Shown piece after piece: positions 1 to 64,000 of a DNA stretch of 64,000 nucleotides; the first letter of the stretch is position 1, and the number at the start of each line of letters is the position of its first letter. The translations under genes were made by a program, and so were the position numbers. The DNA is from Ascaphus truei (taxonomy: Eukaryota > Chordata > Amphibia > Anura > Ascaphidae). The stretch is taken from contig CM071569.1 of NCBI GenBank assembly GCA_036426205.1, positions 285,442,418 through 285,506,417 on the forward strand. The letters run 5' to 3'. A model generated the notes under the pieces. It had not been told where the DNA came from and ran no database searches. It saw nothing but the letters and a program-made list of their open reading frames with translations.

Positions 1-82
1 AAGGTGATACTTATGCAAACACATAAAACAGGTGCTGCTATGACCCGGTGAGGATTGCTCTGTCAGTCCTCATGTTGAGAAG
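1..82 (-). other. flank of the Penelope insertion, possible gag continuation
   Basis: Short stretch left of the inverted-arm element. Read on the minus strand, joining the gag sequence that stops near 4020 to this flank could continue a gag-like reading for a few codons (inference, weak). It soon meets a stop. No other feature is visible. Confidence 0.25.
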
Positions 83-874
83 TAGGGATGAATCTCCGGG
101 AAGCGCAGAGATATGTGAAAACAAAAATGTATATAGATAGTGCAATATTGTAGTGACAAATTAAATAAATTGGTGATCTAATGCAGATGTACTCACAAGT
201 TGAGAAGATTTTAAAGGCACGTAAAGGTATCTTTCCCAGAGTATGATGATGTCACACTGTATTCAGGAATCAATCTCAGCCCCATATAGAATCCAAGAGA
301 CCTTAGAAAAGAAGACTGGACATAGCGCAGATGATAACCAAGAATTTATAAAAGGTAAGTGAAAGGTATTACACTCACATGATTTCAAAAGTTTAAAGCA
401 TTTCGATCACACGCAGTGGATCTCAGAGCCGGATAGATGGGGTATCTGGTTTCCCTCCTTCCGTGGCGTGGTGTCACTGGTTTTGCGTTCCCACTGCACA
501 GGAAGTGATGTCATCAGTTTCCAGGAGTTCCGGCAGTAGTACAAGCGTCACTTTACGCGTTTCATCTCATCGATTTCATCAGAGTGACTTTGTGATGGGT
601 TGGGGATGCATATATACCCCTAGTTAGTTCCCATTGGTGGATGGCTAAGGATTTTAATGGGTTAACGATTAAAATGAGTGGATAACATGGGATAGAAAGA
701 CATGTAATTAATCCTCTGCATCTTACATATGCAAAGGTCAAAAAAAAATACAATCAATCAATGTTTGAAATTTAATGCAGAAAGAATGATCTTTAAAAAT
801 GCTCATGCATAAATATATATATAAAAAAATGTTAAATAAACATTATAAAATATAAAAACAGGTGTATATAAAAT
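83..874 (-). repeat. left arm of inverted terminal repeat (downstream pLTR)
   Basis: Reverse complement of 3216-4019 over nearly its whole length, with scattered substitutions and short indels. It has the same orientation as the minus-strand Penelope coding body, so it should be the 3' pLTR. It carries a decayed hammerhead motif at 547-588. Confidence 0.8.
547..588 (-). ncRNA. hammerhead ribozyme motif, decayed copy
   Basis: On the minus strand, CTGATGA (582-576) is followed by a 12-nt stem-II segment, then GAAACGCGTA. The stem-I strands GTCACT and AGTGAC can pair, but one base is out of register compared with the copy in the right arm, where stem I is 7 perfect pairs. The core residues are retained. 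Homologous to the motif at 3509-3551. Confidence 0.6.
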
Positions 875-1129
875 GGGCAGTAGGTGAAACAATATAATTA
901 GAACAGGGAAACTAGCTAATTATAAAGCATAGTTGATTCATAGGAATAGATGAAATCTATGTGGAAACAAGAAACGGGCATAAGTACATTATAAAAAGGT
1001 TTCAAATCAAATTCCAAATTCAGACCAGAGGGAGACAAGGTTTTTAGTTTCGAAACATCCAATTATGATTTCTCTATTATCAGTGCTTTATCTCTATTGC
1101 CTCCTCTCCAGTGGGGCATAACCTGTTCG

Positions 1130-2850
1130 ATGGCTTTAAAATTTTAACCCTTTAGGATCTGAATTGTGTGATAAATAAAATGGGTTTGAAACACTGTGTT
1201 GTGGTCAATTTTCTTTTATGTTTCCTATGGTTCCAATATACGGGTTTTTAAAGAGTAATAGTTTCCCAATATATTGTAGACCACATTCACATTCTGTAAA
1301 TAGATTACAAAATTGGACCTACAATTTAAATGTTGTGTTTATTTTGTAGCTTTTTGTGTAGTATTAGAATGAAAGCTATCAATAATATTGAGACTATATT
1401 TGCAGGCAGTACAGTATTTTACAATTGAAAAAAACCTTTTGGGGGGTCCAACCAGGTTGGATTGCTGTTTAAACCAACTTTTTAGCGCACTTGGTGCTAC
1501 CTTATTTTAATGTTAGGTGCTTTTCTATATATCATTTGAACCTTGTCGGGTAGAAGAGTCTAGGATAGGGTAATTTTTAAGAATAGGCCAGTGAGAGTTT
1601 AGTATTTATTAATTCAGTGCTCTCTATTGTATTGTGTAACAATGGTACCTTGATGAGTGTACTATTAGTGCCCTTACTTTTGGGACCAGCATGGATTCTC
1701 TTGGTGTACACTTTGTCTTAAGCCAAAGCTTTCTGGATGACATCCTGATTATAATTCCTCTCCACAAACTTTTTCTGGACAGCACGTTGGATTGCTCCTC
1801 AAACACTGTATCCGTGCAATTACGTTTCAGTCTGCAGTATTGACCATATGGTATATTATAATCCATTTATTCAAATGGCAACTAGACTGTAGGATGTAGT
1901 TGTTAGCTCCACGTCTTTGAAATTTTTTTTTGTTTGATAACATTGTTATCCAAAAATATAGTAAGGTCCAGAAAGTTTATGGATGTTTTACTTATGGTGG
2001 AAGTGAATTAAGATTAAACTCATTGTTATTGAGGTACTGGAGGAATATAAATCTAGGTCCTCCAATGTACCCTTCCACACAAAAATGATATCATTATGAA
2101 TCTCCGCCCAGGTACCAAATTCGCGTCCAGACCTGCCCAGGACCATATATACAGATTTTCCCAAAGGGCCATTAATAAGTTCGCATAGGCTGGCGCGGAA
2201 TTTGGTCCCATAGCGGTTCCACATAATTGCAGAAAAAAAATCATCACAAAACCAAAAGAAATTCTTATTCAAAACAATGGATACATTTAATAATGAACTC
2301 TATCTGTGCTTCTGGAATTCTCCCTCTTTTTCGACAGAAAGAATTGGACAGCCCTACATCCATCAGTGTGTCTTATAGATGTATATTAGCGCTGTCAATC
2401 TGTGGTGACCAATATATAATATCCTGCCATTGGATATCCCTGAGAAAACATAATTACGTCTCTGGTATCTTTGATATAAGATTTTTGTGTTTTACAATAT
2501 CCTGTAATAACTGTCGATAAATTCAGACAGATTGGCAGTTAGTGACCCTATGCCTGAATTATTGGTTCTCTGGTGGGTTGTGTAAGGCTCTTATGAATAT
2601 TTTGGTAGAAAATAGAAGACGGGGAATACTGGGTCCTCAACATTTAGGAACTGAAACTCATGTTCTTCCAGTATTCCCCGTCTTCTCCATCCTCAGCAGA
2701 GACTGCAATTCTATTTTGTATAGGTTGGTAGGTTGCCTTTAGTTTTAGGTAGGTAGTAGTATCTCCAAAATATTTTTGGACTCAAGCATAATAGCTATGG
2801 TCCATAATTACAACACCCCCTCCCTTATCTGCAGGTTTTATTACAATTGT
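1130..2850 (-). pseudogene. Penelope-like reverse transcriptase / GIY-YIG remnant
   Basis: Minus-strand fragments appear in the order expected of a Penelope-like ORF. Near 2850-2790 is VIKPADKGGGVVIMD, the conserved N-terminal motif of these RTs. Near 2230-2160 is AMGPNSAPAYANLLMALWE, matching the conserved GTxMG..xAPxYANL block. Near 2100-2060 is FVWKGT, preceded by a catalytic-box region whose FIDD-like reading is broken by a one-base deletion. At 1866-1624 is the IPYGQYCRLKRNCTD linker. Around 1400-1230 is a strongly decayed GIY-YIG endonuclease (FVIYL, then YNILG-like). Several stops and frameshifts separate these blocks. RT and GIY-YIG together are diagnostic of the Penelope superfamily. 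No function is expected. Confidence 0.8.
2615..2685. repeat. 18-bp inverted repeat (hairpin) inside the Penelope remnant
   Basis: GAAGACGGGGAATACTGG at 2615-2632 is the exact reverse complement of 2668-2685. It lies in the 5' half of the RT remnant. It may be a local inversion-duplication; no role can be assigned. Confidence 0.7.
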
Positions 2851-3215
2851 TTATCTGCTGTGAGTTCCTCAAGAGCAGTTCTCTCCTCCCTTGTAAGTTA
2901 TTGTGCTGTCTGTCTTTTTACTTATTTTCTAGATCTTTTGTAACTAATTGAAGAACACCTCCAATGGTTCCCTTTAGCAAATTTGAGGGGAAAAAACTGA
3001 GATTTGGGTTTAAATTTGGAAGTACAAATTCAGAGGTGCTAGAATCTATAGCTTTTTTGTTGTGTTATCTGTGCCAGTTCCTGGTTTCTGCATCTTTATT
3101 AGCAAAAAATCTTTTTAATGTAAGTGTTCTCAGAAACTTATGTGTGTCAACATAAAGAGCAAATTTATTTGGTCCAATAGTGGGAGCAAAAGTAAGTAGG
3201 TAAAAATATAAAGTT

Positions 3216-4019
3216 TTTTATATACACCTGTTTTTATATTTTTATAATGTTTATTTAAACATTTTTTATATATATATTTATGCATGAGCATTTTTAAAGA
3301 TACATTTCTGCATTAAATTTCAAACATTGATTGATTGTATTATTTTTTGGACCTTTGCATATGTAAGATGCAGAGGGATTAATTACATGTCTCTTTCTAT
3401 CCCATGTGTATCCACTCAGTTTAATCGTTAACCCAATTAAAATCCAGTTAGCCATTCACCAATGGGAACTAAGCTAGGGGTATATATGCATCCCACACCC
3501 ATCACAAAGTCACTCCTGATGAAATCGATGAGATGAAACGCGTAGAGTGACGCTTGTACTACTGGCCGGAACTCCTGGAAACTGATGACATCACTTCCTG
3601 TGCAGTTGGAACGCAAACCAGTGACACGCACGCCACGGAAGGAGGGGAACCAGATACACCATCTATCCGGCTGCTGAGATCCACTGCGTGTGATCGAAAT
3701 GCTTTTAAACTTTTGAAATCATGTGAGTGTAATACCTTTCACTTACCTTTTATAAATTCTTGGTATACAGTCTGCGCTATGTCCAGTCTTCTTTTCTAAG
3801 GTCTCTTGGATTCTATATGGGGCTGAGATTGATTTCCTGAATACAGTGTGACATCCATACTCTGGGAAAGATACCTTTACGTGCCTTTAAATCTTCTCAC
3901 ACTTGTGAGTACATCTGCATTAGATCAGCCAATTTATTTAATTTGTCACTACAATATTGCACTATCTATATACATTTTTGTTTTCACATATCTCTGCGCT
4001 TCCCGGAGATTCATCCCTA
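3216..4019 (+). repeat. right arm of inverted terminal repeat (upstream, inverted pLTR)
   Basis: Inverted copy of 83-874. It is opposite in orientation to the Penelope coding body and contains the better preserved hammerhead motif at 3509-3551. It ends at 4019, exactly where readable gag sequence of the host LTR element stops. Confidence 0.8.
3509..3551 (+). ncRNA. hammerhead ribozyme (type I topology, zero-loop stem III)
   Basis: Stem I: GTCACTC (3509-3515) pairs perfectly with GAGTGAC (3545-3551), 7 bp. Core: CTGATGA (3516-3522) and GAAA (3535-3538). Stem II: an unpaired A, then ATC/GAT closing a 5-nt loop (3523-3534). Stem III is the self-complementary ACGCGT (3538-3543) with no loop. The predicted cleavage is after A3544 (GUA, an NUH site). 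All invariant core residues are present. Known hammerheads with such short stem III, including those of Penelope-like elements and newt satellite DNA, work best as dimers, and a palindromic ACGCGU allows exactly that. Activity is inferred. Confidence 0.8.
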
Positions 4020-4850
4020 TGAGCTGCTCCTGAAAGATGTGGTCCAGCCGGCGTTGGTAAGTCCTGGCCTCAGAGCCTTCCACCCAGTGTAACCCGTACA
4101 AAGCCATGCGGGTCACATAAGTGACATAGGTCTCTTGAGGGTGCCTCTCCTCCAGCCGGAATTTACCCCGGTAAGCTTCAGGGGTAAAACCATGCTGAAA
4201 TAGCAAAAGTTCTTTCAGGTGGTCATAGTCATCAGCATACTCCTCTGTAAGCGCCATCAATGGCTGCTTAGCCAAGCCGGAGAGTAGCGGGTCCAAGCGT
4301 GCAACCCTATGCTCGGGGAGCACCTTGTACCGCCGGCACTGCGTCTCGAAGTTCCTTAAAAACATGTCGATCTGATCAGTGCCTTCCACGTACCTGGTGA
4401 GACTGTGCTTGTCCAGTTGGAGTTCATCTTTGCGGGTTTGGACCGGGGGGCAATAAGCGGGTCTGTTCACTGCCATTGAGATAAACTTTAGCCGCTCCTC
4501 CGCTGTCCCTCGGTCTCCCCATGTTGTAATCAGTGCCAACATTTCAGGGGTAAACAGACTGGTGGCCGCAGCCATCAGTACCCCTCGTGTTGCACTTGGC
4601 CCGGGAGGTGCACTTGTCCCCTCCCGGGATCCTGCCGCTCCGGCACCGGGTTCAGTCCCTGATCTCCGGGCGGCTGTACAAGAGCAAGCTGAGCCGTATC
4701 CTGAGACTCTGCCCGCTCGGCTTCATGTGCTGTGATTGCGGCAACCATGTCCTCGACATCCTGGTCCACATATTCCAGTCCCTATTCACGGCACTTGTCC
4801 TTTAGCTGACTTCTAGTTTTCAGGTAATAGACACTCTCCGCTTCACTCAT
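4020..4850 (-). pseudogene. LTR-retrotransposon gag (SCAN/Gmr1-like capsid), interrupted
   Basis: Gag of a Metaviridae-type element. An ATG at 4850 opens MSEAESVYYLKTRSQLKDKC, resembling a SAP-like N-terminus. An in-frame TAG at 4784-4782 follows. The same frame continues (GLEYVDQDVEDMVAAI...) to a stop at about 4577. A second frame begins at an overlapping ATG (4575) and gives about 185 residues, including a capsid-like region with FLRNFETQCRRY, the RVARLDPLLSG segment and GFTPEAYRGKFR. The last two resemble the Gag region from which vertebrate SCAN domains derive. Reading stops at 4020, where the Penelope arm begins. The stop codon, frame change and insertion mean it is not functional. The tRNA-Leu-type primer site just upstream (5007-5024) confirms the orientation. 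Confidence 0.7.
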
Positions 4851-5006
4851 GGTTCTGGGTCGCAGCAGGTGAGGTGGTGTGACAACTTGCGTTACTTGTT
4901 GCACTAACGTGTGTTCAATATCTTTAGACCCAGGAACTCGCAATTACCATCGAGTCCCCACTAGATCACAGTACCCCACAGAATACTGTAATCTAGGTCC
5001 AGTTCA

Positions 5007-5024
5007 ATCCCGCCGCTGCCACCA
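5007..5024 (-). other. primer-binding site, tRNA-Leu type
   Basis: On the minus strand TGGTGGCAGCGGCGGGAT is complementary to the 3' end of vertebrate tRNA-Leu (T arm, acceptor GCTGCCA plus CCA), with one mismatch to the form I know. It lies between the putative 5' LTR and the gag start, the position of a minus-strand primer site. Confidence 0.7.
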
Positions 5025-5668
5025 GTTTTATTAATACGCCTGTGACGATAGCCTACACAGGTCTATTAATCTTACACAAAAATAACTGGGTTTGAACTGA
5101 ACGAGGCTTAAGATATAATAAAGTGATTTTATTCCTTAGGATAGGTGAACACACGAAATAATGCAGTAACAAGACAAGAAGTACACTTACTTAGGGGTTG
5201 GGGAATGAGAAGTTTGATGTTGCATTCCTCTTCAGCAATCAGGTAATCATTCCGGTTATATCAGGTAACCATATCAGCCAACGAGGACGACCAACAGACA
5301 GATAAGACAAGACAAAGGATATATGGGGAACAGCAGTTTATAAACCTTTTGTCCCTCTATCCTTAACCTTAAGTACCTGTGATTGGTTTTCAATTACCTC
5401 CAGCCAATCTTTGATGGGGGAACACATTTTAGTACATGCCCCCTGCTAGCTGGCACAGGCGCAGTAGAACTTTGGGGTCTCATTTCTGTAGCCCACCTAT
5501 GCAACTGGAATGCCAGCCAGTCTACCCATCTGGATCTCTGACAGGATAACCTTTGTTGGAAGGTGATAAATGGGACACTTAAAAACTGCTCTGGTATGAG
5601 CCTCCTCCGCCCTCAAATAGACAGGGAGGGTGATAAAACCCTTTGAACAAAACTTAAGTCCTAGACAT
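5025..5668 (-). repeat. putative 5' LTR of the gag element
   Basis: Follows the primer site directly. On the minus strand it contains AATAAAATCACTTTATTA near 5135-5115 and ends in AATAAAAC before TGGTGG. The outer boundary near TGTCTAGGAC (about 5668) is a guess from the TG rule; no second LTR is present to confirm it. Confidence 0.5.
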
Positions 5669-6765
5669 TGGGGCCATCTGCTATCCTGGTATGGAAAGGA
5701 ATTTCCTCTGGGTCTTTGTCCATACCTTGGGACACAGCATTAAACATAAAACATAAACGTATTAAAATATCCGGTTCTGTTGGGTCTAGAAGAACCAAAC
5801 TTCCCAGTTCTCATGGCCGGAACTGGGACACCATATGGTCCAAAAAGCGACTTGCTACGACCTACGGAATCGGAGATACACAAATGCACATTAATAATTT
5901 TTCATTTTAATACAAAAATCTCCGCTAAAAAAAGAAATCTCAGCTTTTCACTAAATCCCCATTGAAAACAACGGGCTTCTCCACCGTAGACTTTCAATGG
6001 TAAATAGCCGCCATTGAGGTCAATGGGGTTTCTCCGCCATTGAAGTCTACGGGAAAAGTCCCGAACTTTCAAGGGGGTCTATACTCCGTCGGGTTGGTCC
6101 AGCAGGGTCAAGTATGGTTCTGCAGTGATGCCGGAGCAGTGACTGCAGACACCCCAAACCTTGATCCGCTGGGCCCCCCGGAACCGGAGATATCGAGTAC
6201 CAAAATACAGCATTACATACTTAGTCATTTTTCTGAGCCGTTTCTGCCGCCGCCGGCAAAGCCTATGGCGCGACCCGTTCTTCTTGGTTCGACCCTTATC
6301 GGGGGTCCAGGATTTGGGGACCCAGTTGTGGTCGAGTGGGGGGAAGCCTAGGAACTAGGGGCAAAAAGAATTTTATTCCTAGGGGCCCTAGAACTGTTTA
6401 TTCCCACGCCACTTGACGTTGACCTTGACTTGTAAGTCCTCAAAGCTCTCCTATTGAAAATGTATCCGCTTTGTGGTTTGCGGTCTGCACGGCAGCCAAC
6501 TTGTTCTTCGAAAGTTACCTCGAGGAACCTCCATTGAAGTCGATGGGCCCATTGACTTTCAATGGGAAACCGCCGCTCTCCCTCTCGGACGCCACCTGCT
6601 GGTCTTTACAGGAAACAGGACTAAAACAACAAGATTCTCCATTAGAATGCATGGAGCCCTAATGGCGGCCAATGGGGACCTGCAAAATGGTGCCTGAAAA
6701 GGCGGGAAAACTTCACAAAGAGCTATAATCATTAAAGGACTATTAACCCTTGTGCTCCCGGTTGG
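5669..6765. other. non-coding interspersed sequence
   Basis: No convincing coding region. Contains several variants of CCATTGAAGTCAATGG-like words in both orientations (5960-6050, 6530-6570), probably parts of an unidentified interspersed repeat. From about 6750 the sequence resembles 48740-48960. Confidence 0.4.
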
Positions 6766-6965
6766 ATTCTAGTGTGTGTGTGATGCAGACACTGATTAAA
6801 CCAGACATTACAATGGAACAGGGGAACAGGGAATACAGGCACATGTCATTACAGGGGTTAAATCACTGTTCTGGGTCTTAGCCCAGTTAACCCTTTGACT
6901 CCCGGGTAAGGTCAGGGGATGGCCAAATGGGGTGTAACCCCTTTAATCCCGGGCCACCCCCTTTC
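6750..6965 (-). repeat. duplicated block shared with 48740-48960
   Basis: Shares the CCAGTTAACCC...CCC word and the following GATGGCCAAA/GGTGGCCAAA segment with 48850-48940 in the same direct order. In both places it lies next to the duplicated gene-family units, on their 3' side, so it is probably part of the duplicated segment. Confidence 0.5.
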
Positions 6966-7110
6966 TCCCTCTACAGTACTGTCACTGTGGGGATAGAGAT
7001 TTGTGTGTGCGTGTGTGTACTGTCACTGTGGGGGTAGAGGTGTCTGTGTGTGTGTGTACTGTCACTGTGGGGGTAGACGTGTGTGTGTGTGTGTGCTCTG
7101 TCACTGGGAA
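6965..7110. repeat. GT-rich microsatellite with interspersed CACTGTGGGG units
   Basis: Runs of TG/GT separated by copies of GTACTGTCACTGTGGGGGTAG. The same mixture occurs at 51565-52120, also 3' of a copy of the gene family. Confidence 0.9.
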
Positions 7111-7119
7111 GTAGGAGAA

Positions 7120-7555
7120 TACACAAACTGATGCTGAAATGCTTTTTTATTGCAAAGTAAAAGGGAAAAGCAGCGTACAAATGATCTTTGTGATTATACG
7201 GTTACAGACAGAGGAAGAAACCCTTCTCAGCACTGACAGTGTGACACAGACACAGATATTAGGTATACTGTCAGCACACGCACGGTTATTAGTAGCATGT
7301 TCTTCTCATGTGTATGTGTGACATGCTGAGTCTCACTCACTAAAGCACACACTCACATTAGTGCATGTTAGTACTAGTCACGTCAGTGACACTAGCGTGT
7401 GCTAAATCTCTGGCGTGGATTAGTGAGGGAGACCCTTTTATCTTCATATTACAGTCTGTCTCATTGTAACAGTGATCTCTCATTTCTATCATTATTATTT
7501 CATGGATAAAGCAGGAAATCAGGAGATTTAGGAAACACCATAAAAGCAGCGTGAC
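7120..7555 (-). repeat. 3' flank of gene-family copy A (duplicated)
   Basis: Nearly identical to 52135-52570, and similar to the reverse complement of 23840-24300 and of 52884-53190. It is the constant 3' flank of every copy of the unrecognised gene family. A short palindrome-like word, TGTTAGTACTAGTCACG followed by TCAGTGACACTAGCG, lies near 7366-7396. Confidence 0.85.
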
Positions 7556-7574
7556 ATGTATACTGTCCTTATAC

Positions 7575-7812
7575 AGAGAGAGCAGTGTTACAGGGCATTG
7601 TCCTTATACAGAGAGCGCAGTGTTACAGGACATTGTCCTTATACAGAGAGCGCAGTATTACAGGACATTGTCCTTATACAGAGAGAGCAGTGTTACAGGG
7701 CATTGTCCTTATACAGAGAGCGCAGTGTTACAGGACATTGTCCTTTTATAGAGAGCGCAGTGTTACAGGGCATTATCCTTATACAGAGAGCGCAGTGTTA
7801 CAGGACATTGCA
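7575..7812 (-). repeat. 35-bp minisatellite
   Basis: About seven copies of a 35-bp unit containing CATTGTCCTTATACAGAG and CGCAGTGTTACAGG, varying by substitution. A three-copy version is at 52590-52695 and a degenerate inverted version at 23530-23830, always 3' of the last exon of the gene family. Open frames across it are a by-product of the repeat. Confidence 0.95.
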
Positions 7813-7835
7813 AAGCTCATGTGTAATGCGCAGAG

Positions 7836-7841
7836 TTTATT
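7836..7841 (-). terminator. polyadenylation signal overlapping the stop codon
   Basis: AATAAA on the minus strand overlaps the TAA stop (7842-7840) of the last exon, predicting an extremely short 3' UTR. The same overlap is at 52718-52723 in copy C. Confidence 0.6.
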
Positions 7842-8119
7842 AACGCCCCAGGCCCAACCCCGCAAGAAGATTATCAAGTAAAGGAATATCTCTGCTCTCT
7901 AAATCACTGTCACGTTTTCCCTTTCCACGGATATTTGATAGTTTCCACAACGCATCCGATTGTTCTTTAGTAAGTCCTTTTCCTTTTCTCTTTGTATGAC
8001 CCGCCCGCGTCTCCCGTGTGAGAAGAGATTGTACTTCTTCCAGGAGACCTGCCAGTCTCTTCATGCGATTTCCCTGCTCATTCTCCTCTCTCTTGGTCTC
8101 CAACATCTGATCTTCTTCA
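7840..8119 (-). pseudogene. last exon of unrecognised gene family, copy A
   Basis: The exon opens after a good acceptor (TTGTTGTCTTCTTCTCTAG, ending at 8120) and reads 92 codons to a TAA at 7842-7840. The product contains EEDQMLETKREENEQ, a leucine-rich RLAGLLEEVQSLLTRE, basic stretches (TKRKGKG, IRGKGKR) and the ending DIPLLDNLLAGLGLGR. I do not recognise it. The C-terminal block (DLESRDIPLLDNLL) is shared with copy C, and in broken form with copy B. Dibasic sites would suit a peptide precursor (inference). The upstream exons are missing: homology to copy B ends near 8660, just before the place of the ATG exon. By itself this copy is therefore a truncated gene, although the exon is open. Confidence 0.5.
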
Positions 8120-8239
8120 CTAGAGAAGAAGACAACAAACTGATGTCAGGAAATGTCCCCCGGGCAGTCATGGGGCAAATATTTCCCACAGATTTAACCC
8201 ATTCACTGCCACAGGGGCAAGTAAAGAATTGCAGAGCAT

Positions 8240-8570
8240 TATAATAACACACAGAGCGATATAATAACACGCAGAGAGATATAATAACACGTAGAGAGTT
8301 ATAATAACACGCAGAGAGTTATAATAACACGCAGAGAGATATAATAACACGTAGAGAGTTATAATAACACGTAGAGCGATATAATAACACGCAGAGAGAT
8401 ATAATAACAAACAGAGATATATAATAACACGCAGAGATATATAATAACAAACAGAGATATATAATAACAGGCAGAGAGATATAATAACAAGCAGAGATAT
8501 AATAACACGCATAGAGATATAATAACACGCAGAGATATAATAACAAGCAGAGAGATATAATAACACGTAA
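8240..8570 (-). repeat. 20-bp satellite in the intron of copy A
   Basis: About 16 copies of ATAATAACACGCAGAGAGAT and variants, with substitutions and a few short indels. It is the reverse complement of the satellite at 62580-64000 and of the degenerate array at 21110-23080, which sit in the equivalent intron of copies D and B. Confidence 0.95.
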
Positions 8571-8574
8571 GGCA

Positions 8575-8660
8575 GGCTGTTTATGGAACAAGCACAGGAG
8601 GGTTAATATCAGTTACAGGTTAATATCAGATACGCATCACATGAAGGATCCCCGGCTACA
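8575..8660 (-). repeat. 5' part of the last intron of copy A, truncated
   Basis: Reverse complement of 21020-21115 (copy B intron) and similar to 62460-62560 (copy D). Homology stops at about 8660 and a GT microsatellite follows, marking the breakpoint of the duplicated unit. Confidence 0.75.
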
Positions 8661-8829
8661 ATCTGTGTGTGTGTGTATTGTCACTGTTGGGTCACCTGCC
8701 TGATTCTGAGTGTGTACTACCACTGAGGGGTTATCATTGTGCTGATTTGTGTGTGTACTTGAACTCAGAGCTAAAACAAACCCGTGTTTACTGTGTCACT
8801 GTGGGTGTGTAATTATGTGTGTGACGGGG

Positions 8830-9575
8830 TTAATGAGCCTGTGTGTGTGTGGCAGAGTAAGGGTTACTGAGGCAGTGTTCCTGGCAGTGAAGGGGTTACT
8901 TGTCTGTCTAGTAGTGGAGGGGGTTACTGAGCGTGTGTCTGGTAGTGAAGGGGTTACTGAGCCTGTGTGTGGCAGTGAAGGGGTTACTGAGCCTGTGTGT
9001 GGCAGTGAAGGGGTTACTGAGATGGGGTTACGGAGACTGTGTGTGGCAGTGAAGGGGTTACTGAGCCTGTGTTCCTGGCAATGAAGGGGTTACTGAGCCT
9101 GTGTTCCTGGCAATGAAGGGGTTATTGAGCCAGTATGGCAGTGATGGAGTTATTGAGCCTCTGTGTGGCAGTGAAAGGGTTACTGAGCCTGTATTCCTGG
9201 AAGTAAAGGGGTTACTTGTCTGTACAGCAGTGAAGGGGTTACTGAGCCTGTGTGTGGCAGTGAAGGGGTTACTGAGCCTGTGTGTGGCACTGACAGGGTT
9301 ACTGAGCCTGTGTGTTGCAGTGAAGGGGTTAATGAGCCAGTGTGTGGCAATGACAGGGTTACTGAGCCAGTGTGTGGCAGTGAAGGGGTTACTGAGCCTG
9401 TGTGTGGCAGTGACAGGGTTACTGAGCCTGTGTGTGGCAGTGACAGGGTTACTGAGCCTGTGTGTGGCAGTGACGGGGTTACTGAGCCTGTGTGTGGCAG
9501 TGACAGGGTTACTGAGCCGGTGTCTGGTAGTGACAGGGTTACTGAGCCTGTGTGTGGCAGTGACAGGGTTACTGA
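8830..9575 (+). repeat. 30-bp minisatellite (GGGTTACTGAGCCTGTG unit)
   Basis: About 24 copies of a 30-bp unit made of GGGTTACTGAGCCTGTGTG plus TGGCAGTGACA or GTGAAG variants. The unit length is a multiple of three, which explains long open frames here; they are not genes. Copies at 9240-9570 are more regular than those at 8850-9240. Confidence 0.95.
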
Positions 9576-9735
9576 ATTTTTTATATGTATTCGGGGGGTG
9601 TGGGGTATTTTTTATATGTATTTGGGGGGTGTGGGGTATTTTTTATATGTATTCGGGGGGCGTGGGGGTATTTTTTATATGTATTCGGGGGGTGTGGGGT
9701 ATTTTTTATATGTATTCGGGGGGCATGGGGGTCCA
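9576..9735 (+). repeat. about 32-bp minisatellite (TTTTTTATATGTATTCGG unit)
   Basis: Five copies of a T-rich/G-rich unit (TATTTTTTATATGTATT then CGGGGGGTGTGGGG). It abuts the previous array directly. Confidence 0.95.
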
Positions 9736-9779
9736 GTATTGTGTCCAGTATTTTTGGGTAAGCCACCTGGCAACCCTGG

Positions 9780-10740
9780 TGCTAATATTGACTCTCTCTT
9801 GTGTAGAATTTTTCATCAATCGCCTAATTAATTCCAATTTGATTATACTTTGTCATATTATGTATTTCCGCCTCTTGGAAGTGTGAATTGCTCTATATGC
9901 CTCTTTAAAAGCTTTTCGAATTGTAGTTAGATCAAAGCTTATTATTTATTAAAGGACTAGTCTAGCTGATGTATTATAGATTGTTCGTTTTTTGTTTCCG
10001 TGTTTTGGGATGTTTGTCCCCATATGACATACATCCATAACACGTGTGTGTTTGTTTAGCACATGCAGCTCTTATATATTAGCGAGTATGTATATCCTAA
10101 TGATTTTGTACATCTATGATTGCGTAGTCCAATTTTATCGGCGAACGCACAGCGGCTCAGACGTGATGACGTCACTGACCTGCATATGCGCTGCGACGTG
10201 GTGACGTAACCCTGAGCCCCGGAATGGCGTGAAAAATGAAATACAAATAGTAGCGCGAGGTGGGGGGTTACACATACATGCCCCATGAAGAAGTTCGCAA
10301 GAACGAAACGCGTAGGTTGGCTCTACGGACGAAGGTGGTGTGCTGGACTTTGGTATTCCGTGAGGGATTGCCCACCCAGGATTGACTCCTTAGATCCGGG
10401 GAACCGCTGTGGACGGCCACCACGAGGCATCTCCTGAGAAAGGAGTGCTGGACTTCCCCTCACTGCATGGCCCAGGGAGGCCCCAAAGCACAAAACCCAT
10501 CTGTATTTGCGAATGCTACTGAATTTTTTAATATTAATTTTTTATAAAGCAATCTGCACAATATATCTTGTGTCCTCTCTTCCATATATTGGATATCTCC
10601 TCCATATCCTCCGGGTGATCGGCAACCCGAGTGCTTACTCTTAATAAGCACCTGGATTTGAGTGCGCACCTGGTCATCTGCCTCTACTGCCGCTATCTCA
10701 GGAGCTGCACCCTTACAGGACAGGATTCATACCTCTTGCT
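9780..10740 (+). mobile_element. Penelope terminal-repeat-like fragment
   Basis: No coding sequence. Contains a hammerhead-like motif at 10285-10314, preceded by a GATGACGTCACTGAC-type GC-rich segment such as also lies near the hammerheads of the other Penelope termini here. Boundaries are uncertain. Confidence 0.4.
10285..10316 (+). ncRNA. hammerhead-like motif, degenerate
   Basis: TGAAGA (10286-10291) matches the core UGANGA. An unpaired A, a GTTC/GAAC stem II with GCAA tetraloop (10293-10304), then GAAA and the palindromic ACGCGT follow (10305-10313), with A10314 at the cleavage position. The C at core position 3 is an A, and stem I has only about two pairs, so this copy should be inactive. 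Confidence 0.5.
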
Positions 10741-10764
10741 GGTTTTTTTTCCATTTATTTTATC

Positions 10765-11370
10765 TCTAATACAGTTGTAACGGTGATTCCCCCACCCAAT
10801 CTCACATCGGGTCTCCTCAGGGAACTATCTCTCTGGTTACAGGGGTCTCATGGGTGCATACCTGCTGGTAACAGGAGGGCCTGGGTCTCCCGCGATGACA
10901 TGGGGGGATGACAGGCTTCTGGGGCTGTGCCCGAATCTTTCTCAATGGTGCAGCGCCTCCATCTTGTGCAGCCCCCAGCTGTGCGGGGTGGAGTACCTGC
11001 AAAAGAGTTGTGTCTCCCTCCTCCCAATATACTCCACTCTCAGGCAGGAGATAAAAGCAGAATGGTTCTTCCTTATTCAGCAGCACAGTCTCTGTCACAG
11101 CACACAGCACTCAAGGTTGTCACCTTCAGGATGTCTCTGGACACCACTCCTAGTCAGGGACCCAGGAGCTGTCTTTGCTCTTCTCTTACTCCCTTGCGGA
11201 GTTAGAGGAATATCTCTCACCTCTCCCCTGGGGGAGAGAGCCCTGGCAGCTTACTGAGATCTGTCTATCCTCTCTCAAAGCTGGAGAGGCACTCACTAAA
11301 ACAGGAAGGGGTAATTCGTTTAGTACAGATCCAGTAGCCCCACCCCTGTGCCCTTGACTGACACGAGGCC
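10765..11370 (-). mobile_element. solo LTR-like fragment of the PNMA-gag element family
   Basis: Begins with the reverse complement of the LTR end also seen at 30005-30030 (GATTCCCCCACCCAATC variant). It shares GGTGCAGCGCCTCCA with the LTR near 26060. No coding region is associated. The left boundary is well placed by the shared LTR end; the right one is approximate. Confidence 0.5.
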
Positions 11371-11760
11371 TGAGATAGGGTGACCAGATTTTCCAAATCA
11401 AAAACCGGGACACTTTAAAAAAAAAAAAAAAAATATTTATAAAACAATGTACATCACGTCACGCCCCCCCGTTGCCATGACAACAAGACACTAACGTCAG
11501 GCGGTGACATGTTGCCATGACAATGTGGCATCACGTGATGCCTCGCCACCATAATGCGTCCCGTTGTCATGTCAACTTGATTCCACGTAACGTCATGGAG
11601 CATCTCGTTGTTATGGCAATGTGCATTACGTGACGTCGCGCAGCCATGTTGACGGAATTTGGAGGGGAGGATACAGCCAAAGGCAAGATAAATATATATA
11701 TAATAAAAAGATCTATAAAATGTTATCTCCGGGTTAGCCTTCAATAGAAGGTGGCAACCC
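11370..11760. other. non-coding stretch with short A-run and ACGTGA-rich segment
   Basis: No gene seen. A run of about 17 A lies near 11417. 11450-11650 has several variants of TTGCCATGACAA and ACGTGACG words in both orientations, probably an unidentified interspersed repeat. Confidence 0.4.
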
Positions 11761-11761
11761 T

Positions 11762-12165
11762 GGCTGCAGTGTGTGTTTCTGTATTCAGAGGTGGGCCCTG
11801 AAGTGTGTGTTTCTGTATACAGAGGTGGGCCCTGAAGTGTGTGTTTCTGTATACAGAGGTGGGCCCTGAAGTGTGTGTTTCTGTATACAGAGGTGGGCCC
11901 TGAAGTGTGTGTTTGTGTATACAGAGGTGGGCCCTGAAGTGTGTGTTTCTGTATACAGAGGTGGGCCCTGAAGTGTGTGTTTGTGTATACAGAGGTGGAC
12001 CCTGAAGTGTGTGTTTCTGTATACAGAGGTGGGCCCTGAAGTGTGTGTTTGTGTATACAGAGGTGGGCCCTGAAGTGTGTGTTTGTGTATACAGAGGTGG
12101 GCCCTGAAGTGTGTGTTTCTGTATACAGAGGTGGACCCTGAAGTGTGTGTTTGTGTGTATAGATT
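11762..12165 (-). repeat. 34-bp minisatellite
   Basis: About 12 copies of a 34-bp unit containing GTATACAGAGGTGGGCCC and TGAAGTGTGTGTTTCTG, differing mainly by single substitutions. Because three units make 102 bp, all frames can stay open; the apparent 278-aa reading here is a by-product. Confidence 0.95.
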
Positions 12166-12469
12166 ATAGTGAAATCCTCTATTAGAAATAAATAAAACAA
12201 ACAACTTTGCAGCCTGAAATCTGAAATGTACTTTCTAATCAATACTGTACTCAAGGCCCGAGTGCAGGAGCACTCGGCAGATACCTTCATAAGTGCACCA
12301 ACGAATCACTATAGATATATATATATATTCACACATAGTGGCAGCGCTGACCACGGGACAAAGGGGTTAGACTGTGGACACGGTGTGGGGGTACACGGCT
12401 GTGGGTGCAATGTACACTCCTAGTAGAGTGAATGACATTTGGGACTATGGTACATTGTATTGTATTGTA

Positions 12470-15400
12470 CAGTGTGTCTTTATTTATATAGCGCCATTAA
12501 TGTACATAGCGCTTCACAGTAGTAATACACGGGACAATCATATAAATAACAGATAATATAAAACAGGTCATGGGAATAAGTGCTTCAGACATAAAAGTAA
12601 CATTAAGGAAGAGGAGTCCCTGCCCCGAGGAGCTTACAGTCTAATTAGTAGGTAGGTAGAACGTACAGAGACAGTAGGAGGGAGTTCTGGTAAGTGCGTC
12701 TGCAGGGGGCCAAGCTTTATGTATCGTGTTCAGAATATCCACAGTGCTATTCATATGCTTCTTTAAGCAGGTGTGTCTTAAGGTGGGTCTTAAAGGTGGA
12801 TAGAGAGGGTGCTAGTCGGGTACAGAGGGGAAGGGCATTCCAGAGGTGTGGGGCAGTCAGTGAAAAAGGTTTAAGGCGGGAGAGGGCTTTAGATACAAAG
12901 GGGGTAGAGAGAAGACATCACTGAGCAGAAAGCAAGAGTCGGGATGGTGCATAACGAGAAATTAGGGCTGATATGTAAGGAGGGGCAGAAGAGTGTAAAG
13001 CTTTAAAAGTGAGGAGAAGAATGGAGTGTGAGATGCGGGATTTGATCGGAAGCCAGGAGAGGGATTTCATGAGGTGTGATGCTGAGACAGATCTAGGAAA
13101 GAGTAGAGTGATTCTGGCAGCAGCGTTTAGGATAGATTGTAGGGGAGACAGGTGAGATGCGGGAAGGCCGGACAGCAGGAGGTTACAGTAATCAAGACGG
13201 GAGAGAATGAGGGCCTGAGTCAGAGTTTTAGCAGTCGAGCAACAGAGGAAAGGGCGTATCTTTGTTATATTGCGGAGGAAAAAGCGACAGGTTTTAGAAA
13301 TGTTTTGAATGTGAGGGGCGAATGTGAGAGAGGAGTAAGAGGTGAGTGTGATCCCTAGGCAGCGTGCTTGGGCTACTGTGGTGAATGATCATAGTTCAAC
13401 AGTAATGTGGAAGGAGGTAGTAGGCCAGGTTTGGGAGGAAGTATGAGGAGTCTGTTTTAGCCATGTTGAGTTTAGGCGGCGGAGGGCATTCCATTCAGGA
13501 TGATATAGCAGAGAGACATTCAGAAAACTGGTTTGTACAGCAGGTGTAACGGTCGGTATTGAAAAGTATTTGGTGTCGTCAGCATAGAGGTGATAATGAA
13601 ACCAAAAAGTTTATTAGGTACACCTAGAGAGGTGTTGTACAGAGAAAAGAGAAGAGGTCCCAGGACCAGAGTCCTACGGTACCCCACCAAAGAGATCAAT
13701 AGAGGAGGAGGAGGTGTTAGCAGAAGAGACACTGAAAGTACGATGGGAGAGGTAGGATGAGATCCAGGATAGAGCTTTGTTCCGAAGGAGTGTGGAGAAT
13801 GTGAAGGAGAAGAGGGTGGTCCACGGTGTCAAATGCTGCAGAGAGGTCGAGTAATATGAGCAGAGTGTAATGACCTCTGTCTTTGGCAGCATGGAGGTCG
13901 TCAGTTATTTTAGTGAGGGCTGTTTCCGTGGAGTGAGCAGTGCGGAAGCCAGATTGTAGAGGGTCTAGGAGAGAATAGGTGTTGAGAAAATGGAGCAAGC
14001 GAGAGAATACAAGACGTTCAAGGAGTTTAGAGGCAAAAGGCAGGAGGGAGACAGGTCGTAGTTAGAAAGACAGGTAGGGTCAAGCTTGCTGTATTTGAGT
14101 AATGGTATGACTGTTGCATGTTTGAAGGAGGATGGAAAGGTTCCAGAGCAGAGGGAGGAGTAAAAAATCTGTGTGAGCGTAGGGATTATAGTAGGAGCAA
14201 GAGGTTTTAGGAGATGGGAGGGAATGGGGTCAAGAGGGCAAGTGGTAGAGGTAGAAGAGGCGATCAACAGCGACACATCCTCCTCTGAGAAACTGGAAAA
14301 GGAGTCAAGGAAGGCAGGAGGAGAGTTAGGAAGATGTGTAGGATGGGAGGAAGAAACAGGGGATGTTCTGCCGTATGGATTCCACCTTTTCCTTAAAATA
14401 TTCAGCAAAGTCCTGAGCGGAGATGGAGGAAGGAGAGGCAGCTGAGGGTGGTTTGAGTAGAGTATCAAAGACAAAGAACAGTTGGCGTGGGTTAGACTTG
14501 TGCATGTTGATTAGAGAAGAAAAGTAGGCTTGTTTAGCTTGCGAGAGGGCAGAGTTGAAACAGGAAAGCAAAAGTGAAGGAAGTCTGCGAGAGTATGAGA
14601 TTTCTTCCAGAGACGTTCAGAGGAACGAGTGGAGGAACACAGCAAGCGCGTGTGGGAATTTAGCCAGGGTCTAGGGTTAGAAGGGCGTGCGCGGCAGAGA
14701 GAAAGCGGGGCATGTAGATCAAGAGATGAGGACAAGACAGAGTTGTAGTTCCTGACCAGGTTGTCAGGGTCTGTAGCAGGGCTGGGAGAGGAGAGGGAGG
14801 AACGTAAAGTGGACTCAAAGTCAGGTAAGTGAATAGAGCGCAGGTTTCTGCAGAATCGGGGGGTAGATGGAGGTGGAGAAGGGGAGAAGCGAGATAGAGA
14901 GAATGAGATGAGGTGATGGTCAGAGAGAGGAAAAGGGGAAATGGAGAAATCAGAGAGAGAGAAGTTTTTAGTGAAAACCAGGTCTAAGTAGTGGCCATCC
15001 TTGTGTGTGCTGGCTGCAGTCCACTGTTGAAGGCCAAAAGAAGAGGTTAGAGAAAAGAAAACGGGAGGCCCAAGGGAGAGAGGGGTCATCAATGTGGCAA
15101 TTGAAGTCCCAAAGGAGAAGAACAGGGGAGTCTGAGGAGAGGAGGAAAGAGAGCCAGGATTCAAAGTGAGAGAGAAAGGCAGAGGGGGTATGAGTAGAGG
15201 TAGGTGGGCGATAGATAACCGCCACATGGACAGGGAGAGGAGAGAAGATCTGGACAGTGTGAGCCTCAAAGGAGGGAAAAGAAAGAGAGGGGGGAATAGG
15301 AAGGGTTCGGTAACGGCAGAGAGAGGAGAGCAGGAGCCCCACGCCTCCACCCCTGCCATCAGGGCGCGGAGTGTGGGAGAAGGAAAGGCCACCGTAGGAG

Positions 15401-15760
15401 AGGGCAGCTTCCAGAGCAGAGTCAGACTGAGTGAGCCAGGTCTCAGTTATAGCAAAGAGAAGCAGAGAGTGAGAGAGAAAGAAGTCATGTACAGAGAGGA
15501 ACTTGTTAGAAAGGGAGCGAGCATTCCAAAGGGCACAGGAGAAAGGGAGAGAGGAGGGAGGGTGGCAGGGGATGGGTATGAGGTTGGAGGGGTTGACACC
15601 AGAAGGAGTAGAAGTTGCATGTGGGAGGCGAGGACGAGCGCATGTAGGAATAAGGCAGGGACCAGGATTGGGAGCGATATCCCCAGAAGCGAGGAGGAGA
15701 CGCATGGATAGAAAGAGGATGTGTGAGGATGATTTGTAGGGGTGTGTTTTAGTGCAGGGG
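12470..15760 (-). mobile_element. L2/CR1-type LINE, near full length but inactivated
   Basis: Minus-strand non-LTR retrotransposon. The 5' part (15705-14900) encodes an AP-endonuclease: LLLASGDIAPNPGP, a CR1/L2 hallmark, then WNARSLSNK, ITETWL, VAVIYRPP, a WDFNCHI box replacing the usual GDFN, and LSDHH. The RT part (14470-13560) shows [38 protein letters not shown], the PQGSVLGPLLF region and the catalytic YADDT (13586-13575). Frame changes separate EN, the RT palm blocks and the YADD box, so the copy is dead. The 3' end at about 12470 resembles an L2-type tail (AATGGCGCTATATAAATAAA on the minus strand). Length, about 3.3 kb, suits a single-ORF L2-like element. Confidence 0.85.
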
Positions 15761-17040
15761 ATATAGCTGTGTGGTGTCAGAGGGCGCAGGTAAGAGAGGA
15801 GTTCATGTGAACTGAGAAGTGATGAAGGAAGGAGAGATGGAGATATATGAATAGAGTTAGAGACATACTGAGGCTGGTAAAAAGAAGATTATAACAGATT
15901 GAATGAACACGTGATAGAGTCACAGGATCATTCAGAAAGGGTACATTTTTGGTGCACATCACAATAACAATTTTTAATTTTTTGTGAAATACATATAGTG
16001 AAAAACCAAGGTGAAAAAATAATACAAAGTGATAATAAAATATTATTAAAACTGACACGTAGTGCTGTTGTTGCTGTTACCAACCAACTTGTATGCTCAC
16101 AATAGTGGATGTGACTCTGCAACACTGTGAGGTATAAATGCTACAATATGTCAGTAAAAAGAAGTGCACCATTTGAGAAGAAGTGTAGTCACAGCAAATA
16201 TAAATGGTAAAGGCAGCATCACAGCAGCAATGATGCAGTCTGGTATAGGGATATCCTCCTTTCCAGCGTAGTTCAAATGCAGGAATCAGGGCCAGTTGGG
16301 TGTGGAGTTACCCACTAACGGGAGTAGTATTACAAGTACCCAAGTGGGTACTGATACAGTAAGTATGTAGAGTGTTATGAGTGTTCTGCATATACAGTAA
16401 ACTGGTTACATATATATCTCCGTGTATGTACTTATTGTGTATGTGGGTCCTGTGTAGGCAACCTTCTACATTCCTAGAACCCTACACAGGTGGAGGCGCT
16501 GCAAACCAGATCGATTCAGAGGACTCACCCCAGGTTCCCATTAAGCGGAGGCTCAGGCATCTTGTGAACCTACAGGTATACGCACCACACCTGGTAACAC
16601 ATATGTTCCCCCTCACATACACTATACCTGTGATTGGGGTAGGGGGAATACCTGTTACATACATATATATATATATGCAAGTCCCTGCTCACGCGATGCG
16701 CCTGCGGGTACGCGCGTGCACACACGCTCACCTGCGCTCAGGTAAATATTTTTTTTTAACTTTCCCGCTCAATCAACTATTCGGCAATGCCGCCCCCACC
16801 AACAGGTATGACTCAGCACCATACTCACACATAGACCAGGTAGCGTACCCAGGGATTACAGCTGAATGCAAGAAGTATATCTAGAGGTCACCTGGTGTTC
16901 TAGGTAAGGGAAGAGATGGGTGGAATAAATGAATAATAAGAAATACTCACACGGGCCAGTGTGAGTACACACTTGTAGAAGTATCTTTTGGACCTCCTGT
17001 GTTCTGATGTTCGGGGTGTATAAACAGACTATGGGACACT
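15760..17040. other. non-coding repeat-derived sequence
   Basis: No supported gene. 16575-16660 repeats the LTR-end word group (CCACACCTGGTAACAC ... GGGGGAATACCTGTTAC) of the PNMA-gag family, followed by a short TA run. Nothing else recognised. Confidence 0.4.
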
Positions 17041-17937
17041 GAAGTCTAGGAGTGATGAACTTTAATAAAACAAATACAATGGTATACAAAGAAAATAAAT
17101 AAAAGCTAAAAACAAAGAAGCAACTACTTGCCCCTGTGGAAGGTGCAAACAGCAAGGGGAGTCATTAAGGGGTAAGTGGTGAAGGAACCCTGGTCTCCGT
17201 GTCCGGATTGGGCGATGCCACGTCACCTCTGTCTCCTCTGTGATGGCTGCAAAAGGGTCTGGATGCAGAGCAACGCGTTTCACCCTATACAGGGCTTCCT
17301 CAGGCTCAAATGATGTTTAATGGCTGAGTGCTGGCTGTTTTATACGGTCTTTGGCCAATCACTTAAATTAAAAGGCATAAAAGGAGTGGGAATATGAGTC
17401 CATGGTGTGTATTTGGGGTAGTGTAGATACCCTACAGGATAATGAACATAAGAGTAGAAAAAAGTGTTCAGTAAAGTGTCAGCAGTTACTTTGTTACATA
17501 ACTCAAATGAATGTATATTTCTAATACTTCAATGGATTCTTATGCAAATGGTAAGAAGATGTTTCTTAAAACCAATTAGGTCTAATATCTAATAACATAA
17601 TTAGATTCAAAAGTGTACAATGTTGATGCTAAAAAAAACTAATAAAACATACTAATACAAATCACACCTAATATATTAAAAAATTGTGAGAAATTAAAAA
17701 TGAATGGAAAAATAAAAAAATGAAAAGAATGTTTCAGATATGTCTCATATTTTTAAAGTCCATGAATTGAAATAAGCACTTTGGGCCTCAGTTGGTGTAT
17801 CTATAAAAAGAACAGATATAAATGTAGTAAGTACATTGAAATAAAATCTAAGGATTAGTAGTTTAATTTCCACCGAGTGGGTATTAGGATGTGGTAAAAT
17901 ACGTAATCTTATGCAGAAAAAAGGAGGTGTGGACAGG
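17040..17937 (-). mobile_element. 3' terminal region of the second Penelope-like element
   Basis: Lies downstream (minus strand) of the GIY-YIG domain that ends at 17938. The hammerhead motif at 17268-17307 on the same strand fits a Penelope pLTR. 17400-17930 is AT-rich with no coding content. Confidence 0.5.
17268..17307 (-). ncRNA. hammerhead ribozyme motif downstream of Penelope ORF
   Basis: On the minus strand: stem I GAGC (17307-17304) pairs with GCTC (17271-17268). Core CTGAGGA (17303-17297). An unpaired A is followed by a 5-bp stem II GCCCT/AGGGT containing one G-U pair. Core GAAA and the palindromic ACGCGT (17278-17273) follow. The cleavage site would be after the U at 17272 (GUU). 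All core residues are intact; stem I is short (4 bp). Confidence 0.7.
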
Positions 17938-19085
17938 CTACATAAAAGCCCCCAGGTCTATGTCTATATTAAGACCTCTGGGGGTTAGTGTCTTCAATTT
18001 ATATATCCAATAAGTTTCCCTTTGGCATAACTTACGTAACCTGTCTCCACCTCTCCAGTGATTATCTACTTTCTCTATTCCTTTGTGAGACCAGACTCCT
18101 GGGTTGCCTTCGTGAAACAGGCGGAAATGTTTAGAAACGCTGTGTGTCATGACCTGTCTTCGTATATTTCCCATGTGTTCCAGCACGCGGACCCTCAAAG
18201 GTCTTGATGTGCGGCCCCCGTACTGGAGTCCACACGGGCATGACAGTAAATACACGATATATTCTGTACGACAGTTTATAGTCTGTTTAATTTTAAAAGT
18301 CTCTTTTGTGACATTGGAGGTGAACTCCGTTTTGTCCCCTTTTGATACCTGCTTGCATGCCTTACAGCTGAAGCACCCATAGAAACCTATTGGTGGAGGC
18401 AACCAACTCTGAGTCCTTGGTGCTTCTTCTTTTCTAAAGGCACTGGGGGCCAGTTTAGATTTTATACTGTACATGGCACTTTCCTGAAAATCACTCTTGG
18501 GACGTTAGGGATGTGATCTTTAAGAACTGGGTCTGTCTGGACCACATGCCAATGGCGTTTAATGATTTGTTGAATTTTTGTAGCATCAGAATTATAGGTG
18601 GTAATAAAAGGTGTTTTAAAATCGACATTCCTATCCTTCACTTTTGTTAATAATAGGTCACTGCGAGTTAGTGAGTTTGTTTTGTCCACAGCTAACTCTA
18701 ATAACTCGGATTTATAGCCTCTGTCTAGGAATCTCTCTTTTAATGTGTTTGCTTGGTCTCTAAATACACTTACATCCGTGCAATTCCTTTTCACTCTCCG
18801 GAATTGGCCATACGGTATGTTTTGAAGCCACTTCGGATGGTGGCAACTCGATGTCATTAAAAAGTTGTTAGCCTCAGTTGGCTTAAAAAACTTTTGGTTT
18901 TAATTTCGGAATTATCTATATAGATTGTTAGATCTAAAAAGTTGATGTTCACTCGACTATGCTCAGATGTGAACTCTAAATTCACATTGTTTTCGTTAAT
19001 TCGTGTGATAAAATTTGTCAATTCAGTCTCTCCTCCTTTCCAAATTAAAAGTACGTCATCTATATACCTGTGCCAGGAGACCAGG
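17938..19085 (-). pseudogene. Penelope-like RT C-terminus with GIY-YIG endonuclease
   Basis: Minus strand, 5'-truncated at about 19085. First comes the RT catalytic box RYIDDVLLIWKGG (YIDD at 19066-19055), then NINFLDL, then IPYGQFRRVKRNC (about 18820). After one frame change near 18470 comes the endonuclease: paired cysteines (CFSCKACK), YIVYLLSCPCGLQYGGRT (the GIY-YIG motif, with QYGG where QYVG/QYIG is usual), RPLRVRVLEH with the conserved Arg, and RETYWIYKLKTL near the end with the catalytic-type Glu. RT plus C-terminal GIY-YIG defines Penelope-like elements. The frame change and truncation make it non-functional, but it is far better preserved than the copy at 1.1-2.9 kb. Its own hammerhead lies about 640 bp downstream. 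Confidence 0.85.
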
Positions 19086-19192
19086 TTTGCGCTGGGTCAT
19101 GTAGCAGAGCTGAGCAGGGTCACTGGGTCATGTAGCGTCACTGAGCAGGGTCACTGGGTCATGTAGGGGTGCTAAGCAGGGTCAGTAATGCC
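19085..19192 (+). repeat. short minisatellite (GGGTCACTGGGTCATGTAG)
   Basis: About four imperfect copies of a unit containing GGGTCATGTAG and CTGAGCAGGGTCA, directly at the 5' truncation point of the Penelope copy. Confidence 0.8.
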
Positions 19193-19265
19193 ACACACCT
19201 GGTAACAGTAGTTCTCCGGCACTCACACTATATCTGCGATTGGGTGGGGGAATACCCGTTACATA
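19190..19265 (+). repeat. LTR-end fragment of the PNMA-gag element family
   Basis: CACACCTGGTAACAGTAG ... CGATTGGGTGGGGGAATAC matches the reverse complement of 30000-30075 nearly base for base. Confidence 0.75.
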
Positions 19266-19427
19266 TGTAATGTATACCCTGTTCATTTATGTAACTGTAT
19301 TTGTAACCAAGTATTATTTGTCTTAAACTCTGTGCCCAGGACATACTTGAAAACGAGGGTAACTCTCATGTATTACTTCCTGGTAAAATATTTATAAATA
19401 AATAATAAGAGAAGATTTAGTATTGAA

Positions 19428-19515
19428 CAGCCAGAGGTGGTGCGTCTGTGGGCTTGTTAAAATGCTGTGCTCATTACTTTTATTGCTTCTGCGTCTTTTC
19501 AGACAACTATGTGTG
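19428..19515 (+). pseudogene. fragment of PIF/Harbinger transposase gene
   Basis: Matches 37577-37670 of the Harbinger transposase. Shared words include CAGCCAGAGGT, GGGCTTGTTAAAATGCTGTG and CAGACAACT; it corresponds to the TARGRAVPGLVKMLCSLHYLAS region. It breaks off into a TG-rich minisatellite at 19515. It shows that the family has more than one member in this 64 kb. Confidence 0.8.
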
Positions 19516-19800
19516 TTACACATACACCCACTGCTCTGTGTGTTAACAAACTCAATGCTTGTGTGTTATAGTTACATACTGCTCTGTGTGTTACACATAC
19601 ACATGCTCTGCGTGTTAGATACACACTGCTCTGGTGTACACCATACACACCTGCTCTGCGTGTTACACATACAAACTGCTCTGTGTGTTATAGTTACATA
19701 GCTCTGTGTGTTACACATACACACTGTCTGTGTGTTACACATACACACTGTCTGCGTGTTACACAAATACATACTGCTCTGTGTGTTACACATAACCCAA
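19515..19800. repeat. minisatellite of TGTTACACATACACACTGCTC units
   Basis: About ten irregular copies of GTGTGTTACACATACAC plus ACTGCTCT. Open frames on both strands here are by-products. Confidence 0.9.
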
Positions 19801-20510
19801 CTGTCACTGGTGTTGTTGTATACACACTGGTATAATAAAACTGAGCGAACATGTGTCCCCTTATCCGACCCAAACGTAAGGGCCATTACTAAATGTGCTA
19901 TGAACAGATGACCTCCAGCCTTGGAAGAAACGTTACAACCCATTCAGTGAACGAGTGGCCACTATGTCTTCCTGTGCTGGAAGGATTCAATGGAATTGCA
20001 TTGAATATTACGTGTGACCCATAATCCTCTACCTGAATCACCTATTCTTCTCCTCACCTTACCTACCTGCTGTACTCTGCGCTCCTTCTCCTGTATTAGT
20101 AATCTGTCGGGGGACATCCCCCCGCGGGCCCAGTGATTAGACCTCTGCAACCTCCTCCCCGAAACCCTATAGGGAGCGAGTCATGTCAGCAGCATCCAGA
20201 TCTCACACTATTCAGCCATAAGCGTTTTTTCCAAACCCTGTGTCATAGTCTCCCTGCTGCCACACAACCGGGCGGGCTTAGGGGGGTTTTGGGCCCAAAA
20301 AGAGTTAACACACAATATGCGGTAAACACAAAGATATGATTTCCACCTTTTCTTTATTCACACGAGGGCATCGTAAACTCTGCTATTTGTTAATTTTCCA
20401 AAAATGTGACATGAAATGTTCTTGAGAGAGGAAATATACATACAAATAATGGTGATTTCTTTCTCACACAGAGTCTGTGATTCTACAGTGCAGATTCCAA
20501 TCAGAATATG

Positions 20511-20518
20511 TATATAAC
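20511..20518 (+). promoter_or_regulatory. TATA box of gene-family copy B
   Basis: TATATAAC preceded by conserved sequence (TTTCTTTCTCACACAGAGTC). The same box with the same surroundings is at 61959-61966 in copy D. The distance to the first splice donor is 80 bp here and 78 bp in D. Confidence 0.55.
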
Positions 20519-20541
20519 ACTTCACCGTCCCCTCCATAGTA

Positions 20542-20598
20542 ACCACAGACCACTGGGTGATATCACAGGTGAATCATCTCAGCTCCAGCTCCAACCAC
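20542..20598 (+). other. putative non-coding exon 1, copy B
   Basis: Starts about 25-30 bp after the TATA box and ends at a consensus donor (CCAACCAC|GTAAGTA). No ATG in it. Copy D has the equivalent exon ending at 62044 (CCAACT|GTAAGTA). Confidence 0.5.
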
Positions 20599-20849
20599 GT
20601 AAGTACATTATTTCTAAAGTTTGATATTAAACTGTAATTTTTTACTTACGTTGTATCTTTTTAGTGTAATGTCTATAAATATTCTTCTGGCAATACAAAC
20701 CCACTAATACTCCTCACGTGTAATAACTAGATACTAATACTGTAAGTAAACTGTATCCCCGGGTGACAGCCCCCCCAGATATGTCTGATTCTGTCCCGTG
20801 ATGACGTATTATTACACCTTTGATAACTGCTAATCATTCTCATAAACAG

Positions 20850-20953
20850 ATCTGAAAGATGCTTCTTCCCAGAGACCCTCTGCTGTCTCGCGTTCTCCTG
20901 GGGGATAATCTCCATCGTCACAGTTGGTGGAATCGGTCACCCAAATATGAGAC
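20850..20953 (+). pseudogene. exon 2 (start-codon exon) of gene-family copy B
   Basis: Acceptor CATTCTCATAAACAG ends at 20849. ATG at 20859. 31 codons plus two bases are open to the donor GAGAC|GTAAGA (20954). The phase (2) fits exon 3 of copy A, giving ...KYET-EEDQ. Read as written, the peptide is only weakly hydrophobic. A neighbouring frame and copy D show a leucine-rich run (LLLALLLG) typical of a signal peptide, so one-base indels, real or technical, probably disturb this exon. I cannot name the family. The structure, a non-coding exon, a short ATG exon and a last exon with dibasic sites, resembles secreted peptide precursors (inference). Called a pseudogene because its last exon is broken. 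Confidence 0.45.
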
Positions 20954-21109
20954 GTAAGAAATGGAGTTTTGTGGACAGAGAAAAGAGAAAAGAATATAGT
21001 TTCATTGGTTGATGTGTGTAGGATTGTAGCTGGGGGATCCTTCATGTGATGCGTATCTGATATTCAACCTTTGTAACTGATATTAACCCTTCCTGTGCTT
21101 GTTCCATAT

Positions 21110-23085
21110 GCAGGCCTGTCTAACGTGTTTATTTATCTCCTCTCTGCGTGTTATTATATCTCTCTGCGCTATTATTAAATCTCTCTGTTGTTATTATATC
21201 TCTGTGTGTTATTATATCTCCCTGTTATGTTACAGTATCTTTCTGCATGATATATTGTATATATCTCTGTGTGCTTTATGAGACAAGACCTTGCCACTTA
21301 GTGTTCATAGCGAGTCCTGATATCTGCAGGAGGTTAAAGGGTTATTCCTTTGCAGGGACCCAGTGTAACCATTTTCTTGTACCATATGCTGTATAGTTAT
21401 TGCAGCTGCTCGCCATAATCTGCTTCTGAAATTTCCAGAGTGAGTCCCCATTTAGGGATGGCCGTCCTGTAGCTAAGCGCCCACCTTTAATTGTCCCAGT
21501 AACAGTGTGTAGTTGTCCGACTTCTGTTATGACCCTGGGTGTGATCCGCCAGTTCTGTTTGACGCCACAAGGAGAATCCCGTATAGACAGCAGGGGGGTG
21601 GTCTCTCGAGGGAGTTTAGCCCAGGAGAATAACACAGGAGGGGAAACGAGGAGGGGAGAACACGAGGGGGTCGCCAGGCTCCCTAGACTCTAAGGAGGAC
21701 CTTTTATAGGGGCGAATGTTAGGTGGGGCCCTTAGGACCAGGGGACCAAGACCACCTATCTCAAGTTTAGAGTAGGTCCCTATCGCGGGGGCTGTGGAAG
21801 AGTCCCTGGAGGGGCTGCTAGGAGGGTTTCAGAGGTGGTAGTGCACTGAGTCTGTCGTGCGGCGGGGCACAGAGGGGCTCTAAATGTAGGAGTGAGTCAC
21901 TACAGGAGGTGCGGCCTAGTGTGATGGGAATTGGGAGTCCAGTCTCCAGGTACTAAAAATCCGTCCTGTTGCCTGCTAAAGTAATGTATTGATAACAGAT
22001 TGTTAAATGTTCCTGGTGAGCTAGTTGTTCTTTATCTACATTACCTTCTCAAGCAACCTAGCCAGAGTCATCGGCTCTGCGTGGTTATTATATCTCGTCA
22101 TGCGTTTGTTATATCTCTCTGCGTGTTATTATATGCTCTGCTGTTATATCTCTCTCTGTGTGAAATTTATATCTCTCAGCTGGTTATATCATCTCTCTGC
22201 ATGTTGATTATATATATCTTGCTTGTTATTGTATCTCTCAGCTTGTTATTGTAAGCTCTGGCTTGTTGATTAGAATCTGTGCTGCTTGTAATTACGATCT
22301 ATGTTGTATTGATCTCTCAGGCTTGTTATTATATCTCTCTGCATGTTATTGTATTCTCTGCGTGTTATGATAATTTATCGATGCGTGTTGGATTATATAT
22401 ATTGCGTGTTATTATACCTCTCTGCGTGTTAGGTTATCTCTCTCTGCGTGTTTATTATATCTATGCATGGTATTATATATGTCTGCATGTTATAAATCTA
22501 TGCTTGTGATGAAATCTCTGATTGTTATTTATATCTCTGCGGTTGGTGATATATCTCTGCGTGTTATTAATATCTCTCAGCATGTTATGAATTCTCTGCA
22601 ATTCTTTTACTGTAGTCTCTCTCTGCGTGTCATTATCTCTGATTTGTGTGTATCTCGATGAGTGTACGCATATCTCTCTCTGCAGTGTCCTATATCTCTC
22701 TGGTGTCAGGTATATCTCTCTGCAGTCATATCTCTCTATCTGTGTTCATATCGCTCATCTGCGGTCATATACCTCTGGATGTGCATATATCTCGCGGGTC
22801 GTGTCCATATCTCTCTCTGCGTGTCATATCTCTCTCTCTGTGTCATATCGCTCTATAGCGTGCTGTGTTCATTTATGTCACTGCTGCGTGTTAATATCTC
22901 TCGGCGTGTGTCATAAGTCTGCTCCCTCTGCGTGTCCATAACTCTATCTCGAGTGTCAGTAGTCTCTTGCGGTAGTATTGACTCTTGCGTGTCAGTATCT
23001 CTCTACTGCGTGTCATTATCTCTCTCTGTGTGTTCATATGCTTCTCTGGCGAGTGTGCATATGCTCTCTCTGCATGTAATAAAAG
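21110..23085 (+). repeat. degenerate 20-bp satellite in the last intron of copy B
   Basis: Many variants of TCTCTCTGCGTGTTATTATA at 21130-21260 and 22080-23085. Units differ by frequent one-base indels, unlike the clean arrays at 8240-8570 and 62940-64000. Between 21290 and 22060 lies unrelated non-repetitive sequence, so something inserted into the array. Confidence 0.85.
21290..22060. other. insert within the satellite intron of copy B
   Basis: Unique-looking sequence that interrupts the 20-bp satellite. No coding domain recognised. It could be an LTR-type repeat; ends not defined. Confidence 0.35.
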
Positions 23086-23266
23086 TGGCGTGCGCACGAT
23101 CTCTTGTGCAGGGTTTACAATCTCTAGAGCCGTGTTACAATGGGTCTGCAGACTCGTGTTACTTGCCCCTGTGCAGCTGAATGGGTACACACCTGTTGGG
23201 AAATATTGCAATACTCCCACGGGGAGTCATTTGCGTGAACATCAGTTTGTTGTATTATCCTATACG

Positions 23267-23523
23267 TGAAGACGATCAGATGTGGAGACCACGAGGAGAG
23301 GAGAATGGAGCAGGGAAAATCGCATGAGCGGGAGCTGGCGGGTCTCCTGGAAGAAGTGCGGGATCTGCTTATCAGAGAGAGGTCTTTTTTTTTTTTTTTT
23401 GGGGCAGAGTGATGCTTATACGATTCTTTGGGAAACGGGAGAGCACAGGCAGATGATTTATGGACACCAGAGATGTACCGTTACTTGATAATCTTTTGGG
23501 GGGTTGGGGCCTGGGGGAGTTAA
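23267..23523 (+). pseudogene. last exon of gene-family copy B, broken
   Basis: Homologous to 8119-7840 (reverse complement). The acceptor AG is changed (TATCCTATACG|TGAAG). The frame is disturbed by several one-base indels and a run of about 16 T (23385-23400). Recognisable pieces are ELAGLLEEVRDLLI, an FGKRE-type reading near 23430 in one frame, and DVPLLDNLLGG-like near 23480. The AATAAA found at the stop in copies A and C is AAGTAAA here. In a low-accuracy zone, so the damage may be partly technical. Confidence 0.55.
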
Positions 23524-23529
23524 GTAAAT

Positions 23530-23830
23530 TTGGCATTACACGTGAGCTTTGGCAATGGCCTGTAACCGGACTTGCCTCTCTGGGTTAAGGACATTGCCGG
23601 TAAGATAACGAATGCCGCCTCTGTATTAAGGGGACAAAATGCCCTGTACAGGCGCTCTGCCTGTATAAGGGCGAATGTCTGTAACATTGCGCGTTCTGAT
23701 AAGGACAATGTCCTGTAACACTGCGCTCTCATGTATAAGGACAATGGCGCCTGTAGACACTGCGGCTCTGCTGTATAAGGAAATGCCCGATCTGTAACAC
23801 TGCGCTCTCTGTATGAAGGACAATAACATG
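23530..23830 (+). repeat. degenerate 35-bp minisatellite of copy B
   Basis: Inverted and indel-rich version of the array at 7575-7812 (TGTAACACTGCGCTCT and TATAAGGACAAT words). Same position relative to the last exon as in copies A and C. Confidence 0.85.
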
Positions 23831-23839
23831 GTCACGAGT

Positions 23840-24310
23840 GTTTTATGGGGGTGTTCGCCCTATTAGGTAGTCCTGATTGTCTGCTTTCCTACATGAGAGC
23901 TAATATAATGATCGGAAATGAGGTTTGAGATGCACTGTCACAATGGAGCAGACGGTAACATGAGAGATAAACAGGGGGTATCGCTCAGTAATCCAACGCG
24001 GTCAGAGCTTTAGGGTCACACGCTAGTGTCACTGAGGAGAGTACTAACATGCAAACTGTGAGTGTTGTTCTTTTAGTGAGTGAGACTAGCATGTAGTCAA
24101 CCACACACACACATGAGAAGAAACATGCTACTAATAACCTGCGGTGATGCTGACAGGTATACTAATATGTGTGTCTGTGTCACACTGTCGAGTGGCTGAG
24201 AAGGGTTTCTTCCTCTGTCTGTAACCGATCAGCGCACAAAGGATCATTTGTACAAATGCTGTTTTCCCGTTTTACTTTGCAATCAAACAGCATTTCAGGC
24301 ATGCAGTTTT
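23840..24310 (+). repeat. 3' flank of gene-family copy B
   Basis: Reverse complement of the block at 7120-7555, with many indels. Recognisable words include GAAGGGTTTCTTCCTCTGTC and TTTTACTTTGCAAT. Confidence 0.75.
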
Positions 24311-24339
24311 GTGTGAATTAAGTCTCTTTAGCCCTTCGA

Positions 24340-24720
24340 CAGTCGGACCGAGCACACAAGCACGACGCGACACGACAACAGACACACCACCACACACAGC
24401 ACGACACCACACAGACACACGAGTCACACACACTACACCGTACAGCATCACACAGTCACACCCAGCACACAGCGACCACCGACACAGCGCCCTAGCCCCA
24501 ACTTATTGGACAGGTTTTACACACCACACACATGTGTCACACAACACACACCCGTACAAATAATGCACCGGACACACCACACACACACGCGCAACGCACA
24601 CCAGCACACACACAATAGAGCAAGACACACACACACACAAACGATAATGCAAGACAACACAGTCTACAGACACCACACTAGGCACACCAAAGACCACACA
24701 AATGAGGCACGGACACACCA
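24340..24720. repeat. CA-rich microsatellite
   Basis: Irregular CACACA tract, interrupted often; equivalent in place to the GT tracts 3' of copies A and C. Confidence 0.9.
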
Positions 24721-24744
24721 GATGCCCGACATTCGACTGCGAGG

Positions 24745-25010
24745 GCGGGAGGCTGTCTGCGCTAGCGGGTGACCCGGGGGGGGCTGGGTGTGGGGGATGA
24801 GGGCAGGGGGTGTTGCTACCGCATCCTGGCACGGTGGACCCTGCGCGGGGCAGGGGACAGCTTTATGGACCATCTGGTGCATCAGCATAGCATCTGCCAG
24901 AACTCCTCAGGGCTCGTGGGTGAGGGGGCTTGGCAGGGACAGACGACAGGGGGGGGTTCTGCAAGAGTGATCAGCGGGGGAGCTTCTGCAGTCCATGAGC
25001 GCCTTCGAGT
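24745..25010 (+). repeat. GC-rich block shared with 51330-51560
   Basis: Reverse complement of 51330-51560, with indels: CATCCTGGCAC, CATCTGGTGCATCA, AACTCCTCAGG, GCTCGTGGGTGAGG and GGAGCTTCTGCAGTCCATG words are shared in order. Its high GC and conservation between copies suggest an exon or CpG-rich element of the duplicated unit, but no stable frame is shared. Confidence 0.55.
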
Positions 25011-25980
25011 TAGGTCGGTGGGTAATTGTAAAAAGAGCAGGAGCAGTTTAGCTGCCCAGAACGTTCCTGAAGGTAAGGGGGAACAGTATGTGGTTAGCGC
25101 TGCCTGTCGTCTTGAGTAACCCAACACACTTTAGAATCCTCTCCCCCGTCCCATTACATTGGGAGGGGTACGCAGCGCTTCCGGCAGTCTACTCCGTAGC
25201 AGCCTTACGGAGCATACAACCCCGATCTGGGGGGCCACTGCGCTCGGTTCGCAAGTGCACTGGGTTACCTACGACAACATATTAGAAAATAACGCTGTAG
25301 TGTATACTTTTATTTATAGCCCCGGGCACAAGTGTTACCCCGCACGTTACAGCGCAGCCTGACCGCATCAGGTTACGCCATTCTTGGCCTGCTTGTGTTC
25401 CGATTCACGTAGACGGTTGATGAAGGGGGGTTGTATCTGACAGTGAAGGGGTAAGCCAGTGGCTGCATTGAAGAGTGAAGTATAAAGGTCAAGGTCCACC
25501 TGGTACCATGTGACCGGGTAGTGTTCGGGTTAAGTAGATGCCCGCGTCTGGGCGCGCAGATGTCGGTAAGTGCATTGCGGGGGTGGGTGGCGACTGTGTG
25601 TGCCCCATTTGCGACGACTAAAGGTTTTATTTGTCCGGTTGTTTTGTCTCAGCTGCTTGGGGGTGGTGCTGGGGACCGGGAGATTGTGTGAGGCTGTGAG
25701 TTCAGGGCTGGGTGTGTGTCGGAGAAGAAAGGTCATTGTACAGGAAGGTCGTATATGTATTCGGGGGGGGGTCCGGAGTTAGGAGATACCCCTAAAAGTG
25801 TGGATACGGGGGATTGAGTGATATCTTCGGATACAGCCAAGCACGATTAATCCGGCCCAAAGATCTTGACCGCGGAGAGAAAGTTCCTTGAGGCGAAGCT
25901 CAACGCCAGGGATCCCTGCTTGCGAGGAATCATCCAGACAGAGGTTAAGAGGGGGGGTAAATGGGGGAGCGAGGGCGTGG
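25010..25980. other. no supported feature
   Basis: Moderately GC-rich, with no recognisable coding or repeat family. GTGTATACTTTTATTTATAG near 25300 is an AT-rich word without context. Confidence 0.3.
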
Positions 25981-25983
25981 GTT

Positions 25984-27475
25984 ACCTGTTAGGCTCACAG
26001 GAGGGCTGAGCTTCCGCCACGGGGAACCTGGGGTATGTGTATTATGAGTAACCCTGTACTCGGTGCAGCGCCTCCACCTGCGATGGTTCCCAGCAGAGCG
26101 GGAATTGTTCCTCGCAGGACACATACAAATACTCAGCACACCGTATGTGTAATAACCAATACCTTTACTTGTGAGCATAGGAACCATATAACATCATCAG
26201 AATAACGGGTGTCCCTCTCTAGAGGAGACACTGACTACGGCGTCTCGCAGGACGCTCCCTCCCTACACCGGGTGATCCCACCCCGTGTCCAATAATCCCC
26301 ACACAATGTCCCGCACTCTTACAGAGAGAGGATATGTGTGACTGCGCAGTCACTAGTGAAGCTAATAGGACCGTTGGTGCACTTGTTGATAAGGGGTTAC
26401 CTGTCGAGCACTCCAGTGCTCGGGCCTGCAACTGGCTTCACAAAGGATCCGATGATGTAAGAACACCGGAACCACTATCCATGACGATCCCACGCGGAAA
26501 GCCTCTGCAGCGGCAGCGGAGGCCTGCGCCCAACCTTCTGAACAGATGTGCAGCGTCTGCTGAGTCCCTAATTGACTCTGTGAACTACGGTGATGCTCGC
26601 TGCTACTATAGGCCGTCCCTACAGCACAGCAACCTTTAATGTCTTCACGGGAAAACTCCTAGGGGCATACGGGGTAGCCTGTCCTATGCAGGTGGGTCCT
26701 TGACCCCCTACACCCACACTACCTCGCCCCATCACCACCCGGGTCCCCTCTGACTAACTTCTACCTAGCACTTCCAACCCCTGCAGCAACGCACTGCAAC
26801 CTTACACGATGCTCTCTTGTTAGCCCTCACAGAACTGACAGCTGCGACCTGACAAGAATGCATACACACGAACCTAAGGGCAGAGTCCCTAAACTAGGGG
26901 CCATCCCTTATCACTTACCCACTAACCTGGTAGGGAGTTGGAGCCTGTCAGGGACCTGGGGGAACCTTACCTGGTGTTGGAGCCTCTTGCTCCCTACACC
27001 CTTCCTTCCCCTTCTTGCTCCCAGCTTCAACTGCTGTTCCTCAGCGCGCAAAATGTATCTTTTCCTCTCTGTGCAGGGAGATACTCCAGCCCTATTGGCT
27101 CCCTGGCATCACGTGGGGCACTGGTGAGGCTTATGGGACTTGTAGTTCCTTCCAAGAGCCTTCCCTGGTAGGTTAGGGTTCGCGCGCTTATCACTGCGCA
27201 TGCGCGTACTCTGCAGGGCCGTCGGGACTCACTAGCCTCTTCCCTACTCTGATCCGCGCATGCGCAATCGCGCCGCATGCGCTCACACCTGCAATGGCGG
27301 CCCCTGCTAACCGGGTACGCCGCCGAGCCTTCTACAGCTCGGCTCACTCCCTGCACCGGCCCCCACCTTTGGGAACAGCTGGCGGGTCCGTCGCTGCCTC
27401 TGGCGGCACCCGCGATCGCGCTGACCCAAAGGATGGGGGTCTCTGGGAGCCGGAGTGCACCAAGGCTATACTCTC
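25984..27475 (-). mobile_element. 3' LTR region of the PNMA-gag element
   Basis: 25984-26030 (ACCTGTTAGGCTCACAGG ... GCCACGGGGAACC) is repeated directly at 30076-30121, as expected for the two LTRs of one minus-strand element. A purine tract (CAGGGGGAGAG on the minus strand, about 27480) marks the probable internal/3' LTR junction. It contains CpG-rich promoter-like sequence near 27180-27300. Confidence 0.5.
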
Positions 27476-27479
27476 CCCC

Positions 27480-29289
27480 TGGTGAAAAATCCAAAATCCC
27501 CGCTTGGGGAATGACATCACTCAACATAAGTTTACATAATGAAAATGCAGAGCATAATATGTACAACTTATCACTTTTGACTTTATACAACAGGGTACAA
27601 TGCAATTCAGACAGGATAACTGAGGCCAGCTGAGACCATTTGTGGTGTGCCCCTAACTGATCATGTGGGGGTACCTCACTTTTGCGTTTGTTAGCCTCCC
27701 CCGGGGGAATCTCTTGGCGAGCACGCTCGGGGGTAACAGTCACAGGGTTCTTACTACTTCCTCCCCCTGGTGGACGGAATAGTACCATGTCTCTTGGCCA
27801 GACCCTTACCCGGCCATCCGCGGCATGGATGCGATAGGCTAAGAGGTCTTGACCCTTTCCACGGTCCACCACACGATGAATGGAGCGCTCCTTTTTGAGC
27901 TTAAAGAAGACAATGTTCACAAAATCCCTTGCCACACAGTCCTTGTTCCTACATACTTGCGAGGCTTCCACTGGGAAGCGAACAATTAACAATGTCTCTT
28001 TACTCAAAGTCTCTGTTTCACCCTGCAGGAGGTAAAGGGTAGCTACCTTACCACTGCGGTGATTCACGGTGGTCAACAGGTCCTCGGGGACGCTGTCAGT
28101 TCCCACCTCGGCTGTCTCGGGACCTGTCCCGACACTCCTGGGGCAGTCCACTTACTTGCTGGAACCTCGGGAGCGTTGGATCCCAGTCCGGGGACCATTT
28201 GAGTTGGAGTGCACGGGCTCACACTCAGATCAGGAGCCTTTTTCACGGCCACCTCCACCGGAGCCTGTGGGGAGTAAGGAGGTTCCTCACCACTCCGCTG
28301 GCTTGCAAAGAGTTCCTCTTCATCTGGAACACTGTCAGGTACCATCTGTGCTTCACTGGACATCACGATGGGGCTGACTGTTCTCTTCGCCTGGACAATA
28401 GGCGGTAGGTACTGGTCCACTCACACCACTGGACAGCTATCTTCTGAGGGGGACACCTCCGCCAGGACGTGATGCCGAGTGGAGCCAATCTCCCTGGTGG
28501 CCAGACTTAAGGAGCTATCGTGCTCCGCAGTCACCTGGAGGCTCACACCCAACACCCCTGGGGCAGTCAACTCACCCTTGTCATCGTTAGCAGGTACTGA
28601 TCCCAAGTCTGGGGCCGCTGGAACCCTCATAGAGGACCGGACTGGCCGTAGTAGGGCCCACGGGCCCACAGCAGGCTCTGTATCCGCCAAGATAGTTGGC
28701 TCTGTGACTTCGCTAGAGTGGCCCGCCGGCAGGCGGATCACCACGAGTGGTTGGTCGCTGGAATCACCAAAAGAAGATGGGGGTAGAGACACCTTACCCT
28801 GTGATTCCGGAATCTGCGGTTCAGACAGGTTGCTCTCTCCACTAAGTAACCTCTCCATCTTTTTCCTCTCTTGCTCTTTCTTTATCAGGTCCTGGGAAGC
28901 ACCTCTTCTGCGAGTCTTCCACCGCGCTAGGTCATCCTGCCACGTATCTTGAAAATTTTGTGGTTCTAGAGCAGAGTCTAGAACCGAGGTTATAGCACGT
29001 GGCACCTCCGAAACTTCCGTGGTTGCGGTAGAGAGGTTAACGGCATTGATTTCCCCAGTAGAGAGGTCATTCGCATCTCTCTCTGCTGGCTCCGGCTCTG
29101 AAACCGGATCTGGAACCGCGGCTAGAGGGCTCGAGCTCTCAGGAACGTCTGTGAGGGGGGTAGATTGGTTACCTGCATTGACAGGTCCAGGATTGAAGTC
29201 GATCGCCTCTCCTCTTCATCAGTAGGCTGCAGCAGCTTGGGAAGCAGGAACTGTGCCCCGCAGCAGGCACACTGGGGTCCCCAGGTCAA
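27480..29289 (-). pseudogene. gag C-terminal / internal region of the PNMA-gag element
   Basis: Minus strand, downstream of the gag N-terminus. Pro/Glu/Ser-rich coding-like segments occur: [15 protein letters not shown] ... [12 protein letters not shown] ... SEDSCPVV, a stop at about 28421, then DQYLPPIVQAKRTVSPIVM. After that comes a more ordered segment, KVATLYLLQGETETLSKE ... VARDFVNIVFFKLKKERSIHR ... VRVWPRDMVLFRPPGG. No protease, RT, RNase H or integrase motif was found. The element therefore lacks pol, either by deletion or because it is a gag-only non-autonomous type. I cannot assign the ordered segment. Confidence 0.45.
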
Positions 29290-29919
29290 TTAACCCAATG
29301 GGCAGTCACACTGGGTACGGACACAATGAAAGCACACCTCCTCGCCCACCTGTGTCATCCGGACATCCATAGGTAGCTGGAATAGGTTGATGTCCATACC
29401 CTCATATATGATCACGCCCTTTTGTAAGCACGGACAAAAAAGAAAGGGTATATTCACTTCTGGCGCTTGCCAGGTCCTATACAACTGAGGGTGTGTTTCG
29501 CTGCACCCCACACTTTTCTTATGGAGAACAGAATTTGCTGATTTCTGCTCAATGTGCTCACTCCCCCTGGTGAAATTTACGGGAGGGGCGGCACACTCTT
29601 TCAAGGAGGGTTTCTGGCTCTTTGCGTATATAAGGGAGTAGCCTGCGGTTGGGGCTTCTGGGGTCTGTAAAGTCTGAGGGGCCTTTTCCGGGCATATTTC
29701 CTGATCTACCACCCATAGTATGTTACACCAGTAATAGGTGGGGTCATACGCTTCTCCTATCGGTCGCACTTTGCCTAAGCCCAGAAGTTTCCCTAGGGAT
29801 TCCTGAAGTGCACTCCCCTCTTCATCCTTGGGCACGTTCCCTACTACTACCACGTGACTAGGCCGCTCTCCCATCCTGATGGCCCAGGCATGAACCTCCT
29901 GGCTTGTGGGTAGTAACAT
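29290..29919 (-). CDS. PNMA-like Gag N-terminal protein of an LTR element
   Basis: About 209 residues from the ATG at 29919 (an upstream ATG at 29955 adds 12). The first 75 residues hold VHAWAIRMGERPSHVVVVGNVP, an LG(K)VRPIGEAYDP-like middle and NILWVVDQEI. This is the RRM-like N-terminal domain known from PNMA proteins and their parent Metaviridae Gag (WCRxxxxxPxxxLLVxGIP type). The C-terminal half has FCPCLQ and CFHCVRTQCDC, a cysteine cluster that could bind metal. The frame is open to a TAA at 29292-29290. The element probably once used it as structural Gag; whether it is still expressed cannot be told. Confidence 0.6.
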   Translation of the reverse strand: MLLPTSQEVHAWAIRMGERPSHVVVVGNVPKDEEGSALQESLGKLLGLGKVRPIGEAYDPTYYWCNILWVVDQEICPEKAPQTLQTPEAPTAGYSLIYAKSQKPSLKECAAPPVNFTRGSEHIEQKSANSVLHKKSVGCSETHPQLYRTWQAPEVNIPFLFCPCLQKGVIIYEGMDINLFQLPMDVRMTQVGEEVCFHCVRTQCDCPLG

Positions 29920-29995
29920 GGTGGACAATTTAGATGAACAATTTGACAAAGACAAATGGAACAGGGCACCCCAGGTCTGATCTCAGCAGAGCCTC

Positions 29996-30125
29996 CAAAT
30001 TTAACAGGTATTCCCCCACCCAATCGCAGATATAGTGTGAGTGCAGAGAACCTACAGTTACCAGGTGTGGTGCTTTACCTGTTAGGCTCACAGGAGGGCT
30101 GAGCTTCCGCCACGGGGAACCGCGG
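29996..30125 (-). mobile_element. 5' LTR end of the PNMA-gag element
   Basis: Immediately upstream (minus strand) of the gag start. Ends with GGGGGAATACCTGTTA on the minus strand, then AATTTGGAGGCTCTGCTGAG, the probable primer-binding region (29975-29998; the tRNA is not identified with confidence). Only about 130 bp match the 3' LTR region directly, so the 5' LTR is partial or diverged. Confidence 0.5.
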
Positions 30126-30129
30126 AAGG

Positions 30130-33100
30130 GCAATTTGTTGAGAGAGGGGGGTGGGTTTCAGAACCAGTTGCGCCCCCGATGGACATGGTTGGCCCGACCC
30201 TTTCCTCCAGCTGTCCCCCACTGTTGGCTGCTCTGCTTTTTATTTACATTTCATCAAAGGAGAGTGAGTTTTGGCAGAAGCATCCAATACAATTACACTA
30301 TTTGCTGCAAGTGGCCTCCAACATCAAAGGGTTAATTAAGGGGTAGATTTTCTTTTGTGGGCTGGGAAGGAAATAGAAAACAAAGAACGATTCTTTAATA
30401 TATATATATATTTATTTTTAGTCTCCAAAATGTAATTGCCTGGAGACAGTTGACAAACAAAATGGTAATCTTCCGACCATTAGAGTTAGCTCAGCTGGTA
30501 AAACTTGTGCTGTATAGAAGGCAGAAACACATATTTTCTATTATTCCGTACAATATTGAAAACAATTTTTTTGATATTAATTGTTACAAAAAAATGACTT
30601 TTACAAGATCACATTATTCATTTTTTTTGTCCTCATAATAAATGCTCAGCAAATATTTTAAACAAATTACAGCTGCCTCTCTGTGTCCTTCCTTCTGCAT
30701 TTCTTCCTGACCTTTATGAAATCCCCACTGCTGCTCTACCTGGAGAAAACAAGCCTGACCTAAAAATCAATATACAGATAATTACATATTGATGCACAAA
30801 ACAATACAACTTTGGTGAAAACCAACCCAATATTGAAGTTTTCTGCAAGGAAAAAAAAACAACCAACTAGCCATAAAGTCAGGTAACCAGATATAAAAGC
30901 TCCATAATGTTAACAAACATTAAAAGTTGTCAAAAAATGTGTTAAATATCGGATTGCTCTCATGATTGTATTTTTTATATAATAGTGATACTGCCCCTTT
31001 AAAGTATCAATGCTTTCCCACTTACACATCTGGTTGTATACATGGCATAGCCATAGCATGACTGCCCATGTGTTATATTGCAATAGACCCTGGTTTAGAT
31101 GATATTCTGGAACCGTCCAGGCATCGATTACATAAATCTATAGCTTGCGCAGAGATGTCAACCTCCATTTATTGAAATCAGTGAGATTCGAAGGGTTCTG
31201 GGTCACAAAATGGCATTTTAATGAAATAGTACTGACTGTTAGTCAGTGAGATGCCATTGAAGTCTATGGAACGACTGATGCTAAGAATCATTGAGCTATC
31301 TCTGATCTGAGTTGTCTACTTATGAATAAGAAGAATGCCCTTTTCAGCGACTTGCTAGTTATGATCTGTGATAGCCTACTGACCCAGCCAGAACAACGGC
31401 AGTGCTACTGTACTCCGTTCTCCAGGTCAGGAAATGCACCCACAGCCAGAGGGGCATTAATCACACAGCAAGAACTGAGGAGACTTATAAAAACAAATGA
31501 TGTTGACAATTTCATTTGCCACAAGCCTTCCAGTATAATTCACTTACAGAAACACAATAAAGCCTTTTTATAGATTCTTCCCACTGTACACCTAATCCAA
31601 ATATATATATATCTTTCTTTAATATCTACTTCTTTATATTATTTAATAGTGAAAATAAATAAGCCCTATCGCCTTAATTTAGGGCATCCCCAATGGGTAG
31701 ATCAGCTGTGCAAAAATAAAAGTGGAATTGACGCAGATTGCAGATCTTTGCTTTTGCTGAAAGTAATAAACGAATAATGTTAAGTAAAATAAATCACTTC
31801 ATTTATAAAAAGTTTTACCAGGAAGTAATACATTGAGAGTTACCTTTTCAAGTATGTCCCGGGCACACAGGGCCGCCAACAGGGGGGAACAGAGGGTACT
31901 GGCGTCCCGGGCACATACAAATTTTTCTTTTTGGACAACTCTTACAGTAAAACATGTGTACCATGCCATATTCCATTGTTAAAAGCCTGCTAACATGTTA
32001 ACATGAAATGTTTCAGTTGTTTATTTTTTTTTATGTTTAGTAGAATAATTTGCACCTTTAAAGTTAGCGCGTGTGTCCATAATAGTTTATCATTTTTCAT
32101 GCCTCTAGTTGCCTTTTGGGGAAATGAAGTGACAGATTTATACCAAGCTGCAGTTAAGTCTGCCGTGCCCTGGAGCAAAACTTTCAATCTGGGGTCTCTC
32201 TAGACTAGCAGCTACTTTCAATAAACATAATCCTCAAAAATGGCTTTCATCTTAAAATCACGTTCACAAATTATGTTCCACATGATATTTTACAACGAAA
32301 ACTACATGGCAGCTTTACAGAAAAATCCCCAGCGGCAAAATAAAGCCAGTCATCAGGTCAAGACTACTGTATGTAAAATGCTAGGTGCATATGTCTGTGT
32401 CTGTAGCGTGTGCCTCAGGGGTCAATGAGCAGTGTACAGGCCATGCAGCTCAGTGAGAAATAGAAAATATAGGTAATGTATGCAGATAAAGACAAAGCAG
32501 ATTTCCAAAACTGAGAACTGCTATTACACAAGTTATCTAAATAAATATATTAGCAAAAAAAAAAAATCTCTTTGGTTTACAAGTACTTCTGCTTTAAAAT
32601 AAGTTGCGTGTCCATAACATGCCGATACCCTGTAAAAGTTTCGTTTACATTTTTGCAGTTTGCTGTAGTGTAAAAGCATCAACGTCCCAGCGTTGCCAGC
32701 AGGCAGCTCGTATTCCACACTGGCTTTACTTTACATCCTACATCACAAAATGCCATTCATGTTGTGTGGATGACATAGAAATGTATGCGTAAGCATCTTG
32801 GATCCCATATCAGTCCAGGTTTGGAAACAGTTGGACAAATACAGGGAAGCAGTCTTCTGACTATTGTTATGGGTCGTTATTATTATTATTATTACTTTGC
32901 AATCCAAATTACTGATGCGTTTAACCTCTTCAGAGTTGGAGGGGCAGTATTGCAACCACCCCATTGCAACATATTAAAACAGCAATACATTGAATTTCCT
33001 CTGATCTAAAAATCAGTCAATGCTTTAACCTTTAACCTTTAGGAAAATGTTGCACTTAGTGCAACTGTCAGTCTGACTGCCCACATTCCCTGAAGGTACC

Positions 33101-34620
33101 CACTCTGTCATCCAAAGTGGGCAAAAATTAAGCGGTCCATATCACTCCCCTGTAATCATGGTGACCTGTGAAGTCACCATGGCCTATAAATATAAGGGGT
33201 TGGAGTTTAAGGCCTTTGACCCCAGGAGGATCCCACATGCCAACAGGGAAGAACAAGGTGGGGGGTCTCACTATATCTATTATTTTCAGTATGTCAGGTA
33301 TGTGCTCCTTTAGTGGTAGGCCCACTGACAATGATTTTATAAGAGGACTAAAGCCGTGGGGACCTTCCCGGACCAACTGTGATGTATCCAGGGAAGTATT
33401 CACCATGAAAACCTGTCCTGTCTGGAGTAAGAAGTTCAAGTTATTGTTCAATTAAAAGTCTCTGGCGCCCTTTATCATCTCAACATCTGCTTGAAAGCTT
33501 CCACATCCAGCCTGCTGGGCCTCAGCCCTGAAATCAAGGTAAAGAGAGCCCAGTGCACCACACCTGCACTTCTATATTCACCTGTGCAACCACCCCCTTT
33601 TGAGCCGGGTAAGGAGAGGGGTTACATACAATACATGCTGCATTGTTATATGCAGACTACTGTACATCTGAGTTAAGAGAAAACTGAGGGACCTGCAGAT
33701 GTACGCAGGCGCATTGCAGCGGGACACACAACGCGCAAGTGAAAGAAAATGGCATTTAATAGCAGACGCGTGAAAAAAAAGGGCGGGGTACCACACTAAT
33801 GCACGCGCAGGTGCTCACCACCAGCTGCACTAATGTCTGCTACATCTGAACTGTATGTACTAAGCGTACTCTTTTTTAGCATTAAATTGGCGCATATCAA
33901 GCTCAATTTAAATTGCGCTGGTGTGCGCCTAAGTGCTAACCTCAAATGTGTCCGTCTGCTCCAGTTGCGTAAACTTTTTTTTTTATTTTTAAATTTGTAT
34001 TGGCACACAGAAATGGACTGCATCTGGCATACAGATGGACAGGGTGCGTACTAAAAAATAATATTTCTGTGCGCCACCAAATCAATAAAAAGTCTGTCAA
34101 AATCGTCCGCCAACTTCAACTTGGTGTAAACACTAAAAAGACTAATGCTAGTGCTGTTATTTTTATTTTTTTTAAACCCACAATAAATCATCCATGTACT
34201 GTATATGTTAAAAAAAAAGGGGGGGGGAGGTCAAGAAAAGTCATTACCATTTTTAGGATGTAGCCTGTCTAAAAGTGCTACATAAGATCTTATATGTAGC
34301 GGAGTAAGGAATGCAGGAACATTCCAAAGTAGCACTGATCAGAGTGGAGTTACAGTATTAAGCACTTTTGAGAACACAATTCTGGTGGTCATCTTTAAAG
34401 CAGATTTTGTTTTTAACCTGGGGTCCAATCAGACCTGATCCCGACCTCCGGAAATCGCACGGTTCCCGCGATAGTTGTTGTTTTTTCTTGTACATGTTTT
34501 GACGCAGAATATATCAAGACTGTTTCAGAGCAAAAATAGCACATATAAAGCATTTTTTATCTTGCGCTTATTTGATGCCTTCTCCCACTCCCAAGACCGC
34601 TTGTAACAGCAACTAAGGGA
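30130..34620. other. non-coding interval, AT-rich, no gene supported
   Basis: Only short chance frames. Contains TA and TTA microsatellites (30395-30410, 32878-32893) and a G-rich A-run (34210-34230). 33120-33480 carries a repeat-like segment with no recognised domain. A block of CCATTGAAGTCTATGGA near 31253 is a word seen in other repeats of this window. Confidence 0.4.
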
Positions 34621-34629
34621 TCTGCTTAA

Positions 34630-35893
34630 TAATTCATTTGAAATTTTTTATACATTTTATAAATCCGGGTGCCTTGCTATCTTCTGCATCAAACTCTAAG
34701 ATTAAAACATTTCTAGATCAGTGTAATTTGCCAAAAATCAACAGAGACGAGATTGTTAATTTAAACACCAAAATAACTAAACAAGATCTATTGGAAGTGA
34801 TCAAAGCTTTAAAGTTCACTAAAGCGCCTAATGCAGATTGACTCCCTAATATCTACTACAAAACAATATATTAATATCTTAGCCCCAAATTTACTAGACC
34901 TGTTTAACACCTTCTTGGAGGGCAAGGATATCCCTAGGCACATTTCTAAAGGTAATATAACAATAATACTCAATTAAGGCTTATCTCCCTTTTAAATTCT
35001 GATTAAAAAATGTACAGTAAAATACTTGCAAACAGATTAAACCTGATCCTCCCTAGGTTGGTTCACACTGCTCAGGCTGGTTTTGTGAGCAGGCGTCAAG
35101 CATCGGATAACATGAGACAAATTAGATAAATGAACACGTAAACAAGACACAAACAAAAGCTTTATTATTTAACTTAAACACTGAAAAGGCATTTGACAGA
35201 ATCAATTGGCATTTCCTAAATGAGACACTGGAGTATCCTTTTCTTAAGGGAATCCAAGCCTTGTATAAATCTTCACTAAAACTCCCTAGTGGAAATTTGA
35301 ATGGAATAAAGATTAGAAATAGAACCAGGGAAGGATGTCCTCTTTCCCCCTTGTTATTTGCCCTTAATATACAGCCTCTGGATTTGCACAATCAGAAGGA
35401 ACCCTAACAGTCAAGGCATTAAAATCGGCAAATAAACTTTCAAACTCTCATTTACACAGATGATATACTGTAATCCTAACTATTTTGAATCCACTCTCCT
35501 CACTCCCTAATATACAGGTTTTACTTACTGAATTTGGCTCATTATCCGGTTACTAAATAAACTCAGATACGTCCGAAGGTCTAAATGTAATACTCCCACA
35601 ACACAAGACAAAGTTTATCCAGATACATTTTAACTATAAATGGAAAGAGACCCTTGCTATCTTTTAAACCAGGAATTATCAATCCTTCTTTAAATATAAT
35701 TATCTTATTCTCCCAAATTTAAAAAAAAGATCTACAATCATGGAATACATTCCAAATCTCTTCGCTGCATAAATTCCTTAAAAAAATGAATATTATACCT
35801 AACTTGCACTAGCACTTCCAAACTTTTCTGATTCCTCTTAAACACAAGAAAGACTTGCAAAATAGTTTTTTTCATTTCACCTGGAACAGTAAA
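34630..35893 (+). pseudogene. L1/Tx1-type LINE reverse transcriptase remnant
   Basis: Conceptual plus-strand pieces in order: NRDEIVNLNTKITKQDLLEVIKALKFTKAPNAD, matching the L1 region where KSPGPDG is usual; an NLLDLFNTFLEGKDIP-like block; KILANRLN and HTAQAGFVSRRQASDN; LNTEKAFDRINWHFL (palm A); TREGCPLSPLLFALN (palm B); YTDDIL (palm C, usual Y/F-ADD); SGYxINxxxSE-like; and ILPNLKK further on. Stops and frameshifts are dense. The sequence ends abruptly at the left end of the Harbinger element (about 35895), which probably inserted into it. Confidence 0.75.
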
Positions 35894-35904
35894 AGACCTC
35901 TAGG

Positions 35905-36280
35905 GCCTCATGCAGTAAGCGTTGATAAGGGAATTATCGCCATTTTATAGGCAAAATTGGGTTTGAGATTCAGTAAGCGCCGATAAGTGCTTGATTTCGC
36001 CAGGTTTCGGAGCCGATTATTTTGTTATGGCCAGTCGGCTGCCGATAAGCCTGTTTTCGCCACTGATCGCCACTTTTTTAAATCGGCTGGATTCAACAAA
36101 AAAAAACAGCTTATCGGGGCTGATCGGCACTACGAAATTGAGATGTTATGGCCAATTTCTCCCGCCAACTAAAGTTGGCAGTTTGGACGGGAGAACGATC
36201 GCTAAGGCTGCCGGAACGGCACTTAGAAAAAAATAAATCTTCTGTACATCAATGGAGTCAATGGAGCGGGGACGTATAAC
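35905..36280 (+). repeat. left (sub)terminal inverted repeat of the Harbinger element
   Basis: Rich in CCGATAAG / GATCGCCAC words. The segment 36121-36265 pairs in inverted order with 43022-43180. Confidence 0.7.
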
Positions 36281-37240
36281 AGTATAGTACTGTTTATGTT
36301 TCATTGCTCACAATACAAACGTCATTTGCATTACAGTGTGGGGGCATTCCCTGCATTGTGTCACAGCTGACGTGTATTATTTGCATAACATTATACTTTT
36401 ACATGTTTGCAGCATTTGCGGGTCACATTACTCATCATGTGATGATGTGCCAAGGGAAAATACTATACTCAACTCTTAAAGGAGAACCTCACATCATATC
36501 ACACATTTTACTGAACTGAGCAACAATTATTTACATGATGTTACACATGACACACATGTCACACATACACCGTATATTCATGTTCCTTTACATTACACAA
36601 TGCTTGTAATGTGACACGCATCTTTAAACGTTCATGTACATCTGTCTTCTCATGTTTACATCTAGTTTTGGGTCCTCCCTATTTTCATGACGTCACTTAT
36701 TGGACGCTTAATCACATTGCATGTTTACATTGTAACCGTAGCATTACAAGCACTTCAACCTAACTTATACACACATGTACAGTAATTCAGCATTGGGACA
36801 CCTTGTAAACTCATTCTATAGCAACTATCCTCATTACACAAATGCATGCATATGCACACGACTATTCATTGTTGTCAACATGTCACAATAACATGCCTAA
36901 TTACACATGTTACACAAAACTTTTCCCACGTCAATCTCAGCCTTTTTGTCTAATTACATGACTGACTGTTGCGTTCACAAGTGTTACATGCATTGCACAT
37001 TACACTATTTATTTGCAAGCAATGTTTCTACAAAGGTTCACGTCACATCATTGCCAAATATCATCATTCCCTGCAGAATACACACAACAAATACTTATAA
37101 CAAGAACTGCACACAGCTTGCCACAGAAGTACTTTATTATGTTAATGTAACACCTTGCATTTTACTATGTCACCTGACATCATCACATACCTATTTAAAG
37201 GACGCCCATTACCTGCTTATTCACAGCTACTCATTTCAAA

Positions 37241-38072
37241 ATGTTGCGATTGTTTAGGAGACGGAGGAACATTCTTTTCTATGACATGCTTGATGATGAA
37301 GAGAATCATATAGGGCAAGGGAGGGACACACCGAGGGACAGTGACAGGGACAGTCACGCGGATACGACAGGGACAGGGAGAGGGACAGGCCGAGGGACAG
37401 GTAGAGGGACAGGAGATCAGAGGAGAAGACAGAGGAGACAAGTTGTGCCTCGTCCGCGTCTGTACAGGGAGAGAACCCTGTTAGATGGGATGAGTGAGGA
37501 GGAGATTGTAAGTCGCTATCGTTTGAGTTCAGCAGCAATCTTATCTCTTTATCAGGAGATAAGGGGAGATTTAGATTTTTTCACAGCCAGAGGTCGTGCA
37601 GTCCCTGGGCTTGTTAAAATGCTGTGCTCATTACATTATCTTGCTTCCGCGTCATACCAGACAACTGTGGGCATAGTGGGCGGGGTCTCGCAATCTACAT
37701 TCTCGCGGGCCTTGACCCAGTTTCTCTATGCACTCAATAGACGCGCTAGGAATTATATTCATTTTCCTACAGAGGCGACAGAGTGGCTGGAAGTCAGGAC
37801 TGGCTTTTATAATATAGCAGGAATACCATGTGTGCTGGGTGCAATCGATTGCACACATGTTGCTTTTATTGCACCTAGTCAGAGTGAGCATGTGTACCGC
37901 AATCGTAAGCACTACCATTCACTCAATGTACAGGTGGTATGTGATGCGACGATGAGGATAATGCATGTGGTACCCAAATTCCCTGGTTCCAGTCACGATT
38001 CCTCTATCCTGAGGAACTCTTCAGTCTTCCATGCGTTCGAAGAGGGACATTTTGAACATGGTTGGCTGCTGG
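37241..38072 (+). CDS. PIF/Harbinger transposase, exon 1
   Basis: First 277 codons plus one base of a 402-aa transposase. Residues 1-75 are Arg/Asp/Gly-rich and hydrophilic. About 80-175 form the helical region with a helix-turn-helix-like stretch (VGIVGGVSQSTFSRAL). AIDCTHVAF carries the first catalytic Asp (D203), and PGSSHDSSIL the conserved PGxxHDS motif. The exon ends in GWLLG, where a GT donor (GG|GTGAGTAC) splits the glycine codon. The splice restores the family motif GDSGY exactly, which makes the intron near certain. HARBI1 and autonomous Harbinger transposases cleave and integrate DNA as DDE enzymes and usually need a second, DNA-binding partner for nuclear import and site recognition. 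No stop or frameshift is seen. Confidence 0.9.
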
Positions 38073-38181
38073 GTGAGTACACATTTACATGTTCTAACAC
38101 AAAACACATTTTTATTTAGGAATGTTGGCATTGTACAATTTGATCACTAATGTCAGCTTATGTGTGCTCCATTCATTATAG
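38073..38181 (+). other. 109-bp intron of the transposase gene
   Basis: GTGAGTAC donor and TTCATTATAG acceptor. Removing it joins GWLLG to DSGYGIRPW, the conserved Harbinger motif, in frame. Confidence 0.85.
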
Positions 38182-38558
38182 GTGACTCAGGATACGGAAT
38201 TAGGCCGTGGCTCTTGACTCCGGTGCTAAACCCTCAAACTGAAGCAGAGGACAGGTACAATGCAGCCCATATATCTACAAGATCTGTTATAGAGAGGACA
38301 TTTGGCCTACTCAAGACCAGATTTAGGTGTCTGGACAGAACTGGTGGGGCTCTTCTATACAAGCCTCAAAAAGTGTCTGATATTATCCTTGCCTGTTGCA
38401 TTTTGCACAATGTTGCACTGAGGCACAATGTACAGTCAGACCTAGCTGAGCCTTTGGTAGACGAGCATCCCACCCATGTAGCTGCTGAAAATGAACAAAC
38501 AGCCAGTGGTGGCCAGACACGCCAGAATCTCATCAATTCATTTTTTTCTTGTAAGTAA
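38182..38558 (+). CDS. PIF/Harbinger transposase, exon 2
   Basis: Codons 278-402 and stop. DSGYGIRPWLLTP supplies the second catalytic Asp (D279). TRSVIERTFGLLKTRFRCLD supplies the catalytic Glu (E315), giving the D35E spacing of this superfamily. The C-terminal helix-rich part (VSDIILACCILHNVALRHN) matches the usual end of HARBI1-type proteins. Total length 402 aa is near the family's usual 350-420. Followed by an AT-rich 3' region without an obvious AATAAA within the first 100 bp. Confidence 0.9.
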
Positions 38559-41500
38559 AAACATATATGTTCCAAGTTCTACTTTTATACTTACATTATG
38601 TTATCTTAACTATAATGTTTTTTTATATACCCTTCTGGTAGGACACAGATGAATATGGGTTGCACACCTTTCTTCTCTCTGCTGTGTGCACAAAGGGATG
38701 TGGCACCGGTATGTTATTGTTGCACAGGTTATATAATCCCTCTTCAATTTTACTTTAGTTGTGTGTATGTGAATACAACTGGGGTAACAAAGCACTAATA
38801 TTTTAGCATTGTGTTGTTCCTTATGCTAACACAATACACATATTATGCCCATACTCATTCATGCTTCTAGTATGCTTACATACAATGTTATTGGTGCAGT
38901 GTAACATGTACATCCATATGATGTGTACACCAGGCTGATTTACATTTTGAATGTCATTAAATATACATGGTGTTGCACATTCAACACCAAATACACACTT
39001 TGCTGTGTTGTTTACGGTACTGAAGATGGCATGTCAATGTTTGCAATTTATATATTGTTCCTTTGCATTATAGGTATATCTCCAGTATGACTGATCATGG
39101 TATGTATATTTGCTGACATCTCTCATAAGATGTGCCTACCTCAATCTTCCTATAATTATTTGAAGTAAAAACCCTACATATTGGTTTAAACACAAATGTA
39201 ACATACATGTACTTTCTGTATCATGTATATGCATTTAGCTACTCTTGAGCTTTCATGTGCATTGTATTAGAAAATGATTACTCACATTTCATCACATTTT
39301 ATGTATGTTTCCTTATAAATTCCATTAATGTAATATAGAGGTGTTTGGAGAAAAGGGGATAACTGTACTTATGTGTTTACTTACGGGAGCTCATTCATCA
39401 CGGATGAAATTGACTGATCATAACACTCCATGCATGAATGCCTGTAATCACAACAATGCGTACTACATCTTATATTTAGCAATGTAGGTGTTTTTTAATG
39501 CTAGGAATTAATAGTCAACATTAATTTACATTTGTGACATGTGTATGTATAAGTCACACGTGTGTGGATGTGTCCTACATGTACCAAGTGTAAAACTGTT
39601 AACAGAAAACACAATTTTGTTGCAAATGTTACTGTCATTTAGCATTTCTAATTTACCAATATGACAATGTTGGTAATATTTTTGCTATATTAATCACGTC
39701 ACTTCATCATTATCATGATGATAATTATCAAGTATTCTCACAATTGTAACGTCAATCACGTGCACATTAGCATAGACACACTTTGTAAGACAACTGTTTG
39801 TGTCTGTATCAATTTGTGTAGGATCCATGTATAACACCGACAAATGATAACACCAGCTTTATTATGGTGGCTTATATCATCATATTGACTATACTATGTA
39901 TTTTTAGAACGTTTAATAAACACAGTAAACTATAGTTAGTTAGGTTAATGAAATATACACAGAAACGTACTTCATTACATGATGTTCATGTCATAATCAG
40001 AACATCATGCATTGTAGGGGACCACAACATCTGGCCAATAACATTATTTGCTACAGTCCCAAACCATTTTATCAACATACCCATGTAACAAGAGATTTTT
40101 AACAATAAATGGCTAGTTGGTTGTAAGTGTCCTTTACATTGGGAGAAGGAGTGGCTCAGTGAGTAAAGACACACACTGGCACAGAGATTTTGAAGCAGGG
40201 GAGTCTGGTTCAATTCCCGGTGTCGGCTCCTTGTGACCTTGGGCAAGTCACTTTATCTCCCTGTGCCTCAGGCGGCAAAAAATAAATTGTAAGTTCCACG
40301 GGCCAGGGACCTCAGCCTGAAAAATGTGTCTGTAAAGCGCTGTGTACAACTAGCAGCGCTATACATGAACATGCTCATATTATAAATATTATTATTATTA
40401 TTATTGTTACATAGTTTCGACAGTCATACGTTCCATTACACAATAGAATTCACAAATGTGTTAGCAGAGTGGGAATGGTTGTTATATATAAATCACACCA
40501 TGCCATAAAATGATAGTAGTCATTAAAGAACACTCAATAAAAATTCATGAGGCACTATTTTGCAACATCATTATGTTAATTAAGTGCTTATGCAATATAG
40601 GCATAAGGGTATCACATTTTTAATTGTTTGTTAATAAGCGCTGCAAGCAATATAAAATTAGTTCCATATGTAGTATAGTAGTCGGTGGCTCCTCCTCACA
40701 ATCATCTCATATAAAGGTAGACTCTTCTGAAATCATACATTGATCCGATTGTATCTTCCCCGACATCTCTGAAATACAGCAAACACATGATGGTCAAATA
40801 TGGCACCTTACTATATATGTATCCGTGACAACGCATTACACAGCTCTATATGATTGTGTACATACACACGTCACTCACTTATATGTTAGAAGTACAAGTG
40901 TACATCAGTATGTAATGTTTCTTTAAATTTGTAGCAGGCATAACTATGTATATGATGTGAACGTTGCCTGTATACTGAAAAATGTGCGCGCACATCTTAG
41001 TGTGCGCACGCACTTCAGGCTTGGCTGCACTAACTGTTAGCGCATGCGCAAAACAAAGCGTACGTTGTGCGTTCAATACATCTTGAAAATACCATTAAAC
41101 ATAAAATCTTTATTTCAAATACAATGAATACGAAACTACATTCGTTCTAAACGAGTACATCTGTATTCTTTTTAAACAGACGTGTTTGGACAGAAAGGAC
41201 GGCCGATAACACAATGCGCAAATGCAATACGTGTGACGTCATGTTAAACCAGCGTGAAACGCACGCTAACACTCCTCCCACTCAATTAACATTCGGCTAA
41301 CGCCCAGTTGACGCCTACAAACACTGAGCCGCACACATGACACACTGCAGTTACCGTTACTATAACAAAACATGACAGCCAATAGGCTTTGAGGCGCGCA
41401 CGTCGCTTGGGGGCAGGACTTACATCCGTAATCCTTTTTAAGGACGCCTTGGGCCATGACAAGGGTCCCACGTCATACGTGGTGGACCCGCTTTTAAATG

Positions 41501-41778
41501 TTGCATGATAACAAAACAGGTATGTGTTAGAGTTATGTTAAAATGTTGCTAATATGGTTAAAGGGATAGGAAAGTACGTATATTTATTCCGTCAGCAATG
41601 TGTACTACTCTTTCAGGTTCTACTATATTGTATTCGGCAACAATTTCTTTGTGATCGCTACATGTTATGCAGTCTGCAATGTTACGCTGTATCCACGCAT
41701 TGAAAGTGAAAATGGTGGTTAAAAACAAAAACAAAAAAAACATTTAAACGCACAGTCAACGCATAACGGTTGTTATAT
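38559..41778. other. non-coding interior of the Harbinger element
   Basis: AT-rich, no coding domain apart from the nested SINE. 40980-41060 has a CpG/GTGCGC-rich island (GTGCGCGCAC, GCGCATGCGC). 41220-41480 is another GC-richer stretch. Either could be regulatory for the flanking ORFs, without direct evidence. Confidence 0.4.
40138..40415 (+). mobile_element. tRNA-derived CORE-SINE (MIR-like) nested in the Harbinger element
   Basis: tRNA-like head with an A-box-like GTGGCTCAGTGAGTAAAG (about 40151) and a B box GGTTCAATTCC (40207-40217). The MIR-type core GACCTTGGGCAAGTCACTT and CTGTGCCTCAGGC follows. The L2-like 3' part is AAGCGCTGTGTA ... CAGCGCTATA, ending in an (ATT)n tail. The order head-core-LINE-tail is that of MIR/CORE-SINEs. 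Confidence 0.85.
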
Positions 41779-42447
41779 TTACCATTCTTCTAGAATTAAC
41801 TCATCGTCTGGCTGCAACTGGTCGCTCCAGAAATGCAAGGCATTTTCATCCACGCTTGACCCACCCGCTGAATCCAGTATGACACACATCTCCTCCATGA
41901 AGCGCTCATAGGAATCGCCACTGCTTTCTTCAAACAATTGGTCGGGAGGTAGGTTCATTTCTTCGGGTTCCCATTCCAATGCATTTTCAGCTGAAAGGCT
42001 TGGTACATAATCATAGTACTTTTGTTCTTGTACAATGTGGGTTTCAGGAATGGAGGGTGCAGATATTGCAGCAGGTATCGATTCACACGGAACAGTAGTA
42101 GCGGATCCATTGCTATTGGCATTAGGAATAAATATGCCTTTCACAACAATATATGTGCCCTCTTTCAGGGTAAAATGCTTTTCCTTTGCAATCTTCCAGA
42201 AACTATAGGTGTGTTCTTGCTTATCCTGCACACGTTCAAAAAAGTCATTAGTTGATAAAGTGAATCTTATTGATGAATTAAAATTCCGCGCATGCCTACG
42301 GTCTTGGTAATAAGGATATTTTGCTCGAATCAAATCATAGATTTGGCGTGTGCTCGCTTTGTGTCCGCGACTGTTCAAAATTGCTTCTGAAACCATGTAC
42401 TTATAACCTAAGAGGGGATTCATATTGCTAACGAATTCATCAGCCAT
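41779..42447 (-). CDS. divergent forkhead (winged-helix) domain protein
   Basis: 222 aa, single exon, ATG at 42447 with good context (GACATGG). Residues about 10-92 match a forkhead domain: GYKYMVSEAILNS (canonical PPYSYxxLIxxAI), STRQIYDLIRAKYPYYQ (LTLSxIYxxIxxxFPYY), NFNSSIRFTLSTNDFFERV (WQNSIRHNLSLNxxFxKV) and TYSFWKIAKE (KGxxWxL). In helix 3 the invariant N-S-I-R and N of LSxN are kept, but His of RHN is Phe-Thr, so base contacts may differ. About 93-222 is Ser/Pro- then Glu/Asp-rich and ends PDDELILEEW, like an acidic activation region. No stop or frameshift. I cannot place it in a named FOX subfamily. It lies opposite the transposase, inside the inverted repeats. It could be a captured host retrocopy or the element's own DNA-binding partner. 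Confidence 0.75.
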   Translation of the reverse strand: MADEFVSNMNPLLGYKYMVSEAILNSRGHKASTRQIYDLIRAKYPYYQDRRHARNFNSSIRFTLSTNDFFERVQDKQEHTYSFWKIAKEKHFTLKEGTYIVVKGIFIPNANSNGSATTVPCESIPAAISAPSIPETHIVQEQKYYDYVPSLSAENALEWEPEEMNLPPDQLFEESSGDSYERFMEEMCVILDSAGGSSVDENALHFWSDQLQPDDELILEEW

Positions 42448-43020
42448 GTCAGAGTAGCACAAAAGATGTGTGCAGTTCTGTGTTCTTTGCTCATCAAAAT
42501 GATTCTGCTCAATGGCTAACAAATTCCTGTGTTTCGTTTTCAAGGTCAACAAAAGTAACTACTTTTACTCCTTATTTCAAACGCCAATTGGATGTGTCCT
42601 TTTAATTGGTTTAACTTTTGTGGTTAGTGATAGGCGAATGTGGGAAAAACATGTATCATTTTTTTATCTCGTTTGTGAAAACATTCCTACACTTTTATTT
42701 CAGTAACATTGAGTTTTCTTGAAAAATAACAAAGAGCACTGTGTGAAAATAGTGCTTAGACAGCCATATCAGTAAATACACACACCTGCAAAATGAAATG
42801 TTTTTTTCCCACATACATTTCTGTGTGTATTTGAAAGTCTGGTTAACTACCTGTCTGCATGAATTTAAATACGTGTGTATCTATATATATATATATATAA
42901 ATATATCTCTCTCATAAATATATATATATATATATATATAAAGTGTATATTGTACTATATAAACACTTTCATGTTAGAAAAATGTTTGTACGGAAGCAGT
43001 AATACAAAGTAATATGTCTC
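42448..43020 (-). promoter_or_regulatory. presumed upstream region of the forkhead ORF
   Basis: AT-rich, with long (TA)n runs at 42880-42945 (several TATATATA possibilities, none specific). No other coding sequence. The role as a promoter is inference from position only. Confidence 0.3.
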
Positions 43021-43021
43021 A

Positions 43022-43290
43022 GCCCATTGACTCCATGTTTAAAACATAGATTTTCACCGTGGGTTTTTTTTTCTAAGTGCCGTCCCGCCGCCCGTGCCGA
43101 TACTTCTCCCCACCTTCTTGCCAACTTTTTGTGCCAGGACGGATTTGCGGGAAAAACTCAATTCTAGAGTGGCGATCAGCTGCGAAAAGCTGCCCGGGGC
43201 TACTAGAATTGAGCATGTTTCAAAAAGTGCCGAAGAGTGCCAAAAAGTGGCTTTTCACCACGCGGCTGCCGAAAAAAAGGCTGAAACCAA
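43022..43290 (-). repeat. right (sub)terminal inverted repeat of the Harbinger element
   Basis: Pairs with 36121-36265 in inverted order (details under the element). Its outer part has repeated AAAAAGTGCCGAAGAGTGCC-type words, comparable to the GATCGCCACTTTTTT words on the left side. Confidence 0.7.
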
Positions 43291-43830
43291 TGCGGTTCAG
43301 CTCTGGAGCCCCCCCGCACATCTACACTACTGTCAAAACACACATATCAATAAACAATCATTCATTACCGATGCGGCAATCTGCTATGGTAATGAAGCTG
43401 CATTAATGTACATTTTAATAATAGTATGCAGGAGCAGGGGGTCCCCTGAGCTGAACCGCATTGATTTCTGCCTCAGAGACCCCCTGCTTCCCGAGTTACA
43501 GGCCCCGGTATGGGGCACGGAGGCCAGTGTCGCCGCCATCTTTATAGCGTCCAAGACGAGACGTGGACGCTATAAAGATGGTGGCGACACTGGCACCGAT
43601 GCCCCATACCGGGGCCTGTAACTCGGGAAGCAGGGGGTCCCTGAGGCAGAAATCAATGCGGTTCAGCTTAGGGGACCCCCTGCTCCCGCACACTATTAAT
43701 AAAAATACATTAAAGCAGCTTCATTACCTTAGTGGCCATCCGCTAAGGCAATGGAGGGGTTAAGGCACATTAGCATGTTTATTGGGGACAATTGCCCCCA
43801 ATAAACATAGCAATATACAATACACATCCC
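43290..43830. repeat. long palindromic (fold-back) element
   Basis: Arms centred near 43556: 43431-43554 pairs with 43560-43685 almost perfectly (CTTTATAGCGTCCA / TGGACGCTATAAAG at the centre). An outer part, 43372-43432, pairs with 43690-43755 at lower identity (GGTAATGAAGCTGC / GCAGCTTCATTACC). This is a fold-back MITE-like structure. The word AATGCGGTTCAGCT occurs in its arm and also at 43290-43303 in the Harbinger end, so the two may be related or share an end. Confidence 0.8.
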
Positions 43831-45180
43831 CCCGCCCCCTAACACATACAATACAGTAATGGGCAAAATTACTATTATCCACATATGGATAATAATGCAT
43901 TTGCCCATTTAAAATACATTAATTACAGTAAATAAATTTTACACTTACCATTTCCAGGCACCCACGATGAAGGCCATCTTAATCCTCATCTTCATCCAGC
44001 CCTAGCCCTTCCGGTGCGGCAAAACATACAAAACAATCAAAATAGCCAATGTAATGTCCCCTAACCCCTTAATCACCTTAGCGGTCATTAACCGCTGTAG
44101 TCATTAAGGGGTTAACCCACCCTCACCCACCACTCGGGAGGCATAAACACCCTCCCACACTACCCACCCCGTGAGGCCTTACCACCCACCAGGAGGCCTA
44201 CCCACTCTGGCTTGGGGACAATACCCACTTCCCCCACCCCCGTTAACCACAATAAACATCACTATATTAAATAAACACTACATAACCCACGCCCTGTGCC
44301 CCCCCCCCATAAATACCTGATTTATTCTTTTACATACAGGGTTAATACCCCATGCCCACGGGAGTCCCCGGTGGGCCTGACGGGTGTCCGCAGGCCCCAG
44401 TGGCCCAGCAACGGGTTTCACACTGGGTCTGGAGGCCTACGGTGGTCCCCGCCAGGCACCGTGGTCCACCTGGTGGTCTCCGTGGGTCACCGTGGGCCAC
44501 AATGGGGTCTCCACGAGTAGGCCAACGGGTGTCAGGGGGGCCCAGGGTCAGACCCACAGGTGTCTGGGGGCCCTTGGGTGGTCCCTACAGGTCCGCGGTG
44601 CCCCCACAGATGTGGGGCCAGCGGTTTTTCCCCGCAGGTGTCCCCCGTGGGACCGCCAGCCTGGTACCCGTGGGCGTCCGAGGAGACCTTAGGTGGTCTC
44701 CAGAGGTCCCCGCAGTCTATCATTAGAACAAAATTTGTCAAAATGACCTCTGTAGGAGCTCTTTTCCTTGACCGGTAGGTACTCACGAAAGTCCTGGAAC
44801 TGATTTTGGCATGCAATGCCAGGTGCGACCGCTAAGTTCTTCAGAAGTGGGACTTCTTGAGTCAAAATTTCTGACGCCATTTCGCATCTATTCAGCACAG
44901 AGCATCTTTGAATTTCCCGCTGATGGTTTGGCGCTTTGAATCTTCGCTCCTCATTGGCTACAAGGTTTCTTATGGGTTTCAGCGTCCCATTCACAAACCT
45001 CTTCAGAGCGTGGGAATTCTCCTGCCAGCCAATCAAAGATTAGCCAGTATTGTAAAGCCGGGAGGGCACATTTTTTCAGTCTGTAAAGGAGCATGCGCCA
45101 ACCTGGCACCTCCGCCTCTTTGCATACTGAGCCCACCTGCTGTCCTGGCTCCACAGAGTCTGGGTTCTGGCAAATGGTGT
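43830..45180. other. non-coding repeat-like interval
   Basis: Contains small palindromes (ATTATCCACATATGGATAAT near 43876; TTAATCACCTTAGCGGTCATT with an inverted partner at 44068-44120). 44340-44720 is GC-rich, with loosely repeated GGTGGTCTCC / CAGGTGTC words. The open frames there follow from the biased composition. Confidence 0.4.
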
Positions 45181-45850
45181 CCGGATAGCCATATATACCG
45201 TGTCCTGTCTTCTGTGTGATGAAATATATTAGTTCCTATTCTGGTGTCAGGGATGCAGTGAGAGTATAAGTTGCCTACACCCACTAGCCTCATTCTTGGC
45301 ACACTTTAGGAAATAACTTTTAAAACTGTGCTCACACAAGAAATCATGCTCAGCTTTATCACATAGCTGGAGAACCCCCTGAACCCCTATACTAGGTTCA
45401 GGGTACCTGGGCATGTATCTGGGCATCCCCCCTTATACTAGGGACCCTCTGTTATACTAGCGACCCTGTGTATGGTTGCAGGTATACATTAACCCCTTCA
45501 TGCCTGTTTACCTGGTCTGGATGATGCTGCAGCAGGGATCCTAGCAGTGAGTCGTAAGAACGTTTTCAGGGTCAGAGTTTGCCCGGAATAATGTGCTTGG
45601 CTGTATCCGAAGATATCACTCAATCCCCGGATCCAACTTTTGGGGTATCCCATAACTCCAGAACCCCGATACATAGACACATTCTGTAAAGACTTTCTGC
45701 GGCAATCCTACCCTGAAACTTACAGCCTAGAAATCTCCCGGTCCCAGCACCCCAGGAAAGGCAAAAGACAAATACATCTTTAATGTCGCATAATTTGCAC
45801 AGTCACAGTAATGCATTTCTGACATCTGGGTCCAAGAGCTGACACTCTAG
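45180..45850 (+). repeat. dispersed repeat R1, copy 1
   Basis: About 600 bp sharing long identical stretches with 46665-47255 and 60985-61570, all in the same orientation (for example GGGGTATCCCATAACTCC and ACATAGACACATTCTGTAAA). The start contains a TGTCCTGTCTTCTGTGTGAT word. Looks LTR-like (upstream AATAAAATATACTGTGTCC in copy 3), but no coding part is attached. Confidence 0.85.
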
Positions 45851-46365
45851 GACCCCAACACACGGCTCCGGGGTAACCACATGAGCTTAAACTTATATAT
45901 AAATATTTTACTGTGTATTTTTGCCATATTGGATGTAGCATTGGGCTTCTGTCGCTTGTTGTATACATTTGCCATGCTCAATAGCTCTCCTCTTTGACAC
46001 TTATATACATATATATTTTGTGGGGGCTCAGGGGTTCCTAAAAAGAGCTTACTGGGGTTCTGTGTGTTGTTTACTTATTCTCAGCTGCTCTCAGCTGTTG
46101 GAGGTTAGTGGCTCCTCCTTCCCAGGGTTTAACCCCCTCCCCACTCCCCGAGTCAGCAGGTTTCTTTCATTTTACTGGATATAAATCCAGTGTTGGTCTT
46201 TCTCCCTCCTATTCTAATAGAGGTAAATGAGAATTTTAATCCTAATAGAGGTATATTAGTATTTTATCTGGTAGTGTTAGGACCTGTGAACTAGGTCATG
46301 CCTTGTCGTGGCTCGCAGGCTTACAATGCTTTGGCCAAAGGGTTAAACTAAATGACCCTTTTTCA

Positions 46366-46484
46366 AGAGAATGTATAAGTATTTTACTGTGTATTTTTGT
46401 CACATTGGATGTAGTATTGGGCTCCTCGGTCGCTTGCTGTATAGTCTTGCATTAGCCCAGGATGTGGGTACCCAAGCAGAACTG
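46366..46484 (+). repeat. left 119-bp inverted repeat around R1 copy 2
   Basis: Reverse complement of 47248-47363 at high identity (AGAATGTATAAGTATTTTAC ... CCCAAGCAGAAC). A partial direct relative lies at 45897-45965. Confidence 0.85.
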
Positions 46485-46499
46485 CAGTACCCTCCTGTT

Positions 46500-47255
46500 C
46501 TAACACCTTGGCATCCCTGAGGCTTTCAAGTCCGGGCTCTGCACAGACACAGAGGCACCAAGCTTGGTAGCCACCTGATCTTTCTAGAATCCATGACTTG
46601 GAAATCCCACAGTTCATGTACAGGTTATCAATATAAATACCTATTAAATACATCCATTTAATACAATATATTGTTTCCTGTCTTCTGTGTGCTAAAATAT
46701 GTGAGTTCCTATTCTGTCTGTGTCAGGGAGGGAGTGAGAGTATAATTCACCGTCCCTCACTACTCGCTGGGCACACATTAGAAAAAATAACTTTTAAAAC
46801 TTTTACACACTGCAAACATGCTCAGCTTAGCTGGAGCATCCCCTGACCATCTAGACCAGATTCAGGGTACCTGGTTATGTATCTGGGTACCTATGCTATA
46901 TTGAGGAACCCCTGCTACATTAGGGACTCTGTGTATAGCTGCAGATATAGTTTAACCCCTTCATCCCCATTTACCTTGTCTGGATGATGCTGCAGCAGGG
47001 ATCCTGGCGGTGAGTCGTAAGAACATTTTCAGGGTCAGAGTTTGCCCGGAGTAATGTGCTTGGCTGTATCCGAAGATATCACTCAATCCCCGGATACAAC
47101 TTTTGGGGTATCCCATAACTCCGGAACCCCGATACATAGACACATTCTGTAAAGATTTTCTCTGACAAACCCACCCTGAAATTTACAGCCTAGAAATCTC
47201 CCGATCCCAGCACCCCAGCAAAGGCAAAAGACAAATAAATCTTTAGTGTCGTTCT
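46500..47255 (+). repeat. dispersed repeat R1, copy 2, with its leading CACCAAGCTTGG segment
   Basis: R1 from about 46665, preceded by CACCAAGCTTGGTAGCCACC ... CACAGTTCATGTACAGG (46556-46625). The same leader precedes copy 3 (60893-60965) and stands alone at 58985-59060. Confidence 0.85.
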
Positions 47256-47363
47256 GCTTGGGTACCCACATCTGGGCTAAGCAGACTATACACAACAGGC
47301 ACGAGGAGCCCAATGCTACATCCAATGTGACAAAATACACAGTAAATACTTATACATTCTCTG
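47248..47363 (-). repeat. right inverted repeat around R1 copy 2
   Basis: Partner of 46366-46484. The pair encloses R1 copy 2 and its leader, giving a unit of about 1.0 kb with terminal inverted repeats. Confidence 0.85.
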
Positions 47364-47800
47364 GACAGGAGGGGGATGTGGACAGGAGGGGGGGGGCAGT
47401 GGGCAGGGTGGGACAGTGGACAGGAGGGGGACGTGGACAGGATGGGGGAACGTGGCAGGAGGGGGGACGTGGAGGAGGGGACATGGACAGGAGGGGGGGC
47501 AGTGGACAGGAGGGGGGAGCAGTGGCAGGGGGGGAACGTGGGACAGGGGGGGGACGTGGACAGGGGGGGACTGGACAGGAGGGGGGGACTGTGACAGGAG
47601 GGGGGACGTGGACAGAGTGGGGGGCAGTGGACAGGAGGGGGGGACAGTGGACAGGAAGGGGGATTGGACAGGAGGGGGACAGTGGACGGAGGGGGGGACA
47701 GTGGACAGGAGGGGGTCGGCGTGGACAGTGGTGGAGGACAGGAGGCACAGGGGGGGGGACAAAGTGGACAGGGGGGGACAGTGGACAAAATATGGACACT
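47364..47800 (+). repeat. G-rich minisatellite (GTGGACAGGAGGGGG units)
   Basis: About 25 irregular copies of a 14-20-bp unit, GTGGACAGGAGGGGGG(A)CA. Multiple G-runs of 4-9 give strong G-quadruplex potential on the plus strand. Frames on both strands are low-complexity by-products. Confidence 0.95.
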
Positions 47801-48735
47801 TACTTAAAGGTTAGGACAAGAAAGCCCATCAGGATACAGATGGGCCATTTCTTCCATAATCAGTTTCAGATGTTGGCATCACACAGCAAATATGCAGATC
47901 ATGAAGCACTCAAGGGCCCATGAAGACATGAAGACATGTTGAGTAGGGGTCCCTGACTACTAAAATACCATTTCAAACTCATCTCTAACCCTAGATGCCG
48001 AGTTGGCTAGAAAAAATCTCTTGAAAGCAGATGTTGCCTTCAATTGTAAGTGTGAAGTATCACCTTAAAAACACTCTGCCCCATTGTTCTTGCCCCCCAG
48101 TATAACTCAATAGTCAGTAAAACTTTTGATCACCGGGGCTATGTTAATTCTTGCAGGAGCTCTCCCGCCTTATTAGCATAGCAGATGGGGGTCTTCATTT
48201 TCGAGCAGAACTAAAATTTCCATATACACTGTAACTAACTTCATAACTTCAGTTCAGTACACTTACTGGCATGCGAGAATATATACATTCCGTCACGCAT
48301 GACGCTCCACAATGAGACTAAATACTACCGTGTAATACTAAAATTAAAAAGATATTAATATCTGTCTGTTAGGACGGCTAAACCAGGTGTCTGTAACCGT
48401 TAGTATCGGATCAGTCCCACGAATACACATATGTAGCTTTTAGCACGTTCAAGCGAGGACATCTCATAATATCTTATATTTAATAATTGTAACTCATTCT
48501 GTAGCCCCACTCCTAATCAGAGGCGTTTGGCCAGTCTACCACATGGGGGGTCTGGCAGGATACTATGGTTTGTAGTGTGAGTTATAACGCTCACAACCCA
48601 CTCCAGCTCCTGCAAACATGTAGAGTGGCGAGCCTTGATCAGGGGCTGCTTCCTAAAAATTTTGTCGCTCTCCTGACCATTTGCATGTTAGTAGGCAGGC
48701 ATCTTTGAGGGTAACTAAACAAAGGGCTAGAATCA
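47800..48735. other. no supported feature
   Basis: Non-repetitive, no coding domain seen on either strand. Confidence 0.35.
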
Positions 48736-48739
48736 CTAT

Positions 48740-48960
48740 TTTAACATTAACCCCTTCCCTTCCCGCATCAACCCTAGTGTATGTGTAGTGCAAACACCAG
48801 GATAACACAATACTTTACACAGGGGAATAAACATTTGGATATTGAAGCAAGGCAAAACAATACTGGACCTCAGTCCAGTTAACCCCTTGCATCCCAGGTG
48901 GAGATAGAGGGTGGCCAAAGTGGGGGTGTACTCTTTAATCCCTCTCTATCTTCACAGCGA
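48740..48960 (-). repeat. duplicated block shared with 6750-6965
   Basis: Shares the CCAGTTAACCCCTTG and GGTGGCCAAAGTGGGG words in the same order; next to the copy C unit as 6750-6965 is next to copy A. Confidence 0.5.
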
Positions 48961-51010
48961 GTGACAGGATAGGGGGCAGTGGACAGGAGGGGGGGACGCA
49001 GGGGCAGAAGAGGGGGATGGATGTGGACGGAGGGGGACAACAGTGGACAGGAGGGTGGGACAGTAGACAGGAGGTGGGGAACATGGACATGAGTGGTGCA
49101 GCTATGTGGGGACAGGGGGGGACAATGGCGGGGGGAAGTAAACGGAGGGGGGGACATGGAAAGAGGGGTGCTGTGGACAAGGAGGGGGCATTGGACAGGA
49201 GGTAGGGAGTGGCAGAGGAGGAGGACAGTTCCGGAGCGGGGGGGGCAGTGGACATGAGGGGCTGGACAGTGGACAGGCAGGGTGGACAGTGGCAGTGAAG
49301 GGGTCGGAGAGCAGGGCGGGGGAAGTTGGGACAGAGAGGGGGGGGGGTAGGACAGGATGTGGTGGGGGAACGAGGTGGGGTGGGGAGAGTGACAGAAAGG
49401 TCGGTGCCGTGGTGGGAGAGTGGAACATGAGGTGGGGGGGTGGGGGAGATGGACCGAGTCGGGTTGGAGGAGAGCTTTCTGCAGAACAGGAGGTGGAGAT
49501 GTGGACGAGGAGGGGGGAGAGTGGACCGAGGGGCGAGGGGGTAGAGTGGACAGGAGGGATGGGGGGTCTGACAAGGGTTTCGTGGTCTCACGCTTGAATC
49601 GGGGAGTTAAGGTTCACGTGCGCGTTCTCAGGGTGAGGGGGAACGGTACGACGCGGTACTATCGGAAACACTGCCTTTGTGCGAAGGAGCAGAGAAAACA
49701 GGTTTCTTGTTTTGCGCGTTGCGGTCGACCAAACTCTCGTTTCCGGGGGATGACCCGCTTCGAGGCGGCGCTTCGTGCACCTCCAATACCACCCGGAACG
49801 CCCGTGGGGCCGCAGCAAGCAGGGGGGTTATGGACATGGAATGTGACGTGAGGGTTGTCAGTTACGGTCTGGACAAGATGGGGTGGCAGTGGGAGCGAAG
49901 AACTGAGGGGGGGCGCCGTTGGACAGTCATGACTGGCGGGGACAGTGGACAGTCGACAAGAGAATGGGGCCATCGTGTCATGCGCGCGCGAGTGAGGGTG
50001 CGTTTAGGGCGCTCGGGACAGGAAGTGGACAGTGTCTTGTGGGGGGACATTGTGTGACCACGACAAAAGAGCCCACAGTACCGTGTCCTTCGGGCCACTC
50101 GTCAAAAGCTGCGCCTGAGGAACAGGCGGGGTGGGGACAGTGCAGGACGTGGTGGAAGACCAGGGAGTGTGGCGGGGAGGAGTGGAACCGGGAGGGGGTT
50201 ATAGTGGACAGGAGGGGGGCGGTGAGAGTGGCACAAACGGATGGCGCGGTGGAGCGGCTGAAGAGTGGGGACTGCAGGTGGGGAGGATGTTATGAGGTGT
50301 CAACTGATGAGGGTAAGGCGGGGGAATTCAGACTGATGCTGGTATGGGGATCGTGGTAGTTGAACCGTGGGATGGGTCTGAGGGGGGGGGGGGGGGGAAA
50401 AAGGTGGAAAAAGGGGTGACGTTGGGGGGGCTGGGCAACAGGTGAGCTGGGGAGAAGGCGGGGGAAAGGAGGCCGGGTGGAAAAGAGCAAGGAATAGGAC
50501 AGGGCCCGAAAGCCCAATAGGTGGGCGAGGTGACGTGGGACGGTATGGGGGAAGATGGTACCGGAGGGGGAGAGTGGACAGGAGGGGGGAGAGTGGACGG
50601 AGGGGGGGAGAGTGGGGTGGACAGGAGGGTGGGGATATGGAGCGATGGAGGGTGTTGTGGGGACGTAAGGATGGGACTCTTCAGAGGTCATTGGGGCAGC
50701 TGGACAAGGATATGTGGACACTAGGGGAGAGGAGTTGGAGGAAGGCGGCAGTTAGGGGTGGGGGTAGGAAGTGGACAAGGCTACGGGGCAGGCGGGACTG
50801 GGGGAGTCATTGACCTGAGAGGGGGACCGTGGACCAGGAGGGGGGAAAGTTGGGACAAGATGGGGGGGGCAGATGGATAGGAGGGGGTGACCAGTGGACA
50901 GGGGAGGGGGGAAAGACACAGTAGCATGGAACATAAGGGTGGGGGTACCACGTGGACAGGAGGGGGTGGCATTGGGTCACAGGTAGGGTGGTGGTGGGGG
51001 GGGTGCTTAA
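48960..51010 (+). repeat. G-rich minisatellite, second array, interrupted
   Basis: Same GTGGACAGGAGGGGG family as 47364-47800, very irregular. 49590-49850 and 50040-50200 are non-repetitive interruptions of higher complexity and no known origin. Includes a G-run at 50381-50397. Confidence 0.85.
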
Positions 51011-51329
51011 AAATCTTTCCAAGGCGCCTGCTCACCTTCGTATGTCCACGGCTCCCACCCCCGGCTAGGTGTGCACTGGGTGCCTTGTTGCAGTATCCAA
51101 TGGCTCCTCGCTTCCCACGTCTCGGGTCGGGCTGTCTCAATCATGCCCGCCTCCTGGCCGCCAATGCGACCCCATGCGGTAGCTACCGGGTTCCCACCCA
51201 CTCTAGTGTGAGCCGATGCCAATACAATTGGATCTGGATCACCCAAGCAACATGTCGACACACGTATCAATGGGGTGTCAAACACACCACTACACACACG
51301 ACACACGGACACGCGGAGGTAGCCGGACA

Positions 51330-51560
51330 TGAGTGGGGGGGGGGGCGAGCATGGACTGCAGAAGCTCCCCGCGTTTGCAGAACCCCTGGTCCTGCCCAGC
51401 CTCACCCACGAGCCTGAGGAGTTGCAGATGTGATGCACCAGAGGGTCCAGTAAAGTGTCCCTGCCCGCGCAGGTCCCAGTGCCAGGATGCAGGTAGAAAA
51501 CCCCTGCCCAGCCCCCAGCCCCCGGGTCCCCCGCTAAGCGCAGGCAGCTCCCGGAGCCAG
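51330..51560 (-). repeat. GC-rich block shared with 24745-25010
   Basis: Reverse complement of the block in copy B's unit. On the minus strand one open frame has LLDPLVHHICNSSGSWVRLG; copy B reads MDHLVHQHSICQNSSGLVG in the matching place. A short shared reading is therefore possible, but it does not extend. Confidence 0.55.
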
Positions 51561-51564
51561 TGAG

Positions 51565-52078
51565 ATGTGTGTGTGTGTGTGTGGCCTTTTGTGTGGTATG
51601 GTGGTGTGGGTCTGTGTGTGTGTCGGGTGGGTGTTCGGTTGCATTATGTGTGTTGTGGTGTGGGGTGGGTGTAACTGTAAACTTGTGGGGGTACATGGTT
51701 GTGTGTGTGGTGTGTGTGTGTACTTCACTGTGAGGGTAGGTGTGTGTGGTTGTGTGTGGTGTACGTCACTGGGGGATAGGTGTGTTGTGTGTGGAGTACT
51801 GTTCACTGTGGGGATAGGGGCTGCGGGCGTGGTGTAGATCCTGGGCAGTAGTGTATTATTCACTGTGGGGACAGGTCGATGTTGCGGGGTGGTAGAGGTG
51901 TGGGTGGTGTGGTCTGTGGTGTGCGGTATGTGTGGTTGTGGTGTTGTGTGTGTGTGTGTTGTGTGTGTGTGTTGTGACTGTGTGTGTGTGTTGTTGTGGT
52001 GTTGTGTGTGTGTTGTTGTTGTGTAGTTGTTGAGCGCGCTGGTCAATGGAAGTGAGAGAGAGTACACAAACTGATGCC

Positions 52079-52120
<42 letters not shown>

Positions 52121-52125
52121 ACTGT
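51565..52125. repeat. GT-rich microsatellite with CACTGTGGGGATAGG units
   Basis: Long (TG)n tracts, including about 23 pure dinucleotides at 52080-52120, and spaced CACTGTGGGG words as at 6965-7110. Confidence 0.95.
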
Positions 52126-52134
52126 GAAGTAAGA

Positions 52135-52585
52135 GACTACACAAACTGATGCTGAAATGCTGTTTTATTGCAAAGTAAAAGGGAAAAGCAGTGTACAAAT
52201 GATCTTTGTGATGATACGGTTACAGACAGAGGAAGAAACCCTTCTCAGCACTGACAGTGTGACACAGACACAGATATTAGGTATACTGTCAGCACACGCA
52301 CGGTTATTAGTAGCATGTTCTTCTCATGTGTGTGTGTGTGACACATGCTGAGTCTCACTCACTAAAGAACACACTCACATTAGTGCATGTTAGTACTAGT
52401 CACGTCAGTGACACTAGCGTGTGCTAAATCTCTGGCGTGGATTAGTGAGGGAGACCCTTTTATCTTCATGTTACAGTCTGTCTCATTGTGACAGTGATCT
52501 CTCATTTCTATCATTATTATTTCATGGAGAAAGCAGGAAATCAGGAGATATAGGAAACCCCATAAAAGCAGCGTGACATGTATAT
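52135..52585 (-). repeat. 3' flank of gene-family copy C
   Basis: Nearly identical to 7120-7570 (copy A), for example GTTTTATTGCAAAGTAAAAG and GGTATACTGTCAGCACACG. Confidence 0.9.
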
Positions 52586-52589
52586 TGTC

Positions 52590-52695
52590 CTTATACAGAG
52601 AGCGCAGTGTTACAGGGCATTGTCCTTATACAGAGAGCGCAGTGTTACAGGGCAATGTCCTTATACAGAGAGCGCAGTGTTACAGGACATTGCAA
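52590..52695 (-). repeat. 35-bp minisatellite of copy C, three units
   Basis: Same unit as 7575-7812, only three copies. The copy-number difference between A and C shows the array is variable. Confidence 0.9.
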
Positions 52696-52717
52696 AGCTC
52701 ACGTGTAAGGAGCAGAA

Positions 52718-52723
52718 TTTATT
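52718..52723 (-). terminator. polyadenylation signal overlapping the stop codon, copy C
   Basis: AATAAA on the minus strand overlapping the TAA at 52724-52722, exactly as in copy A. Confidence 0.6.
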
Positions 52724-52883
52724 AACGCCCCAGGCCCAACCCCCCAAGAAGATTATCAAGTAAAGGAATATCTCTGCTCTCTAAATCATCTGCCTGTGTC
52801 TCCCGTTTCCCAAAGAATGGAAAAGCAGCATCTGAGTCTCGTCTGAGAAGAGATCGCACTTCTTCCAGGAGACCTGCCAGTCT
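52722..52883 (-). pseudogene. last exon of gene-family copy C, 5'-truncated
   Basis: Minus strand: LRLAGLLEEVRSLLRRDSD, then FPFFGKRETQ and DDLESRDIPLLDNLLGGLGLGR, ending in TAA at 52722. Compared with copy A the middle is shorter and lacks the TKRKGKG/WKLSNIRGKGKR segment, but it has a GKR site, an amidation/cleavage-type motif (inference). Homology with copy A's exon stops at 52883. Upstream is inverted 3'-flank sequence, so acceptor and first codons are lost; an apparent start ATG at 52922 lies in that flank. Not functional as it stands. Confidence 0.5.
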
Positions 52884-53195
52884 AAGGTCTCCCTCATCAT
52901 CCACGCACAGAGATTTAGACACGCTAGGGTCACTGACGTGACTAGTACAACATGCACTAATGTGAGGTGGGCTTTAGTGAGTGAGACTCAGCATGTGTCA
53001 CACACCCCACACATGAGAAGAACAGCTATAATAACCGTGCGTGTGCGGACAGTATACCGATACCGGTGTCTGTGTCAATGTCAGTGCTGAGAAGGGGTTC
53101 TTCCTCTGTCTTCTGTAACCGTTATAATCACAAAGATCATTTGTACGCTGCTTTCCCTTTTAATTTGCAATATAAAAACAGCATTGTCAGCATCG
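52884..53195 (+). repeat. inverted copy of the 3' flank (fold-back with 52135-52455)
   Basis: Reverse complement of 52140-52455 with indels (GTCTCCCTC ... CACTGACGTGACTAGTAC ... AGAAGGGGTTCTTCCTCTG). Together they form a hairpin-like structure about 1 kb wide, with the exon and minisatellite as its loop. Confidence 0.85.
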
Positions 53196-53199
53196 TTGG

Positions 53200-53962
53200 T
53201 GGCATCCTCCACTTCAGTAAAAGTGCACACAACACACACACATAAGGCAAACACACACACACATAGGCACATCCACACACAACAGAGGCACACACACACA
53301 ACACATAGGAAAACACACACACAATAGGAAAACACACACACAGGCACCATAACACACACACATAGGCACACACACACACACATAGGCACACACACACACA
53401 CATAGGCACACACACACACACATAGGACATGGCACACACAACACACACACATAGGCACATACACACACACACATAGGCACACACACACACACACATAGGG
53501 CGCACACACACAAACCCACACATAGGCACACACACACACATAGGCACACACACACACACACATAGGCACACACACACACAACATAGGCACACACACACAC
53601 CACACATAGGCACACACACACAATAGGAACACACACACACACTAGGCACAACAACACACCACACCACATAGGCACACACAACACACAGGGCACACCACAC
53701 ACCACATAGGCACAACACACAAATAGGCACACACAAACCACAGACGCACCAACACACACACACAGGCACAGCCACACTGGCAGCACACTAAAATAACCAC
53801 ACACACACCCCACACCACAACACACATCATACACAAAACACTATAAACACCACACACCACCACAGCCACACACACATCCACACACCACCACACACAACAA
53901 ACACAAACACACACACACACACACAACACACAACACACAGGCACACACAAACAAACACACAA

Positions 53963-54002
<40 letters not shown>

Positions 54003-54640
54003 ATAACACACATACACACACATATAAACATATACACACAACATATACACACACAACATATACACCACACACATATACACACACACATATACACACACAT
54101 AGGCACCACACCATGATAATGCACAAGACACACCACACACAACACACATGCACACACACAAGGCACCACACACACACACAACACAAACAACACACACAAC
54201 ACACACCCACACACACACACAACACACCACCAACCACACAACGCACCGACGCACAACTATCTATTGTGCGACACTCCACACACAACATAGGCACACACAC
54301 ACACACACATAGGACACACACACACAAGGCACACACACAACATACGGCAACAAACACTACACACATAGGCCACACACACACATACGCACACACACACACA
54401 TGGCACACACAGGCAACCAAGCCACACATCAAGGCACACAAAAACCACACCACACAAACACCCACAGGCACACAACAACACCACACACACAGAACACACA
54501 CACCAACACACACAACACACCACGGAACACACGGCAACACGCACACGCACACGCACACACACCGGCACACCACAACACCACAGTGCTACACACACAAACT
54601 AGTCAAACACACACACAACACACTCTTGCCGTTGCCGTCA
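53200..54640. repeat. CA-rich minisatellite/microsatellite (CACACACATAGGCACA)
   Basis: Continuous CACACA tract with frequent ATAGGCAC insertions; unit length irregular. The long valine/cysteine-rich frames on the minus strand are by-products. Confidence 0.95.
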
Positions 54641-56720
54641 AGTGAAAATAAGCGAAAAGGCGGGGTTTTGCCGGTTTCCGCCGCTGGGCCAAGGCAAAAG
54701 CGACAGCTAATGGCCAATAAGAAAACCTTCGCATGACCCCAAAGGCTAAGGGTTTTTCATAGGACGTGGCTCTTATTATGTACACGAAGCTAGTACAGTG
54801 ATGTTACTCTCGACGCATAAAATGATTGGCACGCCAACTAATCCGAACCCGCAGTTCCGCCTACAGCTCTAACATACCGCTTCGAGACCTTCTGCCGCCC
54901 GCCTCATCCCGAGAAATCTTCAGTCCAGTCTTCTCAACCCCTCTGCATAGACTCGACGCTTGCAGCCAGCCTCGCAGAAACCACAGGCCATTTTCTCCAG
55001 TTCTATCGTAGCGACGCTGCCTTCTGAAATCCACGGCGTCACTTTTCCTTTGCTCTTAGAAGACTGTGCCTCTTGCCCGGAAATCCAAAGGTCACTTTTC
55101 TCCATTCCTTATCGACGACGCTGCCGCTTCTCTAGTCGACCGTGATATAAACAGGGTCACTCTCCTCCACTCTTCTTCGACTTGTACGCTGCCGCGCTCT
55201 CCAATGGAACCCCCATCTATTCTCCTCCGTGCACCATTCCCCCTAGGTGTTCAAACGCCAGCACCAAGAAGCCCAGCTCGTTTAGACCGGATGGCTCGAA
55301 TTGGGATATGCTATAAGTGGGATCTCCCGGGAATTCTTATTGTGCTAGGCCACCAAAGATACTATTTGCTTCTGGAGATCAATGCTAAATGTGGAGCAAC
55401 GGATGCTACCCTAATGGATCAACGGATGATAATATGGAGAACAGCTGATGGGATTGAAGATGGAGAGATAGAGGCTGACATAGAGGGATCATTATTTGCC
55501 TCGGTGTTAATGCCCCCTGTTTCCCGACGCTGGCAGCAGGGGGGTGACATGGATGATGATGAATGGGACCTTGACCCCTTTCCCACCAGCCACACACCCT
55601 CCACCAGAAAGATGCCAGATCCAGAGTACTGATGCGTTGAGGAGGAAATGACAACCCCGTCAAGACCACGACAGGAGAAACACGGCGACCAAGACGAGGA
55701 AAGACTTCCCCCAGGACAACCTACCATCGCCCATCACCTCAAGCACACCCGCTCCCAAGAGACCTACAACCGCTCGCATCGATACGGTCGCCGGACATCA
55801 CCCTGTGCGATCTGCCCACCGGCGTCAGCGGAGAAGTATAGGGGACGAGTGCTGCGTGCCCACCCACAAGTATATGCCTGTTACTTTTTAAGCACCAGTG
55901 TTCCATACTCTTTTCGTATCGTGACGGGCCTTCAAAGTGAACTAAGACGGAAATCGCGATAAAAAAAGCGCTTGCATGTCATAAAAAAATGAACATTCGG
56001 GACTGAAATGCTGGGGCACTTTTATCCAAGGTACAGATCTGTAATGAAAGGCTATTGTCGAGATGCGTTAATGGCGTTTTTGCGCAGCTAGAGGAATCGG
56101 CCAGGACGGACCAATGCGGAGATCTTTCTAGTGAGAGACAATACTGTTGTGCCTGAACTGTATTGTTACCTATCTACCATGTTAGACAGTGCCCTTGTCG
56201 TACATTAAGAGGAGGATGTGCTAAACATAGTTGTGTGTTGTTTTACCTGCGAGTATACAGAAATGTTTAACGGCTGTCCAACACACAGGGACAAGGCCAT
56301 TCCAGTCTCTGGGGGCGCGGCAAACAGGCAGGTTTAAAGCGTCTGTCCATGAAAACCTCTGCCTAGTTTGCTTGCCCCTGGAGGACTGTATGCTGCAGAC
56401 TGTTTTACACACCATCCCATCTGTACAGTAGACAGTATGTTTTGACTGTCGTTATTTAATAAAGGATTATGTTGCGTTTTTCTTATTTATGAATAAAAGA
56501 ATTATACATATATAGTATTGTTTTTAAAACATGCTGATGTAAACCATACTGACCTGACATAAATGCTTCTTTTCACTACTTGTAGCAGTAAACATACACC
56601 TGTTGATGTTTTGAATTGCTGTGCCACTTAAAATGTTCTACATTGCACAGTAGGATTTGTAAAAAATGTTTTGTACTTACTACACCAATAAAGAACATGT
56701 TGATTGTTTTAAGACATTCT
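54640..56720 (+). other. unexplained segment with a 188-codon open frame
   Basis: Moderate-complexity sequence after the CA array. An open frame at 55066-55632 (188 aa) contains GICYKWDLPGILIVLGHQRY and ends in an acidic DMDDDEWDLDPFPTSHTPST stretch. Downstream are possible polyadenylation signals (AATAAA at 56458 and 56686). I do not recognise a domain. It could be part of a DNA transposon's second protein or chance. There is no splice evidence. Confidence 0.25.
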
Positions 56721-58980
56721 TCCATTTGACTCCTTTGCTACTGTAACAAAATACAGAGGTTTTCAGAATTGTCGAGGGCATACTGCACTATACGGTAGGG
56801 CATGCTCAGTATGGAGAGATAAAAAAAATTAGAAGACACAAACTGTACTGTACTGTATGTACTGGCCACTGTATACTGTAGAGACACATAATGAATGGTG
56901 CAACACATGATGAAAAATGCATAGTTTTATTTTTTCGGGTTTTGCTATTACACAGTTATAATGTTACGGTATATAAAATAAGTATTGTCAGATACTTACG
57001 GCCGGAAACATCAGCATACTGTTTAGGTATGTTCTACTCTAAACAATAACTACAAAAAAAGGCCACTAAATCGTTGACTAGGTTTACGTGGGTTTCTTCA
57101 ATCGATTCAAGCAATGTGCAGGCATGTTACACAAAGCCGATATATCATTTGTAAGATCCCTCCATTCGACGTTTCTTTCTGAGGAAAAACAAAAAGAAAA
57201 AGTTTACTGCTAATGGTCAGCCGCCTAAAGACAGTAACCTAGCCAGTCCCACCAATAATTTCTCGGGTGAGTTCTCCTAGTTTCACGCGCATGCGCACAC
57301 TTAGCGCTGCGATGCGAGGAAGTGACACGTATGGTTTCAAAGAAGCTACAGCTATGAGATGCGCCTAGAGTTCCACAATTGTTAGAGTATTCTGCAGTAT
57401 AGTATGTAGAGTATAAAGCCACGCTCAGACACAATGATATTGCTAATTAAAGGAGAATCGCTTGACTTGGATGACCACGATATTTTACTTACAGTCTTGT
57501 CAAATAAAAAAAACACAGAAAATAATACCTGGCCTAACGAATACTCACCATAGGAATTTCCCATTCAGCTAACGGTGCCGCGCTCGTCCACTGCCAGTCC
57601 AGCGTTTTCCTGATCATTCCACGTGATAGCTTGTGCAGCGGGACCTACTACACCCTGGGTCAGCTGGTGAGGCGTAAATTGCTTACGGTACATGACAAGC
57701 CTTCATCAAACTGCACGCGAAATCCGGCTGTCAGGCTAAGGGTTGTACTGACGGCCAGAGGACCTCATCTGGAAAGCCGGGTGCTGGGTGCTTGGTGCAT
57801 TGCCTGGCAATGCGAACTGTCGTTTCTAGTTGGTTTTTAACAAACGAAACCTTGCCTCTTGGCCGTCATCGACCATAGATACACGGAATGACGCCTACCC
57901 GGGATGATACAAATTGCCCATGTTTAAACCCCCCTCAACAAATTGGGGCCTCATACGATGAAAACAGGGATCGCTACATAACCTTTTACTTATTGCATTG
58001 CTTCCACGATGAGGAGGTGGCGAAAATTTGTTAAAAAAGTCATAGTTTCGATTAAAATACTGATAAATTTGAGCAACTGTGGCCCATCTTTCTTCCGTTG
58101 CAATTAATAGCGGGCACTATCCAAATACGCGTAACTTAGTTCGGGTTTTTTTTTGGAAGCGGGTGCCATTTGAACACTCATGCGCGGGAGGCGGGTCTCT
58201 GGAGAATACTGTAACCGAAACAGGTCTTTGTCTTTCCCCTCTTTATATGAAATTCCGTAAAATTGATCACACTTTTTGCAACCTCTTCCTGACAGTCTCA
58301 AAGGCCAAGGGCCCAATGTACTAAATAGCCACACTGTATGGTATCTTCTTTTAAACGAAACACCGACAAGTCGATCCACACATTACTGATTCGGAGCTAC
58401 TACAATTCATGAATTTCTGCCATCTGGCGGTACACGGCGAAGACTTTGCAGCCATATTACAAGCCGAATCATTCTCAATAAATTGCATCACCGCCTCGTG
58501 ACCCCGTGGCTGGGATACGCAAAATGAAAGATCGGTCCATGCGCAAGTGTGAAGAGAGCGTCGCGATTTCCTAGGGGAAAGAATCTCGGCGTTTGTGGAA
58601 TAAAAGCAGTAAATCGCAAGCCATGACGCGCAGTTACCTTCCGGACCCTCCCTCTCGCCGTTGCTACCACCCTCAGCCACGGATCTACCACGCTTTTCTG
58701 CATTCTCGGATCCGGCAAGATCTGTTTCGACAGCCCCTATAACCTACTCGGCCCGGACAAGTCACCTTTACCGCTGTATGTGGCAATGTAAAGCGCCATA
58801 TCTGCGGAGTGCGTGTTACTATACGTCCCCCCACACAACCTCAGTACAAGGGACGGTCTGATGTCTGCGCGGCAGCAACTACCGTGGACATCCAAACCTC
58901 ACACATTTCAGCCAAACACAGGTTGAACCCCACCAAACACGCCCCCTCTTGGCATTAAGCACTAGACCCTATGCCTATGC
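56720..58980. other. no supported feature
   Basis: No domain or repeat family recognised. A word rich in TACTGTACTGTATG lies at 56848-56870, and GCGCATGCGCAC at 57288. Confidence 0.3.
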
Positions 58981-58984
58981 TGGC

Positions 58985-59120
58985 ACCAAGCTTCGGTTGC
59001 CACCTTTAGGTCCTAGGGAAGCCAGGTCTTGGAAACTCCCACAGTTGATCACAGGGTTGTCAACATAATATATAATGTATTATTACTATTAAACAAACTC
59101 TTAATAAAATATACTGTAGT
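58985..59120 (+). repeat. leader segment of repeat R1, isolated
   Basis: CACCAAGCTTCGGTTGCCACC ... CACAGTTGATCACAGG ... TAATAAAATATACTGTAGTCC resembles 60893-61020 and 46556-46690. The AATAAAATATACTG word suggests an LTR polyadenylation signal. Confidence 0.7.
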
Positions 59121-59224
59121 CCTCGGATCTTACAGTGGCTCGGTCCAGCATTTAACCTCATGAGGCGTTCCCCTGCGATTAAAAACCGCGGGCAGATTGC
59201 GGTGCGTTTTTGGCTTTTTGGGCG

Positions 59225-60730
59225 CCTCAGGACGACCTTTCAAATGACAGGACACACACATCTTATCACCACTGGATAACCCCACAGGGTGACAGGAGCC
59301 ATAACACTTATCACACTGGTAACACCACGTGACAGGACACACACATTATCACACTGAGTAAACCCCACATTGAAAGGACACACACATTAACACACTCGGT
59401 AACCCCACAGTGACAGGACACACACATTATCACACTGGTAAACCCCCAGTGACGAGGATCACACACCATTATCACACAATGGTAAACCCCACAGTGAGAG
59501 GACACACACATAACACACAATGGTAAACTCCGAGTGAACGGACACACTCAACATATACCACTACTGGAAACTCACAGTGACCAGGACACACAATTATGTA
59601 GAGACAAGTGGTAAAATCACAAGTGACAGGACACACACCATTAACACACTCTGTTTGGTAACCCCACCAGTGACAGCTGCTTACACCAAACACACATTAT
59701 CACACTGCGTAACCCCACAGTGACATGGCACAAACATGAATCACCACTGTTAAACCTCACAGTGACAGGGACCACACACATTATCAAATGCAGTGAACCC
59801 ACCGAGGACGGATACACACCACACACCATCTAGCAACACCTCGGTAACACAACAGTGACAGGGACACCACACACACACTTACCACATTGGTAACCCCACA
59901 TGACAGGACACACACCATCACCACCATCTATCATCACTGAGTAACTCCCAAAGTGACAGGACACACACACCTGAAAAAACCCCCTGGAATCGGTAACCCC
60001 ACCAGTGACAGGACAACACACACATTAACACACTGGTAACCCCACCCAGTGACAAGGACACACACACTGATCTACACTGTAGTTGAACCCCACAGTGACA
60101 GGATACACAAACATTAGCACACTGGAACCCCCAACAGGGAGAGGACACACACAATGAACACCATGCGTAAACTCCACTAGTGACAGATCAACACACCACA
60201 TCTATCACACTGGTAAACAGTTAACAGTGATCAGGACAAACACACATATCATGACACTGGGTAAAATCTCACAGCTGACACAGGACACACACAAATTGCA
60301 TTAAACACACATGGTAACCCCACCATGTGACAGCATACACACACCACCCACATTATCACACGGCGTAACCCCACAGTGACAGGACACACACTATGAACAC
60401 ACTGGTAATACGCACAGGACAGGAACACACATTAATCACACTGCGTAACCGCACAGTGCAGGATACACAACAACACCATTTATCACACGTGGTAGGATAA
60501 CCCCACCCAGTGACAGGACAGCACACCACATTTACAAACTGGTTAATCCCCACAGTGGAACATGGAAAACACACACACACAGTATCACCACTGGCACCCC
60601 ACAGTGACAGGACACACACACATTAACACACCGGTAACCCCACAGTGACAGGACACACACATACACATTATCACACTGCTAATCCCACCATAATTGTATA
60701 CACACACACATTAACACACATTAACACACT
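59225..60730 (-). repeat. about 39-bp minisatellite (GGTAACCCCACAGTGACAGG)
   Basis: Some 38 copies of a unit containing CCCACAGTGACAGGACACA and CACATTATCACACTGGTAA. Nearly all variation is one-base insertion or deletion, typical of an inaccurate consensus; cysteine-rich frames here are by-products. Confidence 0.95.
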
Positions 60731-60889
60731 AGTAAACCACACTCTGGTTGCCTACCAAATATCCTCCCAGAATCCCCCTAAGTCAGCCAGCACTATCAGG
60801 TATCGGGCTCATGGGTAACTCTCACCCCTCACACATTTCAGCCAATACCCTTGTTACCCCCAAACCCCGTGGCATACGCACAGACCCAG

Positions 60890-61570
60890 AGGCACCAAGC
60901 TTGGTAGCCACCTGGTCCCTCGGAATCCAGGACTTGGACATCCCACAGTTCATTCACAGGTTATCAACATAATGTATATACCTAGAAAACATAACTCTTT
61001 AATAAAATATACTGTGTCCTGTATCTTATGTGTAAGTCCCGTTCTGGTGTCAGGGATGGAGTGAGGGTATATACTGCCTACACTCACTCGCCTCATTCTT
61101 GGCACACTCAAAAATAACTTTTCATTTTTTTAAACACAAGAAATCACTCTCAGCTTTATCATAGAGCTGGAGCATCGCCTGAACCCCTATACTAGGTTCA
61201 GGGTACCTGGGCACCCCTCCTTATAGTAGGGACCCTCTGTCATACTAGGGACCCCCTGTATGGTTACAGATATACATTAACCCCTTCATGCCTGTTTACC
61301 TGGTCTGGATGATGCTGCAGCAGGGATCCTGCCTGGAGTAATGTGCTTGGCTGCAGTCGAGAATCTCACTCGATTCCCGGATCCAACTTTTGGGGTATCC
61401 CATAACTCCGGAACCCCGATACATAGACACATTCTGTAAAGACTTTCTCTGGCAAACCCATCCTGAAACTTACAGCCTAGAAATCTCCCGGTCCCAGCAC
61501 CCCAAGAAAGGCAAATCCCGAAAAATCTTTAATGTCACAAAATTTGCACACAGTCACAGTAATGTATTTC
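60890..61570 (+). repeat. dispersed repeat R1, copy 3, with leader
   Basis: Leader 60893-61020 (CACCAAGCTTGGTAGCCACC, TAATAAAATATACTGTGTCC), then R1 to 61570. It lacks about 45 bp present in copies 1 and 2 (the GAGTCGTAAGAACG segment, about 61333). Confidence 0.85.
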
Positions 61571-61958
61571 TGACACCAGGGTCCAAGAACTGACACTCTA
61601 GGACGTCAACACACGGATCACGGGTAACCAAGTGTGCTTATCCTTTATTAGTGAGCCTTGTTATCCCCTTCACTGTCACTTTCCCCCAAACTCCGTGGCA
61701 TACGTGTCCCTGCAGCACATACACACATGGTGGTTATTTGTGTTTGAGAAGATGTGACACAAACTTTACTCTCAGGAAAGTCACATATTAATTAAGAAAA
61801 TGATTATTTGTCACATGAGGCAGTTATTAAATTCTGCTATTTGTTTGTTTCCAAAACTGTTCTGCCTGAGAAATGTAATATTTACCCACAAAATAATGTG
61901 ATTTCTTTCTCACACAGAGTCTGCTGATTCTATAGTGACATGTTCCCATCAGAGTCTG

Positions 61959-61966
61959 TATATAAC
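61959..61966 (+). promoter_or_regulatory. TATA box of gene-family copy D
   Basis: TATATAAC in the same conserved surroundings as 20511-20518 of copy B (GTGATTTCTTTCTCACACAG 40-60 bp upstream in both). Confidence 0.55.
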
Positions 61967-61989
61967 ACTCACCTCACCCTCCATAGTAA

Positions 61990-62044
61990 CACAGACCCGG
62001 TGATATTCACAGGTTGCTCATCTCAGCTCTATCTCCATCCAACT
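61990..62044 (+). other. putative non-coding exon 1, copy D
   Basis: Ends at donor CCAACT|GTAAGTAC. Homologous to 20542-20598. The start is set only by distance from the TATA box. Confidence 0.5.
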
Positions 62045-62308
62045 GTAAGTACAATTATTTCTAATGGTTATTTCTAATAGAGTGATTTTGATATGTGGTA
62101 AAAAATGACCCTTTAATATGTAATGTCTATAAGTATTTTCTACATCTCAGAGTACAAACCCCCCTAATACTCCTCACGTGTAATAACTAGATACTAATAC
62201 TTTAAAGTTACATCCACTGTAATCCCTGGGGTGCAGCCCCCCAGATATGTCTGATCTGTCCCGTGCTGCAGTATATACACCTGTGATAACCTGTAACATT
62301 CTCTACAG

Positions 62309-62405
62309 ATCTGTAAAGATGCTTCTCTCCAGAGACCTCTGCTGCTCGCGCTTCTCCTGGGGATAATCCCATCGTCACATTGGTGGAATCGGCCAAATAT
62401 GAGAC
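62309..62405 (+). pseudogene. exon 2 (start-codon exon) of gene-family copy D
   Basis: Acceptor CATTCTCTACAG ends at 62308. ATG at 62319; donor GAGAC|GTAAGA at 62406. It is 8 bp shorter than copy B between ATG and donor because of scattered one-base and one 4-base differences. As written the ATG frame stops early, while another frame reads a leucine-rich hydrophobic run followed by polar sequence, as a signal peptide would. It lies just before a low-accuracy stretch, so the break may be technical. The last exon of this copy would be beyond the right edge. Confidence 0.45.
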
Positions 62406-62579
62406 GTAAGATGGAGTTTGTGGTACAGAAAGGATAGAGATTTATTGGTGCTGTTGTGTGATTGTAGCTGGGATCCTTCATGTGGCACCGTGTTCTGCAT
62501 ATTAACCTTTTAACTGAATATTACCCTCCGTGCCCTGTTCCATACGCACCTAACCTGATCTAACGTTTATTACTAGCTG

Positions 62580-64000
62580 CATCTCATGACGTGCTTATTA
62601 TATCTCTCTGCGTGGTATTATATTGTCCCTGTGTTTATTATATCTCTCTCTCTGCGTGTTATTACCTAATCTCTCCGCCTGCTTGTTATTATATCTCTCT
62701 GCTCTGCGTGTTATTATATCTCCTCTGAGTCTTGTTCATATGTTGTCCCTGGTCTGTTATTATATGCTCTCTGCGTTTTTTGTAATTATCTCTCTGGCTG
62801 GTTTTATTTTTAACAGCTCCATCATCGTCTCTTATCTACTTCCTTCTCTCGTCTTGTATTATTATACTCTTGCGTGCTGATTATACTCTCTGCTCCGTGT
62901 GTCTTATAGTTTCTCTTGCATGTTACCTTGGATCTCTGCCTGTTATTATATCTCTCTGCGTGTTATTATATATGTATGCGTGTTATTATACCTCTCTGTG
63001 TGTTATTGTATCTCCCTGCGTGTTATTATATCTCTATGCGTGTTATTATATATCTCTGCATGTTATTATATCTCTCTGCGTATTATTATATATCTCTGTG
63101 TGTTATTATATCTCTCTGCATGTTATTATATCTCTCTGCGCGTTATTATATTTCTCTGTATGTTATTATCTCTCTCTGCGCGTTAGTATATCTTTCTGCA
63201 TGTTAGTATATCTCCCTGCGTGTTATTATATCTACCTGTGTGTTATTATATCTCTCTGCATGTTATTATATCTCTCTGCGTGTTATTATATCTTCCTGCG
63301 TGTTATTATATCTCTCTGCATGTTATTATATCTCCCTGCATGTTATTATATCTCTCTGCGTGTTATTATATCTCCCTGCGTGTTATTATATCTCCCTGCG
63401 TGTTATTATATCTCTCTGCGTGTTATTATATCTCTCTGCATGTTATTATATCTCTCTGCGTGTTATTATACCTCTCTGCGTGTTATTATATCTCTCTGTG
63501 TGTTATTATATCTCTCTGTGTGTTATTATATCTCTCTGCATGTTATTATATCTCTCTCTGTGTTATTATATCTCTCTGCGCGTTATTATATCTCTCTGCG
63601 CATTATTATATCTCTCTGTGTGTTATTATATCTCTGCATGTTATTATATCTCTCTGCATGTTATTATATCTCTCTGCATGTTATTATATCTCTCTGCCTG
63701 TTATTATATCTCTCTGCCTGTTATTATATCTCTCTGCGTGTCATTATATCTCTCTGTGTGTTATTAAATCTCTCTGCGTGTTATTATATCTCTCTGTGTT
63801 ATTCTATCTCTCTGTGTGTTATTATATCTCTCTGCATGTTATTATATCTCTCTGCGTGTTATTATATCTCTCTGCATGTTATTATATCCCTGCGTGTTAT
63901 TATATCTCTCTGCCTGTTATTATATCCCTGCGTGTTATTATATCTCTCTGCGTGTTATTATAACTCTCTGCGTGTTATTATATATCTCTGCGTGTTATTA
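62580..64000 (+). repeat. 20-bp satellite in the last intron of copy D
   Basis: Unit TCTCTCTGCGTGTTATTATA. 62580-62940 is irregular; from 62940 to the window end about 53 units are nearly perfect, with recurring variants (GCA, TGT, CCT). Continues past 64000. Three units make 60 bp, so all frames stay open (LLYLSACYYISLRVII), which is not a gene. Confidence 0.97.

Follow-up and report, generated by a model that had tools for sequence, protein, structure and literature searches.

Does a forkhead gene that lies between the inverted repeats of a PIF/Harbinger transposon belong to that transposon, and what could it do there? The question is raised by a 64,000-nt stretch of the tailed frog (Ascaphus truei) genome (the window; GCA_036426205.1, contig CM071569.1, positions 285,442,418–285,506,417 of the forward strand). 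A sequence-only reading had noticed a transposase gene and a forkhead ORF there on opposite strands, and had proposed that the forkhead protein had taken over, or been added to, the DNA-binding partner role of the element, or that a host FOX retrocopy had been captured. Forkhead proteins are DNA-binding proteins known from animal development.

The element belongs to PIF/Harbinger by its DDE_Tnp_4-type transposase with the catalytic D, D, and E. The gene encodes an intact, spliced 402-aa protein on the plus strand, as first read: Exon 1 (37241–38072, with D203; Pfam DDE_Tnp_4, 72.6 bits) and exon 2 (38182–38558, with D279 and E315; 65.7 bits) flank a GT..AG intron (38073–38181) that aligns at 66% in another copy, L075. 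Under local composition, the chance of open frames such as those of the window element is 5e-8 (259 codons) and 2e-9 (306 codons). Among the best 120 of 531 matches, most of the nearest annotated proteins bear the name "putative nuclease HARBI1" and come from caecilians, frogs, salamanders, and fish, at no more than 55–56% identity. A Pfam run on two window ORFs, those of the forkhead and the transposase, gave no match to the YqaJ exonuclease.

Tail to tail with the transposase, on the minus strand, lies an intact and intronless forkhead ORF of 222 aa (41782–42447), which scores 59.7 bits against Pfam PF00250 (cut-off 27 bits). The window protein is a forkhead domain by profile and fold. An AlphaFold2 model of low overall confidence (mean pLDDT 46.6; blocks of 63–85 within residues 15–86) predicts the winged-helix order of elements across residues 15–86, and the predicted structure finds FOXA2 as its top PDB match by fold (E 2.5e-6, TM 0.83 over the target). 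By sequence, FOXC2 is the best solved relative of the window protein, and FOXA2 that of the L010 protein. Canonical FOX base contacts are made by an Asn and a His of the recognition helix; in the alignment, the window protein does not carry this canonical helix (NFNSSIRFTLS vs. WQNSIRHNLS in host FOX). The helix is changed in several transposon lineages and is near-canonical in L048 and L049 (WKNSIRHNLS in L049). By a simple pattern count, 30 of 35 transposon-side rows have an 8-residue loop ahead of helix 3, compared with a 6-residue loop in 21 of 22 host rows. The window protein has an acidic stretch in its tail.

Diverged inverted repeats surround both genes, as the sequence-only reading had stated: 36107–36233 aligns with 43066–43192 at 71%, and a longer alignment pairs 36020–36233 with 43066–43278 at 68%. 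The plus-strand terminal repeat (35903–36265), defined by repeat alignments and other copies, includes the outer element end (GGGCCTCATGCAGTAAGC...); this end, earlier placed at 35895, is corrected to 35903, the point at which, or within 15 bases of which, alignments with L075, L077, and L079 stop. Only the inner part of the opposite, minus-strand repeat is present (43022–43278). It breaks off near 43278, the starting point of a foldback repeat outside the element (43278–43814; arms 43413–43553 and 43564–43704, 93% identity) that interrupts or replaces the outer end. On this side, 42994–43276 aligns in inverted orientation with the L075 right repeat at 69%, and 43064–43278 with those of L077 and L079 at 68–69%.

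Terminal inverted repeats thus flank the genes in the window; in each other copy, one end was read. The three bases beside single ends are TAA at A10, L012, and L075, CTA at the window, and CAA, TTG, TAT, GTA, or ACT elsewhere, and among the ends read no copy has a matching 3-bp target-site duplication on both sides. A supposed end in L025 was judged by eye to be unrelated sequence, and an inverted-repeat search of six loci without clear ends gave just short, weak pairs.

We consider that the window probably holds one copy of a three-gene PIF/Harbinger clade of Ascaphus truei with a Myb/SANT gene, a forkhead gene, and a transposase, in which the forkhead protein serves as an accessory or regulatory factor. 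In the proposed order, the Myb/SANT-like gene would be followed downstream, on the same strand, by the forkhead, and the DDE transposase would be encoded by the other strand. The forkhead protein would be made, would enter the nucleus, and would bind element DNA at the ends or promoters, acting beside the Myb/SANT protein.

It is possible, and we put this forward tentatively, that the forkhead protein works mainly as a transcription factor for the element's genes or for nearby host genes, outside the transposition complex. Forkhead domains are familiar in transcription factors, the coexisting Myb/SANT gene already fills the partner role, and the acidic stretch in the tail would suit such a function. 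Against this reading, the canonical forkhead site RYAAAYA occurs in neither window repeat (0.43 and 0.24 expected), a result that bears on the repeats only; the right end of A19 has four (0.46 expected), and A10 and A24 have one each. As to the GATCGCC-like sites suggested earlier for the repeats, GATCG occurs four times in 35903–36265 (0.61 expected) and once in the other repeat (0.43 expected). CGATAAG occurs three times in 35903–36265 (0.03 expected) and never in the opposite window repeat; both motifs were picked after seeing the sequence and are candidate sites.

The weakly constrained tail also argues against a mainly transcriptional role. Across the whole forkhead ORF, median dN/dS is 0.49 in 23 old pairs, most of which include L019 or L024, vs. 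0.82 in 29 young pairs, values lowered by the picking of loci by domain score and open frame. Neutral simulation gives a median of 0.77–0.79, and the old-pair median stands at about the 1% level of that simulation (0.46–0.51). In the forkhead domain, the median is 0.39 (25 pairs), with 0.12–0.26 in three pairs and single values reaching 0.62; constraint on the C-terminal tail is weak or absent (0.58; 0.87–1.13 in one group). Comparisons between old copies are suggestive of purifying selection on the DNA-binding domain.

The data support a forkhead added to the partner role; they do not support one that took the role over. Exons of a Myb/SANT gene lie upstream of the forkhead, on its strand, in 13 of the 14 loci of subfamily A, a forkhead subfamily other than the window's, in a search whose query came from A10 (more than 10 kb long, right end excluded). 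The Myb/SANT domain exon itself is found in A10, A13, A24, and L026 and its edge in L012 and L015; Pfam detects Myb_DNA-bind_5 in one subfamily A locus (26.7 bits, cut-off 21.7), and L054 has a fragment of the gene upstream of its forkhead. Between two window-type forkhead ORFs, L080 carries, at the equivalent position and on the strand of the forkhead, an ORF of 345 aa that resembles the part joined to forkhead pieces in frog gene models P0005 and P0006; Pfam recognizes no domain in this ORF, which also bears no genuine resemblance to the exon of subfamily A. On the strength of the subfamily A exons and this ORF, we reject replacement of Myb/SANT as a general rule.

For the window lineage, it is improbable that the forkhead replaced Myb/SANT as sole DNA-binding partner in a two-gene element. 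Such a replacement would fit the lack of a Myb/SANT match in the window element, in the part of L075 read (some of it N), and within 1.2 kb upstream of the forkhead in L078, and also the start of the aligned inner repeat at 43066, some 620 bp upstream from where the forkhead starts; the window-type copies read showed no Myb/SANT domain. Against it stand the 345-aa ORF of L080 with its likeness to P0005 and P0006, the upstream spacer that L076 and L080 have in common (72%), and the microsatellite at the junction between the window's Myb-side part and the rest, an arrangement that a deletion would leave. Upstream of its forkhead, L078 parts from the window and from L080 alike. Window–L080 likeness ends at 42960, adjoining a TA-rich microsatellite upstream of the forkhead (42878–42943), which is therefore the probable edge of a lost Myb-gene part; these alignments suggest that the Myb part next to it was lost from the window copy. 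None of the copies read combines both complete ends, three genes, and a target-site duplication.

The forkhead ORF is not confined to a single conserved host locus free of transposon. Its protein matches at least 150 places in the genome, the window copy among them, all over residues 1–222 at 97–100% identity; 148 of 150 are stop-free, and more diverged forkhead ORFs also recur. Copies with both ORFs recur as well: Among 25 loci read with flanks, chosen by domain score and open frame, a transposase lies downstream of the forkhead in 14, antisense to it in all 14 and on the same strand in none. Forkhead start and element end are separated by 6,545 bp in the window, and by 6,524 and 6,539 bp in two further young copies. 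Between forkhead and end, L075 and the window element are collinear (63–68% through the spacer), L010 and L022 are collinear through the spacer in five pieces (86–95%), and end sequences are related between copies. Forkhead and transposase identities correlate across eight loci, six of them from one subfamily (r 0.965; 19 of 40,320 permutations as high). The forkhead ORF looks like a lasting third gene that belongs to the Harbinger element, not a one-copy accident.

We regard as very unlikely that the forkhead ORF is a separate mobile element that has repeatedly inserted into or beside Harbinger copies. No transposase was seen in the stretch read at 11 of the 25 loci, and same-strand forkhead pairs occur 4.6–5.1 kb apart, both of which would agree with a separate element; the constant order and strand in the 14 transposase loci, the divergence in step, the collinear spacer DNA (L010/L022, window/L075), and the related ends speak against it. 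The L023/L046 group, with near-canonical helices, showed no transposase in the stretches read.

Trees were built from 15 and then 35 transposon-side forkheads with 22 host FOX domains, a host set that is largely without the classes with a split domain (FOXO, FOXP, FOXK, FOXM, and others) and whose rows presumably bear the correct class names. The transposon forkheads fall on one side of a branch from the host domains, with support of 100/100 (15) and 98/94 (35), and no parent FOX class was found among the 22 host domains. Tree position and copy number therefore reject a recent retrocopy; the part of the capture proposal that stands is an old capture of a FOX gene, the likely origin. That a host FOX retrocopy landed by chance inside or beside a single Harbinger copy, as the intronless ORF and the abundance of FOX genes might favor, has practically no probability left: It is refuted by the multicopy state, the constant location and orientation at the loci with a transposase, the separate tree side, and the co-divergence. 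Protein-database matches to the forkhead are from Ascaphus only (5 of 5 and 8 of 8), in annotation that tends to mask repeats.

A fuller version of the three-gene reading, to which we give a little under even weight, is that a single FOX capture became the third gene, that its protein binds the fast-changing ends with Myb/SANT and transposase, and that its helix co-evolves with them, yielding a transposon-owned FOX branch. Drift of the recognition helix between lineages is what one would expect of a helix that tracks sites of the element itself rather than fixed FOX sites of the host. If the fuller version is true, host genes under FOX regulation could be further targets of transposon-owned FOX proteins. 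The near-identical, open-frame copies put the forkhead's role within reach of bench tests. A FOX-like gene model in a frog annotation may turn out to be a transposon gene; P0005 and P0006 may also indicate a forkhead spliced to Myb exons.

The comparison with host FOX proteins shows a common winged-helix fold, with FOXC2 and FOXA2 as nearest solved relatives, alongside a separate side of the tree, a mostly 8-residue loop before helix 3, and, in several lineages, an altered recognition helix. A domain famed for animal development can live and diversify as transposon cargo. In the literature searched we found no earlier report of a forkhead-bearing Harbinger, and the word forkhead is absent from the main text of PMC9179366. 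As that text describes them, vertebrate PIF/Harbinger elements have two ORFs, for a transposase and a Myb-like protein, and transposition requires two proteins; ISL2EU has a YqaJ exonuclease as its partner gene, most Spy elements have none, and in both the DNA-binding motif lies within the transposase itself (PMC9179366). ISL2EU and Spy are evidence that Harbinger-like elements can vary in their partner gene, but neither is described there with a forkhead (PMC9179366). With PIF/Harbinger the Ascaphus clade shares the DDE_Tnp_4 transposase with its D, D, and E, the inverted repeats, and, in related copies, the Myb/SANT-like gene; unlike PIF/Harbinger, it has a third, forkhead-domain gene, and the keeping of this protein through several subfamilies indicates that Harbinger machinery can gain a new DNA-binding part.

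Re-examination of the sequence confirmed that the Harbinger transposase and the forkhead open reading frame (ORF) described in the sequence-only reading are real, intact, and correctly placed. The 402-aa transposase (exons 37241–38072 and 38182–38558) lies on the plus strand and the 222-aa forkhead ORF (41782–42447) on the minus strand, tail to tail and 3.2 kb apart, with no gene recognized between them. Positions 40140–40400 in this interval presumably hold a SINE-like stretch, similar in appearance to tRNA-derived SINEs; because the forkhead-to-end distance is nearly equal in two young copies, the stretch may be fixed in the family. The window also contains a second Harbinger fragment (19405–19511; 83% match to 37559–37669 of transposase exon 1) and a foldback repeat (43278–43814; arms 93%), a look-alike of which was seen by eye near the left end of A10, a locus of subfamily A (14 related forkhead-bearing loci).

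Searching the Ascaphus truei assembly (2.82 Gb; 19,235 contigs) revealed a multicopy forkhead ORF. With the window protein as query, at least 150 matches were scored among 5,714 loose candidates; all 150 scored matches, one being the window itself, span residues 1–222 at 97–100% identity, 148 lack a stop, and 145 share an identical 259-codon open frame (count from the list). The window-type forkhead family is young and very numerous. A PF00250 profile search likewise gave at least 150 matches over the cut-off, scored from 12,894 loose candidates (neither candidate count is a copy number). Among the listed profile matches, 21 score above 107 bits, and their domains, each of which was read, resemble host FOX, as does L047 at 93 bits; the remaining 128 score 73–94 bits. 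From these 128 we read 20 loci with flanks (L009–L028, chosen for open frames of 206–242 aa without a stop), four more (L046, L048, L049, and L050, later read with flanks as L052, L051, L053, and L054, respectively), and 20 further domain pieces spread over the list (L055–L074, three chosen in the hope of window relatives). Annotated relatives of the forkhead ORF came from Ascaphus truei in five of five protein-search matches and, with a nine-sequence profile, in eight of eight.

Window-type forkhead ORFs also occur in same-strand pairs (C4:70904539/70909099, C4:156818387/156823137, and C7:24237925/24243049), with spacings of 4.56, 4.75, and 5.12 kb. Resemblance to the window in the first of these pairs stops 24 bp past the first ORF's stop, where the upstream part of the next ORF follows, an arrangement that looks like a tandemly duplicated Myb-forkhead part. 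At L019, another forkhead ORF starts directly beside the right element end, as though the element had inserted into or beside a second forkhead-bearing element.

Copies carrying both genes, which the sequence-only reading had named as a check, proved recurrent. Across 25 forkhead loci examined with flanks (L009–L028, L051–L054, and L075), a Harbinger transposase match lies downstream of the forkhead in 14, on the opposite strand in all 14, at least five of these matches being fragmentary or distant (L009, L014, L015, L028, and L053). No transposase was found in the stretch read at the other 11 (L011, L012, L016, L017, L021, L023, L025, L026, L027, L051, and L052, the last with 3 kb read downstream), and the L023/L046 group, with near-canonical helices, showed no transposase link in the stretches read. 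L010 and L022, at unrelated genome places, share five aligned pieces of 0.7–2.5 kb at 86–95% identity. In L075, a relative of the window type, the sequence running from the forkhead through the element end is collinear with the window element (DNA identity 63% in the forkhead ORF, 63–68% in the spacer, 79 and 88% in the transposase exons, and 78% in the repeat); upstream of the forkhead the two are unlike (45–49%). The distance from forkhead start to element end is 6,545 bp in the window and 6,524 and 6,539 bp in two further young copies, whose end pieces are 97–98% identical (ends and forkheads compared). Transposase and forkhead identities correlate at 0.965 across eight loci, six of them from one subfamily, a value reached by 19 of 40,320 permutations.

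The ends belong to a single type, which reads GGGCCTCATGCAGTAAGC in the window and in L075, L077, and L079; subfamily A has GGGGGCTATGCACTAAGC. TAA adjoins single ends of A10, L012, and L075, with other triplets at other copies' ends; among the ends examined, no copy showed a target duplication on each side.

The usual second Harbinger gene, of Myb/SANT type, accompanies the forkhead in subfamily A. Its exons lie upstream on the same strand in 13 of 14 loci (A10 being the query source), the fourteenth, L018, having less than 1 kb of upstream sequence. The matches reach the Myb/SANT domain exon in A10, A13, A24, and L026 and its edge in L012 and L015; the remaining loci show the C-terminal Myb exon only, weakly in A19 (34% identity). 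The A10 exon matches Pfam Myb_DNA-bind_5 at 26.7 bits. A10 runs from its left end at 109 through Myb exons at 2518–2877 and 3440–4723 and the forkhead at 5259–5933 to minus-strand transposase matches with stops at 9303–8036; its right end was not found in the stretch read. In L054, of a different lineage, the forkhead lies between an upstream Myb fragment and a downstream transposase.

The window copy gave no Myb/SANT exon match, and an exon-built profile found nothing credible there (best E 0.7). L080 is the stretch separating two window-type forkhead ORFs with starts 4,560 bp apart; on the same strand as the forkheads it contains a 345-aa ORF that matches, at 88–91%, the part fused with forkhead pieces in gene models P0005 and P0006. 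Judging by its place and by known frog Harbinger proteins, we take this ORF to be the C-terminal exon of the Harbinger Myb-like gene; Pfam gives no match for it, and it bears no real similarity to the exon of subfamily A. L076 and L080 share an upstream spacer (72%), and L078 lacks such likeness. Likeness between the window and L080 ends at 42960, adjoining a TA microsatellite, from which we infer that the window copy lost its Myb part there. Three public frog gene models, P0005, P0006, and P0009 (LOC142468725, FKM82_000174, and LOC142490795), combine forkhead and Myb-like element pieces and probably belong to transposons rather than to the host.

Placed in a FOX phylogeny, as had been suggested, 15 transposon forkheads were split from 22 host FOX domains in this assembly by one branch (support 100/100); the split held with 20 more transposon forkheads (98/94), in trees without an outside root. 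The trees omit 12 of the 20 flank-read loci as closely similar to included rows, and all sampled forkheads from the 73–94-bit matches entered in them fall on the transposon side. By a simple pattern, the loop before helix 3 has eight residues in 30 of 35 transposon-side rows (exceptions: two unmatched, one misparsed, L063 with seven, and L070 with six) and six in 21 of 22 host rows. L046, L049, and L023 branch near the host side with NSIRHNLS-like helices; the window-type recognition helix reads SSIRFTLS. L070 shares the host loop length and falls in the tree between host FOX and the remaining transposon-side forkheads; it is possibly an early form. One capture followed by divergence is the simplest reading.

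The Ka/Ks (dN/dS) of forkhead ORFs, a check named in the sequence-only reading, varied with pair age. Young subfamily A pairs (n = 29, dS 0.03–0.12) have a median dN/dS of 0.82, near neutral simulation, and pairs with dS of at least 0.2 (n = 23, nearly all including L019 or L024) one of 0.49; these values are biased downward by the choice of loci on domain score and open frame, which should affect young and old pairs alike. Simulation of the whole ORF without selection (900 runs) gave medians of 0.77–0.79, 1% levels of 0.46–0.51, and a lowest value of 0.40. The DNA-binding domain has a median of 0.39 (range 0.27–0.62; 25 pairs with L019 or L024) and 0.12–0.26 in three pairs of L011, L017, and L021; tail values are 0.58 (22 pairs) and 0.87–1.13. 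Between the window and L075, domain dN is 0.49 and dS 1.9 (near saturation), and tail dN and dS are 0.47 and 0.48. We read these values as a forkhead gene whose DNA-binding domain is maintained in active lineages and decays after insertion. The constrained domain and loose tail speak for DNA binding as its conserved function.

By motif count, the forkhead consensus is absent from the window repeats, and the right end of A19 carries four sites vs. 0.46 expected, making unchanged FOX specificity unlikely for the window type and possible for subfamily A.

In the papers searched, mostly outside subscription journals and including PMC9179366, PMC12822217, and PMC9341512, we found no description of a transposon carrying a forkhead gene; in PMC9341512, forkhead and winged-helix words occur in reference-list titles. 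According to PMC9179366, the Myb-like Harbinger protein interacts with the transposase, enables nuclear import of both, and binds the repeats. Beside such a protein, the forkhead protein might recognize a second site at the element ends; alternatively, it might drive the element's promoters.
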